Origin: Luteibacter yeojuensis
GTDB lineage: Bacteria > Pseudomonadota > Gammaproteobacteria > Xanthomonadales > Rhodanobacteraceae
Assembly: GCF_011742875.1 (NCBI RefSeq)
Contig: NZ_JAAQTL010000001.1
Location: forward strand, 558,001-622,000
DNA: 64,000 nucleotides
Direction of reading: 5' to 3'
Shown: piece by piece, positions 1 through 64,000 of the stretch
How positions within the stretch are numbered: the stretch's first letter is position 1
Layout of the letters: every line of letters begins with the position of its first letter
The notes under the pieces: generated by a model
The model's database searches: none
Told to the model about the DNA's origin: nothing
Seen by the model: the letters and a program-made list of their open reading frames with translations, nothing else
Translations under genes and position numbers: made by a program

Positions 1-420
1 GCGCTGTTCGTCGGAAAGCGATTCGATCGCCCGCTGCATGCGCCGGCGCAGTTCGAAATCCGACAGCGCATGCTCGGGCTGCTCCCGCTCGGGCGCCGCC
101 TGCGCAGCGAACACGGCCTCGGTTTCCGCCGCGCCGGCCTGCGGCCGCTGCCGGCGGAAGGTGTCCACGGCGAGGTTGTGCGCAATCTGCAGCAGCCAGG
201 TGCCGAACTTCGCGTCGGGCCGGTAGCGCTGCCGGGCGGCGATCACGCGGCTCCAGGTCTCCTGGAACAGTTCGTCCGCGATCGCCCGGTCCTTCACCGT
301 CTTCAGCAGGAACCGGTAGAGAGGGCCCTTGTGCCGCGCATAAAGCTCGCCGAAGGCGGCCGCATCCCCGCCCGCCCAGGCGAGCATCAAACCGCCGTCG
401 TCGGCCAGGGGTGCGTCCAT
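1..420 (-). CDS. ECF-family RNA polymerase sigma factor (3' part beyond window edge)
   Basis: The first 140 residues of a sigma-70 family factor are present; the frame is open through base 1, so the C-terminal region 4 lies outside the window. Residues about 22-90 look like region 2, with the ELYARHKGPLYRFL helix, the DELFQETW core-binding stretch and the promoter-melting segment ending in NLAVDTFRRQR. The linker after residue 95 is Ala/Glu/Gln rich. The gene starts 11 bp after the stop of the von Willebrand protein gene on the same strand, so the two probably share a transcript. No anti-sigma gene is visible. The family assignment is firm; the regulon is unknown. Confidence 0.9.
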   Translation of the reverse strand, partial: MDAPLADDGGLMLAWAGGDAAAFGELYARHKGPLYRFLLKTVKDRAIADELFQETWSRVIAARQRYRPDAKFGTWLLQIAHNLAVDTFRRQRPQAGAAETEAVFAAQAAPEREQPEHALSDFELRRRMQRAIESLSDEQR

Positions 421-431
421 GGCGGGGGAGG

Positions 432-2177
432 TTACGGCATCGCGGCCTTTGGCGTCTGCATGGCATCGGCGATATCCGCCAGCCTGGCCATGCCCGCACG
501 GTATCCGCCTTCGTCTGCGCCGAGCGCGCCGCGCGCGAGCGTCGCCACCTTGTCGTAACCGAACCCGTCCGCGTATTTGCCGCCGCGCAGGTTCTCGGCG
601 AACGCGGCGACGGCGGCCGCGAAGCGGAGGCGCTCGCTGGCGCCTGGCGCCACGTCCGCGGGGATCGGCTGTTCGATCAGCTGGCTCTTGCCGTCGCCGG
701 GTGCCTTGTAGCGAAGCCGCAGGAAGGCAAGCTCACCCGATCCGCGGCTTTCCGTCGCCGCGCCGTAGCGCAGGGGGGCGATGCGCGCGCCTTTCGCTCC
801 TTTCAAGGTGATCTCGTACAGCGCGGTGACGTTCGCGCCCGCGCCGATGTCGCCCGCGTCCACGGCGTCGTTGTTGAAATCCTCGCGTGCGAGTACGCGC
901 TTCTCGTAGCCGACGAGGCGGTACTCCGCGACCACGGCGGGATTGAATTCGACCTGGACCTTCACGTCCTTCGCGATCGTCAGGAGGGTCGCGGACATCT
1001 CGTCCACCAGCACGCGACGCCCCTCGGCGAGGCTGTCGATGTAATGGTGGCTGCCGTTGCCGGCATCGGCGAGTTCCACGGCCATGTCGTCGTTGTAGTT
1101 GCCCTCGCCGAAGCCGAGGGTCGTCAGCGCGATACCGCTCTTGCGCTTCTCGGCAATGCGGTCGGAAAGCGCCTTGACGCCCACGGTGCCGACGTTGAAG
1201 TCCCCGTCGGTGGCGAGGATCACGCGGTTCACCCCGCCCTTGATGAATCCCTTCGCGGCCTGCGCATAGGCGAGGTCGATGCCCGCCGCGCCGTTGGTGG
1301 AACCGCCGGCGCCGAGTGCGTCGATGGCGGCGACGATCCTGGCGTGCTGGTCGCCGGGGGTGGAGGGCAGCGCCACGCAGGTGGCTCCCGCGTAGGTCAC
1401 CAGCGAGATCCGGTCCCGCGCACGCAGTTTCGGGACGATCTGCCTCAGCGAGGCCTTCAGCAGCGGCAGCTTGTCCGGCGCGTCCATCGAACCGGAGACA
1501 TCCACGAGGAAGACGAGGTTCGCTGCCGGGATTTCCGCGGCGGGGACTTCGTAGCCCTGCACGCCCACGAGCAACAACCGGCGATCCGCGTTCCACGGTG
1601 CCGGCGCCAGTTCCGTGGTCACGCTGAAGGGCCGGGCCTTCGTCGTCGGCGGTGCATAGCCGTAGTCGAAGTAGTTGATGAATTCCTCGGTGCGCACGGC
1701 GTCCGCCGGCGGCAACCGGCCTTCGTCGAGCATGCGGCGCACGTTCGTGTACGAACCGGTGTCGACGTCCAGGCCGAAGGTGGAGACGGGATCGGTCGCG
1801 GCGAGGTGCACCGGATTCGCGTCGCGATGCGCGTAATTCTCGCGCTCGGGCATGTCCCGCGGCAACGGAGCAAAACGGCCCGCGGGAGCGGCGGCCAGCT
1901 TGGCCTCGGCCATGGCCTGGGGCGCGACCCCGGGCGACAGGAGCGGCGCCGGACTGGGGGACGCCACGGGCATCGGCGGCGGTGCCGGGACGGACGATGT
2001 GGCCCGGCCGGCCAGGCGGCGATAGAGGGCGCCGCCGCCGGGCATGCAGTCCGCGGTGGTTTCCGGAAGGGACCGTGCCTGCGGCGACCGGGCGGCGGGG
2101 CCGTCGGAAGCGAGCACGCCGGCACCGGCGACCAGGCCGGCGAAGAGCAGGGGCAGGGTGACACGGAGCGTGTTCAT
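432..2177 (-). CDS. Secreted von Willebrand factor type A domain protein
   Basis: The protein has 581 residues. Residues 1-24 form a signal peptide (hydrophobic stretch ending VLAS) and residues 60-100 are a Pro/Ala-rich linker. Residues about 118-210 match the N-terminal extension typical of bacterial YfbK-type vWA proteins. A vWA domain follows, with MIDAS motif DVSGS at 226-230. The C-terminal 180 residues resemble the DUF3520 module. The open frame continues upstream, but the ATG at 2177 was chosen because the signal peptide follows it. It is probably exported and metal-dependent in ligand binding. The downstream ECF sigma gene suggests an envelope-related unit; the ligand is not known. 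Confidence 0.85.
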   Translation of the reverse strand: MNTLRVTLPLLFAGLVAGAGVLASDGPAARSPQARSLPETTADCMPGGGALYRRLAGRATSSVPAPPPMPVASPSPAPLLSPGVAPQAMAEAKLAAAPAGRFAPLPRDMPERENYAHRDANPVHLAATDPVSTFGLDVDTGSYTNVRRMLDEGRLPPADAVRTEEFINYFDYGYAPPTTKARPFSVTTELAPAPWNADRRLLLVGVQGYEVPAAEIPAANLVFLVDVSGSMDAPDKLPLLKASLRQIVPKLRARDRISLVTYAGATCVALPSTPGDQHARIVAAIDALGAGGSTNGAAGIDLAYAQAAKGFIKGGVNRVILATDGDFNVGTVGVKALSDRIAEKRKSGIALTTLGFGEGNYNDDMAVELADAGNGSHHYIDSLAEGRRVLVDEMSATLLTIAKDVKVQVEFNPAVVAEYRLVGYEKRVLAREDFNNDAVDAGDIGAGANVTALYEITLKGAKGARIAPLRYGAATESRGSGELAFLRLRYKAPGDGKSQLIEQPIPADVAPGASERLRFAAAVAAFAENLRGGKYADGFGYDKVATLARGALGADEGGYRAGMARLADIADAMQTPKAAMP

Positions 2178-2233
2178 CGTGCATGACCTCGTTGGGGGAC
2201 ATGACGTGAAACGCAGGAACGGGTGAAACGGGG

Positions 2234-3745
2234 TTAACCGAGGTAGCGCGATCCGTCGAGGCGCACGGCGTTGTTGCGGGCGTCGTCCTGGCTGCCGACG
2301 CGGTTGCGGCCCGACTGCTTGGCACGATACAGCGCACGGTCGGCCGCGTTGAGGAGGTCGAGCGGCCCGCTTTCGGTCGTGGCATGCGCCGCGGCGACGC
2401 CAATGCTGATGGTCACGATGCCGAAGGGACTCAACGGATGGGCGATGGCCAACGCTTCGACCTGCTTCCGCAGGGCGTCCGCGAGCGCGACGGCCGCGGG
2501 CAACGGGGTGCCCGGCGCCACCACGGCAAATTCCTCGCCGCCGAACCGGGCGATGAAGTCGCCGGCGCGCAGGCCGTGACCGACGAGCGCGGCGGCAAGC
2601 GAGCGCAGGCAGTCGTCGCCGGCGAGGTGGCCGTAACGGTCGTTGAATTCCTTGAAATGGTCGACGTCGATCATCAGCAGCGCGATGGGCTCCTGCTGTC
2701 CCGGCCGGTGCCACTCGCGCAGCAGGCGTTCGTCGAGCGCCCGGCGGTTGGCCAGTCCGGTGAGGCTGTCGACGAACACCAGGCCCTGCAGCTCGTCGCG
2801 GCTGCGGGCGAGCCGGAACTCCTCTTCCACCAGGTCCACCTGGGCCAGGGTGCCGCGGAGGCCGATGCCGACGACGGCCGCGATGGCGCCGCCAATGCCC
2901 AGGACGGGATAGCCGGGGATCACCATCAGCCCGAAGCCGAGCACGCTCATCGCGAGGAAGGTGGGGCTTGCGCTCTGCACGAAGCGCACGAGGTAGACCG
3001 GCGGATGCCAGTGGCGTCGCGGCAGGTGCGTCACGGCGGCGACGAACAGCACGAGGAAGGGCAGGTCGAGCAGTGTGTCCCAGGGCGAGGTGCCGAATTC
3101 GGGATGCCCTCCGAGGGCCACGTAGTGGTTGTAGAAGTAGCCGGACAGGGCATAGGTGACAAAGAACGCCGTGACGCCGCGGAAGAAGAAGTGGTCGTCC
3201 GCGCGATCGGTCGCGACGTAGCGGAGCAGGGCGGCAATGGCCAGGCAGGCGTTCTCGAAGTCGAGCATGTACGCGACGTCCACCGCCGCCTGGGTGCCGA
3301 TGGCGCCCTCGACCGAGACGATGGAGAAGGTGCGTATGTAGAAAAGCACGCCCAGCAGCGTGGCCAGCACCAGGTCGATGGCCATCGCCCACTTCTTGCG
3401 TGCCGCCACCGGTGCGGACGAGACGGCCACGAGCACCGGCAGCACGTACAGGATGTAGAAGAACATGCTGTCGCCGGGCGCGGGATTGGAGTTCTCCAGG
3501 ACGTAGTTTTGCCGCGCCGAAAGCGACATGCCCACCGTCCAGAGGGCAAGGCTGGCGAGTAGCAGCCACCAGCGCCGGTCGCCCGGCATGCCCGACCGTC
3601 GCCACGCGACCACGACGCTGACCATGGCCAGGGCCGCGACGGAGAAAAAGAAGGTATAGGAGAGGGTCATGCCGAATACGGGCAATACCGTCAGCCCGAC
3701 CGCATGGATGGCGACGATGGCCGCCGCGACGACAAGCGCTTTCAT
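2234..3745 (-). CDS. Membrane-bound GGDEF diguanylate cyclase
   Basis: The protein has 503 residues. The first 320 contain about eight hydrophobic segments of a membrane sensor that I cannot assign to a named family. A GGDEF domain occupies about 335-490, with active site GGEEF at 402-406. An RxxD inhibitory site (R393-D396) lies exactly five residues upstream, so product-inhibited synthesis of cyclic di-GMP is expected. The start at 3745 is supported by a GGGAGG ribosome site; the longer frame to 3877 lacks one. The proximity to the pga operon is suggestive, because PNAG synthesis is activated by c-di-GMP in other bacteria, but the genes are about 3 kb apart. Confidence 0.92.
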   Translation of the reverse strand: MKALVVAAAIVAIHAVGLTVLPVFGMTLSYTFFFSVAALAMVSVVVAWRRSGMPGDRRWWLLLASLALWTVGMSLSARQNYVLENSNPAPGDSMFFYILYVLPVLVAVSSAPVAARKKWAMAIDLVLATLLGVLFYIRTFSIVSVEGAIGTQAAVDVAYMLDFENACLAIAALLRYVATDRADDHFFFRGVTAFFVTYALSGYFYNHYVALGGHPEFGTSPWDTLLDLPFLVLFVAAVTHLPRRHWHPPVYLVRFVQSASPTFLAMSVLGFGLMVIPGYPVLGIGGAIAAVVGIGLRGTLAQVDLVEEEFRLARSRDELQGLVFVDSLTGLANRRALDERLLREWHRPGQQEPIALLMIDVDHFKEFNDRYGHLAGDDCLRSLAAALVGHGLRAGDFIARFGGEEFAVVAPGTPLPAAVALADALRKQVEALAIAHPLSPFGIVTISIGVAAAHATTESGPLDLLNAADRALYRAKQSGRNRVGSQDDARNNAVRLDGSRYLG

Positions 3746-3986
3746 GGCGAGCCTCCCGCCATCTGCAACACGATAGTCATATCGGCCGGATGGAGCGGAT
3801 ATTGAGGGTCCCTGGCGCCCATGGCGCCATGGTGGAGCGGGACGGCATGGCCTGTCAAAAGTGCGTGGGCGGTCCAAGACCGTTACCTTTGCGGCCTGGT
3901 AATGTCACCTGTTCCCGTTTGTCGGCTTGGATTCGCCGCCTTCGGGTCGCAGGATGTCCGAACTAGCCGTCACGAAGGAGCCCGCC
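3746..3986. promoter_or_regulatory. Divergent intergenic region (GGDEF gene / DUF427 gene)
   Basis: This 241-bp gap separates two divergently transcribed genes and should hold both promoters. I see an imperfect GGCGCCATGGCGCCATGG repeat at about 3817-3834 but no convincing -35/-10 pair. No small gene is supported. Confidence 0.4.
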
Positions 3987-4364
3987 ATGTCCTCACGTCC
4001 CGTCAGGATCCCCGGCCCCGATCACCCGATCTCGGTGAAGCCCTCCGGGGGCCGGGTGGTCGTCCGCTTCGGCGACCGCGTCGTCGCCGATACCCGTAAC
4101 GCACTGGTCCTGCGCGAAGCCAGCTATCCGCCCGTGTTCTACATCCCCCGCGAGGATGCGGACATGGCCGCCCTGCGCCGGACCGAGCACCACACGTATT
4201 GTCCGTACAAGGGCGAGGCCTCGTATTTCAGCCTGCCCGGCAACGAGGAACGATCGGTCAACGCCATCTGGTCCTACGAGGCGCCGCACGACGCGGTCAC
4301 CCCGATCCGCGACCACCTCGCCTTCTATCCGGACCGCGTGCAAATCGAGCACACGCCGGACTGA
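3987..4364 (+). CDS. DUF427 domain protein
   Basis: The protein has 125 residues and is a single DUF427 domain. Typical features are the PSGGRVVVRFGDRVVADT strand region, the YPPVFYIPREDAD segment, and the HTYCPYKGEASYFS and ENAIWSYEAP-like motifs. The ATG at 3987 is preceded by GAAGGAG; the longer frame from 3927 has no ribosome site. The function of DUF427 is not settled. It lies 23 bp upstream of the ergothioneine gene on the same strand, so co-transcription is likely. Confidence 0.85.
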   Translation: MSSRPVRIPGPDHPISVKPSGGRVVVRFGDRVVADTRNALVLREASYPPVFYIPREDADMAALRRTEHHTYCPYKGEASYFSLPGNEERSVNAIWSYEAPHDAVTPIRDHLAFYPDRVQIEHTPD

Positions 4365-4387
4365 CCGTTCCAGCCCAGGGAGTTTCC

Positions 4388-6556
4388 ATGCAAGCCCTTA
4401 TCGATACCTCCACGGCGCCCGGCGCCCCCGCCCGGGCCCGCGAAGGCCTGCTTTCGCTCGCCGACCGCTACGACGCCGTGCGGGCCCGTACCGAGGCGCT
4501 GGTGGAAGGACTGGGTCCGGAAGACATGGTCGTCCAGTCGATGCCCGACGCCAGCCCGGCGAAGTGGCACCTGGCCCATACCACCTGGTTCTTCGAGACC
4601 TTCCTGCTCGGGCCGAACCTGCCGGGTTACCAGGTCTTCGACGCCGATTTCGGCTATCTGTTCAACTCGTACTACGAGGCCGTCGGGCCGCGCCATCCGC
4701 GACCCCTGCGCGGCCTGCTCACGCGACCGGCCAGCCAGCGCGTGCTGGCCTATCGTCGCCACGTGGACCGGCACATGCGCGCGTTCCTGGCCGGCGAGCT
4801 GTCGCCGGAGCTGGAAGCGCTGGTCCGCCTCGGGTTCGCGCACGAGGAGCAGCACCAGGAACTGCTGGTGATGGACATGCAGCACCTGTTCGCGCAGTCG
4901 CCGCTGAAGCCGGCATTCGACCCCGCCTGGAGCGCACCGGCCGCCGGAACCGCGGGGCGCTTCCGGCCGGTGGGCGGTGGCCCGGTGCGCATCGGCATGA
5001 CCGGCGAGGTTTTCGCCTTCGATAACGAGGGACCCGCGCACACCGTATGGCTCGAGCCGTTCGAGATCGCCGACCGGCTCGTCACCAATGGCCAGTGGCT
5101 GGCCTTCATGGCGCTCGGCGGTTACCGCCGGGCGGACCTGTGGCTTTCCGACGGCTGGGCGCAGTGCCAGGCCGACGGCTGGGAGGCACCGCTGTACTGG
5201 CAGCACGACGGCGAGGCCTGGTCGCACATGACGCCCGGCGGCTGGCGTCCGGTGGACCCCGACGCCCCGGTCACCCACGTCAGCTACTACGAGGCCGACG
5301 CGTTCGCGCGCTGGGCCGGGGCGCGGCTGCCCACCGAGGCCGAATGGGAACATGCCGTGCGCTCGCGCGGCGACCTCGAGCAGGTGGACGACGTGGCCTG
5401 GCAATGGACGTCCAGCGCGTATGCGCCGTATCCGGGATTCCGCGCGGCGGACGATGCCGTGGGCGAATACAACGGCAAGTTCATGAGTGGCCAGATGGTG
5501 TTGCGCGGCGGCGCCAGCGTCACCCCGCCCGGACATGCGCGCGTGTCGTACCGCAACTTCTACCGGCACGCGCAGCGCTGGATGTTCAGCGGCGTGCGTC
5601 TCGCGCGCGACCCGGGCTCGTCGCCCGATCGCGAGCGCCTGACGTTCCTGCGCGACACGCTCGCCGGCCTGACGGCGACACCGAAGGCGTTCTCGCCGAA
5701 GTATTTCTACGACGGCGCCGGGTCGGCGCTGTTCGAGGCCATCTGCGTCACCCCGGAGTATTACCCGACGCGAACGGAAACCGCCTTGCTCCGCGAGATC
5801 GCCCCCGCACTGGCGGAGGCCATTCCCAAGGGTGCCGTGCTGCTCGAACTGGGCAGCGGCGCGAGCGACAAGACGCGGATGCTGCTCGATGCCGCGCCCT
5901 GGATCTCGGCCTATGTGCCTGTCGACATCAGCGCCGACGCGCTGGAAGGGGCGGTAGCGCGCCTTCGCGAAGCGTATCCCGTGCTGGCCGTTCATCCGGT
6001 GGTGGCCGACTTCACCCATGCGATCGACGTGCCGAAGGCCCTGGCGGGACGGCCCGTGGTGGCGTTCTTTCCCGGCTCCACGATCGGCAACTTCACGCCG
6101 GACGAAGCCGTGGCGCTGCTGCGCTCGGTGCGCGGGCGGCTGGGGCCGGATGCCCGATTCATCGTCGGCGCGGACCAGGTGAAGGATCTCGAGGTGCTGC
6201 TGGCTGCCTATGACGACGCCGAAGGCGTGACGGCGGCCTTCAATCGCAACGTGCTCGTACGGATCAACCGCGAACTCGGCGGCGACTTCGCGCCCGAGGC
6301 GTTCGAGCACCGGGCTGTGTGGAATCCGGCGTTCGAACGCATCGAGATGCACCTCGTCAGCCGCGAGGCACAGCGCGTGACGGTGGCAGGGCAGGCCTTC
6401 GCATTCGAGGCGGGCGAGTCGATCCATACGGAGAACTCGCACAAGTTCACCCCGGCTTCGTTCGGCCGCTTGGCGGAAGCCGGCGGATGGCGGATCGAGA
6501 AGGAGTGGATCTCCCCCGATCCGGCCTTCGGTGTTTTCGTCTTGCGAGCCATCTGA
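4388..6556 (+). CDS. egtB-egtD: Ergothioneine biosynthesis fusion: EgtB sulfoxide synthase + EgtD histidine trimethyltransferase
   Basis: A single uninterrupted frame of 722 residues. Residues 1-170 are a DinB_2 domain with iron ligands in WHLAH (H61/H64) and HEEQHQE (H152, H156). Residues about 190-408 are the FGE-sulfatase fold ending in the conserved FSGVRLARD. Residues about 415-722 are a complete EgtD-type SAM methyltransferase, with the SAM-binding LLELGSGASDKT at 485-496 and FFPGSTIGNF at 560-569. Both halves have the usual length of the separate enzymes, so nothing is missing. Known reactions: EgtD trimethylates histidine to hercynine, and EgtB inserts the sulfur as a sulfoxide. The ATG at 4388 has AGGGAG upstream. 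The order is the reverse of fungal Egt1 (methyltransferase first). Confidence 0.92.
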   Translation: MQALIDTSTAPGAPARAREGLLSLADRYDAVRARTEALVEGLGPEDMVVQSMPDASPAKWHLAHTTWFFETFLLGPNLPGYQVFDADFGYLFNSYYEAVGPRHPRPLRGLLTRPASQRVLAYRRHVDRHMRAFLAGELSPELEALVRLGFAHEEQHQELLVMDMQHLFAQSPLKPAFDPAWSAPAAGTAGRFRPVGGGPVRIGMTGEVFAFDNEGPAHTVWLEPFEIADRLVTNGQWLAFMALGGYRRADLWLSDGWAQCQADGWEAPLYWQHDGEAWSHMTPGGWRPVDPDAPVTHVSYYEADAFARWAGARLPTEAEWEHAVRSRGDLEQVDDVAWQWTSSAYAPYPGFRAADDAVGEYNGKFMSGQMVLRGGASVTPPGHARVSYRNFYRHAQRWMFSGVRLARDPGSSPDRERLTFLRDTLAGLTATPKAFSPKYFYDGAGSALFEAICVTPEYYPTRTETALLREIAPALAEAIPKGAVLLELGSGASDKTRMLLDAAPWISAYVPVDISADALEGAVARLREAYPVLAVHPVVADFTHAIDVPKALAGRPVVAFFPGSTIGNFTPDEAVALLRSVRGRLGPDARFIVGADQVKDLEVLLAAYDDAEGVTAAFNRNVLVRINRELGGDFAPEAFEHRAVWNPAFERIEMHLVSREAQRVTVAGQAFAFEAGESIHTENSHKFTPASFGRLAEAGGWRIEKEWISPDPAFGVFVLRAI

Positions 6557-6587
6557 GTCCGTCCCCTCAGCGATGGCCACGTGCTTT

Positions 6588-6667
6588 TTGTAGGAGCCGC
6601 TACAGCGGCGAGGAAGCCTTGCGATTACGCGGCAAGATTGCTCTCGCCGCTATAGCGGCTCCTACAA
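6588..6667. repeat. REPIN: inverted pair of REP palindromes
   Basis: Two copies of TTGTAGGAGCCGCTAYAGCGGCGA lie head to head in 80 bp (the left copy at 6588-6611, the right copy inverted at about 6643-6667). They are separated by a short AT-poorer spacer. Each copy contains the internal palindrome GCCGCTAYAGCGGC. This layout is that of a REP doublet (REPIN) mobilised by RAYT transposases. It sits between the convergent egtBD and pgaD genes, a usual extragenic position, and may also act as a bidirectional transcription end. Confidence 0.8.
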
Positions 6668-6695
6668 GATGGCGAGCGAGCCAACCGGCCGCAGG

Positions 6696-7139
6696 TCAGC
6701 GTGCCTCGTGCACCGTCATGAAGCCGTCTTGGCTCACGCCGACCACGGTCCTCCGATGCCCTTGCATCTTCAACGCGTCGCCGGTGCTCGCGCCGATGGC
6801 GGCCGCCGTCTCCGCGACGCCCACCGGTTTGTTGCCGCGACGCTTCTGCTTACCCGCGAAGCGGGCATGGTTGTAGCCTGACCAGCTGCTGAAGACGGCC
6901 GCGCAAAGGACGGCAACGAGCAGGATGACATTGATGTCGCCGCCGTCGCCGATGGGATTGAGTACGTGCAGTTGCAACCACGCGTTGCGCAGCCCGAACG
7001 CCCAAGCGCCGAGCGTGAGCAGCGGCAGCCACAGGAAGGCCCAGAACAGCCAGGCGAACACCGTGACCGTGGCGAAGGCAGCCCTCTGCGCCGTCGACTG
7101 GCGCTCGGGGCGCTGGATGATGATGGTTTCGGCTTTCAT
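6696..7139 (-). CDS. pgaD: PgaD-like PNAG synthesis subunit
   Basis: The protein has 147 residues. Two strong membrane segments (about 25-47 and 70-88) are followed by a basic cytoplasmic tail. The N-terminus has the family-typical IIIQRPERQS. PgaD is the small partner of the glycosyltransferase PgaC in poly-beta-1,6-N-acetylglucosamine synthesis; in E. coli the pair binds c-di-GMP. The start at 7139 overlaps the pgaC stop by 4 bp (ATGA), so the genes are translationally coupled. It is the last gene of the operon and faces the REPIN. Confidence 0.85.
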   Translation of the reverse strand: MKAETIIIQRPERQSTAQRAAFATVTVFAWLFWAFLWLPLLTLGAWAFGLRNAWLQLHVLNPIGDGGDINVILLVAVLCAAVFSSWSGYNHARFAGKQKRRGNKPVGVAETAAAIGASTGDALKMQGHRRTVVGVSQDGFMTVHEAR

Positions 7140-8386
7140 CGAAGTCCCCGGTCCGGGCTGACCCAGATGGCACGCGTGCCGCGGCGTTTCATGATCGCCT
7201 TGGGCAGCGCGACCACGGAGGTCGCGGTGTTGAGCAGCCAGTACACCAGTGGGTACCAGATCATCCAGTAGTAGTTGCGGCCGATGCGCGTCTCGTAACG
7301 GCGGTCGACCAGCAGGCTGATGAGGAACTGCAACAGGCAGATGGCGCCGAGCACCACGCCGTGCCATTGCGGCAGCAGCGTGTCGACGTAGAGCGAGGGC
7401 GGCAGCGGCATGAAGCAACCGAGCACCCAGAGCAGGATGATGACGGACATGGTGTACGACCAGAGCAGGCTCATCACGTATTCGAAGGCCACGGGCCACA
7501 TGCGCCGCTGGCGCCACTTGAACAATCGCGTCGTGTAACGGAGCAGCACCTCGGACCCGCCCTGGGCCCAGCGCAGGCGCTGCTTCCACAGGCCGCGCAC
7601 CGTTTCGGGCATGAGGATCCAGCACAACGCGTTGGGTTCGTAGCGGATTTCCCAGTGGCGCATCTGCAGCCGCCAGCTCACGTCGATGTCCTCGGTGACC
7701 ATGTCGGTATTCCAGTAACCGACATCGTGCAGCGCGCTCTTGCGAAAGCAGGCGATGACGCCGGAGACCGTGAAGATGCGCCCGTACACGCGCTGGGCGC
7801 GCTTGATCAGGCCGATGATGGAGGAGAACTCGCCCACCTGGAGCTTGCCCAGGAGCGTGGAGCGGTTGCGGATGCGCGGGTTGCCCGTGACCGCGGCGAC
7901 GCGCGGGCTCTCGAGCATGTGCATCATCATCCAGTGCGTCGCGTAATCGTCGAGCAGGGCGTCGCCGTCCCCGCACACGAGGAAGTCTGCACGCGAGGCG
8001 AGCGCCGCGGCGCGCAGGCCCATGGCCTTGCCCTGGTTGCTCGACATGTGGATGACGCGAAGGGCCGGGTACTGGTCCATCAGCTGGTCGAGCTGCGCGC
8101 CGGTATCGTCCGTCGATCCGTCGTTGATCGCGATGATCTCGAAGTTCGGGTATTGCTGCGAGGCGAGGTGGGCGATCGTCTCGCGCACCTGCGCGCCCTC
8201 GTTGTGGCAGGGCACGACGAGGGTCACCATCGGATAGTCGGGCAACGGCCTCGGGCGCACGCGCGAGGGCTCCCTTCGCTCCCAGCGCAGGAAATAGATG
8301 ATGCCGCCGCTCATCCAGATGAGCGACATCACCAGGGGATAATAGAAGGCGAACTCGAGGAGGGCGTGGAGGATGCCGCCGTTCAT
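7136..8386 (-). CDS. pgaC: Poly-beta-1,6-N-acetyl-D-glucosamine synthase
   Basis: The protein has 416 residues and is a family 2 membrane glycosyltransferase. One N-terminal membrane segment precedes the catalytic domain. Motifs are NDGSTDDT, the DxD-like GDGDALL, TEDID and the processive-enzyme signature QRLRW. Three or four membrane segments follow at the C-terminus. It polymerises UDP-GlcNAc and exports the polymer across the inner membrane. The ATG at 8386 overlaps the pgaB stop by 4 bp. Confidence 0.95.
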   Translation of the reverse strand: MNGGILHALLEFAFYYPLVMSLIWMSGGIIYFLRWERREPSRVRPRPLPDYPMVTLVVPCHNEGAQVRETIAHLASQQYPNFEIIAINDGSTDDTGAQLDQLMDQYPALRVIHMSSNQGKAMGLRAAALASRADFLVCGDGDALLDDYATHWMMMHMLESPRVAAVTGNPRIRNRSTLLGKLQVGEFSSIIGLIKRAQRVYGRIFTVSGVIACFRKSALHDVGYWNTDMVTEDIDVSWRLQMRHWEIRYEPNALCWILMPETVRGLWKQRLRWAQGGSEVLLRYTTRLFKWRQRRMWPVAFEYVMSLLWSYTMSVIILLWVLGCFMPLPPSLYVDTLLPQWHGVVLGAICLLQFLISLLVDRRYETRIGRNYYWMIWYPLVYWLLNTATSVVALPKAIMKRRGTRAIWVSPDRGLR

Positions 8387-10266
8387 CGCGCCGGCTCCGG
8401 ATAGGGATAGTCGGATGCCGAAATCGCGGGGCGTATGGCGTCCAGGGCGGGTCGGTCGTTGAGGAAGTCGTCCGGGTAGTAGCCGATGTGGCGCGCGCCG
8501 AGGGCCTGCACGGCGCGCATGCGCGCGGCGATCTCGCCGGCGGGGATCGGCGTGTGCGTGCGCCAGTCCTGCGCGGCGAACTCGAACATCGTGCGCTCCA
8601 TCGCCCCCGGCGTGGTCTTCACCGCGGCGACCAGCCTGCGGTACCAGCCGAGGCGATCCGGCGCCTTGTCGAGCTGCGGCATCGCCATGACCGCGGTCAG
8701 GCCATAGGCGCGGTTGAACGCCGGCAGGCTCTGCGCGAACCACGCCTCGGCGCCCGGCTCCAGGATCGGCCGCGCATAGATGTTGCGCGCCGTGAGCAAC
8801 TGCGGCCGCCAGGGCCGCATGCGTGCGACCAGTTCCTGGGTGAAGTCGATGAGCGCCTGCGTGTTTTGCGCCGGCGTGTTCTTCGCCCAGGGACCCAGGT
8901 TGTCGGTGTCGCGCAGGTAGGCGTCGTCGGAGAACAGGACACCGGCCGTGTCGGTGTACATGGCGAGGTCCTCGTAGACGTCGCCGATCGTCGCGCGCAC
9001 TTTCGGATCGTACGGTGCGAGGCGGTAGTGGTCGCCCCCCGGCTTCGGCTCGCCGGCGAGCGTCGGCAGCTTTTCGCCGCCGGGGAAGCGGAAGGCCAGC
9101 ACAGGCATCCAGGCATATACGCGCACCCCCGCGCGGGTGCGCAACTGCCACGACACGCGCGAGAAGAGGTCGGCGCGAACGGGCAGGTGGCGGTTGGGGA
9201 AATACACCGCATCCGCGACGCCGTCGCCGTCGGGATCGGCATAGGCCTGCAGCCAGACATCGGTCGGGTGCATCCGCTTGATCCGGTCCAGCAGCTTCGA
9301 CAGGTTGCGGTCCTGCTGCGCCGGATCCGGGTCGTAGACGTAATCCAGGTCGATCTGCACGGTGCGCGTGGCGTCCACCTGCAACTGATGGCGCATCAAC
9401 CAGCCAAGCCGGTTGGCGGTGATGTTGTCGCTCACCAGCAGGCGCGGGATGGTGCGGCCCGGCACGAGGTTGGGTTCGTTGTCGCTGAGGCTGAAGGTGA
9501 CCCTCATGCCCACCTCGGCGGCCACGTCCCGGCCCACGCGGGTGTACTCGCCGTACGGCCACGCGAGGGCACGCGGACGCACGCCGGTGTGGCTCGCGAT
9601 CTCGGCGGCACTGTGCTCGAGGTCGGCACGAAGGCGGGTGCGGTATTCGTTGGGAGTCTCGTAATGCTTCGCGGCTTCGTCGTAACTCAGCGATGCCGCC
9701 GTAGGCAGGAGGTTGCCCTGCGGGTTGGCATCGTGACCCTGGTGCATGCCCCAGGTATGCGAAGCGATCTCCACCAGCCCGGACTTGTGCATCTCCTCCA
9801 CCTGGTCCCAGGTGAGGAAGCAGGAGCGATCGCAGTCGCTGCCGTTGTACGGCATGCGCTTGCCGTCGGGCATGTCCATCCACGAACCGACGAGCGCCTG
9901 CACGGCGGGATAGCCATAGGCGCGGAGCAGGGGATAGACGCGCGTGTAGAAACTTTCCAGGCCATCGTCGAAGGTGAGCAGCACGGCGTCCTTCGGCAGC
10001 GGCGTGCCGCCATGGCTCGCCTGTACCACCTGTTCGAGGCTGACGACGTGGTAGCCGTTCGCCTTGAGCCATTCGAAGTGGGCCACGAGGTGGTCGGTGC
10101 TGAGGGCGTCGGGATCGCGATCGCCGTTCAGGCGGACGTCGTCGCGCACATCGTGGTAGGCGAGCACGGTCAGGGCGGGCCGCGCGGGGGCGGCCTGCTG
10201 CGCGAACGCGGGAAGCGCGAGCCCCAGCAGGGCAAGCAGGATCGACAGCGGACGCATGACTCTCAT
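8383..10266 (-). CDS. pgaB: PNAG N-deacetylase / hydrolase PgaB
   Basis: The protein has 627 residues. A cleavable signal peptide ends at about PAFA-QQ. It lacks the lipobox cysteine of the E. coli protein, so it is probably periplasmic rather than a lipoprotein. The N-terminal polysaccharide deacetylase domain shows LAYHDV, the metal-binding LLTFDDG and the SHTWGMH motif. The C-terminal half (about 310-600) matches the GH153-type PgaB domain, with the LFSDDAYLRD segment. The start at 10266 gives an ATGA overlap with pgaA; an alternative ATG lies at 10257. It partly deacetylates PNAG before export. Confidence 0.93.
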   Translation of the reverse strand: MRVMRPLSILLALLGLALPAFAQQAAPARPALTVLAYHDVRDDVRLNGDRDPDALSTDHLVAHFEWLKANGYHVVSLEQVVQASHGGTPLPKDAVLLTFDDGLESFYTRVYPLLRAYGYPAVQALVGSWMDMPDGKRMPYNGSDCDRSCFLTWDQVEEMHKSGLVEIASHTWGMHQGHDANPQGNLLPTAASLSYDEAAKHYETPNEYRTRLRADLEHSAAEIASHTGVRPRALAWPYGEYTRVGRDVAAEVGMRVTFSLSDNEPNLVPGRTIPRLLVSDNITANRLGWLMRHQLQVDATRTVQIDLDYVYDPDPAQQDRNLSKLLDRIKRMHPTDVWLQAYADPDGDGVADAVYFPNRHLPVRADLFSRVSWQLRTRAGVRVYAWMPVLAFRFPGGEKLPTLAGEPKPGGDHYRLAPYDPKVRATIGDVYEDLAMYTDTAGVLFSDDAYLRDTDNLGPWAKNTPAQNTQALIDFTQELVARMRPWRPQLLTARNIYARPILEPGAEAWFAQSLPAFNRAYGLTAVMAMPQLDKAPDRLGWYRRLVAAVKTTPGAMERTMFEFAAQDWRTHTPIPAGEIAARMRAVQALGARHIGYYPDDFLNDRPALDAIRPAISASDYPYPEPAR

Positions 10267-12332
10267 TCTCCCCAGTGCAGGGTCAGGTCGAGGACGACGC
10301 GATGCTCGCGGCGCCCGTCGTAGGGTTGGTTGTGCCAGCCGATGCCCCAGCCGACGTGGAACCCGGGGCCGGTCTGGACGATCTGGCCGTAGCGCAGCGA
10401 CGCCATCCAGCCGGTGGCGTAGCCGCGTTCGGCGTACTGGCCGACGGCGGCGTCGATGCGCTGGGTGACGCTGCGTTCGTAGAACTGGCCGAGCACGTTT
10501 TCGAGCCGGCCGGTGAGCGCGTAGCTCCAGTCGCGGCGAGGGTTGAAGTAAGGGCGGTCAGTGCGGGTATTCATCGAGCCGCCGAGTTCCACGCCGCCGT
10601 CCAGCGCCAGGTTCGGCGACGTATGCATGCGCCGGACGATCGATGCCAGCCATCCGGTACGCCGGTTGCCGTCGCTGAAGTCGTCGCGCGACAGGCCAAG
10701 CCGCGCCTGGGTCAGCTCGCTCACGCGCCAGGTGACGGTGGTGTCGAGCGTCTTCGCGGAAATGCCATAGAACTGCGCGCGCAGCGGCGTGTCGTCGCCT
10801 GCCGTGCTGTAGTCGGCGGACCAGGCCCAGCGATCGCTCAGCGACCAGTCGAAGCCCGCCTCGATGGCCGTCTTGCCGACATAGCGATCCGTGGACGGCA
10901 GGGCCTGCACATAGGCCTCGAGGCCACGGGTGTAAGCGCGGATGCCCACGCCCGCGCGGCTGCGTCGCACGTTGCCTTCGGGAAGATCGGCGGTCGAATA
11001 GCGTCCGAGGGCGATGACGCGCCAGTGATTGTCGATCAGGGGGCTGGCGATCGTGGCCTGGGTGCTGCCGTCGCGGTCGCCGAAGTCCGGACTGGAGCCC
11101 TTGCCGCGCTCGGCCTCGACGTCGAACTGCCAGCCGCGCTCGCGATCCCACGATGCCTGCGCGCGGTCGACGCGCGGACTGCGCTCGGCCAGCGAGCGGG
11201 CCGCGGCAAGGTAGGCATCCACCGGCGCGTAATCGTCGAGCACGCGGCTGGCGTTCGCCTTGCCGACATAGGCACCGGCTTCGCGGGGATCCAGCGTCAG
11301 GGCGATGTCGAAGTCGTCCAGGGCACGGCGGGGCCAGCCGCGGGCCAGTTCGGTCATGCCGAGTTCGCTGCGCAGTTGCGCATTCGCCGGCGCTTCGCGA
11401 TGGAGCGGTTCCAGCCGCGCATAGGCATCGGCATGCATGTCGACATAGTCGCGCACGGCGGCAGCGTTGAGGTCGGCGTCGAGCTTGCGCGGGTTCTGGA
11501 TGGGAAGGGCGCTGCCAGGCACCCGGATCCACGGCGTCTCCTTCGAGGCCAGCTCGTCGATGGTCCGGAAGGCCTTTTGCGTCTGCCCCGACTCGAGGTA
11601 GGCGTACATCAGGCCGATGCGCGGCTCGCTCTCGCTGGGATCGTAGGGACCGGGGTCCTTCGCGATGCTGTCCTCGTAGAGCGCCGCGGCTTCGGCCGGA
11701 CGACGCTTCGCCAAGAGGGCATCGGCGGCGGCGCGCTCGACATAGGGAGGCAAGGACACGCCTTGCGCATGCAGTGCGTCGTAGCGGGCGACCGCTTCGT
11801 CCGGACGGCCGGCGCGGGAAAGGGCCACCAGCAGGTCGAAGCCGGCGCGCCGGCGCAGGTCGGAGGGGAGCTGCGGATCGTCGGCGACGCGGCGTGCGTC
11901 CTCCACGGACTTGTCGGCTTCCACGTAAGGGTGGAAAGGGTCGGCAGGCTCACCGTCCGCCCAGCGGATTTCCTCGGCCACGCGGTCCGCGCCCAGGCGG
12001 TTGCGTTCGGCCATGGACAGCCCCGGTTGCAGGCTGGCTGCCAGTTCCCCGGCGCGCGTGCTGGCCCCCAGCTCCGTCAACAAAGCGACGTTGAGCGCCT
12101 GCGCCTCGCGGTCGCCCGGCCAGCGTTCGAGCACGGCCTGACAATGGGCAAGGGCGTCGACGCGGTGTCCCGCATCGCGCTCCTGGCGCGCCGTGGCCAT
12201 CAGCGCGTCGCGTTCCGCGGCGTGGTCCGCCGCCAGCGCGAGCGGCCCGTGGACCGCCAGCAGCAAGGCCAGGCACAGCCGCGCCCGTGACACCCGTGCG
12301 GCGCGCGGGCATGTCGTCGAATTCAGTTTCAT
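10263..12332 (-). CDS. pgaA: PNAG outer-membrane export porin PgaA
   Basis: The protein has 689 residues. A signal peptide (about 1-35, ending LALAAD) is followed by a TPR-rich periplasmic half, with repeated 34-residue helical pairs such as ALAHCQAVLERWPGDREA. The C-terminal half, from about residue 400, is a beta-barrel of alternating aromatic strands ending in HWGE. First gene of pgaABCD; the order and 4-bp overlaps match the known operon. A ribosome site GAAAGGAAG/GGCAGG lies before the ATG at 12332. Confidence 0.92.
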   Translation of the reverse strand: MKLNSTTCPRAARVSRARLCLALLLAVHGPLALAADHAAERDALMATARQERDAGHRVDALAHCQAVLERWPGDREAQALNVALLTELGASTRAGELAASLQPGLSMAERNRLGADRVAEEIRWADGEPADPFHPYVEADKSVEDARRVADDPQLPSDLRRRAGFDLLVALSRAGRPDEAVARYDALHAQGVSLPPYVERAAADALLAKRRPAEAAALYEDSIAKDPGPYDPSESEPRIGLMYAYLESGQTQKAFRTIDELASKETPWIRVPGSALPIQNPRKLDADLNAAAVRDYVDMHADAYARLEPLHREAPANAQLRSELGMTELARGWPRRALDDFDIALTLDPREAGAYVGKANASRVLDDYAPVDAYLAAARSLAERSPRVDRAQASWDRERGWQFDVEAERGKGSSPDFGDRDGSTQATIASPLIDNHWRVIALGRYSTADLPEGNVRRSRAGVGIRAYTRGLEAYVQALPSTDRYVGKTAIEAGFDWSLSDRWAWSADYSTAGDDTPLRAQFYGISAKTLDTTVTWRVSELTQARLGLSRDDFSDGNRRTGWLASIVRRMHTSPNLALDGGVELGGSMNTRTDRPYFNPRRDWSYALTGRLENVLGQFYERSVTQRIDAAVGQYAERGYATGWMASLRYGQIVQTGPGFHVGWGIGWHNQPYDGRREHRVVLDLTLHWGE

Positions 12333-12634
12333 CCTGCCAACCAGCTTCCTTTCGGCCCCCGTGAACTGACGTTCCGGCGACGGCGGTGAAGAAAAGGTAT
12401 CGCGACGTCCCTACGTCGGCGACCCAGCCCGATATTGTCGCCGCAAACAGCGTGCCAGCGACACCCGATCGGGACGCCGGTTTACATGGCTATCGGGCAT
12501 AGGCCGAAAGATATAGGCCGGGACATGCCGAAAACGCTCACTGACCGAACGTGGTGACGCGGCATGGCCCGCCGGCCATGCGCCACCTGCCGGGGATGAC
12601 GCGGGAATGACGGGTCCCCGAGGCGGGTGCCTTC
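12333..12634. promoter_or_regulatory. pgaA-mgtA divergent intergenic region
   Basis: About 300 bp of non-coding DNA between divergent pgaA and mgtA. It should hold the pga promoter. I see GC-rich palindromic stretches (for example CATGGCCCGCCGGCCATG near 12564-12581) but no clear sigma-70 promoter and no supported gene. Confidence 0.4.
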
Positions 12635-12648
12635 TTGATGTGGGTCAA
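12635..12648 (+). promoter_or_regulatory. ANR/FNR-like box upstream of mgtA
   Basis: TTGAT-GTGG-GTCAA matches the FNR/ANR consensus TTGAT-N4-ATCAA at 9 of 10 positions. The candidate -10 TACGGT at 12671-12676 would place the box near -41, the class II activation position. This predicts low-oxygen induction of the ATPase. Confidence 0.6.
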
Positions 12649-12740
12649 CCGGCAGCGGCGTGCCCCGCCTTACGGTAGCCCCTTGATCGACGGGCACCGT
12701 ATGTCCGTAGAGGACGTACGCCTGACGAGCGGGAGCGGCG

Positions 12741-15278
12741 ATGAGTCATGTCGAGCGTTATTGGGCGCGACCTGCCGCAGAGGTGCTTGCCGCGCTGGAT
12801 TCGCGCGTCGACGGCTTGACGGCTTCGTCGGCGACCCAGCGCCTGAAGCAATTCGGGCACAACGCACTGACCGGGCCAGCGGCACGGCCCTGGCTCAGCC
12901 TGCTGCTCAGCCGTTTTTCCAGCCCGCTCGTCATCATCCTGGTGGTGGCGGCCCTGGTGTCGTTGCTTGTCCGCGAGTGGGTGGAGGCCTGGATCGTCCT
13001 CGGTATCGTGCTCCTGACCGCGGTGCTCAGCTTCATCCAGGAGTACCGCGCGTCGGTCGCCATCGAGGCCTTGCGGCGGCGCGTCACCGTGACGGCCAAC
13101 GTGATCCGCGACGGAGCCTTGCAGGCGATCCGGGCCGAGCAGGTCGTTCCCGGGGACATCATCGAACTCTCGGCGGGTGCGCTGGTGCCCGTCGACGCGC
13201 TGGTGCTCGACGCGCGCAGTTGCTACGTCAACCAGGCCATGCTGACGGGCGAGACCCTTCCCGTCGAAAAGCGGCCGGGTACATGCGCCGTCGAATCGGG
13301 CCTGGCCGCTCGGGACAACTGCGTGTTCATGGGCACCTCGGTGCGCAGCGGCTGGGCCCGCGTCGTCGCCGTCGACACCGGCCGGGCGACGGTCTTCGGC
13401 GCGATCGCCAGGCGACTCGTGCTGCGGCCGCCGGAAACCGAATTCGAGCGGGGACTGCGCCGGTTCGGCGGTCTGTTGATCCGCCTGATGCTGATCGTGG
13501 TGGTGGCGGTGCTGGCGATCCACATCGTCATGCACCGGCCGACGATCGACACGCTTCTCTTCGCTGCCGCGCTGGCGGTGGGACTTTCGCCGGAGCTGTT
13601 GCCGGCCATCCTTACCATCACGCTCTCGTACGGAGCGCGGGCGATGGCGCGCGAAGGGGTGATCGTGAAGCGTCTGAACGCCATCGAGAACCTCGGAAGC
13701 ATGGACGTGCTCTGCACGGACAAGACGGGAACGCTCACCCGCGGGGTGATCGAACTCGATGCGGCCGTCGATGCCGACGGCCAGCCCGCGGCGGAGGTAC
13801 TGCGGCTGGCGGTGCTCAACGCACGCCTGCAGACCGGCATACGCAATGCGCTGGACGACGCGGTGGTGGCGCGCGGCGAGCGCGACGGGCTTCCACGGGA
13901 TGCCGGCAGCAAGATCGACGAGATACCGTATGACTTCCAGCGGCGGCGCCTCACGGTGATAGTGAACACCCCCTCGCCGGTGCAGGCGATGCTGGTCACG
14001 AAGGGCGCGGTGGAGAACGTCTTCGACGCGTGCGCTTCCGCCAGGATAGATCGCCGGGAGGTGGCCCTCGACGAAGGCGTCCGGACGGCGCTGATGAAAC
14101 GATTCGTCGATTGGAGCGCCCAGGGCTATCGTGTCCTTGCCGTGGCATCGAAGTCCGTGCCCGTCAGGGAGCGATACGATCCGGGGGACGAGGCGGGGAT
14201 GACCCTCATCGGGTTCCTGCTCTTCTTCGATCCGCCCGAGCCACAGGTTTGCGGAACGTTGACGGCGCTGGGCATCCTGGGCGTCGAAGTGAAAATCGTC
14301 ACCGGCGACAACCGGTTCGTGGCCCGGCATGTGGCCGAGGCCATCGGCATGCCGGTGAAGGGGATCCTCACCGGCGGCGACTTGCGGGAACTCGGCGACG
14401 AGGCCCTCTGGCATCGGGCCATGTCGACGACACTCTTCGCCGAGATCGAACCGAACCAGAAGGAACGGATCATCACCGCCCTCCAGAAAACCGGGCACGT
14501 GGTGGGTTACCTCGGCGACGGCATCAACGATGCACCCGCCCTGCACGCGGCCGATGTCGGTATCTCGGTCGATTCGGCCGTGGACGTGGCCAAGGACGCC
14601 GCCGATTTCGTGCTGCTGGAGCACGACCTGGACGTCATTCGCCGCGGCATCGACGAAGGGCGGCACACGTTCGCCAATACCATCAAGTACATCTTCATCA
14701 CCACCAGCGCCAACTTCGGCAACATGGTCAGCATGGCGCTGGCTTCGCTGTACCTGCCTTTCCTGCCGTTGCTGGCCAAGCAGATCCTCCTCAACAACCT
14801 GCTGTCCGACATCCCCGCGATGGGTATCGCCGGCGACAACGTCGATCGCGAGTGGAAACTCACGCCGCATCGCTGGGACATCCGGCTCATCCGCCGCTCG
14901 ATGCTCACCTTCGGGCTGATCAGCACCGCTTTCGACCTGGTCACCTTCGTCGTCCTTCTGACCATGGCCGGTGGCGATCCGGTGATCTTTCGTACCGGAT
15001 GGTTCCTGGAGTCGTTGCTCACGGAGTTGTGGATCCTCCTGGTGATACGCACCTATCGCCCGTTCTATCGAAGCCGCCCGGGAGGGTTCCTGCGGTGGAG
15101 CACGGCCGCGATGATGCCGCTGGCGATCGCCTTGCCGTTCCTGCCGGGAGCCGGCCTGTTCGGCTTCGTGCCGCTCCCGGCGCCGGTCCTTGCGGCGATC
15201 CTGGGAATCACCGCGCTGTACGTGGTCGTGTCGGAGGCGAGCAAGCGCATGTTCTATCGACCGAGGCTCCGCAGCTGA
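12741..15278 (+). CDS. mgtA: Type IIIB Mg2+-importing P-type ATPase
   Basis: The protein has 845 residues with a complete P-type ATPase layout. It has an N-terminal membrane pair, an actuator domain with TGETLPVEK, the phosphorylation motif DKTGTLT (Asp about 327), the nucleotide-binding domain with KGAVENVF, the hinge GDGINDAP, and six C-terminal membrane segments. SPELLPAI in the fourth membrane helix is typical of MgtA/MgtB. The start at 12741 follows GGGAGCGGCG. There is no magnesium-sensing leader visible, but an ANR-like box lies about 100 bp upstream. Confidence 0.92.
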   Translation: MSHVERYWARPAAEVLAALDSRVDGLTASSATQRLKQFGHNALTGPAARPWLSLLLSRFSSPLVIILVVAALVSLLVREWVEAWIVLGIVLLTAVLSFIQEYRASVAIEALRRRVTVTANVIRDGALQAIRAEQVVPGDIIELSAGALVPVDALVLDARSCYVNQAMLTGETLPVEKRPGTCAVESGLAARDNCVFMGTSVRSGWARVVAVDTGRATVFGAIARRLVLRPPETEFERGLRRFGGLLIRLMLIVVVAVLAIHIVMHRPTIDTLLFAAALAVGLSPELLPAILTITLSYGARAMAREGVIVKRLNAIENLGSMDVLCTDKTGTLTRGVIELDAAVDADGQPAAEVLRLAVLNARLQTGIRNALDDAVVARGERDGLPRDAGSKIDEIPYDFQRRRLTVIVNTPSPVQAMLVTKGAVENVFDACASARIDRREVALDEGVRTALMKRFVDWSAQGYRVLAVASKSVPVRERYDPGDEAGMTLIGFLLFFDPPEPQVCGTLTALGILGVEVKIVTGDNRFVARHVAEAIGMPVKGILTGGDLRELGDEALWHRAMSTTLFAEIEPNQKERIITALQKTGHVVGYLGDGINDAPALHAADVGISVDSAVDVAKDAADFVLLEHDLDVIRRGIDEGRHTFANTIKYIFITTSANFGNMVSMALASLYLPFLPLLAKQILLNNLLSDIPAMGIAGDNVDREWKLTPHRWDIRLIRRSMLTFGLISTAFDLVTFVVLLTMAGGDPVIFRTGWFLESLLTELWILLVIRTYRPFYRSRPGGFLRWSTAAMMPLAIALPFLPGAGLFGFVPLPAPVLAAILGITALYVVVSEASKRMFYRPRLRS

Positions 15279-15499
15279 CACGTCGGGTCGTCCGATGCGC
15301 CGGAGTGTCGCGCGCCGGTCGCGGTATCATTCATCGCGAGTCGTATTCGGCATCTGCGCGCCAAGCGGTTGTCGTGGGATCGATTGATCGTTTCCCGTCG
15401 AACGAGGACGTCGCGTCGGGCGCTGTACCATCGGGGCGCAGGGACGCGGGAACGAGAGGATTTCCTGCGACACAGTGGCATGACAACGAGGATGTGGCC

Positions 15500-17443
15500 A
15501 TGATTCCGAAGTCTGCACCAGGGCAACTGGACACGTCATTTGGAGCAGGAAACGAATGGGGGTGGGCAGGGTGGGTGCTGATTCCCGATCCCGACCCTAC
15601 CGGCATCGAAAGATTTCTTCATGTAACGAATATCGCTGTCGACGCTGGTCGGCAGATCGTGGGCAGCGCGACCAGGTTGGGAGCCACGGATCCCTACGAT
15701 TGCGTTTTCCGGCTGCACGCCGATGGAAGTCGGGATACCGCATTCGCAAGCGATGGGTATTGCGAAGTTCCCGATTTTGAAGTCGAAGGGGAGCAGATCC
15801 TGATGCGCCCCGCGGTCATTTCCGCGGTTGCCGACGGGAGCATTCTTACATTCGGCAACGTCGGGCCATATGCCTACGCGTGTCGGATCGAATCCGATGG
15901 CGAGTTGGACGAATCCTTTGGTGACCATGGCGGTGCCGTCTTCGACCTCGCTGCATTGACCGGCGTAAGGGGGCGGGCCACCAAGCCTTTGGACAAGAAG
16001 CCGAAAAGGGCCAGCAGGTCGATGCCTGCTTGCCGATTGGCCGATGGAAGCACATTGTTCGCAGCCCATTGGAACGACGCTTTGCACTTCCTGAAGATCC
16101 GGCGTGACGGAAGTCTCGACCCTTCTTTTGGTGTGAACGGTGTCTTTCGCGTTTCGGGCGAGTATCGATCTTTCGAAGTCGACAGCAGAGGGCGGCTGGT
16201 GGTTGTCGGCCAGGTGGGTGGGGAAGGTCTCATCCTGCGATTCGACGCGCAGGGCCGGCCGGATACCGCCTTTGGTACGGACGGCCAGGTCCGGATCGGA
16301 AATCCCGGCGGGTCGTGCAACTGCCTGGGGGTGAAAGCCCTGTTTGACGACAGGCTCGTCCTTCTCTTCTACTTGTCGGGAGGACTCGTCGACAGCGCGA
16401 CGCCGGCCCTTCTTCGTCTGACGAGCTGGGGCGCGCGCGATCCCGAATTCAACGGAGGGGAACTATCGACTGTCCGGCTCGCGGGATACTCCTACATCCC
16501 GGATTCGCTCGCCATCGACGACGGTCGCCGCATCGTCGTCGCTGGCTGGGGGTATGAGCGAATGGAAGACAGCGCGGTGCCGATCCTGATAACCGCCCTC
16601 GTCACGAGGTTCATGCCGAACGGGGCCATCGACGACACGTTTGCTACCGATGGCACCGCTATTCACGACGGCCTCGGCGGGGCAGCCCACGTAGGCATCC
16701 AGGACGGCATCCGTCCCGTCATCGTCACCGGAACGGCCTTTGGGCAGAACCAGGGCGCCGTCGCTCGCCTGGTCGGTTCGACACCTTCCGAGGCCGGCAC
16801 GCTTTCGGCGAGGCATCGCTTCGCATCTCGCGGAGCAGGCACGATGGCATATGCGCCCGAGGCCATGCGAGTGAAGGCGCTGGAGACGGAGAACGTGCGG
16901 CTGAAGAAGCTTCTTGCCGAGCAGATGCTTGAGAACGAGGTCGTCAAGGATCATTTGAAAGAATACGAAGCGCGCGGCCGCATGCCCTGGATCGTCAACG
17001 GCGACTTCGAAACAGGGCGTCTCGAGCCCTGGATTCGTCTATATCCCGACGACCCGGACAGCGTGAAGGTGGTTGAAGAGGACGGCGGTTGGGTTCTCCA
17101 ACTGGAGCCGATAGGAAGATCGGTGTGGCAGAACTTTCCCGAATCCACACTCTACGATACGGATGTCGTCGTAAGGTTCCGCGCGAGAATACTGGGTGTA
17201 GGGTTTTCACAACTGAAGGTCTTGGTTGCCACGAGCGCGGATCTTGGTTTTTATGGACAGGAGGTGGTCGTGACCGAGTCATCCTGGGCCGACTTCGAGG
17301 TCCGTGTCTTTATGGTTGGCAGACTGGGGCATGCGCTGTATTTCGCCAACGTGTCCCCCGGCGAAGGAGGGGTGAGGCAGACGGTTCGTATCGACGACGT
17401 CGAGGTTGAGGTCGTGGCGCGCACAAGGCGAGAAGTCGGATAG
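15500..17443 (+). CDS. Delta-60-repeat protein with a transposase-like coiled coil and a C-terminal carbohydrate-binding-like domain
   Basis: The protein has 647 residues. Residues 1-430 contain at least seven delta-60-type repeats, recognisable by LDTSFG, RDTAFA, LDESFG, LDPSFG, PDTAFG, RDPEF and IDDTFA, each followed by a beta-strand and a valuation segment. This predicts a beta-propeller-like domain. Residues about 440-495 change to a charged heptad helix (MRVKALETENVRLKKLLAEQ, then MLENEVVKDHLKE) that reads like the C-terminal zipper of IS3-family OrfA. Residues about 500-640 resemble a CBM4/9-like beta-sandwich (NGDFETGRLEPW). The ATG at 15500 has ACGAGGA upstream. No signal peptide is seen. 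Function unknown. Confidence 0.75.
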   Translation: MIPKSAPGQLDTSFGAGNEWGWAGWVLIPDPDPTGIERFLHVTNIAVDAGRQIVGSATRLGATDPYDCVFRLHADGSRDTAFASDGYCEVPDFEVEGEQILMRPAVISAVADGSILTFGNVGPYAYACRIESDGELDESFGDHGGAVFDLAALTGVRGRATKPLDKKPKRASRSMPACRLADGSTLFAAHWNDALHFLKIRRDGSLDPSFGVNGVFRVSGEYRSFEVDSRGRLVVVGQVGGEGLILRFDAQGRPDTAFGTDGQVRIGNPGGSCNCLGVKALFDDRLVLLFYLSGGLVDSATPALLRLTSWGARDPEFNGGELSTVRLAGYSYIPDSLAIDDGRRIVVAGWGYERMEDSAVPILITALVTRFMPNGAIDDTFATDGTAIHDGLGGAAHVGIQDGIRPVIVTGTAFGQNQGAVARLVGSTPSEAGTLSARHRFASRGAGTMAYAPEAMRVKALETENVRLKKLLAEQMLENEVVKDHLKEYEARGRMPWIVNGDFETGRLEPWIRLYPDDPDSVKVVEEDGGWVLQLEPIGRSVWQNFPESTLYDTDVVVRFRARILGVGFSQLKVLVATSADLGFYGQEVVVTESSWADFEVRVFMVGRLGHALYFANVSPGEGGVRQTVRIDDVEVEVVARTRREVG

Positions 17444-17465
17444 CCGTGGGGTGGAGCCAGACAAG

Positions 17466-17497
17466 AAAAGGCCGGGGATGCACACCCCGGCCTTTTT
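17466..17497 (+). terminator. Intrinsic terminator
   Basis: AAGGCCGGGG / CCCCGGCCTT stem of ten pairs followed by TTTTT, with an A-run upstream, so it can also act on leftward transcripts such as tRNA-Ala. Confidence 0.9.
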
Positions 17498-17510
17498 GCA
17501 CATAGATGAA

Positions 17511-17586
<76 letters not shown>

Positions 17587-17678
17587 ACGAAGCGGCAACT
17601 ATATCAGCCGGAACCGAAGCTGCCAACGGGGGCGGCGCGACGAGGTTGCGCTACCCCGGGGCATGGGGGCGCCGGGCT

Positions 17679-18797
17679 TCACCCGGGCAGCAACCCGGAC
17701 AGCCGCTCGAAGAGTATGCCGCGCCGCCAGCCTTCCAGCGCTTCGGGCCATGTCCCGGTCATCACGTATTCCTCCATGGAGCGGCGAGCGCAGAGCAGGC
17801 CGGGAGGGATGTCGAGCTGCGCGGCGAGCGTGTCCACCGCACTGCGCATCTCGTTGATGGCGCGCTTCGCATCGCCCATCGGATGGCCGACGATCGGCGT
17901 GGTGCTTTCGACGTCGTCGGCGTCGACCGGGCGATGCAGCAGCTCGAACAGTTCCTGGCGCTGCGGCGAACGCAGCGCGCGCGTGCCGCGGGTGCGTTCG
18001 TCCAGCTTCGCCGGCGTGTCGGGGATATTGCCCGTGAGATCGATGGCCTGGGCGTCCTCGAGAAGCCAGGAGCGTGGCTTGTCCAGTTCGCGCGCGCTGG
18101 CCTCGCGCCAGCGCAATACGCGGCGGAGCAGGGCCTGCTTCTCCAGCGGCCATTCGCTGGCGGGCTTGAAGCCGCGCTGGGGTTGCGGGTCGCCCTCGCG
18201 ATGGCTGGCCCGGCGCTTCATGCGGGCGCAGTCTTCGGCGTGCCAGGCGGTGCGGCCGCGCTCGGCCAGGCGTTCCGCCAGGATGGCGTGCACGGGGTGC
18301 AGGTGCACCACGTCCAACGTGGCGTACAGCTTCTGCGACTCGGTGAGCGGGCGTTGCAGCCAGTCGCTGCGCGTTTCACCCTTGTCGAGTTCCGCGCCGA
18401 CCAGTTCCGCGACAAGTGCGCGATAGCTGATGCCCAGGCCCATACCGGCGAAAGCGGCGGCGATCTGGGTATCGAACAGGGTGTGCGGACCGTCTGGAAG
18501 ATAAGGCGCCAGCGCTTCGAGATCCTCGCCTGCGCTGTGCATCACCGTGACGACGGGCTGCGCGGCGAAGACGGGTTCCAGCGCATCGCGGAGCGGCAAG
18601 GCGAGGGGGTCGATGAGCGCGTAGCGCTCGTTGTGCGCGAGCTGGAGCAGGGCGAGTTGCGGATAGAATGTGTTCCGCCGCATGAATTCGGTGTCCAGGC
18701 CGACGATGGCCTGCGGCCCGACGGGGGCCAACCATGCGTCCAGCGCCTCGCGGCGTTCGATCCAGGGGGCGTCGGGGGCGACGTCGCTCGATGTCAT
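17679..18797 (-). CDS. rnd: Ribonuclease D
   Basis: The protein has 372 residues. The 3'-5' exonuclease domain carries the DEDDy motifs: VGLDTEF (about 32-38), HSAGEDLEAL and KLYATLDVVHL. An HRDC-type helical domain follows at about 215-290. It trims the 3' ends of tRNA precursors and other structured RNAs. The open frame extends upstream to 19046, but the family N-terminus fits the ATG at 18797. Divergent from the SUMF1 gene. Confidence 0.93.
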   Translation of the reverse strand: MTSSDVAPDAPWIERREALDAWLAPVGPQAIVGLDTEFMRRNTFYPQLALLQLAHNERYALIDPLALPLRDALEPVFAAQPVVTVMHSAGEDLEALAPYLPDGPHTLFDTQIAAAFAGMGLGISYRALVAELVGAELDKGETRSDWLQRPLTESQKLYATLDVVHLHPVHAILAERLAERGRTAWHAEDCARMKRRASHREGDPQPQRGFKPASEWPLEKQALLRRVLRWREASARELDKPRSWLLEDAQAIDLTGNIPDTPAKLDERTRGTRALRSPQRQELFELLHRPVDADDVESTTPIVGHPMGDAKRAINEMRSAVDTLAAQLDIPPGLLCARRSMEEYVMTGTWPEALEGWRRGILFERLSGLLPG

Positions 18798-18904
18798 GCG
18801 GGATCCTTGTGGTACGGGGCCGCGTCGACGTTCGTGTTGCCCTGCCGCGCGCGATTCCCTAAGGTGGCAGCGCACGATAGCAGGCCCGCACGGAACCGCC
18901 CACC

Positions 18905-20860
18905 ATGCCGAACACCGAGACCGTCCGCCGACAGCGCGCCATTGGCGGCACGCTCGGTGTCGCCGTGCTTGCGTTCGCCCTGTTCTACCACTTCTTCCCG
19001 CAGGCCCTGCACGTCCGCCCCACGCAGAACACGCCCCGGTCGCCATTGCGCGGCCAGCCGGCGGTGATGGGCTTCGACCAGCGTCCCCAGGCGGCGCCGC
19101 AGGCGGTGGTGTCGGAGATCGATTCGGGGCCGCCCCTCATGCTGGCACCCGCCGCCGTCATCGCCGCGCGGCATCGCGAGAAGACCACCGACATCGCGCT
19201 TCCCGCGCAGAAGACGCCCGATTCGCCCGAACTGGTCGCCTTGCTCGATCGCGGCGACAAGGCCCTCGCGGCCGACCGCCTGGTCGGCGGAGCCGACAGC
19301 GCCGCCGCTTTGTTCGGAAGAGCGCTCAAGGAGAGCGCGGACAGCCGCAGGGCCCTGGCTGGCATGGAGGAGGTGCGCGGCCGCCTGGCGGCGGGCATCG
19401 AGCAGGACATCGCCCTCGGCGACGCCGAGGCGGCCAGAGAGTCCCTGGCCGCCCTCAAGGCGCTTCCCTCGTCGGCCGCGGTCGCCGCGCCGTTGCAGCA
19501 GAGGCTGGCCGTCCTCGACAAGGTACGGCCTTTGCTCGGCAAGGCCGCGGCGCAGATGCAGGCCGGCAAGGCCAGCCAGCCGAAGGGCGACAGCGCCCTG
19601 GACACCTATCGCTCCGTGCTCCAGCTGGACCCGGAAAACGCGGTGGCGGAGCAGGGCCTCACGAACGTGCAACGGACCGTGCTGGACAAGGCGCTGGCAG
19701 CCGTCGCGCAGAACGATTTCGCCGCGGCCGACGCCGCGCTGGCCGAGGCCGCGGCCATCGCGCCGGAATCGCAGGCGCTGCAGGACACCCGCGGCCGTAT
19801 CGAAGGCATGCGGCGGCAGAACGCCACCACGATGCTCGCGCAGGCGCGCACGGCGCTCGACGCCGGCAACCTCGACCTCGCGCAGCAGCTGGCGACGAAG
19901 GCGCAACAGATCAGCCCGGACCTCGCCGGCATCGACGACTTCAACGAGCGGATGACCAACGCCCGGCTTTATGCGAGCTACAAGCCGGGACAGGTGTTCG
20001 CGGACCGCTTCGTCGACACCACCGGACAGGCGCCCGCGATGGTGGTCGTGCCCACCGGCCGGTTCGTCATGGGCTCGCCGGAAGGCGAGAACGGCCACGA
20101 CGCCAACGAGGCCCCGGCGCACGAGGTGCAGGTGGGGAAGGGATTCGCGATGGCGCGCAGCTCCGTCACCATCGGGCAGTTCCGCGATTTCGTGCGAGCT
20201 TCCGGTTATGTGCCGCAATCGCAGTCGCTGGGCGGCGGCAGCGTCTACGACGAGCAGAGCGGTGGCCTTCGCGACGAGCCGTCCGTGACATGGCAGGACG
20301 ATTACGTGGGCAAACCCGGCCAGGATCGCCTGCCGGTCATCAACGTGTCCTGGAACGATGCCAAGGCATACGCCGACTGGCTGTCGAAGCGCACCGGCAA
20401 GACTTACCGGCTGCCTAGCGAAGCGGAGTTCGAGTACGCGTTGCGTGCGGGAAGCAGCACCCGTTACTGGTGGGGCGACGGCAATCCGCCCGCGCGCGCG
20501 GAGAACCTCACGGGCGGCAACGATCGCTCGGGATCCGGCCGTCGCTGGAGCAACGCCTTCGCGGGTTACAAGGATGGATACTGGGGACCGGCCCCGGTCA
20601 TGAGCTTCTCGCCGAACCCGTTCGGTCTTTACGACATGGGCGGCAACGTGTCGGAATGGGTCGCCGATTGCTGGCACGACAATTACGTGCGCGCGCCGCG
20701 TACGGCGGAAGCCTGGGTGAATCCCGGTTGCGCCCGCCGCGTGATTCGTGGCGGTTCCTGGGGTAGTGCGCCGAACATGGTGCGCTCGGCGTATCGGCAA
20801 GGGGCGTCGGCCGATCTGCGCAATGCGCGTGTCGGGTTCCGCGTCGTCCGCGAACTCTGA
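18905..20860 (+). CDS. Membrane-anchored SUMF1 (formylglycine-generating-like) domain protein with TPR-like region
   Basis: The protein has 651 residues. One N-terminal membrane anchor (about 12-31), a helical Ala-rich repeat region (about 100-360, TPR-like), and a C-terminal SUMF1/FGE-sulfatase domain (about 375-650). The last has PAMVVVPTGRFVMGSP, INVSWNDAKAYADWLS, LPSEAEFEYALRAG, GGNVSEWVADCW and a final IRGGSWGS...VGFRVVRE. The family includes oxygenases, EgtB and purely structural regulators; the substrate cannot be read from this sequence. The periplasmic location is inferred from the anchor. Confidence 0.85.
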   Translation: MPNTETVRRQRAIGGTLGVAVLAFALFYHFFPQALHVRPTQNTPRSPLRGQPAVMGFDQRPQAAPQAVVSEIDSGPPLMLAPAAVIAARHREKTTDIALPAQKTPDSPELVALLDRGDKALAADRLVGGADSAAALFGRALKESADSRRALAGMEEVRGRLAAGIEQDIALGDAEAARESLAALKALPSSAAVAAPLQQRLAVLDKVRPLLGKAAAQMQAGKASQPKGDSALDTYRSVLQLDPENAVAEQGLTNVQRTVLDKALAAVAQNDFAAADAALAEAAAIAPESQALQDTRGRIEGMRRQNATTMLAQARTALDAGNLDLAQQLATKAQQISPDLAGIDDFNERMTNARLYASYKPGQVFADRFVDTTGQAPAMVVVPTGRFVMGSPEGENGHDANEAPAHEVQVGKGFAMARSSVTIGQFRDFVRASGYVPQSQSLGGGSVYDEQSGGLRDEPSVTWQDDYVGKPGQDRLPVINVSWNDAKAYADWLSKRTGKTYRLPSEAEFEYALRAGSSTRYWWGDGNPPARAENLTGGNDRSGSGRRWSNAFAGYKDGYWGPAPVMSFSPNPFGLYDMGGNVSEWVADCWHDNYVRAPRTAEAWVNPGCARRVIRGGSWGSAPNMVRSAYRQGASADLRNARVGFRVVREL

Positions 20861-20881
20861 CGCTCGGACATACGCACTGAC

Positions 20882-20914
20882 AAAAAAACCCCCGCGAGAT
20901 CGCGGAGGTTTTCT
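20882..20914 (+). terminator. Intrinsic terminator between SUMF1 gene and attL
   Basis: CCGCG-AGAT-CGCGG hairpin with seven A before and TTTT after, so it probably works in both directions. Confidence 0.75.
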
Positions 20915-20917
20915 ATA

Positions 20918-20975
20918 TGGTGCCGAAAGTGGGACTCGAACCCACACTGTATCTCTACAAACGGATTTTGAGTCC
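20918..20975 (-). other. attL: 3' fragment of tRNA-Leu(CAA)
   Basis: This 58-bp stretch reads as the anticodon arm to CCA end of a class II tRNA. It has the loop CTCAAAA (anticodon CAA), the variable arm TGTA-GAGA-TACA, the T-arm GTGGG-TTCGAGT-CCCAC and an encoded CCA. The 5' half (acceptor and D-arm) is absent; unrelated sequence follows on the integrase side. This is what a tyrosine-recombinase element leaves when it crosses over in the anticodon loop. It predicts that a complete tRNA-Leu(CAA) lies at the right prophage end beyond this window. Confidence 0.88.
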
Positions 20976-21091
20976 GGACGGAATGTACATTGTGTACAGA
21001 TACTTAGGGTCGATTTCCTTTCCTCAAAGTCACCGCAGTCACGTCCTTGTGTTCTCGGTAAAACTGACTTCTCACCCGAATTGCGGAACGC

Positions 21092-22126
21092 CTATTTGGT
21101 CGGCGTGACCTTGTCGCCGCGGCGCCGGCGAACGTAGTGCTCGGTCATGGTAACGGTGGTGTGGCCCAGCTGCGCCTGCGCCTGGCGGATGTCGCCGGAG
21201 GACTCGGCCTTGTCCGTGCCCGCCTTCGCGCGCAGGTCGCGCATCTGGAAGCCCTTGGCGATAGGCCCGGCATCCTTCCGAGCATTGCGGAAGTGGTCAT
21301 ACAGCTGGTTGTAGGTCAGTGGCTGTCCGTCCAAGCCCACGATCAGGCGTGTGGCATGAACCGGGTACGTGGCCTTCCGCGCGCGGATGCGAGTGAGTAG
21401 GGCTGCAAGCTGGCCGACAACCTCGATCCGGTTTTTCGCGCTCGTCTTCCCCTGCTTCACTTGGATGAAGCCATCCCGCACCATCGTTTCGTCCATCCGA
21501 AGAACGTCACCAACGCGCTGGCCCGTGAGGTATGCCAGGTCGAGCGCGTCCTTTAGGGGCTGCGACGCCTTGGCAAGAACCGCGTCCAGCACCTCGTCCT
21601 CGATATAGATATCCCGCCCGGTTTCTTTGTTGCCCTTGACGCCCGAGCACGGGTTGGCGAGGGCCGTGAAGCCCATCTCGCGCGCCCAGTTCCAGATATG
21701 AGAGAGCAGAGCCTTTTCGCGGTTGGCGCGTACCTTGGCGGTCTTGCTGCGCCACACGAGAAACGACTTGACGTGCTGAGGGGTGATCTTCTCTAGCGGG
21801 CCAGGCGGATCATTGAAATACTCCTTGAGCATCGCAAGTTCTTTGACGTTGTCCTTTTGAGTACGCGGCGACTTCGTCGGCACCACCTCCGCGAGGTATC
21901 GATCGGCAACATAGGAGAACGTGATCACCGAGGCGGTCACACGGTCGGCTGCCGCGCGATCGCGTTCCATCTCGCCCCACTTCTTGGCGGCGAGAGCGTA
22001 GTCAGTGCCAAGCGGCTTCTCCTTGCGCGGCGAGCCACCCAAATCGTAGAAATAGTAGGTCTTCGCCCCACGCTTGCGCAGCCTCAGGCGCGGAATGGCT
22101 CCGGGTCGGCCAGACTTACGCCCCAT
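21092..22126 (-). CDS. int: Tyrosine-recombinase phage integrase
   Basis: The protein has 344 residues. It has an N-terminal arm-binding region, a core-binding SAM-like domain (about 70-160) and a catalytic domain. The catalytic domain has R204 in TGQRVGDVL, a MRDLRAKAGTD box where the usual HxLR histidine is replaced, LGHTTVTMTEHY with H322 and nucleophile Y331. It lies about 115 bp from attL and is transcribed towards it, the classic arrangement for integration into the adjacent tRNA-Leu gene. Confidence 0.93.
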   Translation of the reverse strand: MGRKSGRPGAIPRLRLRKRGAKTYYFYDLGGSPRKEKPLGTDYALAAKKWGEMERDRAAADRVTASVITFSYVADRYLAEVVPTKSPRTQKDNVKELAMLKEYFNDPPGPLEKITPQHVKSFLVWRSKTAKVRANREKALLSHIWNWAREMGFTALANPCSGVKGNKETGRDIYIEDEVLDAVLAKASQPLKDALDLAYLTGQRVGDVLRMDETMVRDGFIQVKQGKTSAKNRIEVVGQLAALLTRIRARKATYPVHATRLIVGLDGQPLTYNQLYDHFRNARKDAGPIAKGFQMRDLRAKAGTDKAESSGDIRQAQAQLGHTTVTMTEHYVRRRRGDKVTPTK

Positions 22127-22127
22127 G

Positions 22128-22358
22128 TCAAGCCGCCTTGTTCGGCCGCCACTCGGGCTCCGCCTTCGCCGCCTTCGCCTGCGCCGCCGTGCCAGTCACC
22201 GCCGCCCACGCCACCACGGGCCACCCATCGGCACGGATGGTATGCCGGATACCGTTCTTGAGCAGGTTGGCGATGACCGTGCGCCGGGTGCCGGCGCCGG
22301 TAAGCTCCTTTACCTGGTCGAGCGTCAGAAATTGGGGTTCGTCGTTCGCTGCGTTCAT
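22128..22358 (-). CDS. DUF4224 domain protein (integrase-linked, possible excisionase-type)
   Basis: The protein has 76 residues. LTLDQVKELTGAGTRRTVIA and NGIRHTIRADGWPVV match the DUF4224 helix-turn-helix-like pattern usually encoded beside phage integrases. The ATG at 22358 is favoured by GAGGG seven bases upstream over the ATG at 22364. It ends one base before the integrase start. A role in excision is inferred from position only. Confidence 0.75.
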   Translation of the reverse strand: MNAANDEPQFLTLDQVKELTGAGTRRTVIANLLKNGIRHTIRADGWPVVAWAAVTGTAAQAKAAKAEPEWRPNKAA

Positions 22359-22405
22359 GCTCATACCCTCAAAACGGAACCTGCTCCGCCCAGTCATCAC
22401 AGCCC

Positions 22406-24205
22406 TCAGGCTGCACGCTTTCGGGGACTCGTTGCCTCCACCGCCTGCACCAGCCATCCAGGAACTCCACGCACTCCGGGCATGGGGTCAATACGGGCAG
22501 GGCTTCCAGTGCCGCCACCGCCCGGCACGCTGCCGATATCAGCGCTTGTCTCTCGTTGCGGTTCGGGTGTTGCAAGCTCATGGGCAAGGATCTCTGGGAA
22601 CTTGTCGGTCTCGTCGACGGTAATGGACGTGGGCGAAGGCAACTTCCACGCCAGCGGCAGGGCTTCCTCGACGGTGCGCGGGCACTGATCGATCGTGCGG
22701 GCCTGCCACCAGCGGAGCGCCTTGGCGCGCGCCATGCCGGCGTGCTCGATGCAGATCCACTCGCTGAAGCGCCGCATGCCGCACTGGTAGGTGACCCTGA
22801 GCGACGGCGTCTTCCCCGGCTTCTCATGCCGGGCGTAGGCCACGGAGTGGACCGTGTGCGTCGTAATGGCCCGCTCGCGCTCGGTGGAGAGGACGGGGGC
22901 ATCTACCGGGCGGTCGGAGTGGGCGGGGTCGGCCGAACCGAAGGTATGGCCGCATTCGCACTGACGCGCGCCTAGCGGGAGTAGGGCCTGACACTTCGGG
23001 CACTCCTTGGCCGTTCCACGCTCGACGTGCGCGGCCTTCTTCGGGCGCGCGGCGCGGACACGGATGGCGTCTACGGGGCCATGTTCCAGCATGTTGCCAG
23101 CGTAGTCCAAGACAAGGCAGTCCAGCTTGCCTCCCGCGACGATGGCGGCGAAACGCCCTTCCCTGAACTCAAGGTCGTACCCATTTGCGTAGACGACACG
23201 GAATCCACGGCCCACTTGCTGGTAGTACATGCCCGGCGACTTCGTCGGTCGCAGCATCACGACCACGTCGATCATCGGATTGTCGTAGCCCTCGGAGGCC
23301 ACGTTGACGTTCACTAGCCAGCGGTACTTGCCCGAGCGATGCCCGTCGAAGGCATCCTTACGCCCGGCGCTGCCCTGGTGAACCACCGCGTGAGTCTCGC
23401 CGCGGGCCTTAAGGGCTGCGCATACAGCCAGTGCGTGCTTGACGTTGACGCAGAAGATGATGCCGCTCTTGCGGTCAGTGGTGCGGGCCAGCACATCCGT
23501 GATCGTGGCCTCGACCAGTGGGATCATGGCGTCCGCTAGCTCGCCCTCGACATACTCTCCACCGCGAATGTGGACGCTCGACAGATCGGGCGCTTCGCCA
23601 GCCTTACTCACGAGCCGCGAGAGGTATCCGTCCTCGATCAAGTCGCCGACGCGAGCCTCGTAAGCGATATCGTTTGCGACGTAGTTCGGGCCACAGATGG
23701 GGATGGCCTGTCCCTGCAATCGATAGGGGGTCGCCGTGAGGATGATGACCCGAAGGTTCGGGTTGAACTTTTTGCACTCGCGAATGAAGGTCAGGTACAT
23801 GCCGTCACCGCTCAGGGGGATGCCATGGCCCTCGTCCACAATGAGCAAGTCGAATCGGCCCAGTTCGTGCGCGCGCTTCGCCACGCTCTGGATCTGCATG
23901 TAAAGAATTTTGTCGAAGCGGTCGCGCCGACGCAGGCCCGCCGCGTAGATGCCCATCGGTGCCTCCGGCCACATGGCGCGCAGCTTCTCGCTGTTCTGCA
24001 CGACAAGCTCTTGGCGCGGCGCCAGAATGCCCACGCGGCCACCCCATTGCTGCACGGCCTCCTGCGCGATGGCGGCCATGAGGGGCGACTTGCCGGCGCC
24101 CGTGGGGAGGACCAGGGCGGGGTTGCCCTCGCGGTGGCGGAGGAAGTCCCAGCAGGCTTCTAGGGCTTGGGATTGGTAGGGACGCAATACTAGCCCGGCA
24201 GCCAT
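22406..24205 (-). CDS. Phage DEAD/DEAH-like superfamily 2 helicase
   Basis: The protein has 599 residues. Motifs: Walker A PTGAGKS (about 36-42), DEGHG in place of DEAD/DEAH, TATPYR (motif III), VNVASEGYDNP and the motif VI region YYQQVGRGFR. A four-cysteine zinc ribbon (CPKC...CECG) sits at about 405-425. Similar ResIII-type helicases occur in replication/recombination modules of siphoviruses. The start overlaps the preceding gene by 16 bp. Confidence 0.88.
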   Translation of the reverse strand: MAAGLVLRPYQSQALEACWDFLRHREGNPALVLPTGAGKSPLMAAIAQEAVQQWGGRVGILAPRQELVVQNSEKLRAMWPEAPMGIYAAGLRRRDRFDKILYMQIQSVAKRAHELGRFDLLIVDEGHGIPLSGDGMYLTFIRECKKFNPNLRVIILTATPYRLQGQAIPICGPNYVANDIAYEARVGDLIEDGYLSRLVSKAGEAPDLSSVHIRGGEYVEGELADAMIPLVEATITDVLARTTDRKSGIIFCVNVKHALAVCAALKARGETHAVVHQGSAGRKDAFDGHRSGKYRWLVNVNVASEGYDNPMIDVVVMLRPTKSPGMYYQQVGRGFRVVYANGYDLEFREGRFAAIVAGGKLDCLVLDYAGNMLEHGPVDAIRVRAARPKKAAHVERGTAKECPKCQALLPLGARQCECGHTFGSADPAHSDRPVDAPVLSTERERAITTHTVHSVAYARHEKPGKTPSLRVTYQCGMRRFSEWICIEHAGMARAKALRWWQARTIDQCPRTVEEALPLAWKLPSPTSITVDETDKFPEILAHELATPEPQRETSADIGSVPGGGGTGSPARIDPMPGVRGVPGWLVQAVEATSPRKRAA

Positions 24206-24825
24206 GCTTTGCCTCCTCGTATGCGGGATACAACCGACTGGTGAATACCGAAGCGCTCGGCAATTTCGCGCTGCGTTCCCGTTGACGAGCGAATAATTTC
24301 CACCTTCTCGGCATCAAGGCGCGTGTCGGTGCGATTCCTCTGTTGTGCTGACTTGGTTGCCCACCGACAGTTTCCCGGCTCATAGTTCCCGTTTACATCG
24401 ATCCGATCGATCGTCATGCCAGCGGGACGCTCACCCATATCGGCGAGGAACCCCACGAACTCTGTCCACCTTTCACACACGGTGATCCCGCGCCCGCCGT
24501 ACTGCGGATAGCTTGCGTGGGATCTCTGTGTGCATCGTTGCATCATGGACCTCCATGATTGCCACGTCGGAGTCTGGTAATCGGCACGGTTGTGTCCGTG
24601 CACTGTGTTGCGCCTAGTCGCTCTCTTCGATGCTTGTTCACTCTGAAGGCATCCGCATGATGCAGTTGTGCCGTGACGCAAAGCCTGCCCGATAACGGTA
24701 GCTTCTTTGCCGCAGTCGCAAATGCAGAGCCATGCTGCTTTCCCCCTTCGACTGCCGGACCTGGTTACAACGACCAGTCTGCCTATGCGAACACCGGTCA
24801 TGTCTTTCACTGGCGATCCACTCAC
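24190..24825 (-). CDS. YGGRGI-family putative phage homing endonuclease (HNH-like), copy 1
   Basis: The protein has 211 residues. The GTG start forms a GTGA overlap with the upstream gene and has GGAGG eight bases before it. The N-terminal half holds a CICDCG...CGC cysteine cluster. The core reads SWRSMMQRC, YGGRGITVCERW, MTIDRIDVNGNYEPGNCRWAT. The C-terminus is a resolvase-like helix-turn-helix (REIAERFGIHQSVVSRIRGG). The core is shared with the protein at 29024-29575. Such proteins are usually listed as hypothetical or HNH; nuclease activity is an inference. Confidence 0.65.
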   Translation of the reverse strand: MSGSPVKDMTGVRIGRLVVVTRSGSRRGKAAWLCICDCGKEATVIGQALRHGTTASCGCLQSEQASKRATRRNTVHGHNRADYQTPTWQSWRSMMQRCTQRSHASYPQYGGRGITVCERWTEFVGFLADMGERPAGMTIDRIDVNGNYEPGNCRWATKSAQQRNRTDTRLDAEKVEIIRSSTGTQREIAERFGIHQSVVSRIRGGKAWLPG

Positions 24826-25130
24826 GCCGCCTTCCTCCCAGGAGCCACCCGGTGCCGTTGATACGCGCCACCCTCGATCCGACGCAGGCGCACACACTCA
24901 CGCAGGTCATCCTCGATCTGCCTCCATAGTGCGAATCGCCCCAGCTCCTGCGTGTACACGCCGACCATCTCGTCGGGAATGGCGCCCGCCGGAAACTCGA
25001 CGGTCACGAGGCCGTCGGGGTCAAGGCACACCGCGCGCGGAGTCTTGAACTCCATGATGGCCTCGGCAGCACGATCGGCGCAGTAGGAGAGGGTGTTCTT
25101 GCCGATGCGGCCGACGACTTGTTCGGTCAT
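24822..25130 (-). CDS. Hypothetical phage protein
   Basis: The protein has 102 residues and is not recognised. It is acidic in the middle with a basic C-terminus and has no membrane segment. It fits the operon by its GTGA overlap downstream and a 1-bp gap upstream. Confidence 0.65.
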   Translation of the reverse strand: MTEQVVGRIGKNTLSYCADRAAEAIMEFKTPRAVCLDPDGLVTVEFPAGAIPDEMVGVYTQELGRFALWRQIEDDLRECVRLRRIEGGAYQRHRVAPGRKAA

Positions 25131-25131
25131 G

Positions 25132-25389
25132 TCAGGCGACTCGGCGAATTTCGCTAGTGAGGACGCGCGGCTCCTCGCGACCCGGAAGCTCGACGGCCGC
25201 CGTGGTGCGGCCGATATCGTCGTGCAGCTTCAGTGCGTCGATTTCGCACTTCACTGCATTGATGTACGTGCCGGCGACTATGGACGTTGCCTTAGCGCGT
25301 TCAACCACCTCGGGCGTCGCTTCGGGGTCGCCAAGCGCCTCGAGCATCGCCACGAGGTGGTTTCGCACATCGCTCATCTTGTTCTTCAT
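25132..25389 (-). CDS. Hypothetical helical phage protein
   Basis: The protein has 85 residues and is predicted largely helical (NHLVAMLEALGD, VVERAKATSIVAGTYINAVK). Overlaps the HNH stop by 4 bp. The pattern resembles small phage proteins of unknown role next to recombination genes. Confidence 0.65.
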   Translation of the reverse strand: MKNKMSDVRNHLVAMLEALGDPEATPEVVERAKATSIVAGTYINAVKCEIDALKLHDDIGRTTAAVELPGREEPRVLTSEIRRVA

Positions 25390-26063
25390 GCCTTGCTCCG
25401 GCGGTTGATCTTGCGGTTGAGGGCGCCCTTAAGCTGAATAAGCTGTGCGACGTCCTTCGGGTAGTTGTTGTGGTAGCTGTTGCGGCGCATAAGCTCCTGG
25501 CGGCTCACAAGCTCAAGCGCGTCGAGCGTGATGTGCTCCGCCTCGGTGGTTCGACGCCCTGGCAGAAAGGCCACAGCGTGGCCGGGAGGCACCGGGCCAT
25601 TGGCGGCCTCCCAAACGATTCGGTGGACGCCAATCCAGCGGCGCGCAGGCACGGGGTGATCGTCGGTCACCTTGCGCTCTAGGTAGCCATCCTTGCTGAT
25701 CCGCTCAGATCCCACGGGCACGTAGTTGTGCTGCGCGGCTCCGGCCATCGTGCCCTTCTTGAACTGGGTACGACGGCAGTTCTCGTGCGTGCCAGTTGAG
25801 CCCTTGAGGCCCTTGTTCCACGAGTCGTGCCCGGCCTTGAACTGTGTGGCCCGCATGGCGGGGTTCTGCTTGCCTCGCTGCACGCGCCCGCTTCGGTCGC
25901 TGGCGTAGAACGCCTCGGATTTCGATAGGCCAAGCTTTGCCGCGCGCTGGTAGACGGGTCCAACCGGCCGGCCGAGCGCTTTTGCAATGGCACTTGTCTG
26001 CTCGTGCGGGTAGCGAGCACGCATCAGGTCGTCCTCGGCGTCGGTCCAGCGGCGGCCGCTCAC
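25386..26063 (-). CDS. HNH homing endonuclease-like protein with N-terminal Myb/SANT-type helix-turn-helix
   Basis: The protein has 225 residues. Residues 3-50 form a SANT-like DNA-binding helix set (RRWTDAEDDLMRARYP). The middle carries the repeated QFKAGHDSWNKG / QFKKGT pattern (NUMOD-like) and the C-terminus the HNH_3 signature RRWIGVHRIVWEAANGPVPPGH. Both ends overlap neighbours by 4 bp, so the gene is embedded in the operon without visible disruption. Confidence 0.8.
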   Translation of the reverse strand: MSGRRWTDAEDDLMRARYPHEQTSAIAKALGRPVGPVYQRAAKLGLSKSEAFYASDRSGRVQRGKQNPAMRATQFKAGHDSWNKGLKGSTGTHENCRRTQFKKGTMAGAAQHNYVPVGSERISKDGYLERKVTDDHPVPARRWIGVHRIVWEAANGPVPPGHAVAFLPGRRTTEAEHITLDALELVSRQELMRRNSYHNNYPKDVAQLIQLKGALNRKINRRSKA

Positions 26064-27130
26064 GCTGCCTCCTCAACCGGCACAAACCGGCCATCAAATT
26101 CGTCACGGATTTCGTTTGCCAAGCTGTCCCGCAGGATGGCCGGTGTCATAGCGGCCAGTTCCTCCGACCCGAACGAGCCCGGACCCCTCGGCCCATTGCG
26201 GAACACCACGCCATCCGCGCTCGTGTACTCGACCCAATTACCCCCCTCGCTGGCGTCCGTCGCCTCTCCCCAGCGCTTGAGCAGAGCCGGGATGTAGCGA
26301 TGCTCCGGGCAGCCCGTGCGCTGCGCGTCAAGCGGAATATCCGCCTTCCACTTCGCGCACGACCAGCGGCCGTCGCCATCGGGTTCGGGCGTGGCGTGGG
26401 CGCAGGTGCGGCAGGAGACGGCGGGTAGGCGGTTCGTATGGCATACCGGCGATGCTGGACAGAACTTGCACTTGTAGAAAGAGGGGTCCGCGCTGATACC
26501 ATGCGGTGGCTCCTTACCGTAGATCACTCGCTCAGCCTTAGCCTCCAGAGACTTCGCGAAGGTCGCGTCGTAGCGCACGCGCTCGCTATACAGATCGTCG
26601 GTGTCCTTGTTCACGGCCAGGTACAGGGCGCGGGTGAGCTGCGACCAGTGCATGTAAATCTGCATCTGCGCGTAGTGCTCGGGCTTGGCCTTCTGTACGC
26701 CATCCTTTTGAAGAGTCACGAAGCTCTTAGCGTTATGAGTCTTGAACTCAGCCACGTGGTAGGTCTTCGGTGCCTCGGGAACTCCGAGGATGGCCGCGTC
26801 CATGCTTCCTCCCGCATGACCTCCCACGGCCTTGAAGTTGAACTGCGCGCCCGTGGCCGGATCGATGTCGTACACCTCGCAGCCGATGGCCCGAAGTTCG
26901 GATACGAAGACCGCTTCCTCTCGCTGGCCTCGGTCGAATAGTCGCTGCATGCGGCCTTCGAACCGCTCGCCGCCAGTCGCCCAGCGGAAGCCGTACCAGA
27001 GTTGCCGTTCGCACTCTCGGCCGATGACGGACCCGCCAAGATAGGCGCGCGGCTGGGACTGCTTTCCGGCCCAGAAGCTATAGATGGCTTCAACCGTTTG
27101 GCTTGTTGGTTTCTCGGGAAGAAGGGCCAT
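26060..27130 (-). CDS. PD-(D/E)XK exonuclease, Cas4/RecB-like, with cysteine cluster
   Basis: The protein has 356 residues. It begins with an RECERQLWYGFRW motif like the conserved Cys of Cas4. The nuclease core is GGSMDAAILG followed by VAEFKTHN (D...ExK), and QMQIYMHW is the QxxxY motif. Cysteines in YKCKFCPASPVC and CRTCAHA may bind an iron-sulfur cluster. With the Sak4-like ATPase and DUF669 protein in the same operon, it is probably the exonuclease of the phage recombination system. First gene after the large RNA-like interval. Confidence 0.8.
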   Translation of the reverse strand: MALLPEKPTSQTVEAIYSFWAGKQSQPRAYLGGSVIGRECERQLWYGFRWATGGERFEGRMQRLFDRGQREEAVFVSELRAIGCEVYDIDPATGAQFNFKAVGGHAGGSMDAAILGVPEAPKTYHVAEFKTHNAKSFVTLQKDGVQKAKPEHYAQMQIYMHWSQLTRALYLAVNKDTDDLYSERVRYDATFAKSLEAKAERVIYGKEPPHGISADPSFYKCKFCPASPVCHTNRLPAVSCRTCAHATPEPDGDGRWSCAKWKADIPLDAQRTGCPEHRYIPALLKRWGEATDASEGGNWVEYTSADGVVFRNGPRGPGSFGSEELAAMTPAILRDSLANEIRDEFDGRFVPVEEAA

Positions 27131-27690
27131 GTTCGCGTTCTCGCTTCAATGGGTGGACCGGGCCGGAGGTGATCCCGGCACTGGCTTCACAGAGCCAAGG
27201 GAGACTTGTCGCACCAATACGTCTCTCTTTCTGCCTATACCCATATCAATCAGTGCATGGGTGCTTAGACGTTCCTGGCTGCGCTCACTACTGCGCATTC
27301 CGGTCCATAACAAGTGAGCCGGCTCCCGCTACGAGTGTTGAGGGGGCAAAACCCGGTCTATGCGTTAACCGGCTCACTTGTGCCCCGTGCTACTCGACGG
27401 GGCGGCGAGGCTGTCTTTTCAGGCTGTCACTCGATCGGTTCCTTTACGCGGAACTTGCATCGAGATTCCCCGCGACCGGTCTTTCCCGGTTGTCACTGGC
27501 TTCTCAGTGAGTAGCGGCAAGGCCAGGACCGTGCCACGTTACTCCGGTGGATACCGCTTCCGACTTCGCTCTCGCATTACCTACGCGGCCTTCCGCGCTT
27601 AGAGTCAGGTTGCAGTGATCGACCGGCGAGATACCCCCACTTCAAGCCAGTGCCGGTGTTATGTGCGCCACCGCCGGCTGGGCTGATTCG
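27131..27690 (-). other. 560-bp gene-free interval inside the leftward early operon
   Basis: No frame here looks like protein; the open plus-strand frame at 27103-27510 has no family resemblance. The whole interval is instead filled with inverted repeats (see the ncRNA entry). It lies between two genes of one operon whose other junctions are 0-40 bp or overlaps. Confidence 0.85.
27175..27656 (-). ncRNA. Candidate large structured RNA closed by a 13-bp end-to-end stem
   Basis: CCGGCACTGGCTT at 27175-27187 is perfectly complementary to AAGCCAGTGCCGG at 27644-27656. Between them lie a second 13-bp stem (27310-27322 with 27369-27381) and at least eight local hairpins. These include 27239-27262 (ACCCAT/ATGGGT), 27280-27297, about 27387-27406 (CCCCGT/ACGGGG), 27430-27465 (two stacked helices), about 27475-27490 with a GAAAGA loop on the minus strand, 27493-27508 and 27583-27596. 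Size, position in a prophage operon and this many-armed layout recall the ROOL/GOLLD class of ornate phage RNAs. I cannot show homology by eye. Minus-strand transcription is inferred from the operon. Confidence 0.6.
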
Positions 27691-28203
27691 TTAGGCCGCC
27701 TTGTTTGCCCACGGCGGCGTGGGGCTGGCCGGCTGGTTGTTGGCGGCGGGAGCGGAAGAGGGCGCCGAGTTCGTGGCGACACCGTCCGAGAGCCTTTTCC
27801 ACGCTTTGATCTCGTTGCTGTCGCGGTCGGTGACGTAGCCGTTCTTCTGCTCGGTCCCGGCGGGGATGTACTCGACGCGAATCACGTGGGGTTTGAAGTG
27901 AAGCTCCTGCGAATCCACGGGATTCGCAACGCCGGTCACCTCGCGGATGCTGGCGAACTGCCGATTGGCGATTTCCTGGGCCGTCGAGTTGGTGCTCTTG
28001 AGGTTCAGGCGCGCCCAGAGCTTGCGGCCCTTGTACTGCCCCTCAGTGATCTCGTACGCCAGTTCCAGATATTCGCCGTCGCCTCGCTTCGTCGGCTTCA
28101 TGTCGCTATCCACGATCACGGCCGGATATTCGCCCGTCGGGATGGCGTTGAAAGCGGTTTGCGATTCGGCGTTCGGGTCGTACTTGCTATTCAGGTTTGC
28201 CAT
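27691..28203 (-). CDS. DUF669 phage ssDNA-binding-like protein
   Basis: The protein has 170 residues. An OB-like core (PAVIVDSDMKPTKRGDGEYL, then GRKLWARLNL and the SI/LAREVTG-type helix) matches DUF669. The Pro/Ala/Asn-rich tail ends PPWANKAA. DUF669 proteins commonly accompany Sak/Erf/RecA-like annealing proteins in phages and are thought to bind single-stranded DNA. Encoded just downstream of the Sak4-like ATPase. Confidence 0.8.
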   Translation of the reverse strand: MANLNSKYDPNAESQTAFNAIPTGEYPAVIVDSDMKPTKRGDGEYLELAYEITEGQYKGRKLWARLNLKSTNSTAQEIANRQFASIREVTGVANPVDSQELHFKPHVIRVEYIPAGTEQKNGYVTDRDSNEIKAWKRLSDGVATNSAPSSAPAANNQPASPTPPWANKAA

Positions 28204-28244
28204 GTTCGTTTCCTTGGTTCGATTGTGGTGCGCGGTGGCTAGGA

Positions 28245-29021
28245 TTACGCCGCCTGCTCGACGGCCATGCCGTTCGGCACGTACATGGCGAACGGGTTGT
28301 CGCCCTTGGCATAGGGAATGTCGCGCTCGATGCCAAAGCGGTTCTTGCTGATATGGCTCGGGGTCGGGTAGCAGGTGATGATCCGCGAGCCATCGGAGTG
28401 GGCGCGCTTCTTGTCCGCGTCACCCGTGGTGAAGGTCTTGAGCTTGATGAACGCGACGAGATCGACGTTGTCGCTGTAGTGCGACACGGACTTCTTGTGC
28501 ATGCGGATCGTGTAGCGGGTGTACGGGTCGGCGTCCGGAAGCTCCAGGGTTTCGCTGTCGGCGTGCGCGATGAACACGACGTTCATGCCCTTGGCTGCGG
28601 ACAGCGATCCCGCCCAGTCGCGCAGCTGACGGTGACGGTCGGACACAGCCGAGTGCCCGGCGCCGTAGCCGCCCATCGCTTGGTTGATGCTCCTGGCCTT
28701 GGGATCGGACGCGACCACCTCGGCCTCGATCATGGTGTTCAGCTGCGTCACCGAGTCGATGACCAGGGTGCGGAACGGGTGGCCCTCGGTTGCCAGCGAC
28801 GTAATGGCGTCGAAGACATCCTGCGAGGACTGAGCCACCGGGAACAGGGCGACGTCATTGCGGCCAGTGAGGCTCGCCGTGCCATCTTCCGTGCGGATGA
28901 TGACCGGAGCCGGGAAGCTGGCCGCGAGCGAGGTCTTTCCCATGCCACCCTCTCCGACGAGGGTCGCGATGATCGGGCGCTGGCCGGTGGGCGCGGTAAG
29001 TGTCGAGAGAGAAATTGCCAT
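28245..29021 (-). CDS. Sak4-like RecA/AAA ATPase (single-strand annealing type)
   Basis: The protein has 258 residues. Walker A GEGGMGKTS at about 22-30, Walker B-like RTLVIDSVTQLN, and MNVVFIAHADSE. This is the phage AAA_24/Sak4 pattern, a minimal RecA-like recombinase that works with an SSB. The ATG at 29021 (GGAGAAC upstream) was preferred over the open extension to 29276, which lies inside the neighbouring gene. Confidence 0.82.
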   Translation of the reverse strand: MAISLSTLTAPTGQRPIIATLVGEGGMGKTSLAASFPAPVIIRTEDGTASLTGRNDVALFPVAQSSQDVFDAITSLATEGHPFRTLVIDSVTQLNTMIEAEVVASDPKARSINQAMGGYGAGHSAVSDRHRQLRDWAGSLSAAKGMNVVFIAHADSETLELPDADPYTRYTIRMHKKSVSHYSDNVDLVAFIKLKTFTTGDADKKRAHSDGSRIITCYPTPSHISKNRFGIERDIPYAKGDNPFAMYVPNGMAVEQAA

Positions 29022-29023
29022 GT

Positions 29024-29575
29024 TCAGTTCTCCGGGTTCTTTGCGTATTCGCCCGTACCACGCGGGCGGCGATTGATGGCTTGTTCGATGTCGTCTGCCC
29101 ATCGGCAGTTTTTGGGTTCGTAGTTGCCGTTCGTGTCTATTCGGTCGATGCTGTGGTCCGTTGTTGGGCGAGGTCCCATATCCGCCATGAACGCCGAGAA
29201 ATCGTCCCACCGATCGCAAACCTCGATGCCTCTGCCACCATATGCGGGGTAGTCCTTGCACTTTGGATTGCTGCAACGCTGACGCATGGACTTCCAGATG
29301 GCGTACTCGGGTAGCTGGTTCGCCAAGCCGTGCTTCGTCATCTGCCGTCCGCGTGCAACACCGGCTTCCTTGGCCCGAGACGCGCGGACTTCATTGTTCA
29401 GGCAGCCGCAGGACGACGACTTGCCGCTGACGACGACCGAGGCTGCGATCTCCTTCATGCTCCCGCACTCACACTCGAACAACCACACGCGCTTTCCGTG
29501 CTTGTCGCTTCCTTCGCTTTTGATCGCGGTAAGGCGTCCGAAGCGTTGTCCTGCGATGTCGAGGCGAGCGACCAT
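29024..29575 (-). CDS. YGGRGI-family putative phage homing endonuclease (HNH-like), copy 2
   Basis: The protein has 183 residues. N-terminal GQRFGRLTAI and the cysteine cluster FECECGS...CGCLN are followed by WKSMRQRCSNPKCKDY, YGGRGIEVCDRW, SIDRIDTNGNYEPKNCRWAD. The order is the same as in copy 1 at 24190-24825, but this copy lacks the C-terminal helix-turn-helix. Overlaps the upstream stop as TAATG. Confidence 0.65.
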   Translation of the reverse strand: MVARLDIAGQRFGRLTAIKSEGSDKHGKRVWLFECECGSMKEIAASVVVSGKSSSCGCLNNEVRASRAKEAGVARGRQMTKHGLANQLPEYAIWKSMRQRCSNPKCKDYPAYGGRGIEVCDRWDDFSAFMADMGPRPTTDHSIDRIDTNGNYEPKNCRWADDIEQAINRRPRGTGEYAKNPEN

Positions 29576-29793
29576 TACGTCGATTCCTTGGCGAGTTCGT
29601 TCAGTAGGGCGTCTGCGTGCTGGACGGCGAGTTGTGCGATGCGTTCGGGGTTGTCGTGCGTCTGGAGCGTGAGCAGCCCCTCCATGGCGGCCATGGCGAT
29701 GCGTTCGCGCTTAGTCAGGTCTGGCGAGTTGACCGTGTGTTCGATCATCGCCATGGGGAAGGCGGAGCGGCTGCCTAGTTCTTTGGGGTCCAT
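29575..29793 (-). CDS. Hypothetical phage protein
   Basis: The protein has 72 residues: KRERIAMAAMEGLLTLQ...IAQLAVQHADALLNELAK. It is a common helical phage protein pattern of unknown role, here in the recombination operon. Confidence 0.65.
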   Translation of the reverse strand: MDPKELGSRSAFPMAMIEHTVNSPDLTKRERIAMAAMEGLLTLQTHDNPERIAQLAVQHADALLNELAKEST

Positions 29794-29795
29794 GG

Positions 29796-30134
29796 TTAGC
29801 CCCCGGTGGCGGAGGCGATGGCCTCTCTGCCCAAGAGAACCGCACTTGCGATTGCCGATGACTCGCCATCGCTCAGCATTTCGCGTAGGTACTGGTCGGT
29901 AGCGCTTCCAAATGTCGAATCCAGTTCCATAAATGCGAGCAGTGCATTTAGAAGCTTAGGTCCGGATGCAATGAGCAAAGCATTCGCAGCAAGCTCTCCG
30001 ATCGCTCCGCGGATTTTTCCCGCGACGACGTACCGCGTCTCCAGGCCACCATGAGCCTTCCTATCTACAACAACGGCGAATTCACCATCATGAATCACGG
30101 CCTTCCACGGCCCCGGCGTATGTTTCACTTCCAT
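29796..30134 (-). CDS. Hypothetical phage protein with HTPGPW N-terminus
   Basis: The protein has 112 residues. It begins MEVKHTPGPWKAV and contains ELAANALLIASGPKLLNAL, a pattern seen in many phage-encoded proteins of unknown function. The ATG at 30134 has GGAGG seven bases upstream; GTG at 30137 is the alternative. Confidence 0.7.
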   Translation of the reverse strand: MEVKHTPGPWKAVIHDGEFAVVVDRKAHGGLETRYVVAGKIRGAIGELAANALLIASGPKLLNALLAFMELDSTFGSATDQYLREMLSDGESSAIASAVLLGREAIASATGG

Positions 30135-30544
30135 CACGCCGCCTCCCGCAGTTCGTCCGCCAGCTGTTCCACCCGAACCGACGGCTTCGCCGGCTTGGAC
30201 GTGATTGCCTGGGCAAGCACCGCGTAGGTGTCCGGCTCATTGCTCTGCAAGTAGCGCAGTCCGGCCATCACCAGCGACGGCTTATAGTCGATGGCCTGCT
30301 CGAACAGGTCGGGCGGAATCTCGCGCTTGATGGCCTCGAGTGCCGGGGCGTCCAGTGTCCGGTTGAACCCGTAAGTGACCGACACCTTGTATTGCGCGCC
30401 CTTCATGGTCACGCTGCCTTCGTCCTTCACGGGGAGGAGTGCGATGAGTTCTTTCTCGGCCTCCACGCGAGCGGCTGATGCCATGGCTTCCGTGCGCTTG
30501 GCGAGTTCCAGGCGCTTTGCGGCGGTATCGACGGGATTGCTCAC
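30134..30544 (-). CDS. Hypothetical phage protein, Gam/host-nuclease-inhibitor-like shape
   Basis: The protein has 136 residues and starts with GTG in a GTGA overlap with the lipoprotein gene. A helical N-terminus rich in Ala/Glu/Lys is followed by MKGAQYKVSVTYGFNRTLD. The layout resembles small recombination-module proteins, but I do not recognise the family. Confidence 0.65.
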   Translation of the reverse strand: MSNPVDTAAKRLELAKRTEAMASAARVEAEKELIALLPVKDEGSVTMKGAQYKVSVTYGFNRTLDAPALEAIKREIPPDLFEQAIDYKPSLVMAGLRYLQSNEPDTYAVLAQAITSKPAKPSVRVEQLADELREAA

Positions 30545-30756
30545 AGCGAGCCCTCCGCGTAGCCCTTGGCCTTGAGGCACGCCGGGACGGCGACGGTCTG
30601 GATGTACTGACGCCGCTTGGCCGGCGTATCGAAGTTGCGCGGCACGACGGCGCCGTAGGTGCACTGCTCGACGTCGCGGTCGCGCTGGGTCTTCTGGGCG
30701 GCGCAGCCGAAGACGATGAGGGTGGCGGCGATGAGGAAGTAGATGCTGGCTCTCAT
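30541..30756 (-). CDS. Small predicted lipoprotein
   Basis: The protein has 71 residues. Signal peptide MRASIYFLIAATLIVFGC with a lipobox-like VFGC, then a short soluble part containing two further cysteines. Lipoprotein genes inside an early recombination operon are uncommon; role unknown. Confidence 0.65.
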   Translation of the reverse strand: MRASIYFLIAATLIVFGCAAQKTQRDRDVEQCTYGAVVPRNFDTPAKRRQYIQTVAVPACLKAKGYAEGSL

Positions 30757-31112
30757 GCGAAGATCCCGTCATCGGCATCGACGAGAACTGTCTCGACCGA
30801 CAGTTCAGCGCCGGACATAACGTTGCTGAAGAATTCGTCGCGTGCCCGCTCGGCTTGATACTCGTCGTCATACACCTGATCGACAGCCAGCCCGAGTACG
30901 GTACCGGTGAGGCGGTGCTTGGTGACCTTTGGCGGCGCCACCGGGCGCTCGATGGACATCGAGTAGCTGCGCAGAACAATGCGAGCGACAACGGCGCCAT
31001 CCTTGATGATCGACACTCCGTTGAGGGTGTCGCCGGTCTTGTCGAGTTCGATGTTGTGGCCTTCGATCTTGACGTCGGCGGCGGTTTTACAGGTTTCGAA
31101 TTTCATGTTCAT
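30753..31112 (-). CDS. Hypothetical phage protein
   Basis: The protein has 119 residues, soluble, and not recognised. Starts at the first of two close ATGs (31112, alternative 31106) behind GGAGA. Overlaps the lipoprotein gene by 4 bp. Confidence 0.65.
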   Translation of the reverse strand: MNMKFETCKTAADVKIEGHNIELDKTGDTLNGVSIIKDGAVVARIVLRSYSMSIERPVAPPKVTKHRLTGTVLGLAVDQVYDDEYQAERARDEFFSNVMSGAELSVETVLVDADDGIFA

Positions 31113-31129
31113 GTTCTCCAGTTCGCGAT

Positions 31130-31222
31130 TTACGCCGCAGCCCGAGCGGGCGCAGGCGGGATGTAAAGCGGATCGTTGGCGGCATGGCCGGCCGCGATGC
31201 GGACGATGGTCGGGGTGCTCAT
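31130..31222 (-). CDS. Small phage protein (30 aa)
   Basis: MSTPTIVRIAAGHAAND, ending in a Pro/Ala-rich tail. Too short to assign. Its ATG overlaps the upstream stop (ATGA), and it exactly fills the gap between two genes. Confidence 0.5.
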   Translation of the reverse strand: MSTPTIVRIAAGHAANDPLYIPPAPARAAA

Positions 31223-31527
31223 GCGGCATCCTTTTCGGTGAGTCGGCGCAGGGCATCCATCGCGCTGCTCTGGTTGTCGACGCCAAGGAAGTCCCAAATC
31301 TGAGCAAGTGCGGCTGTTGCCGTCTGCGCGGCAACGCTGTCACTTGTATATCCCTGCGCCCAATGCGGCCTAAGCTTCTCAAGCGCACTCAACTTCACTG
31401 CCGTGCGAACGTGCTCTGCACGCTCGGTGCGAAGCTCTGTTTCCAGAGCTTCAAGGCGGCTCTGCGCCTGAAGCGCGCTAGCGATGTCTGCCAGAACCGC
31501 AAGGGTTGTCGCCCTATCGATATTCAC
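31219..31527 (-). CDS. Hypothetical coiled-coil phage protein
   Basis: The protein has 102 residues. A helical segment SRLEALETELRTERAEHVRT suggests a short coiled coil. Overlaps its neighbours at both ends by 4 bp. Confidence 0.65.
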   Translation of the reverse strand: MNIDRATTLAVLADIASALQAQSRLEALETELRTERAEHVRTAVKLSALEKLRPHWAQGYTSDSVAAQTATAALAQIWDFLGVDNQSSAMDALRRLTEKDAA

Positions 31528-31799
31528 GCAGCCTCCCGGTTGATGCGGTCGAGTTCGGCGTTGCGCTCGCCACGAGCAAGCGTCAGTTCCAGCACGCGGG
31601 CTTCAAGTTCGTCGATGTGCTTCTCGGCCAGTTCATCGAGCGCCTGGATCACGTCGGCCTTGTTGGCCTGCGTGTAGTTGCCCTCGTCGTCGAGTCGGAC
31701 CTCGAATGGCAGGCGGAGCAGGCGCGTGAGCGGGTCATCGTTCGCAGCGGGCGGAGCGAAGGGCTTGAGCGCCTGGGCGAAGGCGGGGTGCATGGTCAT
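31524..31799 (-). CDS. Hypothetical phage protein
   Basis: The protein has 91 residues and a helical C-terminus (DELEARVLELTLARGERNAE). The ATG at 31799 follows GGAGG; the longer frame to 31934 runs into the neighbouring gene. Confidence 0.65.
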   Translation of the reverse strand: MTMHPAFAQALKPFAPPAANDDPLTRLLRLPFEVRLDDEGNYTQANKADVIQALDELAEKHIDELEARVLELTLARGERNAELDRINREAA

Positions 31800-31836
31800 G
31801 CGAGACCTCCGAGCAAGAAGATCAGGAGGGAGGGTT

Positions 31837-32106
31837 TCACTTGGCACCCCCGACGTGGGCGAACAGTTCGCCAACGCATATATCGAAAAGATATTCAGCC
31901 TCGGCCTCGTTGGTGACGGCGAGCACTTCCGCATTGGTCGGATGATCGGCGGGGAAGTCGAAGCAATAAGAGCCGACGCAGCCTACGCGGACCCATCCGT
32001 TTGCAAGGCGAGCCGTGAAGTATTCGGGACCATCGACCAGAATCGTGAAGGTGCCACGGCGGGCGGCGGTGCACAGCACATCCACGCTCTGCGTCTCGTT
32101 ACCCAT
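31837..32106 (-). CDS. Hypothetical phage protein of the ETQ family, member 1
   Basis: The protein has 89 residues and begins MGNETQSVDVLCTA. The N-terminus is shared with the next two genes upstream. The rest (DGPEYFTARLANGWVRVG) is not recognised. GGAGG precedes the ATG. Confidence 0.6.
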   Translation of the reverse strand: MGNETQSVDVLCTAARRGTFTILVDGPEYFTARLANGWVRVGCVGSYCFDFPADHPTNAEVLAVTNEAEAEYLFDICVGELFAHVGGAK

Positions 32107-32335
32107 GGGATGCCTCCAGGCGGGCGAGGGCGTCTTCTTCGCTGATGCGGTTAGTTGCGTTTTCAAGGCGCATGGCCGCGCCGTGGTGACACGGCATCGT
32201 CGCGAGATGGCTGCTAAGGCTGTACGGGATGAAATCGTAATAGGCGACAGCCTTGCACTCCCTGCACTCAACCCATTGCCGCTTGTAGCCAGAAATGACG
32301 GCGGGAATTTTCACCCTCTGCGTCTCGGTGCTCAT
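32099..32335 (-). CDS. Hypothetical phage protein of the ETQ family, member 2 (Cys-containing)
   Basis: The protein has 78 residues and begins MSTETQRVKIPAV. It contains VECRECKAVAYYDFI and MPCHHG, a possible zinc site. It ends ALARLEASHG. Unknown role. Confidence 0.6.
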   Translation of the reverse strand: MSTETQRVKIPAVISGYKRQWVECRECKAVAYYDFIPYSLSSHLATMPCHHGAAMRLENATNRISEEDALARLEASHG

Positions 32336-32577
32336 GCATCACCCCCGACGCGGGCGAGGGCGGCGGAAAGATCGGAATACTGGTAGTCGTATTCCTTCTC
32401 TGCCGATTCAAATGCGATGCGGTCAAGCATGGCCTGTGCCTTGGCGATCAACTCGGCCACGGCGTCGCGCGCATCGTCAATCGTCGATGCGCTCGTCCAC
32501 CCGCCGCGTTGCCGCGTTTGGAATGAAAGCGCAGCCAGCACGGCCAGCACATCCACCTTCTGCGTCTCGGTGCTCAT
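32332..32577 (-). CDS. Hypothetical phage protein of the ETQ family, member 3
   Basis: The protein has 81 residues and begins MSTETQKVDVLAVLAAL. It has a helical middle part and ends DLSAALARVGGDA. The ATG at 32577 overlaps the upstream stop by 4 bp. Confidence 0.6.
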   Translation of the reverse strand: MSTETQKVDVLAVLAALSFQTRQRGGWTSASTIDDARDAVAELIAKAQAMLDRIAFESAEKEYDYQYSDLSAALARVGGDA

Positions 32578-32918
32578 CGCACACCTCCAACGCACACCAC
32601 GTCGTCGCGGCCCTGGCGATCGACGACCACCGCTCGCAGCCCCTGCGCTTCGCAGGCGTGCTTCATGTCACGAAGGCGCTGATGGGTTTCGCTGAGGCTC
32701 ATCACCTGCGTTACGAAGACAACGAAGCCGATGATCGCGAGGATGGTCAGGCACCACGCGCCGAACGACGAGTCCTCGGCGTGCGGCACTTCGTTGGCCG
32801 CCGGTGCACACGTGAACCCGCGCGCATTGGCGGCATCACGGAAGTCGCTGCGGCGCGTGCGCTCGAGATCGCGGTACTGCTCGATGCCGTGGCGCTGACG
32901 CATGGTCTGGCTTGACAT
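32574..32918 (-). CDS. Small membrane protein, first gene of the leftward early operon
   Basis: The protein has 114 residues. One membrane helix (about 52-74, WCLTILAIIGFVVFVTQV) separates a basic N-terminal part from a C-terminal domain with two cysteines. GGGAGA lies before the ATG at 32918. First gene after the predicted PL promoter. Confidence 0.65.
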   Translation of the reverse strand: MSSQTMRQRHGIEQYRDLERTRRSDFRDAANARGFTCAPAANEVPHAEDSSFGAWCLTILAIIGFVVFVTQVMSLSETHQRLRDMKHACEAQGLRAVVVDRQGRDDVVCVGGVR

Positions 32919-32959
32919 GTTGATCTCCCATCGCCGGCCCCTCGGGCGGCGTGGGATGA

Positions 32960-32988
32960 ACAATACGATCTGAATTAATCGCCGTCAA
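32960..32988 (-). promoter_or_regulatory. Predicted leftward early promoter (PL)
   Basis: On the minus strand TTGACG (32983-32988), a 17-bp spacer and TATTGT (32960-32965) form a good sigma-70 promoter. The -35 and -10 each sit in a CGTATTG copy (CAATACG at 32961-32967 and 32986-32992). A similar TGTATTG lies in the other early promoter, so these may be repressor half-sites. Confidence 0.65.
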
Positions 32989-33075
32989 TACGTTTCGTAG
33001 CGGAAATTCAAAAAGAATCGTGCGAACCGTATTCGATTCAGCTTGTGTTTATCTTCGTGCATGACGGCAGACAAG

Positions 33076-33098
33076 AAAAAGCCCGCTCGCGGCGGGCT
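33076..33098 (-). terminator. Intrinsic terminator after the lysogeny lipoprotein gene
   Basis: AGCCCGC-CGCGA-GCGGGCT hairpin followed on the minus strand by TTTTT. It separates the repressor/lipoprotein transcript from the early leftward operon. Confidence 0.88.
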
Positions 33099-33125
33099 CA
33101 TCGGCTTTCACATTTGTGGACGCCG

Positions 33126-33527
33126 TCACATTTGCTTGACCAGCACCCCGGCGTCGCTCTCCGCGGCCCACACATGAACGAGGCGTCCGCCATAGAACAT
33201 GAACTGATAGGGTCGCGCGCCGACGTAGCCGCCGAAGCTGTTCTTAGCGTTCACGGTGCCCTTGAGCACCCATCCCGCATCGATTCCGCCGCCAAGGAGC
33301 GGCGGGGCCTTGACCCAGCCCGAGTACACCGGCTGCCAGGTGTAGACAGCGGAGTATGGGTCCTTCAGGTGCGTAGCCAGGTAATCCTTGGCTTGGGCCT
33401 CGGCGTCAGCTTGGGCCACAGGCGGCCCATAGCTAAGGCCTGACAGTTCCTGCTGTGTCGGCATTCTGGCGCACGCCGTCATTCCGATGGCGGCCACCGC
33501 GAGCCCTCCCACTAGGATCCAGCGCAT
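33126..33527 (-). CDS. Predicted lipoprotein encoded with the repressor (possible moron)
   Basis: The protein has 133 residues. Signal peptide MRWILVGGLAVAAIGMTAC with lipobox MTAC, then a compact domain containing DYLATHLKDPYSAVYTWQPV, a pattern seen in small envelope proteins of unknown role. It is 31 bp downstream of the repressor gene and followed by its own terminator, so it should be made in the lysogen. Superinfection exclusion or host-surface change is a reasonable guess, not shown. A run of nine G lies just before the start codon. Confidence 0.7.
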   Translation of the reverse strand: MRWILVGGLAVAAIGMTACARMPTQQELSGLSYGPPVAQADAEAQAKDYLATHLKDPYSAVYTWQPVYSGWVKAPPLLGGGIDAGWVLKGTVNAKNSFGGYVGARPYQFMFYGGRLVHVWAAESDAGVLVKQM

Positions 33528-33558
33528 ATACCCCCCCCCTTGTTCGCCTCGGCCTAAT

Positions 33559-33894
33559 TCAGGATTTGCCCTTCATCGACCGGACCATCGCCAAGACGAG
33601 CTGTTGCTGCTCGTCGCTCAAGTTCGTCATCTCTCGGGCCGTGAGTGCCGGGACCTTATCCTCGATCACCTCGACCTCCCCCTGTGTGATGGTGTCCAGA
33701 TCAGTCTGGAGCACGTCCAGCAATGCTTTCAGCTCTTCCATATTCCACCGCGAACCCCGTATGCCGTTAAACCATGAAGTGACGGTGGAGTAAGCACGAT
33801 CGATGCCACGCTTTGCCAGCTCGGCGACCACGTCTTCGTTCGTGTATCCCAGCGCGTCTCGACGCGCTGTGAGATTGTCAGAGATCTTGCTCAT
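33559..33894 (-). CDS. CI-like XRE-family repressor (short form)
   Basis: The protein has 111 residues. N-terminal helix-turn-helix with DALGYTNEDVVAELAKRG and YSTVTSWFNG. The C-terminal part is a short helical segment and there is no LexA/S24 peptidase domain, so SOS-type self-cleavage is not expected. Divergent from the Cro-like gene across the palindromic operator. Confidence 0.8.
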   Translation of the reverse strand: MSKISDNLTARRDALGYTNEDVVAELAKRGIDRAYSTVTSWFNGIRGSRWNMEELKALLDVLQTDLDTITQGEVEVIEDKVPALTAREMTNLSDEQQQLVLAMVRSMKGKS

Positions 33895-33954
33895 AAGTTG
33901 AGACGCCTTGGGGCGCCTGCTCTGCGGGGGATGAGCAAGGGTAGTGGGCGGGGG

Positions 33955-33992
33955 TTGTAAACCAGAAATTCGAAGTGTATTGTCGCGACAAT
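33955..33992 (+). promoter_or_regulatory. Rightward early promoter (PR) with palindromic operator
   Basis: TTGTAA (33955-33960), 17 bp, TATTGT (33978-33983). The perfect palindrome ATTGTCGCGACAAT (33979-33992) overlies the -10 region and is flanked by TTCGAA/TTCGAAT copies at 33969-33974 and 33992-33998. This is the expected site of CI/Cro competition. Confidence 0.7.
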
Positions 33993-34012
33993 TCGAATCG
34001 TATGGATCAGCC

Positions 34013-34273
34013 ATGACCCCGCGCCTCTACTGGCAAGAGTACGTCACCCGGAATGGCGGTCGCCGAACGACAGCCGATCGCCTCGGCCTGCCGTACTCCA
34101 CCGTTGCCTCCATCTGCAACGGCTACCGCGGCATCGGTCGCGCCCTCGCGGAGCGCATGGTAGCCGCCGATCCGTCGCTCGACGCTTCCATTCTCATCTG
34201 GGTCCGCCCCGTCAAGCCGGACACGCAAGCGCGCAGCCAATGCGGCAGCGCGACGTGTGATCGGGCGGCCTAG
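34013..34273 (+). CDS. Cro-like helix-turn-helix protein
   Basis: The protein has 86 residues. GGRRTTADRLGLPYSTVASICNG forms a helix-turn-helix of the YdaS/Cro kind. The ATG at 34013 lies just after the operator; the longer frame from 33944 would run through it. First gene of the rightward operon. Confidence 0.7.
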   Translation: MTPRLYWQEYVTRNGGRRTTADRLGLPYSTVASICNGYRGIGRALAERMVAADPSLDASILIWVRPVKPDTQARSQCGSATCDRAA

Positions 34274-34368
34274 GGCCAGGGTCATCAATTTTTCAACTGG
34301 CGTTGTGGTTTCCATGGCGCCACTTTATTCGCCGCAGTGCGGCAAAACATGTTTAACGGGGAGCCGGT

Positions 34369-34860
34369 ATGAACATTCTCGATACGATCCGCCGCACTGT
34401 CATGGCCTACCCAGGCAGCTACGCCGGCATGGCGGCGTCCATGGGTAAGAGCACGAACATTCTGCGCAACAAGGTCTCGCGGACCAACGGCGACCATCAC
34501 CTCTACGTCAGCGAACTCATGGAGATCGTGCAGCACGCGGTTGACGCGAACGTGCCTGACGCTATCGCGCCGTTGCGCGCCCTTGCCGCTGAATTCGGAT
34601 TCCAGTTGGTAAGGGAGGGCGAGGGCACCGGTGCAAGCGACCTGTCGCTCGCCGAGAAGCTGATCCAGACAACTCAGCACAGCGCAGGGCTGGGCATGGC
34701 GGTCATCAACTCCGTGGCCGACGGCGAGATCACGCCGGAGGAAATGGAACGCATCACTGAGGCGCGCCGCCTCGCGACGCGCACGGCGGTCGAACTGGAA
34801 GAAATGGCGCGCGGCTTCGTCGCGCAACCCAACGTCACGACCCTTCGGAGGGCGTCATGA
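34369..34860 (+). CDS. Phage regulatory CII-family protein (CP76-like)
   Basis: The protein has 163 residues. MAYPGSYAGMAASMGKSTNI and LRNKVSRTNGDHHLYVSELMEI match the CII/CP76 DNA-binding pattern. A helical C-terminus with EEMERITEARRLA follows. GGGGAG precedes the ATG. Probably a transcription activator in the lysis-lysogeny decision. Confidence 0.8.
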   Translation: MNILDTIRRTVMAYPGSYAGMAASMGKSTNILRNKVSRTNGDHHLYVSELMEIVQHAVDANVPDAIAPLRALAAEFGFQLVREGEGTGASDLSLAEKLIQTTQHSAGLGMAVINSVADGEITPEEMERITEARRLATRTAVELEEMARGFVAQPNVTTLRRAS

Positions 34861-35129
34861 ACGCCCAAATGAAAGAGCCGCCGCGCGCTGCCAACCTCAG
34901 CCGCACGCTGATGGGCTTCGAGTTATCGAAGCGACACCGCGACCTGCTCAAGCAGTTCGACAGGATGTACGACTACATGAAGCTGGCGAACAAAACGCCG
35001 CCGTGCGTGCGCCTCAAGCGCCAGGACTTCAACGACATCAACGCCGCCGTGCGTGCGCAATCACAGGGCCAGCGCAACCTTGGACAGCTGACCTATCGCG
35101 ATCTCCCCATCCTGTCGGCGGGTGAGTGA
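34857..35129 (+). CDS. Hypothetical phage protein
   Basis: The protein has 90 residues, basic and soluble. ATGA overlap with the CII-like gene. SKRHRDLLKQFDRMYDYMKLA suggests a helical DNA- or protein-binding part. Not recognised. Confidence 0.65.
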   Translation: MNAQMKEPPRAANLSRTLMGFELSKRHRDLLKQFDRMYDYMKLANKTPPCVRLKRQDFNDINAAVRAQSQGQRNLGQLTYRDLPILSAGE

Positions 35130-35130
35130 T

Positions 35131-35331
35131 ATGGACGACCTTGATCGGGCGGAAGCCATCGAAGCACTGGAGCGCCAGGCCGCGCTTGCGCGCCATGCCA
35201 GCCGGCCGCGCATCGTGCCGGATTGCGAGAACTGCGGCGAAGTGCCGGCACACGTGACGGCAGCGGGGACCATCTGGCGGTTTTGCGCCGACTGCGCGGC
35301 AGAGCATCTGGCGGCGAGGAGGGCGGCGTGA
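35131..35331 (+). CDS. TraR/DksA-like C4 zinc-finger protein
   Basis: The protein has 66 residues. It begins MDDLDRAEAIEALERQAALA and has the zinc knuckle CENCGE...FCADCAAEHLA. Phage TraR-like proteins can bind RNA polymerase. The ATG at 35131 is taken; an in-frame GTG lies at 35122. Confidence 0.7.
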   Translation: MDDLDRAEAIEALERQAALARHASRPRIVPDCENCGEVPAHVTAAGTIWRFCADCAAEHLAARRAA

Positions 35332-35978
35332 CCCAAAGGAGCGCGGCCACTGCGGAAATCCCGTTCAACATGCGGGATGCCGCGGGGTGCCGAGACGGTG
35401 CGGCCTTTATTGCCGAAAACATGACCTCGTGTCTGGCGAGTGGTCAATGGTCCATTGCTGACATCGAGGCCATGCTATGGGAGGTCGTGAATCGCTCCGA
35501 TGAACTTCATGGCCTCGTACAGTCAGGTGCCGAATACATGCCGCGCGTACGTGCCGTAACCGGGGCCCAGATAGCCGCCGCCTCCGAGAAGGAAGATGAG
35601 GACTATCGCCGCGGCTACGTGGATGGCTACACCGAGTCCATGAATGATATGCGCGCGGTCATGAGCAAGGGAGGCTACTCTCGACCGCGAGAGGCATGGA
35701 ACATTCTTCATCGGTTCTGTGAGCTGATGCTCTATCCGTGGCGAGCGTATCGCAATACACCCTACGCCGAGCCGCCGCAGTTCGTCATGCCTCAGTCGTG
35801 GGACGCGATGCGTCGCAGGGTTTTCGCACGAGACGACCACACCTGCGTCCTCTGTGGGAGCGGCGAGGATCTTCAGTGCGACCACGTCCACGAGGTTCGC
35901 AACGGTGGTCTACCAGATATGGACAACCTGCGCACCCTGTGCGCGACATGCCACCGTGCGCGTAAGGGTGAAGCGTGA
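35328..35978 (+). CDS. HNH endonuclease domain protein
   Basis: The protein has 216 residues. GTG start in a GTGA overlap after GGAGG. The C-terminal HNH motif reads RDDHTCVLCGSGEDLQCDHV, then LRTLCATCHRARKG (zinc cysteines, catalytic His). The N-terminal 150 residues are not recognised. It sits directly before the primase-helicase gene, where replication accessory or homing nucleases are frequent. Confidence 0.78.
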   Translation: MTQRSAATAEIPFNMRDAAGCRDGAAFIAENMTSCLASGQWSIADIEAMLWEVVNRSDELHGLVQSGAEYMPRVRAVTGAQIAAASEKEDEDYRRGYVDGYTESMNDMRAVMSKGGYSRPREAWNILHRFCELMLYPWRAYRNTPYAEPPQFVMPQSWDAMRRRVFARDDHTCVLCGSGEDLQCDHVHEVRNGGLPDMDNLRTLCATCHRARKGEA

Positions 35979-38200
35979 CATCCGAAGCCATATGCGAACA
36001 GTTTGACGAGATTCCGGCCGTCATGCGCGACGCCAAGCGATGGCTCGTTTGGCGCTCCGTACCCAATACTGACCCTGGCAAGAAGCCTCGCAAGGTCCCG
36101 TTCTACGTCAACGGTGCGGCGCGCCATGGCATGACGGACACGCCTGAGGACGTCGCCAACCTTGCATCATTCGATGCTGCTTGCGCGGCCCTGGCGACGG
36201 GACGATATACGGGTCTTGGCTTTGCTCTTGGTCCTGACGGCACAGGGAATTACTGGCAGGGGGTGGATCTGGACGACCTTCTTGGTCGCCCCGAACTCAA
36301 TATCCTGGCTGATGACGGACTGCCTGGGTACACCGAGTGCAGCCCTAGCGGAAACGGTATCCACGCTATTGGTTACGGCCGACCGTTCCCGGCCCTTGGC
36401 AGCAATCAGTCCGGCATAGAGGCATACAGCGCCGGCCGCTTCTTCACAGTGACGGCGAGCGGCGCCGGGATCAATGAACCCGCATGCCTGGCGGACTTCG
36501 TGGAGCGCGTACTCAGGCCCAGGCATTCAGTCATGCCGGCGCCCGTCAGTGCTCAGATTTCGGAATTTGTCGACCAGCGAACCATCGCGGAGCTGCGCAG
36601 TGCGTTGGCGTCCATGCGCGCCGATGATCGTCAGTTATGGGTCGACAACGGCCAGCGCCTGAAGAAGATGGGTGAACCGGGTAGGGCGCTGTGGCTTGAG
36701 TGGTCGCAGATGTCCGAAAAGTTTGATCCCGTAGATGCCGCCCGAGTTTGGGATAGCTTCACTGGAGACCGCACCGGCTATCAAGCCATCTTCAAGGAGG
36801 CCGCCGAGAAGCACCACTGGCTAAACCCAATGAGCGGCGCTGCGGCGACGCCGTCGCAAGCGCCCGCGCCCGTCCAAGACGTCCTCGCCGCGCTCGATGC
36901 GGCCAGCGTGCCGTTCTCACTGGAGGAACTGGCAGCGTCCGCGACGCCCCATCCCCATGCCTTCATGTCCGCCGACGGGCGCCGCGGACTTTTCCCCGAG
37001 GGCGAGGTGTCGATCCTGGCCGCGCCGGGGCGTGAGGGGAAGACCTCCGGTGTCGTGGCCATCTGCAAGCACTACGCGCTGGGCCTGCCACTGGCCGACA
37101 TGAGTCCCGCGGAGGTTCGCTCCGTGCTCATCTTCAGCGCGGAGGACGACCGCCAGCAGTATTCGCGCAAGGTGGAGGCCCAGCGCCTCTATCTCGAGCC
37201 CGCGGACGCCGAGCGACTGCGCATGAACATTCTGGTGCCGGAGCTGCATAGCGGGGCGCTGGCGGCCTTCCGCGAGATCGTGAAGTCCGACGGAAAGCGT
37301 CTGGCCCGGGGCGACGTCGTGGAACCTCTTATCGCGCACATCAACGCCCTCAAGGCGCGCGAGTGCCCGCTCGGCCTGGTGATCTTCGAGACCGCCTCGA
37401 CGATCTCGGAGGCCGAGGAAGACAACCCGGGCCTGCGCTTCCTCATCGTGACCCTCAAGCACATCGCCAAGGCGACGGGCGTGGCGGTGGTCCTGACCCA
37501 CCACACGAACCAGGAGTCGGGCGACGCTCTGGCGAACCTGGAGCTGCACGAGAAGGCCATTCGCGGAGGCACCGCGCTGGTCAACAACGCGCGCCAGACG
37601 CATCTGGTGGTCAACCTCGGCAGCTCGGCCAACCCGTTCCCCGATGGCGACTCGCGCACGCTACTGCGTCACCTGGTGGCCCCGGGCGAGACCGAGCGCG
37701 TGACGGCCATGGTCTGCCTCTCATCTTCGAAGTCTGCGGATCCGGCGCCGCTCTTCATGCGCTGGTCCGACACCGAGCACCATGGCCCGCGATTGCTCGC
37801 CATTCAGCCGCCTAGAGAGGTCGTCGGCAAGTCCTGGCTGAGCGTGCGCAAGATGCTCTCCGGAGCGCGTGAGGCGGCCAAGGCGGACAAGAAGGCGGAG
37901 CAGGGCCAGGCCAACGTTCGTCTGGTCGTGGATGCAGCCTGCGCGCTCGCCAGCGCGGGGGAGCAGCCTACAGCGGCCAAGATCAGTGCCAAGTGCGGTC
38001 GCAGCCCGACGTGGGCAAAGCCTTACCTAGCGATGGCCGTGGAGCTTGGTGACCTTGTGCGCTCGACGGAGGAGGTGCCTCGCACGCGCGGATTCACCGA
38101 CGTGTATCGCCCGCCGTCCGACGCTCTGAAGCCCTGGGAGAAGGTCGACTCCACGAATGACTCCACGGTATCGAACAGCGCTCCGTGGAGTGCCAAGTAA
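35975..38200 (+). CDS. Phage primase-helicase (AEP-like primase + RepA/KaiC-type ATPase)
   Basis: The protein has 741 residues. The N-terminal 190 residues resemble archaeo-eukaryotic primases, with KPRKVPF, the metal-site GVDLDD (about 95) and TECSPSGNGIHAIGYG. The middle (about 335-560) is an AAA_25/RepA-like ATPase with Walker A APGREGKTS and Walker B-like LGLVIFETAS. The C-terminal part contains a winged-helix-like segment (AAKISAKCGRSPTWAKPYL). The GTG start overlaps the upstream stop. The last codons lie within the iteron cluster, so the gene runs into its probable origin. Confidence 0.85.
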   Translation: MTSEAICEQFDEIPAVMRDAKRWLVWRSVPNTDPGKKPRKVPFYVNGAARHGMTDTPEDVANLASFDAACAALATGRYTGLGFALGPDGTGNYWQGVDLDDLLGRPELNILADDGLPGYTECSPSGNGIHAIGYGRPFPALGSNQSGIEAYSAGRFFTVTASGAGINEPACLADFVERVLRPRHSVMPAPVSAQISEFVDQRTIAELRSALASMRADDRQLWVDNGQRLKKMGEPGRALWLEWSQMSEKFDPVDAARVWDSFTGDRTGYQAIFKEAAEKHHWLNPMSGAAATPSQAPAPVQDVLAALDAASVPFSLEELAASATPHPHAFMSADGRRGLFPEGEVSILAAPGREGKTSGVVAICKHYALGLPLADMSPAEVRSVLIFSAEDDRQQYSRKVEAQRLYLEPADAERLRMNILVPELHSGALAAFREIVKSDGKRLARGDVVEPLIAHINALKARECPLGLVIFETASTISEAEEDNPGLRFLIVTLKHIAKATGVAVVLTHHTNQESGDALANLELHEKAIRGGTALVNNARQTHLVVNLGSSANPFPDGDSRTLLRHLVAPGETERVTAMVCLSSSKSADPAPLFMRWSDTEHHGPRLLAIQPPREVVGKSWLSVRKMLSGAREAAKADKKAEQGQANVRLVVDAACALASAGEQPTAAKISAKCGRSPTWAKPYLAMAVELGDLVRSTEEVPRTRGFTDVYRPPSDALKPWEKVDSTNDSTVSNSAPWSAK

Positions 38201-38404
38201 ATGAAGAGCAATCATCAACTTAACTCCACGGTTGACTCCACGATGACTACACGGAAACCGATTGGGCCTGTACTCCTGGGTAAAGCGCGCCGTCAGGTGC
38301 GGCGCATACCCGGTACTGGCCCCGCTCACAACGTGAATGAAAACTGTCTGACTACTCCACGGTGTACCTCCCCCTATAGGGGGCGTGGAGTGGAGTCGTG
38401 GAGT
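38148..38404 (+). repeat. ACTCCACG iteron cluster with central palindrome: candidate replication origin
   Basis: ACTCCACG occurs at 38148, 38160, 38223, 38235 and 38354, with one mismatch (ACTACACG) at 38246. The inverse CGTGGAGT occurs at 38184, 38384 and 38397. Neighbouring copies are 11-13 bp apart, about one helical turn. A perfect palindrome CCCCCTATAGGGGG lies at 38370-38383. The cluster spans the end of the primase-helicase gene and a 250-bp stretch with no convincing gene, as expected of a phage or plasmid origin. Confidence 0.75.
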
Positions 38405-38451
38405 CAGGTTCGAGCCAAGGAGTCAGCCCACCCTGCTGTGAGGGTCAGCGC

Positions 38452-38835
38452 ATGAACAGCGAGCACATCGAGGCCGTGTTGCTCATGCGGGCCGTGACGG
38501 GTGCCGAGCGCGAGTGGCCTGAGCTGCGCTTCTTCGCGGCCTGGCCGAACGGTGGTCACCGGTCCAAGCGCACGGCCGGGCTCATGAAGGCCGAGGGTGT
38601 CAGGCGTGGTCCGCCGGACTACTGGTTCCCCGTCCAGCGCGGCGGGTTCGTCGGACTGGTCATCGAACTCAAGACACAGACCGGCCGGCCGAGCCCCGAG
38701 CAGCGCGAGTGGATCGCCCACCTGCGTGAGCAGGGCTGGCGCGCGGAAGTGTGCAAAGGCTGGGAGCAGGCGTGGGCCGTGCTCCGTGACTACCTGGCGG
38801 CCGATGGCTGCGAAGACGCGAGGGAGGCGGCATGA
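38452..38835 (+). CDS. VRR-NUC domain nuclease
   Basis: The protein has 127 residues. The compact VRR-NUC pattern is ELRFFAAWPNGGHR, GPPDYWFPV (catalytic Asp), GLVIELKTQTGRPSPEQREW (ExK) and HLREQGWRAEVCKG. Stand-alone VRR-NUC enzymes are structure-specific nucleases found near phage replication genes. The ATG at 38452 was preferred to the in-frame GTG at 38398, which lies within the iterons. Confidence 0.88.
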   Translation: MNSEHIEAVLLMRAVTGAEREWPELRFFAAWPNGGHRSKRTAGLMKAEGVRRGPPDYWFPVQRGGFVGLVIELKTQTGRPSPEQREWIAHLREQGWRAEVCKGWEQAWAVLRDYLAADGCEDAREAA

Positions 38836-39392
38836 CGCACAGTGAATTGGTTGAGATCGCGGGTCGCTGGCTGCGCGGAACGGCGGGATGCAAGGTCGTC
38901 ATGACCGAGTTGGTCGCCCTGTGCGGGAACGGCGAGATCCCTGACGCGATCGGTTGGCGCGGGAATGATTCGATCTTGGTCGAGTGCAAGACCAGCCGGG
39001 CCGACTTCTTCGCTGACCGTGCCAAGACGTTCCGCCGTGAGCCCGAGCGCGGCATGGGGGCGCTGCGCTATTTCCTCGCGCCCGAGGGTGTGCTGAAGGT
39101 TGACGACCTTCCGCCTCGCTGGGGGCTCTTGGAGTCTCGTCCGCGTGGGGTCCGGTTGCTCGCGGGCCCGAACCCGAAGACGTGGAGCGGAGCATGGGGT
39201 GAATTCCATCACACCGAGCGCGCGCACCAGTCCGAGATGGCGATGCTCCTGTCGGGCATGAACCGCTTGCGCCTGAGTCTCGGTGATGCGGAATTCCGTC
39301 GCTTGATCCACCTGCCATTCGCCGAGCGACAAGCCGAGATCGACGCTCGTGTCGCCGCCAACGATTCCACCTCGCTCCGGAGCGCAGCATGA
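38832..39392 (+). CDS. PD-(D/E)XK-like nuclease-fold phage protein
   Basis: The protein has 186 residues. PDAIGWRGNDSILVECKTSRADFFAD gives the Asp...Glu-x-Lys pattern of a restriction-like fold, followed by a characteristic GMGALRYFLAPEGV segment. Such proteins are widespread in siphoviruses and often left unnamed. ATGA overlap with the VRR-NUC gene suggests joint use in DNA processing. Confidence 0.72.
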   Translation: MTHSELVEIAGRWLRGTAGCKVVMTELVALCGNGEIPDAIGWRGNDSILVECKTSRADFFADRAKTFRREPERGMGALRYFLAPEGVLKVDDLPPRWGLLESRPRGVRLLAGPNPKTWSGAWGEFHHTERAHQSEMAMLLSGMNRLRLSLGDAEFRRLIHLPFAERQAEIDARVAANDSTSLRSAA

Positions 39393-39610
39393 CCACCTTC
39401 ATCGCCCTCGCATGGGCCATCGTTGGCATTGGCGGGTTCATCTACTGGTGGACCCGAACCGAAGACCTGACCACCGACGTTGTGCCAGTGGCCATGCTGT
39501 TCGGCAGCATTCTTGGTCCGCTTGCCTGGGGCGTTGGCTGGTTCATCCACACCGAGTCTCGTCAACACAAGATCCTCATCAAGCGCCGCTCGCCCAAGGA
39601 CCCGAAATGA
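39389..39610 (+). CDS. Small membrane protein
   Basis: The protein has 73 residues and two membrane helices (about 4-21 and 31-52), then a basic tail. Overlaps both neighbours by 4 bp. Unknown role. Confidence 0.65.
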   Translation: MTTFIALAWAIVGIGGFIYWWTRTEDLTTDVVPVAMLFGSILGPLAWGVGWFIHTESRQHKILIKRRSPKDPK

Positions 39611-40116
39611 CCACCTTCACCAACGACAAGCCCACCTTCCGCGAGCGCGTCTTCGCCCTGGCCGGCCACTCGACGTACAGGGAGCCGACCGGAGGCGGCA
39701 CGACGCACCTGCGCGCGATTCCGGCCGACCACATGATCGCCGCGGCCCTGAGCTTCGGACGCAGGAGTGTACGGAACTCGTCCGGCGTCTTCGTGCCTGA
39801 TGCCAACGACGTCGGACCAGACATCGCCATCGACATGGCGACGGGCATCGCCGGCCACTATGGACGTGTCTGTGCCGCCCTGGGACGCGCCCTGAGCGCC
39901 GACCGCTCGGCGCTGGTACGTCGCAATCGCCAGCACATCGGGCACGTCGCCATGGCCGCCTACAGCGTCGTGCTGGGCCGCGCGTGCCCGCCGTGCCCGG
40001 ATGGGGTCACGGATGAGGACTGGGGAGATCTGGTGGCCGCCGGCGCGCTTGTGCTGGAGCGGCTGGCCGAGGACGCTCTCTCGCTTGCGGCGCGGCGTGC
40101 GCGGAGGGTGGCGTGA
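39607..40116 (+). CDS. Hypothetical phage protein
   Basis: The protein has 169 residues, largely helical, Ala-rich, and not recognised. Starts MTTFTNDKPTFRERVFALAG. Overlaps the next gene as TGATG. Confidence 0.65.
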   Translation: MTTFTNDKPTFRERVFALAGHSTYREPTGGGTTHLRAIPADHMIAAALSFGRRSVRNSSGVFVPDANDVGPDIAIDMATGIAGHYGRVCAALGRALSADRSALVRRNRQHIGHVAMAAYSVVLGRACPPCPDGVTDEDWGDLVAAGALVLERLAEDALSLAARRARRVA

Positions 40117-40280
40117 TGGTCTTCGTGGCGGTGTTTAGTGCCGCAGTAGGCTACTGGATCGCCATGTGCCAGCACGCAAAGCGCACTGACCGTGCCATCG
40201 CCAAGCTTGACACGTTGCGCGAGACCATTGCGCGCGAGCGCTTGTTGCGGCGTCTTGGCGAGCCTGAGCCGCTGAAGTGA
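40116..40280 (+). CDS. Small membrane-anchored phage protein (54 aa)
   Basis: MVFVAVFSAAVGYWIAMCQH forms one N-terminal membrane helix, then a charged helix (AKLDTLRETIARERLL). The TGATG overlap and the terminator-like hairpin directly after the stop mark it as the last gene of the replication unit. Confidence 0.6.
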   Translation: MVFVAVFSAAVGYWIAMCQHAKRTDRAIAKLDTLRETIARERLLRRLGEPEPLK

Positions 40281-40283
40281 AAA

Positions 40284-40312
40284 GCGGCGCCGTAGACGAC
40301 GCCGCTGCCTTT
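40284..40312 (+). terminator. Probable terminator after the replication unit
   Basis: GCGGCG...CGCCGC stem starting three bases after the stop, followed by TGCCTTTC. The T-run is weak. Confidence 0.5.
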
Positions 40313-40663
40313 CACCTCATGGGATCCACCCCCAGTCATGCATGATGCTGACCAGCCTAGCTATGAGAAGCAGGGTCTACAGGTGGTTTGACCAACGGGC
40401 CTTTGTCTAGTTCGACATTTTCATCCTCAGGGTTTGGGAGTCGGCGCAAGTAACACGCCGGGGTCGTCGCCGACCCGTTCAAAGTATGCCACCGCTTGAC
40501 AACGTTTCGACCTGCGCGAAACTTCCATCATGGAATTGCTGTGACTTTATCGATCCGAGCTTCTAGACCGGGTCGATGATTAGGGCGCAAGCCCGGCGGT
40601 AGCCCGAAAGGGCCGAAGCGTGGTGGACTGGCGTTCGAAAGAAAGCAGCATCTACCGTTTTGA

Positions 40664-40733
40664 GCGAGGCGCGATGGCGCCGGCAGGCCCTCCAAGCCAG
40701 GCACGAAGGGTTCGAATCCCTTGCTTCGCTCCA
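40664..40733 (+). tRNA. tRNA-Gly(UCC)-like element with shortened D-arm
   Basis: The acceptor GCGAGGC/GCTTCGC has seven pairs and extends outward by two more. T-arm AAGGG-TTCGAAT-CCCTT is canonical. The discriminator is U and CCA is encoded, as in tRNA-Gly. The anticodon arm CAGGC-CCTCCAA-GCCAG has one A-A mismatch, would present UCC, but has C instead of U at position 33. Only 13 nt stand where a D-arm needs about 19. At 70 nt it is either a decayed tRNA or a tRNA mimic that is part of the surrounding RNA. Confidence 0.4.
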
Positions 40734-40879
40734 GTTTGCGGTGAATTCCCAGTGCTGACTGGGCAGCGAGATCGGCCGATGCGAGCTCGGCGGCGTAGCG
40801 ACGGGACCGGCGACGAGGTTCGATACCTTGACCCGGCGCAAGCGGGAGATCAGCACCCGCCACCGCAGTTGTTTCACGA

Positions 40880-40907
40880 GCCCGGCCTAGCGCCGGGCTT
40901 TCTTTTT
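40880..40907 (+). terminator. Intrinsic terminator of the structured RNA
   Basis: GCCCGGC-CTAGC-GCCGGGC followed by TTTCTTTTT. Confidence 0.9.
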
Positions 40908-40976
40908 GGGGCGAGGGTGCTGGCCCGGCCGTAGGTTGCCGGACGCCTGCAAACGTTGCAGCGTCACCCTCGCCCC
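40908..40976 (+). repeat. Perfect three-way-junction inverted repeat
   Basis: GGGGCGAGGGTG (40908-40919) pairs perfectly with CACCCTCGCCCC (40965-40976). Inside are two hairpins without overlap: CCGGC...GCCGG (40925-40942) and ACG-C-CTGCAA-ACG-TTGCAG-CGT (40943-40964). It begins directly after the terminator T-run. It could be a regulatory RNA leader of the next operon or a DNA cruciform site. Confidence 0.65.
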
Positions 40977-41052
40977 AAATCCCTTGAGCCGGCCGACGCC
41001 ACTGGCGCCGCAGCCCCGTTGATTCGGGCGCCGGACCTATTGAGGCACCACC

Positions 41053-41289
41053 ATGGCCCAGACCCGAATCGGCTCGCTAGCCGAAGCGGCGGCGAATATT
41101 GCTGTTGGCTTCGCGATCAACTGGACGGCGAACATGGTCGTCCTGCCCGCGTTCGGGTTCCATGTGACTGGCGCGCAGGCGTTCCACATCGGCCTGGTCT
41201 TCACGGCCATCAGCCTCGTGCGCAGCTACGTGCTTCGGCGCTGGTTCAACGGCCTGCGCTTCGGGCATAGCGCGGAGGTGGCGAAGTGA
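41053..41289 (+). CDS. Small phage membrane protein (DUF7220-like)
   Basis: The protein has 78 residues. QTRIGSLAEAAANIAVGFAI, NWTANMVVLP and FHIGLVFTAISLVRSYVLRR match a common phage membrane protein with two helices. GAGG precedes the ATG. Unknown role. Confidence 0.75.
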   Translation: MAQTRIGSLAEAAANIAVGFAINWTANMVVLPAFGFHVTGAQAFHIGLVFTAISLVRSYVLRRWFNGLRFGHSAEVAK

Positions 41290-41834
41290 ACGCGCCGGAG
41301 AGTAGGGCATGGGCGTTGTACTGTGCGGAAACGTCCGGTAGCGCCGACGTGCGAGACTTCTGGTCCGAGCTTCCGGCGCACGTGCAGAAGCACTACCTAT
41401 CGCGGGTGTCCACCTCCCTCCCCACCGATGCCGCCGAGCGCAAGGCCGCTCCCATGGCCGAGGGCCTGCTCTGGTACTTCCCGAACGCCCTGGCCGAAGT
41501 GGCCCGCGTGAGCAAGGCCGGCAACGACCAGCACAACCCAGGTCAGCCGATGCACCATGCGCGCGGCAAGTCCACGGATCATGCCGACTGCATCATGCGC
41601 CACCTCGTGGATGCCGGGACCATCGATACCGACGGACAGAGGCACAGTGCGAAGGTGGTCTGGCGTGCTCTGGCACTTCTCCAGGAAGAGCTTGAGCGAG
41701 ATCTTGGACTGCCGTTGCCGAGGAATGCGCGGGCGGCTGAGTCAGTGGCTCCCGTTCTCGCTGACGCCTTCACGATCTTGACCGATGGCACCGTGGTCAT
41801 GAACGCCAAGATTGGCACCGAGCACGCACCGTGA
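41286..41834 (+). CDS. dATP/dGTP diphosphohydrolase N-terminal-domain protein
   Basis: The protein has 182 residues with a GTG start (GTGA overlap). The core KAAPMAEGLLWYFPNALAEV, GNDQHNPGQPMHHARGKSTD and HADCIMRHLVDAG matches the phage family named for dATP/dGTP diphosphohydrolases, an HD/MazG-like helical fold. It may adjust the nucleotide pool. The window has no PurZ-like or DatZ-like gene, so it is not evidence for a 2-aminoadenine genome. Confidence 0.7.
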   Translation: MNAPESRAWALYCAETSGSADVRDFWSELPAHVQKHYLSRVSTSLPTDAAERKAAPMAEGLLWYFPNALAEVARVSKAGNDQHNPGQPMHHARGKSTDHADCIMRHLVDAGTIDTDGQRHSAKVVWRALALLQEELERDLGLPLPRNARAAESVAPVLADAFTILTDGTVVMNAKIGTEHAP

Positions 41835-42973
41835 TCTGCCCCAAGTGCCAAGCCGACGCCGCCATCCGCAACGGCGCGGGGCGCATCAAGTGTCGCGCAT
41901 GCGGCGCAAGCAGTAACGCGCCGATCACACGCACGGAGGCCGAAGTCTCCGAGGCGATGCAGGCGCGCCGTGGCTGGGCTCCCGATCACGGCATCACGAC
42001 GCCGCTTCCACTGGGGCAGAAGCTCCGTGGCACCTCAACCCTGGTCGACAAGCGCACGGGTGAGACGGTCCTTCAGTGGATCAAGTCATCGGAAGACGCC
42101 GAAGAGCAGGCCGAAGCCATGCAGGCGGCTATTGCCGCCATGGGCGAGAAGATCCCGCGCGAGAAGCCGCGGCGCGCTCCCGCGGTCTGCAATACGGACC
42201 TGCTGAACTGCTATGTCCTGACCGATTACCATCTTGGCATGCTGGCCTGGGGCGAGGAGACCGGGGCAGACTGGGATCTCGGCATCGCCGAGGACATGCT
42301 GGTCGATTGGTTCGCCGCGGCCATGGCGCAGTCGCCGGCGGCTGAGGTTGGCGTCTTCGCCCAGCTCGGCGATTTCCTGCACTGGGATGGCATGGACGCG
42401 GTAACTCCCACGAGCAAGCACCTGCTCGACGCCGACACCCGATTTCAGAAGCTGGTGCGCGTCGCCATCCGCGCGATTCGCCGGGTGATCGGCTTGCTTC
42501 TCGAGAAGCACCAGCGCGTGCACGTCCTGATGGCCGAGGGCAACCACGACATGGCGTCCTCCATCTGGCTGCGCGAGTGGCTGCGCGCCATTTACGAGAA
42601 CGAGCCGCGGGTGCACGTGGACGTGAGCCCCGATCCCTACTACTGCGTCGAGCACGGCAAGACCGCGCTGTTCTTTCATCACGGGCACAAGAAGCGGCCG
42701 GCGCAGATCGACACGGTGTTCGCTGCCAAGTTCCGCGAAGTGTTCGGCCGCACCGAGCACGCCTACGCGCACATGGGGCACCTGCACCACATCGACGTGA
42801 AGGAAACGAACCTCATGCTCGTCGAGCAGCATCGCACCTTGGCCGCGCCTGATGCGCATGCCTCGCGCGGTGGTTGGTTGTCTGGCCGCGATGCCCAGGT
42901 CATCACCTACTCGCGCCGCTTTGGCGAGGTGGGTCGTGTGCGGGTGTCGGCGAAGATGCTGGAGGCTGCGTGA
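41831..42973 (+). CDS. Phage metallophosphoesterase with N-terminal zinc ribbon
   Basis: The protein has 380 residues. N-terminal CPKC...CRAC zinc ribbon (2-24). The calcineurin-like phosphoesterase core has LTDYHLG (DxH), QLGDFLHWD (GD), AEGNHD (GNHD), FFHHGH and HMGHLHH (GHxH). The GTG start at 41831 overlaps the previous stop. The target (DNA or nucleotides) is unknown. Confidence 0.85.
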   Translation: MICPKCQADAAIRNGAGRIKCRACGASSNAPITRTEAEVSEAMQARRGWAPDHGITTPLPLGQKLRGTSTLVDKRTGETVLQWIKSSEDAEEQAEAMQAAIAAMGEKIPREKPRRAPAVCNTDLLNCYVLTDYHLGMLAWGEETGADWDLGIAEDMLVDWFAAAMAQSPAAEVGVFAQLGDFLHWDGMDAVTPTSKHLLDADTRFQKLVRVAIRAIRRVIGLLLEKHQRVHVLMAEGNHDMASSIWLREWLRAIYENEPRVHVDVSPDPYYCVEHGKTALFFHHGHKKRPAQIDTVFAAKFREVFGRTEHAYAHMGHLHHIDVKETNLMLVEQHRTLAAPDAHASRGGWLSGRDAQVITYSRRFGEVGRVRVSAKMLEAA

Positions 42974-43062
42974 TGCGCGTAGCAGTAGCTGTTGCATTCG
43001 CGCTGTGTGGGCACATGACATTGGCTTTCTGGCTGCTTCTTTGGAAGGCACTGGACCCATGA
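42973..43062 (+). CDS. Tiny membrane peptide (29 aa)
   Basis: MRVAVAVAFALCGHMTLAFW forms one hydrophobic helix. Overlaps the upstream stop by one base (TGATG) and the downstream start by 4 bp, which supports translation. Confidence 0.5.
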   Translation: MRVAVAVAFALCGHMTLAFWLLLWKALDP

Positions 43063-43283
43063 CCGACACCGACGACACCTACGTTCCCGAGCCGGTCGCA
43101 CTGGCAGACGGCGACGTCCTGATCGCCGATCCCATCGAGTTCTACGAACTCACCAACTCCGTCGCTGCCATGGTGCGCGATGGCGTCCTCTTCGTCCTCT
43201 GTCGCGACACCCTCAAGTGGGTGAATGTCGAGGCGATTCACAATAAATCGCGAGCCAAGCTCGCCACGGTAGCGAGCAACTGA
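43059..43283 (+). CDS. Hypothetical phage protein
   Basis: The protein has 74 residues, acidic and soluble. It has an ATGA overlap upstream and a 1-bp overlap downstream. Not recognised. Confidence 0.62.
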   Translation: MTDTDDTYVPEPVALADGDVLIADPIEFYELTNSVAAMVRDGVLFVLCRDTLKWVNVEAIHNKSRAKLATVASN

Positions 43284-43471
43284 TGCGCAACGTAGTAGAG
43301 GGAGCCAGTGTCGGCTATGCGGTCACGTACTTGAGCGGCATTCTCGCCGGGTTCCCGTGGGACAAGCTGGCCTCTGGCCTGACTGCTGTGTGGTTCGCGA
43401 TTCTGATCGTGGACAAGGCGTACCAGAAGGCCAAAGCATGGTTGGCTACACGTAAGCAGGCGCCGGCGTGA
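43283..43471 (+). CDS. Holin-like membrane protein
   Basis: The protein has 62 residues. One or two membrane stretches (VGYAVTYLSGILAGF and LASGLTAVWFAILIV) and a basic tail. It stands directly before the endolysin gene with a 4-bp overlap, the usual holin place. Assigned by position and shape. Confidence 0.62.
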   Translation: MRNVVEGASVGYAVTYLSGILAGFPWDKLASGLTAVWFAILIVDKAYQKAKAWLATRKQAPA

Positions 43472-43971
43472 AAGCCCGCCTCGTCTCGGCCGCTGTTGCG
43501 CTCATCGCCGGCGGCCTGATCGCCAAGTACGAGCCGTCGGCCACGCCCACCAAGCCATATTGGGATCCGTGGGGCAAAGTCTGGACGGTATGCGACGGGC
43601 ATACCGGCGACGTGGACCCGAAGCGCACCTACACGGCCGACGAATGTAAGGCGTTCCGCGACGCTGACATCGCCGTCGCGAACGAGGCGGTCAACCGCTG
43701 CCTGCCTATGCCGAAGCTGCCGCAGATCGAGGGGGCGCTCACCGACGCGGCCTACAACTTGGGCCCGCAGGTCGTGTGCGGATCCACCCTTCAGCGCAAA
43801 GCACTCGCAAACGACTGGCCGGCCGCGTGCGCAGAGCTGGACAAGTGGCGCATGGCCGATGGGCGCGTTCTGCCCGGTCTGGTTCGCCGGCGCAGTGATG
43901 ACCGCGGCGTCTGTGAGGGTAGGGCGGTCGTTGACTACTACGAGCAGTGGCTGAAGGAGAAAGGGGCGTGA
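43468..43971 (+). CDS. SAR-type endolysin, GH24 lysozyme (R21-like)
   Basis: The protein has 167 residues. The N-terminus ARLVSAAVALIAGGLIAKYE is a weakly hydrophobic signal-anchor-release helix. The catalytic Glu (KYE, about 22) is followed by WDPWGKVWTVCDGHTGDV, which holds the Asp and Thr positions of T4-type lysozymes. ALTDAAYNLG is the second family motif. GTG start in overlap with the holin-like gene. Confidence 0.88.
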   Translation: MKARLVSAAVALIAGGLIAKYEPSATPTKPYWDPWGKVWTVCDGHTGDVDPKRTYTADECKAFRDADIAVANEAVNRCLPMPKLPQIEGALTDAAYNLGPQVVCGSTLQRKALANDWPAACAELDKWRMADGRVLPGLVRRRSDDRGVCEGRAVVDYYEQWLKEKGA

Positions 43972-44084
43972 TCATCAAGACCGGCGGCATTTCGAACACT
44001 GAGAGTGAGCAAACCGGACGGATCGTGAACCGGGAGAAGGGCTCCACCGACTGCATCACGCGCGACGTCGTGGACGGCTTCTGA
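43968..44084 (+). CDS. Small hypothetical protein (38 aa)
   Basis: GTG start in a GTGA overlap with the endolysin, ending one base into the next ATG (TGATG). Reads IIKTGGISNTESEQTGRI. Not recognised; the overlaps are the evidence. Confidence 0.5.
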   Translation: MIIKTGGISNTESEQTGRIVNREKGSTDCITRDVVDGF

Positions 44085-44272
44085 TGAACCTCGAACGCTA
44101 CGCCTCCCGCAAGTTCCTGATCGCCTGTGCCGCCTTCCTAGCGGGCGTCGCGTTCTTCGCGCTCGGCATGCTGACGGCCGACCAGTGGCTCACCCACTGC
44201 GAGTGGGTGCTCGGCCTCTACATGGCGGGCAATGTCGGTGACACCGCCGTTACGCCGAGGGCGACGACGTGA
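44084..44272 (+). CDS. Small membrane protein of the lysis cassette
   Basis: The protein has 62 residues and one clear membrane helix (about 12-30, IACAAFLAGVAFFALGML) with a second weaker one. It could be the holin or an antiholin partner of the 43283 protein. Confidence 0.62.
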   Translation: MNLERYASRKFLIACAAFLAGVAFFALGMLTADQWLTHCEWVLGLYMAGNVGDTAVTPRATT

Positions 44273-44847
44273 GGCTGCTACTCGCCCTGGTGCTCATGCT
44301 GACCGCGGCGTGCACCATGGACCCCGTCACCCGTGCGCACGACGCGACTGTTCACCTCCTCATCAATGGCGATAGCAGCTGTAGCGGGACCATTGTCGGC
44401 CCGAACGCCGTCCTGACTGCCACGCACTGTCTCGACTGGCCCTACACGCTGAGCATCTACGGCCAGCCGGTGCGCGTGCTGGGGGCGGTCCTCGATGGGA
44501 ACGATCACACGATCCTGATCGTCGATCGGCGGTTCGCGACTTGGGTACGTATCGATCGGGCGCCTGAGCCCGGTGCTCGCGTCTTCATGTTCGGGAACCC
44601 GGGAAGCCTGACCGACCAGTACCGGAATGGGTACGTCAGCGGCTTGGCCGCGGTCGATGGCGTGCTGGTCACGACGTACAACATGAGCATTTTCTACGGC
44701 GATTCCGGCTCCGGGATATTCAACGACAGCGGTGCGCTGATCGGCGTTGTGTCGACGGTGTACTCCATGACCCGGGGCGTGCAACTGACGTTCGCATGCA
44801 GTCTCCCGCTCGCCTTTACCACCGAACAACTGCGCGAGGTGATGTGA
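44269..44847 (+). CDS. Trypsin-like serine protease, predicted lipoprotein
   Basis: The protein has 192 residues. Signal peptide MRLLLALVLMLTAAC with lipobox. Trypsin-fold catalytic residues are His in LTATHC (about 52), Asp in GNDHTILIVD and Ser in GDSGSG (about 145). Cysteines SSCSG...THC could form the usual His-loop disulfide. GTG start in a GTGA overlap. Placed between a small membrane protein and Rz in the lysis cassette, so export to the periplasm is expected. The role is unknown. Confidence 0.85.
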   Translation: MRLLLALVLMLTAACTMDPVTRAHDATVHLLINGDSSCSGTIVGPNAVLTATHCLDWPYTLSIYGQPVRVLGAVLDGNDHTILIVDRRFATWVRIDRAPEPGARVFMFGNPGSLTDQYRNGYVSGLAAVDGVLVTTYNMSIFYGDSGSGIFNDSGALIGVVSTVYSMTRGVQLTFACSLPLAFTTEQLREVM

Positions 44848-44939
44848 TGCACGTCTTCCAGGTGGTCTTCTGCCTCGTGGCCCTGGCGGTCATCGCCGTC
44901 TGCGTGTACTCGGGCAAAGGCCCGGACTCTCCGGCATGA
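44847..44939 (+). CDS. Tiny membrane peptide (30 aa)
   Basis: MHVFQVVFCLVALAVIAVCV is one membrane helix with a short tail. TGATG overlap upstream and ATGA overlap with Rz downstream. Confidence 0.52.
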   Translation: MHVFQVVFCLVALAVIAVCVYSGKGPDSPA

Positions 44940-45427
44940 AGTGGGTCAAGTGGGGCCTCGTTGTGGCAGTGGCAGCCGGGCTATTCGGACTCGGCCATCA
45001 CATGGCGGCGGCGGACGGAGCCGAGCGCATCGCCACGCTCAAGGCCACCTACGCCGAGCAGGCGAAGACGGCCGCTGATGCCGCCCTTGAGCGAGAGCGC
45101 AAGCAGGCCGCCGACTTCGCCGCAACCGCTCAACAGTACGAGAAGGACAAAGCCGATGCGAAAGCCACTTCCGACCGCGTTGTCGCTGATCTGCGTAGCG
45201 GCGCTCTCCGCCTGCGCGACAGGTGGGCAACCCAAGTGCTTGCCGGTCAAGCCGCAGTTGCCGCCGGTTCCGGCCAGCCTGATGCAGGCGCCGACGACAG
45301 AGCGGCAAGTGCGGGACGAATTGTTCGTGCCGCGGCCCAGTGCGACGCGCAAGTCCGTGGGCTCCAAGACATTTTGAAGGCCGAGCGCGCCGACGAATCA
45401 CTTTCCCCAAGCAAGGAACGACCATGA
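44936..45427 (+). CDS. Rz: Rz-like i-spanin
   Basis: The protein has 163 residues. N-terminal membrane anchor (about 4-22) followed by a long charged coiled coil (ATYAEQAKTAADAALERERK, then QAADFAATAQQYEKD). This is the inner-membrane spanin pattern. The Rz1-type lipoprotein gene lies entirely inside it in the +1 frame. Confidence 0.85.
   Translation: MKWVKWGLVVAVAAGLFGLGHHMAAADGAERIATLKATYAEQAKTAADAALERERKQAADFAATAQQYEKDKADAKATSDRVVADLRSGALRLRDRWATQVLAGQAAVAAGSGQPDAGADDRAASAGRIVRAAAQCDAQVRGLQDILKAERADESLSPSKERP
45156..45377 (+). CDS. Rz1: Rz1-like o-spanin lipoprotein, embedded in Rz
   Basis: The protein has 73 residues, read in a different frame within Rz. Signal peptide MRKPLPTALSLICVAALSAC with lipobox LSAC, then a Pro-rich stretch (PVKPQLPPVPASL). 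Fully nested Rz1 is a known spanin architecture. Confidence 0.85.
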   Translation: MRKPLPTALSLICVAALSACATGGQPKCLPVKPQLPPVPASLMQAPTTERQVRDELFVPRPSATRKSVGSKTF

Positions 45428-45708
45428 AAGAGCAGTACATGACGCTCATCACGCCGTGTAACGTGGCTATCACGATGGCCGAGCAGGGCAACAACGTGGA
45501 CGCGCTACTGGAGGCGATCAGCCTGAAGCTGGCTGTTCTCGCCGCCGCCGAGGCGGCGCCTCGTGGCGCTGGCGGACGAACGCTTGGCGATGTGGTGGAG
45601 AACATGGTGCGATCCTCAGTTATGCAAGCCAAGGGCGCCTCTAGCGAACGTGGCGCGGATGGAGCGAGCAGCTTCGGTCCCCACTTCGGAGGCGTCACCC
45701 CGTGCTGA
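45424..45708 (+). CDS. Hypothetical phage protein
   Basis: The protein has 94 residues: MKEQYMTLITPCNVAITMAE, a helical middle and a Gly/Ser-rich end. Overlaps the Rz end by 4 bp. Not recognised. Confidence 0.62.
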   Translation: MKEQYMTLITPCNVAITMAEQGNNVDALLEAISLKLAVLAAAEAAPRGAGGRTLGDVVENMVRSSVMQAKGASSERGADGASSFGPHFGGVTPC

Positions 45709-45857
45709 GCAGCCTGAAGAACCTCCTGGCCCGCCAGCGCGCCGCCGTCACCGGCCTGACCTTCGACCAGGCGCCCGAGTTGTTCAAGGACATCGAGTCC
45801 ACCAAGGCGTGCATGCGCATGGCGGGCCAGAAGATCCCGCCGGCAGTGGCGCGATGA
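45702..45857 (+). CDS. Small hypothetical protein (51 aa)
   Basis: GTG start seven bases before the upstream stop. Reads LSSLKNLLARQRAAVTGLTF, then DQAPELFKDIESTKACMRMA. Helical, not recognised. Confidence 0.5.
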   Translation: MLSSLKNLLARQRAAVTGLTFDQAPELFKDIESTKACMRMAGQKIPPAVAR

Positions 45858-45977
45858 TCGAAGCCGCTGCGGCAAAAGCATAGATATTCGAGAACGAACC
45901 CAGACCGCGCGCACACCAAGTCCGTGAGGTTCTGATGCGTCCCTACGGGAAACCATCCCACTCAAAGGCAAACAACA

Positions 45978-46199
45978 ATGAAGAAGCTTCTCTTGGAAGT
46001 ATCCAGCCTTGGCACTTCGACGTCCGGCGAATCGCTGCCGTATGAAGTGGAAATCCACGGACAGACTGTTTCCGGTCGACTCAGCGGAAAGTGCGAAACT
46101 CCGTATCGCCGTTTTGTCGCCTATATCGACGACGGCATGGACTATCGCCTGAAGACGAGCGATGCGCGCCTCAGCCTGACCACGGTCGAGCACGCGTGA
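45978..46199 (+). CDS. Hypothetical phage protein
   Basis: The protein has 73 residues and is predicted mostly beta. AAAGG lies nine bases before the ATG. The 120 bp before it hold no supported gene. Confidence 0.6.
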   Translation: MKKLLLEVSSLGTSTSGESLPYEVEIHGQTVSGRLSGKCETPYRRFVAYIDDGMDYRLKTSDARLSLTTVEHA

Positions 46200-46402
46200 T
46201 CGAACGACTCCGCGCCGCCTGGGCCGCCCTTCGCGGCGGCCTTGTTCTTTCCGGCCACGGCTGGGTGGTCGTGTACGTCACGCCGCTCAATACATCGGCC
46301 ACACGCTGGGACGGACTGACCATCGAGGACGCCGCCAAGCTGCTCTATCAGGGTGGCGATGCACTCGTCGACCGTATCTACGGGCACACAACGATTCACT
46401 GA
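46196..46402 (+). CDS. Hypothetical phage protein
   Basis: The protein has 68 residues with a GTG start (GTGA overlap). It has a hydrophobic middle (GLVLSGHGWVVVYVTPL), perhaps one membrane segment. Directly precedes the small terminase gene. Confidence 0.6.
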   Translation: MIERLRAAWAALRGGLVLSGHGWVVVYVTPLNTSATRWDGLTIEDAAKLLYQGGDALVDRIYGHTTIH

Positions 46403-46403
46403 G

Positions 46404-46739
46404 ATGACGGACGAAAAGAAGAAGCCCCGGACGGGGCCGAGGACCTGGGCCAAGGGCAAGTCGGGTAACCCGGGCGGCCGTTCGCCGCGCGTGGGGCCGA
46501 ATGGGGAGAGCATCGCGGAGCTTTGCCGCGGCATGACGCTCGAACTCGTTAATCGCGCGCGCGATATCGCACTGAGCCCGGCCACCGAGCCGAAGGACGC
46601 GCTTACGGCCATCTTCGGCCTGTGCGACCGCGGCTGGGGCAAGCCCAAAGAATCTGTCGACATCGACGCGAACGTCAAGGGGTCCGGCGTGCCGGTGATT
46701 AAGATCGTGCGCGTGTCGGCGGACGATGCCGCAGATTGA
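46404..46739 (+). CDS. Putative small terminase subunit (DUF5681)
   Basis: The protein has 111 residues. RTWAKGKSGNPGGRSPRVG is the DUF5681 signature of proteins encoded just before large terminases. A helical part with DALTAIFGLCDRGWGKP follows. Its end overlaps the large terminase start by 14 bp. Confidence 0.78.
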   Translation: MTDEKKKPRTGPRTWAKGKSGNPGGRSPRVGPNGESIAELCRGMTLELVNRARDIALSPATEPKDALTAIFGLCDRGWGKPKESVDIDANVKGSGVPVIKIVRVSADDAAD

Positions 46740-47976
46740 GTTGACGCCTCCCCAATTCGAGTTCGTCACGGCCGAGGACCAGTTCCCCGCCATGGTCGCC
46801 GGATTCGGTAGCGGGAAGACGCACGCGGCCATCATCCGGACGCTAACGAAGAAGCTCCAGTACCCGGGCCAGAACGTGGCGTACTACCTGCCGACGTATG
46901 ACCTCGTGAGGCGAATCGGGTTCCCGCGCTTCATGGAAGCGCTGGAGAGCATGGACATCAAGTTCAAGCCGAACAAGAACGACGCCATTCTCGCCATCCC
47001 AGGCGCGGGCGAGATCATCTTTCGCACCATGGACACCCCGGAGCGCATCATCGGCTACGAGGTGGCTGATTCCATCGCGGACGAGCTGGACACGCTCCCC
47101 GAGGAGCAGGCGCGCGCGGTGTGGACGAAGATCATCTCGCGCAACCGCCAGAAGAAGCCGGACGGCTCACTGAACACCGTGGGCGTGGCGACGACGCCAG
47201 AGGGCTTTCGCTTCGTCTACGACCGCTGGAAGCGTAACCCGGACAACGCGCCGGGCTACCGGATCATCAAGGCGTCGACCATGTCGAACGCCAAGAACCT
47301 GCCGCCGGGCTACATCGAGAGCCTGCGCGCCACGTACCCGTCGAACCTCCTGGCGGCCTATCTGGACGGCGAGTTCGTCAACCTCGTGGCCGGGTCGGTA
47401 TACCCCGAGTTCGACAGGTCGCTCAACGCCAGCTCGGAGACGATCAAGCCAGGCGAGCCCCTGCACGTGGGCATGGACTTCAACGTGGGCAAGATGTCCG
47501 CGGCGGTTCACGTCCTGCGCGGCGACGATCCGCACGCGGTGAAGGAGTACACGGGCGTGCTGGATACGCCGGCTATGTGCGCGCTCCTGAAGCGCGAGCA
47601 TCCCGGCCATTCGATCATGGTCTATCCCGACGCCAGCGGACAGGCGCGCAAGAGCAACAACGCCAGCGAGTCCGATCATGCCATCCTGCGCGCGGCCGGC
47701 TTCAGTGTACGGGTGAATGCGACCAACCCGCGCGTCAAGGATCGCGTTCTGTCCGTCAACGCCATGGTCCACAAGGAAGGCAAGCGCCGGTATCGCGTGA
47801 ACCCCGAGACGTGCCCCGAACTCGTCGAGTCACTGGAAAAGCAGGCTTACGACAAGCACGGCGAGCCCGATAAGGCCGGCGGGCTGGATCACATCATCGA
47901 CGCGGCCGGGTACTTCCTCGTGTACCGCTACCCCATTCAACACCGCGTTGCCGTCGTGCAACCCCTGAGGCTCTGA
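46726..47976 (+). CDS. Large terminase subunit
   Basis: The protein has 416 residues. ATPase: adenine-binding LTPPQFEFV, Walker A GFGSGKTHA (about 26-34), Walker B SIADELDT, coupling motif VGVATTPEG. The RNase H-like nuclease has acidic residues in GMDFNVGK, VYPDASG and LDHIIDAAGY. Packages the genome into proheads. Complete length. Confidence 0.93.
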   Translation: MPQIELTPPQFEFVTAEDQFPAMVAGFGSGKTHAAIIRTLTKKLQYPGQNVAYYLPTYDLVRRIGFPRFMEALESMDIKFKPNKNDAILAIPGAGEIIFRTMDTPERIIGYEVADSIADELDTLPEEQARAVWTKIISRNRQKKPDGSLNTVGVATTPEGFRFVYDRWKRNPDNAPGYRIIKASTMSNAKNLPPGYIESLRATYPSNLLAAYLDGEFVNLVAGSVYPEFDRSLNASSETIKPGEPLHVGMDFNVGKMSAAVHVLRGDDPHAVKEYTGVLDTPAMCALLKREHPGHSIMVYPDASGQARKSNNASESDHAILRAAGFSVRVNATNPRVKDRVLSVNAMVHKEGKRRYRVNPETCPELVESLEKQAYDKHGEPDKAGGLDHIIDAAGYFLVYRYPIQHRVAVVQPLRL

Positions 47977-47977
47977 A

Positions 47978-49384
47978 ATGCCAACTGCCGTACACGAGTG
48001 CTCCCAGGCCATCCTTGAGGCGCGCGAAGACTGGTGCATCACCGAAGCCCTGCTCGCTGGAACGCGCGCCATGCGCAAGGCTGGCAAGCGCTTCATGCCC
48101 CGCTGGCCGAACGAGGAGGACGCGGCCTATGAAGCTCGCCTTGCGACGGCGACCCTGTTCCCGGCCTATCGGCGTACCGTGGGCGTGATGGCCGGCAAAC
48201 CGTTTTCCAAGCCCCTCACGCTGGGTGACGCGAGCAAGGCCGTGCTGGACCAGTGGAAGCCCTGGATCGACGACATCGATCGCGCGGGCGTGAGCCTCAA
48301 CGTCTTCGCGGCCGAGATGATGGCCGAGGCCATCGGGCACGGCCTGTGCGGTATCTACGTGGATGTGCCGAAGGCCGCTGCCGTACCGCGCACCGAGGCA
48401 GGCGTAACCACACGCGCGGCCGAGACCGCAGCCGGGCTCCGTCCGTACTTCGTGCGTGTGCGCCACGACCAGATTCTCGGCTGGAAGCTGGACGAAGAGG
48501 GCCGGCTCGCCATGCTCCGTTGGCAGGAGTGCGTCGAGGTCGAGGACGGCGACTACGGGACGAAGGTCGTCGACCGCGTTCGTGTGCTTCGTCCGGGCTC
48601 ATGGGAGCTTCATGAGCGCGGGGGTGATGCCGGCGGCTACCAGATCGTCGATCAAGGCACCACGAACCTCTCGGCTATCCCGTTCGTGCCCGTGTACGGC
48701 CAGCGCGTGGCGACCATGATCGGCCGGCCGCCCCTGATGGACCTGGCGTACCTGTGCGTGAAGCATTGGCAGTCCCAGAGCGACCAGGACACGATCCTGC
48801 ACGTGGCGCGGGTGCCGATACTGGCCGTCATCGGCGTGGACGACGAGAAATGGCAGTTGACCGTGGGCGCCTCCACGGCGGTCAAGCTCCCGCTTCAGGG
48901 CGACATGAAGTTCATCGAGCACACCGGCGCGGCCATCAAGGCCGGCGCCGACTCGCTGACGGCACTGGAAGAGCAGATGATCCAGACTGGCGCCGAACTG
49001 CTTGTGCAGAAGCCGGGCCAGCGCACGGCGACCGAGGATGCCAATGACGCCGAGGGCAACAAGTGCGACCTCCAGCGCATCACCGAGAGCTTCGAGGACG
49101 CACTCGATCAAGCGCTCGTATTCGCCGGGCAGTACATGGGCATCGAGGCCCCGCGTGTCACGCTCTTCAAGGACTTCGCGGCCGCCACGCAGAGCGACGC
49201 CAGCGCGCAGCTGATTCTCTCGCTCCAGCAGGGCGGGCTCATCACGCGCCAGACGGCCATTCGCGAGCAACAGCGCCGCGGCGTCCTCTCTGCGGATATC
49301 GACCCCGAGGTCGAGGCCGAGGAGGCGCAGAACGAGGTATCGTCGGCCATGCCAGAGCCCAGCAGCCTGGGCATCGCAGCATGA
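47978..49384 (+). CDS. Portal protein (DUF4055 family)
   Basis: The protein has 468 residues. DUF4055 features: LFPAYRRTVGVMAGKPFSKP, HGLCGIYVDVP, LAYLCVKHWQSQSDQDTILH, and GAELLVQKPGQRTATED. Starts one base after the terminase stop and overlaps the next gene by 4 bp. Confidence 0.88.
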   Translation: MPTAVHECSQAILEAREDWCITEALLAGTRAMRKAGKRFMPRWPNEEDAAYEARLATATLFPAYRRTVGVMAGKPFSKPLTLGDASKAVLDQWKPWIDDIDRAGVSLNVFAAEMMAEAIGHGLCGIYVDVPKAAAVPRTEAGVTTRAAETAAGLRPYFVRVRHDQILGWKLDEEGRLAMLRWQECVEVEDGDYGTKVVDRVRVLRPGSWELHERGGDAGGYQIVDQGTTNLSAIPFVPVYGQRVATMIGRPPLMDLAYLCVKHWQSQSDQDTILHVARVPILAVIGVDDEKWQLTVGASTAVKLPLQGDMKFIEHTGAAIKAGADSLTALEEQMIQTGAELLVQKPGQRTATEDANDAEGNKCDLQRITESFEDALDQALVFAGQYMGIEAPRVTLFKDFAAATQSDASAQLILSLQQGGLITRQTAIREQQRRGVLSADIDPEVEAEEAQNEVSSAMPEPSSLGIAA

Positions 49385-49815
49385 GCACCATAGCCTACCG
49401 CGATGGCATCATGGCGGCTGACACACGAGCCTATGGCGGACGAGGCGAGCCAACGCCGGGCCGAAAGGTGAAGGTGCATAGGCTCGACGACGGCTCGGTG
49501 GTCGGGCTAAGCACGGCCACCATCGGTCTGTCTGAACGCTTTGTGGCGTGGCTCCGCGATGGCGCCGACCCGTCCAAGATGACGGACAAGATCGACATCC
49601 GCGTCATCATGGTCAAGCCGGACGGCAAACTGTACGTTGCCGATGACAGCCCATACTTCGCCGGACCGATTGACACCGAGTTCTACGCCATCGGATCCGG
49701 CACGTGCTATGCCATGGGTGCGATGTCCATGGGCGCCACGGCGGAAGAAGCTGTACGCGTTGCCTGCGAGCATGACCCCCATACGGCGGCGCCCATCATG
49801 GTCGAACGCCTGTAA
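49381..49815 (+). CDS. HslV/proteasome-like Ntn-hydrolase phage protein
   Basis: The protein has 144 residues. MSTIAYRDGIMAADTRAYGG matches HslV-type beta subunits, and YAIGSGTCYAMGAMSMGATA is the second conserved loop. The candidate nucleophile is Ser2/Thr3 after Met removal. It stands between portal and minor head genes, where head proteases are usual, and no other head protease is seen in the window. Confidence 0.75.
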   Translation: MSTIAYRDGIMAADTRAYGGRGEPTPGRKVKVHRLDDGSVVGLSTATIGLSERFVAWLRDGADPSKMTDKIDIRVIMVKPDGKLYVADDSPYFAGPIDTEFYAIGSGTCYAMGAMSMGATAEEAVRVACEHDPHTAAPIMVERL

Positions 49816-50915
49816 TGGCCGCCGCCAACGCGGTACTCCAAGACCGGGCCATCGACCACGCCCACGACCTACTGCGCTACAGCGCGGGCGTCGTGCGGCG
49901 CATGATAGCCGTGCTGAACCGGACCGATGCAAGCCTCGTGGCGCAGCTGTCGCAGGCTTTGCTTCAGATGGAGCGCGAGACCTTCACGGTGGAGCGCCTG
50001 GAGGCCTTGCTCGGGTCGGTGAGAAGGCTCAATGCCGACGCCTACGCGGCCGTGATGCAGGCGCTGGAGCCCGACATGCGCGGCTTGGCCAGGGTCGAGG
50101 CTACGGCCGAGCTGGCAAGCTACAAAGCGGCCGTGCCAAGCGTTGCGCAGGTACGCTTTCCCATCGCCGGCGTGTCCGCCGAGCAGGTCTACGCGACCGC
50201 CTTGTCGCGGCCGTTTCAGGGACGCTTGCTGAAAGACTGGGCGTCGAATCTCGAGAGCGGCCGCCTGACGATCATCCGCAATACCGTGCGCACGGGCTAC
50301 GTCGAGGGGCGGACGACCGCGGACATCATCAAGACCATCCGCGGAACGAAGGCCGCTGGGTACGCCGACGGCATCCTCGCTCGCCCGCGGCGCGAGTTGG
50401 CTACGGTCGTTCAAACGGCGTTGAGCCATACTGCGCAGACGGCACGGCAGGCGATGGTTGATGCCAACGCCGATCTGGTGAAGGCCGTGCAGTGGGTAGC
50501 GACGTTGGACACGCACACGACGAAGGAGATATGTCTTCCTCGTGACGGATTGAAATACACGGCAGACGATAAACACAAACCTATCGGACATCGATTCCCG
50601 TGGCTCGGCGGCCCTGGTCGCGCGCACTTCTGCTGCCGAAGCATAAGCGTCCCTGTTCTTAGGTCATGGCGCGAGCTAGGCATAGACGTAGACGATATGG
50701 CACCTGCAACCAGGGCTAGCATGGACGGCCAAGTGCCAGCCGGAACAACGTACAAGGATTGGTTTGAGTCGCAATCCGCTGCTCGTCAAGATGAAATCCT
50801 TGGTCCTGTGCGAGCGAAGTTCTATCGCGAGGGGCGCGTAACCGTTGACAAATTCTACGACGACAAGGGACGATTCTTGACATTGTCTCAGCTTGAGGCA
50901 AAGTTGAAGGCCTGA
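49815..50915 (+). CDS. Minor head protein (SPP1 gp7 / Mu gpF-like)
   Basis: The protein has 366 residues. A helical N-terminal half. The C-terminal domain contains IIRNTVRTGYVEGRTTADII, a helical AQTARQAMVDAN, and AVQWVATLDTHTTKEICLPR, then GRAHFCCRSISVPV. This is the head-morphogenesis domain pattern. TAATG overlap upstream. Confidence 0.85.
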   Translation: MAAANAVLQDRAIDHAHDLLRYSAGVVRRMIAVLNRTDASLVAQLSQALLQMERETFTVERLEALLGSVRRLNADAYAAVMQALEPDMRGLARVEATAELASYKAAVPSVAQVRFPIAGVSAEQVYATALSRPFQGRLLKDWASNLESGRLTIIRNTVRTGYVEGRTTADIIKTIRGTKAAGYADGILARPRRELATVVQTALSHTAQTARQAMVDANADLVKAVQWVATLDTHTTKEICLPRDGLKYTADDKHKPIGHRFPWLGGPGRAHFCCRSISVPVLRSWRELGIDVDDMAPATRASMDGQVPAGTTYKDWFESQSAARQDEILGPVRAKFYREGRVTVDKFYDDKGRFLTLSQLEAKLKA

Positions 50916-50923
50916 AACAAGGC

Positions 50924-50956
50924 GGGCCGAGTCACTGCTCTAACAGTGATCGGCCC
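50924..50956 (+). promoter_or_regulatory. Stable stem-loop between minor head and HNH genes
   Basis: GGGCCGA-g-TCACTG / CAGTGA-TCGGCCC forms 13 pairs with one bulged G and a six-base loop. No T-run follows, so simple termination is unlikely. Processing or translational control of the next gene is possible. Confidence 0.6.
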
Positions 50957-50982
50957 TGACCACGACCTAATTGGAGTAGGTG

Positions 50983-51834
50983 ATGGCTGACGACATTTTA
51001 TGCACGTGCCAGGCGTGCGGTAAAGCATTCTCTGGAAAGGCGGGAAAATCGAATAAGTTCTGCCAGGTGACCTGCTACCGCAGCGCTCAGCGCGCCGGCG
51101 AATACAGGAGGGGTCATGGCCCTGACTTCCCGCGAGCGCCGTGTTATTGCTGTGGAGCTGTCACGGCTAGGTACCCATCCAGGCGGCGGAACGGCGAGCA
51201 GTCTGACAGAGTGTTCTGCTCTCGCGCGTGTTACGACAAGAGCAGGGCGGATAACCGTGGCTTCTGTAGGCATTGCGGAAAGAAGGTCCCCGTAAAGTCG
51301 GCGAAATTCTGTTGCATGACCTGCAAGGTGGCGGCCAAGAGGCCAGCGCCGTGCACGTGTAAAAATTGTGGCGTTAAATTCACGGCCATAACATGGCGCG
51401 GCGATCAGATGATCGCCTTTTCAAGCGCGAAGGTATGCTCGCCTGCGTGTGGCAATGAGTGGATACGGCGGAACCCGGAACGAAAGCGGAAGATCAGCGA
51501 GGCGTTTCGCTTAGATCGTCATCCAGCGTGGCAGGGCGGAAGTCACCGGCAGGGATTCCGCGGCCACGAGTGGGAGACGATAAGTGAGATGGCGAGAAAC
51601 CGCGCGGGGCGATGCTGCGAGCATTGCCATATGAGCGAGGCTGAGCATCAAGAGAAATTCAAGATGCGGCTTAATGTGAATCACAAGGAGCCGTTTCATC
51701 AGCACGCAAACAAGTCGCTCGCGAATCGCCTCAGTAATTTAGAGGCACTGTGCAAGTCGTGCCACACACGAGCCGACTGGAAATGGCGCAAAGAGCACCC
51801 GATGCAGGCTGTCCTCAATTTCCGGGCCGCCTGA
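50983..51834 (+). CDS. HNH endonuclease with multiple zinc clusters (putative free-standing homing endonuclease)
   Basis: The protein has 283 residues. Four or more Cys clusters (CTCQACG, CYCC, CRHCG, CKNCG...) precede an HNH domain with CCEHCHMS, LNVNHKEPF and LEALCKSCHTRADW. GGAG lies before the ATG at 50983. It is inserted between head genes, not overlapped with its neighbours, and is visibly richer in AT than the flanking genes. This suggests recent gain by homing. Confidence 0.8.
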   Translation: MADDILCTCQACGKAFSGKAGKSNKFCQVTCYRSAQRAGEYRRGHGPDFPRAPCYCCGAVTARYPSRRRNGEQSDRVFCSRACYDKSRADNRGFCRHCGKKVPVKSAKFCCMTCKVAAKRPAPCTCKNCGVKFTAITWRGDQMIAFSSAKVCSPACGNEWIRRNPERKRKISEAFRLDRHPAWQGGSHRQGFRGHEWETISEMARNRAGRCCEHCHMSEAEHQEKFKMRLNVNHKEPFHQHANKSLANRLSNLEALCKSCHTRADWKWRKEHPMQAVLNFRAA

Positions 51835-51858
51835 GCCGAATAGCGCAACGCATTCGAC

Positions 51859-52098
51859 TCACCCATCCGTCGGCGATTCATCGCCACGAACCTCGATGCC
51901 GTGCTTGTGCAGCAGCGCATCGACCTGAGCATTGACCCAGTCGTAATCGTCCGACCCGGCGCACTCGATCGCAAAGTCCGCTTCGCTCGCGAAGGCATTC
52001 CAGAACTCGTCATCGTCCGGGTATTCGGCGCGGAGCCGGGGCAGGGCGCCATCTAGCGCCTCAAGGCGCGCGGTAAGCTGTTCGCGGGTAAATGCCAT
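51859..52098 (-). CDS. Hypothetical protein of the leftward accessory pair
   Basis: The protein has 79 residues, very acidic: YPDDDEFWNAFASEADFAIE. CAGGAG lies before the ATG. Transcribed leftward with the Arc-type gene, against all the surrounding late genes. Not recognised. Confidence 0.65.
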   Translation of the reverse strand: MAFTREQLTARLEALDGALPRLRAEYPDDDEFWNAFASEADFAIECAGSDDYDWVNAQVDALLHKHGIEVRGDESPTDG

Positions 52099-52158
52099 GG
52101 CGTGCTCCTGACTGTCGGGGCCAGTGTCCGCGCGCCAACGTCGAGAGGACGTGGGTGG

Positions 52159-52488
52159 CTAGCGGCGCTTCTTGGCGGCCTTTTTCTCATCCTTGAGCAC
52201 CTGCTCGGACGCCTTTGACCGCAGCAGCGCGGTCATAGCCTCCATGCGCCGGGCCAGCGTGCCCATTTCCTCCAGCGCGCCCCTCACCCCCTCGTCATCC
52301 CCTAGTAGCGCCGCCACGTCCTCGGGACGCGGCGCGCCTGCGCGCGCGTCGTCCTCGTCCAAGGTCCGCTGAAGGCGGGCGACGATTTCAGCGCTCACCG
52401 AGCGCTGTTCCTTGGCCGCCAAGGCTTCCAGCCGGTCCTTGAGGTCTTCGGGTAGGCGAATCTTGAACTGGGGGTCGGTTCTCTTCAT
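52159..52488 (-). CDS. Arc-family ribbon-helix-helix DNA-binding protein (leftward)
   Basis: The protein has 109 residues. PQFKIRLPEDLKDRLEALAA and KEQRSVSAEIVARLQRTL match the Arc/Mnt fold, the beta strand being QFKIRL. A helical C-terminal extension could drive tetramer formation as in Mnt. It faces the short rightward Arc-like gene across three operator repeats. Confidence 0.85.
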   Translation of the reverse strand: MKRTDPQFKIRLPEDLKDRLEALAAKEQRSVSAEIVARLQRTLDEDDARAGAPRPEDVAALLGDDEGVRGALEEMGTLARRMEAMTALLRSKASEQVLKDEKKAAKKRR

Positions 52489-52501
52489 GGGGCGGAATCA
52501 T

Positions 52502-52568
52502 GGACCACATGGGTCTTGACAGCAATGGACCACATGGGTACCTTGTCGCTACGGGACCACATGGGTCC
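52502..52568 (+). promoter_or_regulatory. Triple operator and promoter of the Arc-type switch
   Basis: GGACCACATGGGT occurs at 52502-52514, 52527-52539 and 52554-52566; the last extends to the inverted repeat GGACC-ACATG-GGTCC. A rightward promoter TTGACA (52516-52521), 17 bp, TACCTT (52539-52544) lies between the copies, so occupied sites would cover it. Confidence 0.75.
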
Positions 52569-52584
52569 ACTGAGGGAATCCAAC

Positions 52585-52749
52585 GTGCGAGCAATCGATG
52601 TCCAGTTGAAGGTTCGCCTTCCGGCCCCGCTTAAGGCATGGCTGGAGGGTAGGGCGGCCGAGAACAACCGCAGCCAGACCGCCGAGGTCGTGCAGATCTT
52701 GAAGCAGGAGCGCGAGCGCGCTTCGGCCAAAAAGCCGAGGGCTGCGTGA
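52585..52749 (+). CDS. Short Arc-like ribbon-helix-helix protein (rightward)
   Basis: The protein has 54 residues from the GTG at 52585 (GAGGGA upstream), close to the 53 of P22 Arc. DVQLKVRLPAPLKAWLEGRA and AENNRSQTAEVVQILKQE show the fold. The longer frame from 52516 would translate the operator repeats, so it is rejected. Confidence 0.8.
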   Translation: MRAIDVQLKVRLPAPLKAWLEGRAAENNRSQTAEVVQILKQERERASAKKPRAA

Positions 52750-53054
52750 TGACCGCCGCCACTCCTACTACTGAGGCCAAGACGATGAATGGTGAGGTGG
52801 ATGTGGTGACGGTGATGGAGACTTGCGAGGCGTATGTGGATGATGCCGCGCAATTTCCTGAGCAGTTCAAGCCTGGCGTGGTGGCTCGTCACCAGCGGCA
52901 ATACAAGCAGGCCCGTGATGCAGTCTCTGAAGCAGTCGTCAACCTCAAGGGGGCGAAAGACGCTCTCTCGCAAAATGCCACGTTTCCCTCGGATATCGCA
53001 CTCGCGCGCAAGTGCATTGACCGCGCCCTCTCCCGCCTTACAGGTGCCGCATGA
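52749..53054 (+). CDS. Hypothetical phage protein
   Basis: The protein has 101 residues and is helical (HQRQYKQARDAVSEAVVNLK). ATG at 52749 (TGATG overlap); in-frame GTG at 52746. Not recognised. Confidence 0.6.
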   Translation: MTAATPTTEAKTMNGEVDVVTVMETCEAYVDDAAQFPEQFKPGVVARHQRQYKQARDAVSEAVVNLKGAKDALSQNATFPSDIALARKCIDRALSRLTGAA

Positions 53055-53374
53055 GTACGGGTAGGCGGTTTACGGCGGAGGAATTGGATCTGGCGGCTAT
53101 CAACGCGGCAATTGCACGCCATCCATTCAATCCTCACGAGAAGTCGGCAGATGCCACGCGAAGGACTGTCCTTTCCTTGATGTTCAAGGATGGCTATCGA
53201 GAGTGCGAGAAGCAAACCGAGTCGCGGGTTGCGGAGTTGGTAGAAGACGCCGATGCAGTTCTTGACTCGGCCAAGGTGATCGAAGTCAATTTCCAGCCTT
53301 CTGACTACTACAGCGTACCGAAGAAGTATCTGGACGCGCTCCACGAAGCCCTCTCCAAGTTCAGAGGTGAGTGA
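53051..53374 (+). CDS. Hypothetical phage protein
   Basis: The protein has 107 residues and is mostly helical: FTAEELDLAAINAAIARHPF, CEKQTESRVAELVEDADAVL. ATGA overlap upstream, 1-bp overlap downstream. Not recognised. Confidence 0.6.
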   Translation: MSTGRRFTAEELDLAAINAAIARHPFNPHEKSADATRRTVLSLMFKDGYRECEKQTESRVAELVEDADAVLDSAKVIEVNFQPSDYYSVPKKYLDALHEALSKFRGE

Positions 53375-53622
53375 TGAGCAACTACAACAACGAATCGCTT
53401 ATCGACCTACTACAGAACCAAGTCCACTCCCTCCAAGCCTAAGCCACCGCAGACGCCGATCTAATCAAGCGCCTCACCGCATCGCTAGCCGAGGCTCAGG
53501 CAGAGCGGGATAGGTTGAGGGAGGCGCTCGCTGGCGTGCTTAGGATAACAATGCCGTTGAGTGCTGAAGAGCGAGCCGTCATTGACGGCGCCAGAAAAAC
53601 CATTTACGGAGGTGGAGCGTGA
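53374..53622 (+). pseudogene. Small coiled-coil gene broken by an in-frame TAA
   Basis: The frame starts with an ATG in overlap with the previous stop and reads MSNYNNESLIDLLQNQVHSL. It meets TAA at 53440-53442 and continues open for 59 more codons (LTASLAEAQAERDRLREALA), ending in overlap with the next GTG. Without the stop it would be an 82-residue protein related to the 53619 product. A nonsense mutation or a sequencing error is likely. Confidence 0.7.
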
Positions 53623-53903
53623 ACATTTTGGAGGTTCTGGAAGCTCTGAGTAAAGTTCAATCGTTTGACCTATGGTCAAGAAATGCGGTCAACGATGCTC
53701 GCCTTTACCTCACTAGGATTCACAACGACAACATCATTCAGGACGCCCGCATTGCCAAGCTGACCGCTGAGGTGGATAGGTTGAGGGAGGCGTTAGAGGT
53801 GATCGCCAAGCTTGGTGCGACAGATGGTTTGAACGCAAAGCTCATCGCCCGCCGCGCACTGGAAGGAGACACCACCACAACGCCTGAGCGGAGGGAGGGG
53901 TGA
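53619..53903 (+). CDS. Hypothetical coiled-coil phage protein
   Basis: The protein has 94 residues. Its middle, RIAKLTAEVDRLREALEVIA, resembles the broken gene just upstream, so the two are probably duplicates. GTG start in a GTGA overlap. Confidence 0.6.
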   Translation: MNILEVLEALSKVQSFDLWSRNAVNDARLYLTRIHNDNIIQDARIAKLTAEVDRLREALEVIAKLGATDGLNAKLIARRALEGDTTTTPERREG

Positions 53904-54037
53904 TGAGCATCTACGTCGCGTACAACGACTTCGGCGACCTCATCGCTGAGCATCACAGCTATTGGGGTCTCATTTCGATACTTGAGGAAATGGGTTACGA
54001 CCCTGAGCAAGTCTATATAGGGAGGATTACGCCATGA
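53903..54037 (+). CDS. Small hypothetical protein (44 aa)
   Basis: MSIYVAYNDFGDLIAEHHSY, then WGLISILEEMGYDPEQVYIG. TGATG overlap upstream and ATGA overlap downstream. Confidence 0.55.
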   Translation: MSIYVAYNDFGDLIAEHHSYWGLISILEEMGYDPEQVYIGRITP

Positions 54038-54348
54038 CCGAGCGCTACACACCCGAACGTCTTAAGGACTTGGCGGAGCAGTATGACTGCGGGGCCGAGG
54101 ATTACCACTACAGCGGTCAAATCTCCGATGCCTTGCACCAAGCCGCCTCCGACGCCGCCCGCATTGCTGAGCATGAGGCGGACGCGGAGAGGCTGGATTG
54201 GCTTGCGCGTCATCCGACCATGAGCATTCATGGCTCGGACGAGCGTGGAAGTTGGTCCGTTATAGACGGCTCCAATGGCCTCACCTTCGCGTCCCGTAAC
54301 GAACCAACCTATAGGGCCGCCATCGACGCCGCCAGGAGCCGCACATGA
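54034..54348 (+). CDS. Hypothetical phage protein with ERLDWL motif
   Basis: The protein has 104 residues. Contains DAERLDWLARHPTMSIHG and ends YRAAIDAARSRT, a pattern repeated in the 56751 product and in many phage accessory proteins of unknown role. Confidence 0.65.
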   Translation: MTERYTPERLKDLAEQYDCGAEDYHYSGQISDALHQAASDAARIAEHEADAERLDWLARHPTMSIHGSDERGSWSVIDGSNGLTFASRNEPTYRAAIDAARSRT

Positions 54349-55529
54349 GCATGAAAGAGACGATGACGTTGGAACAGGTTCGGGATGTTCTCAGGCTGCA
54401 CGCCGAAGGTGATCGGGGGCAATGGGAGACGATGGACCGTGACGACCTCGCAGAATACGCCGACGCCATCGACGCCCACCTCGCCTCCCAGCCTGCCGAG
54501 CAGCCGAGGGGCGAGAACGTAGAACTCGGTTACGTTCCTGGCGAGCTCGATCGGACCGCGCCCGAGGTGATCTACCTCCAGGTGGATACGGCGGGCGATA
54601 ACGACGAGCGCGACGAGCCATGGACAGGCGACATGGACGAGAACGTCTCCTGGTTCGCAGAGTCCATCGGTGGCCTCGAAATCCAGTACGTTCGCGGTGA
54701 CTTGATCGACCAGCCGAAGCCCGAGCGACCGAGCGGCGACGAGGAAGGCGACGGCAATAGTCAGAAAATATGTCGTGGCTGTGGTAATAGCTGGCCCGAA
54801 TATCTTCTTCGCGATGAACTTTGCCTTAAGTGTCGCAAGGCCAAGATCGAGCAGGCGGTAGGGGATGGGGTGGAGGGCTGGATCGTTGAGTCGGAGAAAG
54901 CCGGATTCGTTTCCATTCATCGGTATGATTTTGAGGCTGACAAGGTTATTGCCGACGTAACGAAGGAATACGGCGATGCTTACGGTGCCACGACAAAGCG
55001 CCCCGTGGTAGCCCCGAGCCCGGCTGTCGCCACGCCTGCCGAGGTGACGGACGCGCAGATTCGCGAATGGTGTGAGCGCCATTACCTCTTTAACTTGGGT
55101 AGCAACCTGACCGACGCCCGCGCAGCATTCGAGGATGCACAATCCCTAGCCTCGCCCAGCGCCGGGGCGGTGGTGCCGGAGGGTATTATCAGTGAGGTTC
55201 GTGCTGAGCGCTCAAGGCAAGACGCGAAATGGGGCGAGCAGAACCATCCCCATTACACGCCTTACGGTTCGCGCTGCATTGGACAGTTGATAGACCCAGC
55301 AGGCTTGGTGAAGGCAGTTGTGGACGGCAAGGCGAGGGATGGCGAGTTGTCCTACTCGGACATCTTGATCGAGGAAGTTGCCGAAGCTGTCGATGAGGCC
55401 AGGGCTGGCAATGTTTCGTCGCTTCGCACGGAGCTTGTGCAAGTTGCAGCGGTGGCGGTCGCGTGGGTCGAGTCGATAGACCGACGGGCCATGCTCGCCG
55501 CCGCGCCGGAGGTGCCTGGTCATGAATGA
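54345..55529 (+). CDS. Mosaic phage protein with zinc ribbon and C-terminal MazG-like domain
   Basis: The protein has 394 residues. The N-terminal part (1-150) is acidic. A zinc ribbon CRGCGNSWPEYLLRDELCLKC sits at about 143-163. The C-terminal 110 residues read IISEVRAERSRQDAKWGEQN, then LIEEVAEAVDEARAG and LRTELVQVAAVAVAWVES, the phage MazG-like NTP pyrophosphohydrolase pattern with EExxE. Probably an assembly of smaller modules; nucleotide hydrolysis is inferred for the C-terminus. Confidence 0.75.
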   Translation: MSMKETMTLEQVRDVLRLHAEGDRGQWETMDRDDLAEYADAIDAHLASQPAEQPRGENVELGYVPGELDRTAPEVIYLQVDTAGDNDERDEPWTGDMDENVSWFAESIGGLEIQYVRGDLIDQPKPERPSGDEEGDGNSQKICRGCGNSWPEYLLRDELCLKCRKAKIEQAVGDGVEGWIVESEKAGFVSIHRYDFEADKVIADVTKEYGDAYGATTKRPVVAPSPAVATPAEVTDAQIREWCERHYLFNLGSNLTDARAAFEDAQSLASPSAGAVVPEGIISEVRAERSRQDAKWGEQNHPHYTPYGSRCIGQLIDPAGLVKAVVDGKARDGELSYSDILIEEVAEAVDEARAGNVSSLRTELVQVAAVAVAWVESIDRRAMLAAAPEVPGHE

Positions 55530-55779
55530 ATGGGAAGCTGGCCTTGGCGGCGTAGGTAATTGCCCGAAGCCTTGCTCGCAAGAGCGTCGCTACAAGGTAG
55601 GGTATCGGCTCTACGAATACCGGGTTTTTACGCACTGTAAGTGCGGGAGGTGCGCTGAATGCGGCTATCAACTGCATAGCGCAGTGCACATGCACGCTCA
55701 TGGCGGCAAGCCCGGAGACGCTCCTTTCGGACACCGCTTCGTTCCAGCGGACACCCGCACGGCGGGGGATGGGGAATGA
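55522..55779 (+). CDS. Cys/His-rich hypothetical protein
   Basis: The protein has 85 residues. CPKPC...HCKCGRCAECGYQ could bind zinc. Overlaps both neighbours. Not recognised. Confidence 0.6.
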   Translation: MNEWEAGLGGVGNCPKPCSQERRYKVGYRLYEYRVFTHCKCGRCAECGYQLHSAVHMHAHGGKPGDAPFGHRFVPADTRTAGDGE

Positions 55780-55997
55780 GCGAGATAACCATTGGGCGGC
55801 TGTGTGCCTGCATGGGGCCACAAGGTGGCGATCCGTACTGCCCATGCCGGATGCAAACGGAAGGGCTGAACGGCCACTACAACTGCAACGGCGACAAAGA
55901 GGCCATGGCTAGGCGTGAGGCCGAGACTCAGGAACGCCTCCGCATTGCCCTGCGCAAGTTCGCTGACAAGAAAACTCGCACCGGAGACGCGAAATGA
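55776..55997 (+). CDS. Cys-rich hypothetical protein
   Basis: The protein has 73 residues. CACMGPQGGDPYCPC in the N-terminal half, and a charged helix at the C-terminus. ATGA overlaps at both ends. Confidence 0.6.
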   Translation: MSEITIGRLCACMGPQGGDPYCPCRMQTEGLNGHYNCNGDKEAMARREAETQERLRIALRKFADKKTRTGDAK

Positions 55998-56284
55998 GTA
56001 TTACAACCCCAACAACTAGCCGTGTGAGTGATGAGATGCTGGATGCTGCCCTTAAATCATGGATGGGTGAATCCATTGTCGTTCCGTTTGCGGGCGAGTC
56101 TAGGATGCGCGCGGCCCTTGAAGCCGCCCTCGCAAGCCAGGGTGACGTGGTGGCGGTGAGTGAGCTTCGTGCGTTAGTTGGTACATGGCAGCGCAAGGCG
56201 GACAGCCTTGGCTTTCCCTATGGCGAGGACTACTTGGGTTGCGGACGCGACCTCTCCGCCATCCTGAACCGAGGTGGGAAATGA
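55994..56284 (+). CDS. Hypothetical phage protein
   Basis: The protein has 96 residues. RMRAALEAALASQGDVVAVS is a frequent linker-like stretch of phage accessory proteins; the rest is not recognised. Confidence 0.6.
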   Translation: MSITTPTTSRVSDEMLDAALKSWMGESIVVPFAGESRMRAALEAALASQGDVVAVSELRALVGTWQRKADSLGFPYGEDYLGCGRDLSAILNRGGK

Positions 56285-56754
56285 GCGAGGAATTCGTCCT
56301 TGTCCCAAGGGATCTTTCGAGCGTAGCTATTTCGCTGCTCGCTGACTTTCCCATGGATGACATCGGAGATAATCGAATGATCGCGGCGGGTGAGTGCTGG
56401 GAAGAGCTTCTTGCCATCGCATCCAAAGACCCGCCGGTCCTTCAATTCAAGCGGCACATTTTCAAGCCGGGCCGAAACACCACTGTTAGGCGTGGCAGCA
56501 AATGGGACGGAGTAGGCCACGCCCTAATCGACCTCGGTGACGTCAAGCCCTCCATGTTGGCGACACTTTCCACCACGACTTATCGGTTTAACCAGGTCAG
56601 CGATCATATGTTGCGCGATGAGCACGACCCGTCTTGCCGGACAGTGAACGGCCTGCTCACCGAGATGCAGCGTGTATATCCCGGCTTCTCGGATAGCGAG
56701 GACGTGACTCTAGTGAATTTCTACCTACCCAGTTACGCAGGACCCACCCCATGA
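56281..56754 (+). CDS. Hypothetical phage protein, possibly ASCH-like
   Basis: The protein has 157 residues. LQFKRHIFKPGRNTTVRRG followed by GHALIDLGDV and YPGFSDSEDVTLVNFYL recalls ASCH/PUA-type RNA-binding folds. The match is weak and the call tentative. Confidence 0.5.
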   Translation: MSEEFVLVPRDLSSVAISLLADFPMDDIGDNRMIAAGECWEELLAIASKDPPVLQFKRHIFKPGRNTTVRRGSKWDGVGHALIDLGDVKPSMLATLSTTTYRFNQVSDHMLRDEHDPSCRTVNGLLTEMQRVYPGFSDSEDVTLVNFYLPSYAGPTP

Positions 56755-57212
56755 CCGTCCGCGATGAGCTTGAGAAAGTGATGGCCCTGTCTTCGGTCGC
56801 TACGGCAGGACCATGGTCGGCGACCAATCGAGGCTGCTACCAAGTGGGCGGCGAGGACGAAGGAAGCGTCACGGCTGACGATGGATGGCGTGACATCGAT
56901 GATGTGTCACGCATCACTCCGCTAGCCACCCAGGCCACTATTCGCGGTGATACGACGTACCGTGACGCAATATTTATCGCCTCGGTGGCGAACTTCCTCC
57001 GCGACCACGGCCCCGAGCTGCTGGCGATGGTGAAAGATGCGGAGCGCATGGATTGGCTACAGGAGAATCCGCACATGCTCTATACGTCGAACGATGACGG
57101 CCCGATTGATCACTTCGTTGCAGTCAATGAACGGAAGGTTCCGCGAGGGGGAAATGTGGCGCCTACTGTTAGAGACGCCATCGACCAAGCGAGGGCGGAG
57201 AGCAGGGAGTGA
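56751..57212 (+). CDS. Ead/Ea22-like hypothetical phage protein
   Basis: The protein has 153 residues. ATAGPWSATNRGCYQVGG, FIASVANFLRDHGPELLAMV and KDAERMDWLQENPHML are motifs shared among early accessory proteins of many phages. Unknown role. Confidence 0.65.
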   Translation: MTVRDELEKVMALSSVATAGPWSATNRGCYQVGGEDEGSVTADDGWRDIDDVSRITPLATQATIRGDTTYRDAIFIASVANFLRDHGPELLAMVKDAERMDWLQENPHMLYTSNDDGPIDHFVAVNERKVPRGGNVAPTVRDAIDQARAESRE

Positions 57213-57403
57213 TGGACAAAATATCAGTTGGCCCTATGGGTATTGGCCCGCGCCCTAACGGCAATGTCAGCTATGTCGCGCATCCGCCAGGAACCTACGT
57301 CAAGTGGCAGCTTGATACCTCTGGCTGGGCGATTGGGTATTCCATTGCCTACATCGAAGGAGCCAAGGACCGCGAACTTCTTCCGGACCCTTGGTCGTCC
57401 TGA
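57212..57403 (+). CDS. Small hypothetical protein
   Basis: The protein has 63 residues from the ATG at 57212 (in-frame GTG at 57209). PMGIGPRPNGNVSYVAHPPG. Not recognised. TGATG overlap upstream. Confidence 0.55.
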   Translation: MDKISVGPMGIGPRPNGNVSYVAHPPGTYVKWQLDTSGWAIGYSIAYIEGAKDRELLPDPWSS

Positions 57404-57490
57404 ATCCGCCCTACCGCGGCCGTGATCGCTACCACGGCCATGTTACCCACACCCCTTGACATCGTTTCTGCGTCCGGCACCATTGCCACA

Positions 57491-57700
57491 ATGGTCTCCC
57501 TGCGCGTAATCGACGGCACCAAGCCGCCCGACTCTCCTGCCGAGCAGGTGCGCGCCCGAGTCCGAAAGACCAAGACCCCGCACCTGGCCCAGTGCCATCG
57601 TTGCGGGGGTCACGAGACGATCACCGCCTCCATCGGCAAGACCCGCAACAAGCTGTGCGTGGCGTGCTTTCTGGGCGGGCAGAGGGTGGTTGTTGAGTAA
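57491..57700 (+). CDS. Small zinc-ribbon protein
   Basis: The protein has 69 residues from the ATG at 57491. CHRCGGHETITAS...NKLCVACFLGG is a zinc ribbon. No ribosome site is seen before this ATG or the longer start at 57422. A TTGACA at 57456-57461 would place a transcript start almost on the ATG, so a leaderless message is possible. Confidence 0.6.
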   Translation: MVSLRVIDGTKPPDSPAEQVRARVRKTKTPHLAQCHRCGGHETITASIGKTRNKLCVACFLGGQRVVVE

Positions 57701-57706
57701 GCGCTA

Positions 57707-57824
57707 TGGCGGTGCTTCCAAAGCGTAAGCCGGTGCCTAGTAGCCAATACGAGAGATAAAAGCCAAGAAGGTCTCTCGCACCGCCACTCAATTCACCTAG
57801 AGCCGCCTCATGGGCGGCTTTTTT
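57707..57824 (+). ncRNA. Candidate small structured RNA ending in a terminator
   Basis: TGGCGGTGC (57707-57715) pairs perfectly with GCACCGCCA (57778-57786). Inside, CGAGAGA (about 57750) pairs with TCTCTCG (about 57772). A strong terminator follows 14 bases later. The same stretch encodes only a 17-codon frame at 57705-57758. A short stable RNA or the structured 3' end of the accessory transcript. Confidence 0.5.
57801..57824 (+). terminator. Intrinsic terminator at the end of the accessory block
   Basis: AGCCGCC-TCATG-GGCGGCT followed by TTTTTT. Confidence 0.93.
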
Positions 57825-57902
57825 ATTGCCCAAACCGGCGGATGCCGAGGGCGCCACGACCCGGATGGGTCATTCGCTGGCCGGATGGCCGAGGAACCAA
57901 CC

Positions 57903-58655
57903 ATGAAACTGAAGCTGGACGATGCCGGCCACGTGGTCGTGCAGGACGGCAAGCCCGTCTATGTCTCCGACGACGGCAAAGAGATCGCTTTCGACGCTCC
58001 CGCCACCGTGGCGACCATCACCCGCCTGAACGGCGAGGCGAAGAGCCACCGCGAGGGCAAGGAAGCGGCCGAGAAGGCGCTCAAGGCGTTCGAGGGTATC
58101 GCCGATCCGTCGGCGGCGCTTAAGGCGCTGGACACCGTCTCTAAGCTCGATCAGAAGAAGCTGGTGGATGCCGGCGAGATCGACACGGTGCGCAACGAGA
58201 TCAGCAAGGGCTACGAGGCCAAGCTGACCGAGTCGCAGACCCGCTTGCAAGAACTCGAAGGCCAGCTCTACGCCGAGAAGATCGGCGGCAGTTTCTCCCG
58301 CTCCAAGGTCATCACCGACAAGTTCGCGATCCCCGCCGATCTCGTGCAGGCCCGCTTCGGCAGTGCCTTCAAGATCGAGGACGGCAAGGTCGTGGCCTAC
58401 GACACCCACGGCAACAAGATCTACAGCCGCGCCCGTCCGGGCGAACTCGCCGACTTCGACGAAGCCATCGAAACCCTCGTGGACGCCTACCCCTACAAGG
58501 ATCAGATCCTCAAGGGTTCGGGCGCGAGCGGATCGGGTGCTGGCAACGGCGGTGGCGGTGGAGGCGGCTCTCAGCGAGCCAAGGGCGACCTTGGCGGAAC
58601 CAAGTCCGAGCGCGTGGCCGCCATTGCGGCGCGCTTCCCCGATCTACACAAGTAA
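57903..58655 (+). CDS. Head scaffolding protein (DUF6651-like)
   Basis: The protein has 250 residues. N-terminal beta part (LDDAGHVVVQDGKPVYV), a long coiled coil (AKSHREGKEAAEKALKAFEG and LTESQTRLQELEGQLYAEK), a Gly/Ser linker and a basic end. This is the usual shape of scaffolds encoded directly before the major capsid gene. GAGGA before the ATG at 57903. Confidence 0.78.
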   Translation: MKLKLDDAGHVVVQDGKPVYVSDDGKEIAFDAPATVATITRLNGEAKSHREGKEAAEKALKAFEGIADPSAALKALDTVSKLDQKKLVDAGEIDTVRNEISKGYEAKLTESQTRLQELEGQLYAEKIGGSFSRSKVITDKFAIPADLVQARFGSAFKIEDGKVVAYDTHGNKIYSRARPGELADFDEAIETLVDAYPYKDQILKGSGASGSGAGNGGGGGGGSQRAKGDLGGTKSERVAAIAARFPDLHK

Positions 58656-58667
58656 AGGAAACATTCG

Positions 58668-59651
58668 ATGTCCCTGTCTCAGATGCAGGTATTCAACGAA
58701 TACGTCATGCCTGCGACCATTGAGACCCTGGCCCAGATGGTCCAGAAGTTCAATGGTGCCAGCAATGGCGCGATTCGCCTGACCACCGAAGGCTTCACCG
58801 GCGACTTCCTTCAGGAGTCGTTCTTCGCCGCCATTCACTCGGCCCAGCGTCGCGTCGATCGTTACGCCAACCAGGCATCGGTGACCCCGACCGACCTGAC
58901 CCAGCTCAAGCATAGCTCTGTGAAGGTTGCCGGCGGCTTCGGCCCGATCCGCTACGAGCCGTCGCAGATGACCTGGCTGGAGAAGCCGACCGCCGAAGGC
59001 ATCGAGGTCGCCTCGCGCAACTTCGCCGAAGCGCTCCTGGCCGACCAGCTCAATACGGCCATTGCCGCGCTCGTGGCCGCGATCAGCAACCAGCCGACCG
59101 CAACCAACGACGTCTCGGCCACGGCCGGTGTCGACTACGCCGCGATCAACGCCGCGCATGCACTGTTCGGCGATGCGTCTGGCAACCTCGTCGCGCAGGT
59201 CATGACCGGTCAGGTCTTCCATAAGCTGATCGGCCAGAACATCGCGAACGCGGGCCACCTCTTCGACTCCCGCTCGGTGAACGTGGTCGATATCCTTGGC
59301 CGCCCGGTCATCGTGACCGATGCGCCGGCGCTGTACTCGGCGGCCGTCGTCTCTCCCGAGGCTCCGGCGAAGCAGAAGGTGCTCTCGCTTGCGGACTCGG
59401 CGGCCATCGTTTCCGATGCCGGCGACGTGATCTCGAACGTCCAGACCGTGAACGGCCAGACGCGCATCGAGACGACCATGCAGGTGGACTACACCTTCGG
59501 CCTGGGCCTGAAGGGCTACACGTGGGATGAAGCGAACGGCGGCAAGTCGCCGACGGACGCCGAACTCGCCACGGGCACGAACTGGGACAAGGTCGCGTCG
59601 AACATCAAGGCGACGGCCGGCGTGATCACCATCGGTGACGCCTCCAAGTAA
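58668..59651 (+). CDS. Major capsid protein
   Basis: The protein has 327 residues. Typical phrases of siphovirus capsid proteins: EGFTGDFLQESFFAAI, AVVAGGFGPIRYEPS-like strands, VMTGQVFHKLIGQNI, NVVDILGRPVIVTD and the C-terminal YTFGLGLKGYTWDE. Flanked by scaffold and a terminator, as expected of the most expressed head gene. AAAGGAA precedes the ATG. Confidence 0.9.
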   Translation: MSLSQMQVFNEYVMPATIETLAQMVQKFNGASNGAIRLTTEGFTGDFLQESFFAAIHSAQRRVDRYANQASVTPTDLTQLKHSSVKVAGGFGPIRYEPSQMTWLEKPTAEGIEVASRNFAEALLADQLNTAIAALVAAISNQPTATNDVSATAGVDYAAINAAHALFGDASGNLVAQVMTGQVFHKLIGQNIANAGHLFDSRSVNVVDILGRPVIVTDAPALYSAAVVSPEAPAKQKVLSLADSAAIVSDAGDVISNVQTVNGQTRIETTMQVDYTFGLGLKGYTWDEANGGKSPTDAELATGTNWDKVASNIKATAGVITIGDASK

Positions 59652-59657
59652 GCCAAC

Positions 59658-59687
59658 GGGGCCGGAGCAATCCGGCCCCTTTTCTTT
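59658..59687 (+). terminator. Intrinsic terminator after the capsid gene
   Basis: GGGGCCGG-AGCAAT-CCGGCCCC followed by TTTTCTTT. Probably partial, to lower expression of the connector genes. Confidence 0.9.
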
Positions 59688-59700
59688 CCAAGGGACCATC

Positions 59701-59886
59701 ATGGAAAAGCAGAAGGTTCACTACGAGCCGCACCCGGTGTCTCCTGAGCGCAAGGCCGAGCTTCGCGCTCAGGGCTACCGCATCGTAGATGTGGCGTTTG
59801 CGCCGGCAGATTACGTGCGCGCCGACGCAGAGCCCGAGCAGGCCGCGCGACGCGGCCGCCGCAGCAACAGCGAGAGCGCCGCCTAA
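59701..59886 (+). CDS. Small hypothetical head-region protein
   Basis: The protein has 61 residues. VSPERKAELRAQGYRIVDVA resembles short HeH-like proteins encoded after capsid genes. Arg/Ser-rich end. Confidence 0.62.
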   Translation: MEKQKVHYEPHPVSPERKAELRAQGYRIVDVAFAPADYVRADAEPEQAARRGRRSNSESAA

Positions 59887-60387
59887 GTGGCCCTCATCGT
59901 CGAGGACGGCACCGGCAAGCCGGACGCCGAAGCCTACATCAGCGTAGCCGACGCAGACGCGTACTTCGCTGCGCGCGGCGACGACGCCTGGGCGGCCCTC
60001 GACACCACGGGCAAGGAACAAGCACTCCGCAAGGGCTCGGACTACATGGCGGCCGTCTATGGCCCGCAGTGGAAGGGCGAGCGCGTGAGCGCGACACAGG
60101 CACTCGACTGGCCGCGTAAGTGCGTGCGCGTCGGGTGCTTCGATCTCCCCAGTACCGCCATTCCCCAGGCGGTTGCCCGAGCGAACGCCGAGATGGCTGT
60201 GCGCTCGATCGGTGGCGACCTGCAAGCCGACCAGTCTTCACAGGTCAAGCAGGAGACCGTGGGCCCGATCACGGTCGTCTATTCCGATGGTGCGCGGCAG
60301 GGCGTGAAGTATGCAGCCGTAGACGGGCTGTTGGGCGCCCTGCTGCGCGGGGGTGGGGCGGGGTCTGTGCAGGTGGTGAGGGCGTGA
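59887..60387 (+). CDS. DnaT-like head-tail connector protein
   Basis: The protein has 166 residues with a GTG start. GKPDAEAYISVADADAYFAA and ALRKGSDYMAAVYGPQWKG match phage proteins annotated as DnaT-like single-strand binding, which by position are head-tail connectors. Confidence 0.75.
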   Translation: MALIVEDGTGKPDAEAYISVADADAYFAARGDDAWAALDTTGKEQALRKGSDYMAAVYGPQWKGERVSATQALDWPRKCVRVGCFDLPSTAIPQAVARANAEMAVRSIGGDLQADQSSQVKQETVGPITVVYSDGARQGVKYAAVDGLLGALLRGGGAGSVQVVRA

Positions 60388-60593
60388 TGAGCGATGCCTT
60401 TGCGAAGTGGAAGAACGAGAACGGCACCTACAACGGCGCCGCCATGTTCGCCGAACTCACCGGGATACCCCAGGAAGAAATCGTGTGGTCTGCGAACCGC
60501 ATGAAAGAATTGAAGGCGCAGGGCGTGCCGCGTGACCAGTGGTCGCGCATCGTCGGAGAGGAAGCCAAGCTCAAGCCCTGGGCTTCGCCATGA
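60387..60593 (+). CDS. Hypothetical connector-region protein
   Basis: The protein has 68 residues. FAKWKNENGTYNGAAMFAEL and VPRDQWSRIVGEEAKLKPW. TGATG overlap upstream. Not recognised. Confidence 0.62.
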   Translation: MSDAFAKWKNENGTYNGAAMFAELTGIPQEEIVWSANRMKELKAQGVPRDQWSRIVGEEAKLKPWASP

Positions 60594-60964
60594 CCACCTT
60601 TAACTACCCCTCGACCGCTGCCACCGCAACTCGCCTGCTCAAGCGCTTCGGCGCACCTGCCGAGCTGATCCGCGCGGATGGCCCGCCGGTCTACAACCCC
60701 GAGACCGGGACAACCGAGCCGGCCGAGACCACCGTCCAGACCACGGCCGCTGTCTTCGACTTCGATCAGAAGTACATCGACGGCACGCTCGTACTCCAGG
60801 GTGACAAGCAAGCCTTCTGCGCGCCCGGTCAGCGGGTGGAGCAGGGCAACAAGCTGAACTACAAGGACGACACGGGCTCCATGCGCGTCGCGCAGGTGGT
60901 GGCCGTCAAGCCCATCGCGCCCGCCGGCACCCCGGTGCTCTACGTGGCGCAGATCCGTGGGTAG
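60590..60964 (+). CDS. Head-tail joining-type protein
   Basis: The protein has 124 residues, mostly beta. YIDGTLVLQGDKQAFCAPG is frequent in head-closure proteins encoded at this position. ATGA overlap upstream. Confidence 0.65.
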   Translation: MTTFNYPSTAATATRLLKRFGAPAELIRADGPPVYNPETGTTEPAETTVQTTAAVFDFDQKYIDGTLVLQGDKQAFCAPGQRVEQGNKLNYKDDTGSMRVAQVVAVKPIAPAGTPVLYVAQIRG

Positions 60965-61541
60965 CGCGCAGAGCTTCGCGCTGTCGCTGCACGCCTTCGC
61001 GAAGAAGGCGCCGGAGAACGCGCGGCAGGTGGTGCGCAGCGTAAGCATCAGTCTGTTGAAGTCGACGGTGTTGCGGACGCCTGTGGGTAATCCTGACGTC
61101 TGGGCCGTCAACAGGTCCGCGGCCTACTACAACGCAGAAGTAGCGGCACACAATACAGCCCTCCGGGATGATCCCGAGAACTTGACCAAAAATGGCCGCC
61201 TGAAGCCAGGCCGAAAGCTCAACGATGGCATGGATATCATCGCTCCCGAGGGCTACGTGGGCGGACGCCTGCGCGCCAATTGGACCGTATCTATCGGCGA
61301 GCCGACTTTCGTGTCGATCATCGACACGGACAAGAGCGGGTCGAAAACGATCGCTAATGGAGAGGCAACCATTGCCTCTTCCGACGGCGAAACCGACATT
61401 TTCATCGTGAACACGCTTCCCTACGCCATTCCCATCGAGTACGGGCATAGCGCGAAACAGGCGCCGGAGGGCATGGTTCGGGTGACCGTCGCCGAGTTTC
61501 AGGCATACGTGGAGAAGGCCGTCTCGGAGCTTCCCCAGTGA
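60957..61541 (+). CDS. HK97 gp10-like tail completion protein
   Basis: The protein has 194 residues with a GTG start. ALSLHAFAKKAPENARQVV, LLKSTVLRTPVGNPDV and NTLPYAIPIEYGHSAKQAPE are the gp10-type pattern of neck/tail-joining proteins. Confidence 0.78.
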   Translation: MGSAQSFALSLHAFAKKAPENARQVVRSVSISLLKSTVLRTPVGNPDVWAVNRSAAYYNAEVAAHNTALRDDPENLTKNGRLKPGRKLNDGMDIIAPEGYVGGRLRANWTVSIGEPTFVSIIDTDKSGSKTIANGEATIASSDGETDIFIVNTLPYAIPIEYGHSAKQAPEGMVRVTVAEFQAYVEKAVSELPQ

Positions 61542-61954
61542 GTAACAAGCTCGTCCGCCGCGCCATCGAGACGCGCCTGGCACAGTGGGCCGCCGCTCGC
61601 ACACCAGCGCTGCGCATCGCGTACGAGAACGTGGCGTTTACGCCCGTCAACGGCGAGACCTACCTCCGAGGCTTCCTGCTCCCGGCCGCGACCGGAAGCA
61701 ATGACCTGGCCGGGCAGCATCGCGTCTACCGCGGCGTCTACCAGATCAACGTGGTAGCGCCCATCGGGCTCGGGCCTGGTGCCGTCGAGGGCATAGCCGA
61801 CGAACTGGCCACGCTCTTCCCGCTCAACCTGCGCATGACTGTCGCGGGCTTCACTGCTCAGGTGATTGCCCCGGCGACCGCCGCGCAGGGCGGCCAGGAT
61901 GAATCGACCTTCGTTCTTCCCGTGTCGTTCCAGTACCGGGCCGACACCGTCTAA
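61538..61954 (+). CDS. Tail terminator-like protein (DUF4128)
   Basis: The protein has 138 residues with a GTG start. RRAIETRLAQWAAARTP, the GPGAVEGIADELATLFP helix and a final beta LPVSFQYRAD match tail terminator proteins. GTGA overlap upstream. Confidence 0.75.
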   Translation: MSNKLVRRAIETRLAQWAAARTPALRIAYENVAFTPVNGETYLRGFLLPAATGSNDLAGQHRVYRGVYQINVVAPIGLGPGAVEGIADELATLFPLNLRMTVAGFTAQVIAPATAAQGGQDESTFVLPVSFQYRADTV

Positions 61955-61977
61955 CCCGCGCCTCTCGCGCACCACTC

Positions 61978-61999
61978 GGCCCCGCGTGGGGCCTTTTTT
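61978..61999 (+). terminator. Intrinsic terminator before the tail tube gene
   Basis: GGCCCC-GCGT-GGGGCC followed by TTTTTT. Confidence 0.88.
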
Positions 62000-62036
62000 A
62001 TGCCCGCTCGCCGGGATCGAACCATAGGACACATCA

Positions 62037-62684
62037 ATGTCTGTACAGCTCCCTGACGGGTCCGTCCTGTCGATCGAGTCGGCCGTCGGCACGGCCAAGG
62101 CCATCACGGCCATCACGAACGCCAACCCCGCCGTCGCCACCGCAGCCGGTCACGGCTTCTCCGACGGCGACTTTGTCAAGATCACCTCGGGCTGGAACCG
62201 CCTGAACGGCCGCGTGGTGCGCGTCAAGAACTCCGACACGGACAGCTTCGAACTTGAAGGCGTCGATACCAGCTCGACGCAGCGCTTCCCGGCCGGTAGT
62301 GGCGTGGGCACGGCGCAGGAAGTCACCGGCTGGACTCAGGTCACCCAGGTGCTCGAATTCAGCACGAGCGGCGGTGAGCAGCAGTTCGCGACCTACTCCT
62401 TCCTCGAGGAAGACGTCGAGCACCAGATTCCGACGACCAAGTCGCCGCAGAGCCTGAGCTTCAGCATCGGCGATGATGCCACCCTCCCGTGGTATCCCGT
62501 CTTCTCGGCGGCCAACGACGACCGCGTACCGCGCGCGCTGCGCCTCACGCTCCCGAGCGGCGCCCTCGTGCTCTACAACGGCTACACCACGATCAACAAG
62601 ACGCCGACCGTGACCAAGGGCCAGGTGATGGCGCTGGCCTCCAGTGTCGCCCTTGTCGGCGAAGTCACCCGGTACGCCGCGTAA
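62037..62684 (+). CDS. Major tail tube protein
   Basis: The protein has 215 residues. HGFSDGDFVKITSGWNRLNG, an EEDVEHQIPTTKSPQSLSFS strand and GALVLYNGYTTINKTPTVTK are characteristic of siphovirus tube proteins. TAATG junction with the chaperone gene. Confidence 0.85.
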   Translation: MSVQLPDGSVLSIESAVGTAKAITAITNANPAVATAAGHGFSDGDFVKITSGWNRLNGRVVRVKNSDTDSFELEGVDTSSTQRFPAGSGVGTAQEVTGWTQVTQVLEFSTSGGEQQFATYSFLEEDVEHQIPTTKSPQSLSFSIGDDATLPWYPVFSAANDDRVPRALRLTLPSGALVLYNGYTTINKTPTVTKGQVMALASSVALVGEVTRYAA

Positions 62685-62998
62685 TGGCGAAGATCAAGCT
62701 CGATCCGAATCCGACGTTTCAGGCCCCCGTAACGGTGCCAGTCCATGGCGCCGAACCCGTGCAGGTGTCCTTCACCTTCAGGCACCGGACGCGCTCGGCA
62801 TGGGAGTCCTGGCTCAAGGATGAGCTGCCCAATCTCGGCGACACCGAAGTCATTCAGGCGCTCGCCTGCGGCTGGGAACTCGACGACGAGTTCAATGCCG
62901 AGAACATCGGCCGCCTCCTGGAAAACTACGGCGGCGTCGGCATGGCTGTCTTCGAAGCCTACGAGCGCGAGCTGTCGGGTGCCCGCGTAAAAAACTGA
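62684..62998 (+). CDS. Tail assembly chaperone, G form
   Basis: The protein has 104 residues. VQVSFTFRHRTRSAWESWLK and EVIQALACGWELDDEFNAEN match chaperone G proteins. Its last codons contain the slippery heptamer A AAA AAC at 62989-62995, followed at once by TGA. Confidence 0.85.
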   Translation: MAKIKLDPNPTFQAPVTVPVHGAEPVQVSFTFRHRTRSAWESWLKDELPNLGDTEVIQALACGWELDDEFNAENIGRLLENYGGVGMAVFEAYERELSGARVKN

Positions 62999-63309
62999 AA
63001 GCGGCGGCCCGGGCGATCTACGAGAGCGGGCCCACTGACGCGGAACTTGCGTCGATGGGCCTTGCTCGATCCGACCTGGAAGAAACCGCCGTTCTCGTCT
63101 GGCCGGACAACATGCCGGCCGTCGACACGCTTATCGCAATGGGCACGCAGTGGCGCACGGGCGTCGCTGGCCCCACCGGGCTCGACTACGGCGTCATGCC
63201 CCAGGTCTTCCGCCTGCTTGCGATCCCCCGAAGTGACTGGCCCGAGACGTTCGATTGCGTCCGGGTGCTGGAGGCCGAGGCCCTGGCGACCATGAGAGAG
63301 AGCACCTAG
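62684..63309 (+). CDS. Tail assembly chaperone, GT form by -1 frameshift at 62989-62995
   Basis: A -1 shift on A AAA AAC avoids the TGA and continues in the frame ending at 63309, giving about 208 residues. The added T part reads ARAIYESGPTDAELASMGLA, SDLEETAVLVWPDNMPAVD, and has no good start of its own near 63000. It overlaps the tape-measure start by one codon, as in lambda-like tails. Confidence 0.85.
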
Positions 63310-64000
63310 TGGACCTGGCATCGCTCGGGATTAAAGTCACGCAGGATGGCGTGAAGCAGGCGGAGGACGGCCTAGAGAAGATGGCTGCGGCTGGTGACAA
63401 GGCCGCCGCCTCGCAAGATCGGCTGTCCGAGGCCAATGCCCGCGCCGGCAAGTCCTCCAATTCGGCGTCCATTCGCGCGCAGCGTGAGGAACTGTCGAAG
63501 CTCATCGGCACCATCGACCCGGTGGTCGCCAAACTCGGCCAGTTGGACGAGCAGGAGCGCAAGCTCAGCCAGTTCCGCGCCAAGGGGCTCATCGGCGATG
63601 ACGACTTCAAAGTCTACGCCGACAAGATCGAGGCCAGCCGCCTAGCACTGTCGCGCTATGCCGACACCAGCGGCAAGACCGCACTCTCCCAGAAGGCGCT
63701 AGCCGCTGCCAATCGCGGCATTCCCGCCCAGTTCACCGACATCGCGACGTCCATCGCGGGCGGCCAGCGGCCGCTTTCGGTCCTGCTTCAGCAGGGCGGC
63801 CAGCTCAAGGACATGTTCGGCGGCATCGGCCCGGCCGCGCGCGCGCTCGGTGGCTATGTCCTCGGGCTCATCAACCCTTTCACCTTGCTCGCCGGCGCGT
63901 CTATCGCGCTGGCTGTCGCCTGGAAGCAGGGGAGCGATGAAGCTGTCGCGTTCAATCAGGCGCTCGCGCGCACGGGGAACTACGCGGGCGTCACGGCAAG
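63309..64000 (+). CDS. Tail tape measure protein (N-terminal part; runs off the window)
   Basis: GTG at 63309 overlapping the TAG of the T frame. The first 230 residues are a charged coiled coil followed by the conserved ITSIAGGQRPLSVLLQQGG-like and LKDMFGGIGPAARALGGYVL segments of lambda-type tape measures. The right window edge cuts the gene. Confidence 0.88.
   Translation, partial: MDLASLGIKVTQDGVKQAEDGLEKMAAAGDKAAASQDRLSEANARAGKSSNSASIRAQREELSKLIGTIDPVVAKLGQLDEQERKLSQFRAKGLIGDDDFKVYADKIEASRLALSRYADTSGKTALSQKALAAANRGIPAQFTDIATSIAGGQRPLSVLLQQGGQLKDMFGGIGPAARALGGYVLGLINPFTLLAGASIALAVAWKQGSDEAVAFNQALARTGNYAGVTA

Follow-up and report, generated by a model that had tools for sequence, protein, structure and literature searches.

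Genomic context of the noncoding region

The region considered here lies in an operon on the minus strand of the window, i.e., the whole 64,000-nt stretch of Luteibacter yeojuensis DNA that was analysed. The prophage origin of the operon is indicated by its integrase, Sak4-like, and Cas4-like genes, and two HNH endonuclease genes share the early operon with the RNA (Table 1). Between the DUF669/SSB-like gene and the Cas4-like exonuclease gene, the coordinates of the flanking open reading frames (ORFs) leave 560 nt without a gene, confirming the interruption of the operon noted in a preliminary description of this DNA. Stop codons occur in all three minus-strand frames of the gap (8, 7, and 10), and the longest stop-free stretch on the RNA strand of the window copy spans 60 codons; a protein frame was therefore rejected, and no conserved frame of the kind that the preliminary description had said would speak against an RNA was found in the interval. 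The minus strand of 26900-28300 contained neither a terminator nor a sigma-70-like promoter when searched for both, and a scan of the gap for an acceptor stem plus T arm gave no tRNA-like fold. The only tRNA in the window is a tRNA-Ala at 17511-17586 (ARAGORN), approximately 9.5 kb from the gap.

Table 1. Genes of the prophage operon and elements of the noncoding region, in window coordinates.
Feature	Coordinates	Strand	Remarks
Integrase gene	21092-22126	(-)	prophage operon
Helicase gene	22406-24205	(-)	prophage operon
HNH endonuclease gene	24190-24897	(-)	prophage operon
HNH protein gene	25386-26063	(-)	prophage operon
Cas4-like (Cas4-domain) exonuclease gene	26060-27130	(-)	downstream neighbour of the gap
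Whole noncoding structured region	27131..27690	(-)	between the DUF669/SSB-like and Cas4-like exonuclease genes
Outer 13-bp stem, arm adjoining the exonuclease gene	27175-27187	.	exact here; not conserved in L161/L162
Helix B, 3' strand	27310..27322	(-)	CCGGCUCACUUGU; partner-swap energies
Helix B, 5' strand	27369..27381	(-)	ACAAGUGAGCCGG; partner-swap energies
H-type pseudoknot	27383..27409	(-)	CUCG 27406-27409 with CGAG 27393-27396; CCCCGU 27397-27402 with ACGGGG 27383-27388
UGACA hairpin, variant b	27409..27429	(-)	UGACA-GCCUG-AAAAGA-CAGCC; one mismatch; one-base overlap with the pseudoknot module
UGACA hairpin, copy a	27475..27495	(-)	UGACA-ACCGG-GAAAGA-CCGGU
Enclosing helix E, 3' strand	27544..27557	(-)	swap test
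Block 2	27560..27609	(-)	CUGACU/AGUCGG stem around a GCGCGG-AAGG-CCGCGU hairpin, plus GCGAGAGC
Enclosing helix E, 5' strand	27612..27626	(-)	swap test
Outer 13-bp stem, arm adjoining the DUF669 gene	27644-27656	.	exact here; not conserved in L161/L162
Block 1	27650..27683	(-)	GCCGG...CACCGGC hairpin element; near-invariant in the three syntenic homologues, similar in L009
DUF669/SSB-like gene	27691-28203	(-)	upstream neighbour of the gap
Sak4-like annealing protein gene	28245-29276	(-)	prophage operon

Inverted repeats and folding

The preliminary description had drawn attention to a 13-base complementarity between the two ends of the gap and to a second, internal 13-bp stem; both are exact, the latter being the pairing that we call helix B. 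When 1000 dinucleotide shuffles of the gap were considered, at least one perfect 13-bp inverted repeat appeared in 2 of them and two such repeats in none, and the gap holds 11 inverted repeats of 9-mers against a shuffled mean of 0.69. The z-scores of the fold energy are -4.3 (operon strand) and -3.3 (opposite strand), and none of 100 shuffles folded as well as the native sequence on either strand. The shuffle counts bear out the proposal that this density of perfect stems is unlikely to be due to chance, and GAAA-containing loops are indeed present on the operon strand, in hairpins with the loops GAAAGA and AAAAGA.

Homologous RNAs between the same two genes

A search with the exonuclease returned 30 loci, 26 of them with a DUF669 gene just upstream, including some near-duplicates (e.g., L163/L164). 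The gap between the two genes measures 560 nt in the window, 487 nt in L162, and 983 nt in L161, and these two syntenic metagenomic phages carry a homologous RNA of 487 nt (L162) and approximately 755 nt (L161). The L161 gap additionally contains a small ORF (L161 is the same contig as L027). For the remaining 24 relatives with the same gene pair, the gap ranges from -4 to 252 nt and contains no homologous RNA. The RNA is present in some phages and absent in others between otherwise neighbouring genes.

Block 2 is conserved in both L161 and L162, with a related element in L009. The enclosing helix E has three different sequences in the three homologues, and every 5' strand binds its own 3' strand best: in the swap test, own partners gave -18.8, -29.7, and -20.5 kcal/mol, whereas foreign partners gave -9.4 to -16.6 kcal/mol. 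The 13-bp stem that had been described as closing the whole RNA is exact in the window and has no counterpart at the matching place in L161 or L162; since it is absent from both syntenic homologues, it may be peculiar to the window copy, and we rejected it as the organising helix. The homologues also differ in their interior, with L162 having no UGACA hairpin at the corresponding place and L161 having 197 nt between the second hairpin and the pseudoknot module, which directly adjoin each other in the window.

Several of the short gaps (L158:3863-4000, L160, L163, L165, L168, L170, L174, and L187) contain a different compact conserved element. Read by eye, it probably forms a nested pairing GAGC-N4 ... 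N4-GC-A-CCGGC around AGCCGG, both strands of the N4 pairing seeming to have changed from locus to locus. The 3' half of the element is similar to block 1 of the window RNA.

The pseudoknot and helix B module

In this module, which is 90-117 nt long, an upstream CUCG or CUCC pairs with CGAG or GGAG in the first hairpin loop to form an H-type pseudoknot; a single C and a long helix come next. It was found at 16 places, some of them without the other modules, and with compensatory changes. Ten copies were aligned, with the near-identical copy L008 excluded: that of the window (where the stretch with relatives covers 27310-27412), that at C1:1755201-1755307, one from G041, a genome of the same family (Rhodanobacteraceae), and seven from six metagenomic phage contigs. 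The covariation score of this alignment was 0.287, compared to 0.112 in shuffled alignments, and none of 500 shuffles reached 0.287, while slid structures scored at most 0.092. Cells changed on both sides numbered 25 against 9.2 in shuffles. Alignment A2 gave 8 pairs changed on both sides against 5.6, a value reached by 4 of 500 shuffles; for one of the five measures, further pair types, A2 gave 11 against a shuffled mean of 11.7, with 413 of 500 shuffles reaching 11. Across the ten copies, the strands of helix B bound their own partners with a mean of -25.9 kcal/mol and foreign partners with a mean of -14.1 kcal/mol, favouring their own by 12 kcal/mol on average. The covariation among homologues for which the preliminary description had called is accordingly found in several helices, namely helix E, the pseudoknot, and helix B. 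In L162, the four-base pseudoknot pairing is broken, and three pairs (ACC/GGU) are still possible as read from the letters.

Additional copies were obtained with a covariance model (R1) from whose structure the pseudoknot pairing was omitted, although the pseudoknot letters themselves were included. It matched 9 places, distributed over 8 of 233 Rhodanobacteraceae genomes; six of these places were new, and in all six the pseudoknot strands are complementary as read from the letters, the pairings being CUCC/GGAG (L207), CUCG/CGAG (L209 and L212), and GCCC/GGGC (L208, L210, and L211). The last three copies are alike, so this new sequence may represent one event. Matches of R1 on the opposite strand of known copies were not counted, being mirror effects of a symmetric helix. 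The pattern GTNGAGNAGNACNNNGCACAAG gave 19 stretches, with the stems present in L006, L007, L008, L009, L024, and L027; the other 13 stretches do not contain them and were dropped, as were L030 and L031.

Parts of the region are conserved as RNA structure, and its modules also occur in other settings. For example, in L002, L003, and L006 the module comes after a gene and the other modules are absent, as read from the letters. A second copy in the same genome (C1:1755201-1755307, equivalent to L005:9202-9308) lies in another phage-like region. A small lipoprotein-like gene follows the module in L006, and a related gene precedes the C1:1755201-1755307 copy. Downstream of helix B in L003, L006, L009, L208, L210, and L211, as judged by eye, a small GC hairpin is situated directly 5' of an AAGGA-type Shine-Dalgarno sequence.

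The UGACA hairpin

The second recurring element is a single hairpin of 21 nt with the general form UGACA-[5 bp]-GAAAGA-[5 bp]. A first pattern matched at least 120 stretches of IMG/VR in the forward direction and none when reversed, and it occurred five times in four of 398 Pseudomonadota genomes, again with no match when reversed. Among the matches listed, this pattern accounts for 126 occurrences in 105 distinct contexts; all 105 have a complementary free stem pair, and 104 a complementary outermost pair. When different stems were sought with a second pattern, 93 of the 121 occurrences listed paired fully, covering 81 distinct contexts and 28 stem types; of the 28 listed occurrences that do not pair, 12 have a 5' side reading GCACG and possibly represent another element. 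Taken together, the matches listed for both patterns amount to 231 hairpins in 212 of 237 IMG/VR loci, with at least 182 distinct contexts and 36 stems. The TGACA flank was present in 230 of 252 hairpins among the matches listed, a figure that is inflated because the loci had been selected by that flank. Five complete or large phage sequences contained nine perfect 5-bp GAAAGA hairpins, all nine with the UGACA flank, whereas a control loop gave none; in these five sequences, the copies of one phage all lie within one leader stretch.

Annotated phages bearing the hairpin have hosts as diverse as enterobacteria, pseudomonads, Vibrio, and Bacteroides. A separate match list of 112 phage records includes many weak matches, some of them inside coding genes (e.g., the Pseudomonas JBD68 group, E=8), which were not counted as hairpins. 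The DIBBI match, with the loop GAAAGT, is an imperfect copy. When considering the flanks, no upstream 9-mer passed the enrichment filter in the search for a boxA-like element, and the top 7-mers occurred in at most 14 of 105 contexts. From -15 to -2 no single base exceeds 40%, position -1 is C in 52%, and position +1 is A in 141 of the 182 contexts among the matches listed. By eye, GGAAAGACCAA also recurs outside the hairpin in the leaders of L193 (Stenotrophomonas phage BUCT708) and L197 (an E. coli prophage), as if a second related motif were present.

According to simple ORF calls, 75 of 120 occurrences among the matches listed fall between genes, the median gap being 389 nt, while ORFs of 90 codons or more contain 32 in antisense and 13 in sense orientation. 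For the 69 intergenic cases listed, the following ORF shares the strand of the hairpin in 52 and is on the opposite strand in 17, as it is in a Vibrio phage; this last group is a poor fit to a purely cis-acting leader. In mEp390, Medea1, and Cruim01, the hairpin is located in a gap downstream of the annotated repressor and on its strand, with other genes between, and in BUCT708 and the E. coli prophage it is located in the gap directly behind an HTH gene facing a Cro-like or HTH gene, on the strand of the former. The noncoding gaps that contain the hairpin in these five measure approximately 310-920 nt, and P7641 shows a similar layout with unnamed genes. Elsewhere, the hairpin precedes the small terminase gene by approximately 800 nt in Cronobacter ESP2949-1/CS01, lies in the gap ahead of several grouped tRNA genes in Pokken, and follows the integrase in Alexa. 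The position within leaders varies, the hairpin being near the start or near the end.

In BUCT708, one hairpin copy overlaps an annotated 37-codon ORF, and an intrinsic terminator with a 7-bp all-GC stem and seven T (L193:2800-2816) lies between the second and third copies. The leader contains three terminator-like sites on both strands, compared to a shuffled mean of 1.4. By eye, the flanking CUGUGU/ACACAG strands could enclose this terminator, in a noncoding leader behind the HTH gene.

tRNA-like folds behind the hairpin

Offsets of 1-11 nt were allowed in a scan for tRNA-like folds behind the hairpin. An acceptor stem plus T arm was found 3-7 nt downstream in 22 of the 182 contexts among the matches listed, compared to 1 of 1820 in the control, and ARAGORN placed tRNAs within 20 nt in 11 of these 182 contexts, where 0.05 would be expected. 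Of the 22 folds, ten are called tRNA genes by ARAGORN and 12 are not; several of the latter, read by eye, are without a normal anticodon arm or have a long insert there, while two (L061 and L070) match the Rfam tRNA model. Uncalled folds situated 4-5 nt behind the hairpin occur in L039, L061, L217, L218, L223, L244, L251, L290, and L295. In the window, the operon strand around the gap carries no terminator and the gap has no tRNA-like fold, so that the BUCT708 layout and the tRNA spacing do not apply to it.

Searches against known RNA families

None of 4227 Rfam families reached its curated threshold in the gap, and the rest of the window gave a single tRNA. When the threshold was relaxed to E=10 for 27000-27800, one microRNA, one lncRNA, and one snoRNA family appeared, all far below their thresholds. 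The preliminary description had proposed covariance models for ROOL, GOLLD, OLE, HEARO, and group I/II introns; none of these matched. HEARO is confirmed as a member of the library by its match in L042, and ROOL, GOLLD, OLE, and the group I/II introns are families that we take to be included as well. Rfam searches of 13 further loci with modules or hairpin gave tRNAs only, and those of 20 other hairpin-bearing loci gave tRNAs and the one HEARO; no model matched the modules. The full 560 nt had no BLASTN match among 50,697 phage records, and neither motif was found described in a literature search that covered mostly non-subscription papers and was made by letters for the hairpin alone. A resemblance of GGGAAAGACC to a flavivirus 3'-UTR is likely a coincidence, and a self-cleaving ribozyme reading of the UGACA hairpin and of the L158-type short-gap element was set aside on comparison with known ribozyme cores only.

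Both modules are without a match among the curated RNA families and in the literature searched, and the hairpin signal crosses unrelated phages. Membership in ROOL or GOLLD, suggested earlier on the basis of size and place, did not hold at the curated thresholds. The other option then offered, a new class, is the better one, with the qualification that the conserved unit is the module and not the whole 560 nt.

Proposed function and alternative readings

The 560-nt region is almost certainly a real RNA under selection. Our preferred reading, to which we assign roughly even odds (probability of about 0.5), is that of a multi-domain RNA made of portable modules that acts mainly in cis on the early transcript. 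The modular RNA would act on the early (left-operon), untranslated phage transcript, with the UGACA hairpin serving as a landing or boundary site and the pseudoknot plus helix B as a putative cis-regulatory or insulating unit before the next cistron. Together with a bound factor, the hairpin could let RNA polymerase pass long untranslated stretches; alternatively, it may mark the end of one RNA unit and the start of the next. An elongation signal is favoured by the early-leader position, by the terminator within one leader, and by an outline resembling that of boxB. The short and narrowly defined distance to the tRNA-like folds speaks for a processing signal or unit boundary. Antitermination-like cis action at the level of transcript elongation and cis action through RNA processing or unit boundaries would both be rather doubtful, the former marginally less so. 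Both readings draw on other phages, not on the window. We also propose, at somewhat less than an even chance, that UGACA-[5 bp]-GAAAGA-[5 bp] is a pan-phage signal that marks an unnamed class of modular RNAs and is read by a conserved host factor for elongation or maturation of untranslated phage RNA, with the window RNA being a composite of this signal and the pseudoknot module.

It is rather doubtful that the hairpin is instead an RNA-processing or 3'-end element, capping the upstream RNA once RNase P or another nuclease has cut at a tRNA or tRNA-like fold that begins 3-7 nt further on, in which case the window RNA would be a string of hairpin-separated units. Such a role is suggested by the hairpin-to-acceptor spacing, by the A at +1, and by the second hairpin of the window, which directly abuts the pseudoknot module. 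However, 160 of the 182 contexts among the matches listed have no tRNA-like fold at this place, nor has the window, and a simple 3' cap does not need the conserved 5' flank UGACA.

It appears unlikely that the early transcript releases a large, stable RNA that works in trans and, like the GOLLD/ROOL cages, serves a structural or scavenging purpose. The sizes of the three homologues (487, 560, and approximately 755 nt), the ornate fold, the phage location, and the tRNA-like folds that adjoin the shared hairpin in other phages are all consistent with it, whereas the missing Rfam match and an architecture that is not fixed, with no UGACA hairpin at that place in L162 and a 197-nt spacer in L161, argue against it. 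Moreover, the 90-117-nt pseudoknot module stands alone behind genes, e.g., in L003 and L006, and its occurrence without the other modules is a poor fit to one large machine.

In a translational switch, a downstream Shine-Dalgarno sequence (GGCAAGGAA) would pair with the 3' strand of helix B, which reads CUUCCUUGU in several copies, the pseudoknot deciding which pairing forms. L003 and L162 keep UUCCUUG despite a C-C mismatch in helix B, and the short copies lie just upstream of a start codon. Nevertheless, the pairing of the Shine-Dalgarno sequence with UUCCUUG of helix B was judged by eye only, and the window copy reads CUCACUUGU and ends approximately 180 nt from the exonuclease start, so that the switch does not fit the window; overall, it is improbable.

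A decoy against host defences that target tRNA or RNA is very improbable: 12 of the 22 tRNA-like folds are not called by ARAGORN, several of them seeming by eye to be without an ordinary anticodon arm, and the RNA is highly variable between phages, but the window copy has no tRNA-like fold, and L061 and L070 match the Rfam tRNA model. That a GC-rich spacer or the remnants of a decayed gene merely fold by chance has a negligible probability: although GC-rich DNA generally folds well, the shuffles, the covariation, and the independent copies refute this for the inner modules.

If it is a general phage signal, the UGACA hairpin would offer a short, exact, and testable handle on untranslated phage RNA, on what binds the hairpin, and on whether a polymerase or a nuclease reads it. 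The adjacent tRNA-like folds, some of them without a normal anticodon arm, bear on the purpose of odd phage tRNA genes, and the natural variants of the pseudoknot module are numerous enough to make it an RNA family suited to studies of structure and binding. Such stretches are mostly left empty in phage annotation, where these RNAs could be named.

Comparison with known systems

The boxB element of phage lambda has a 5-bp stem and a 5-nt loop of the type GNR(N)A that starts with G and ends with A, with boxA upstream. The UGACA hairpin resembles boxB and the nut site in its 5-bp stem, its purine loop of the form G...A, and its early-leader position in several phages. In contrast, it has a six-base loop and a fixed UGACA flank, no boxA was found upstream of it, and it also occurs before tRNAs; in the window, the stems have 5 bp and the loops (GAAAGA and AAAAGA) six bases instead of five. 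Intrinsic attenuators are known from the phage immunity regions of P4, N15, and P1 c4, and the BUCT708 leader, an RNA with a terminator after the repressor region, is similar to these. The window differs in having no minus-strand terminator around the gap and no Rfam match (c4 included if it is in Rfam). HDV-like theta ribozymes reportedly occur next to phage tRNAs (PMC10879173). The UGACA hairpin is likewise found beside tRNAs in phages and differs in being a single hairpin of 21 nt; ribozyme families of Rfam, scanned in 34 sources, gave none at threshold, theta ribozymes being covered only if they are in Rfam.

The put RNA of HK022 comprises approximately 70 nt with two stem-loops and lies downstream of PL and PR (PMC9378689). 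This RNA-only antiterminator is, like the window RNA, a structured phage RNA of an early operon, the comparison being one of architecture and not of sequence. GOLLD and ROOL are described as phage or prophage RNAs that are often near tRNA islands (PMC12286853). The window RNA is likewise large, many-armed, and encoded by a prophage, with a pseudoknot, and part of the hairpin-bearing loci have tRNA neighbours, the sole tRNA of the window being approximately 9.5 kb off. Unlike GOLLD and ROOL, the window RNA is modular and variable, with no fixed architecture, and its parts occur alone.
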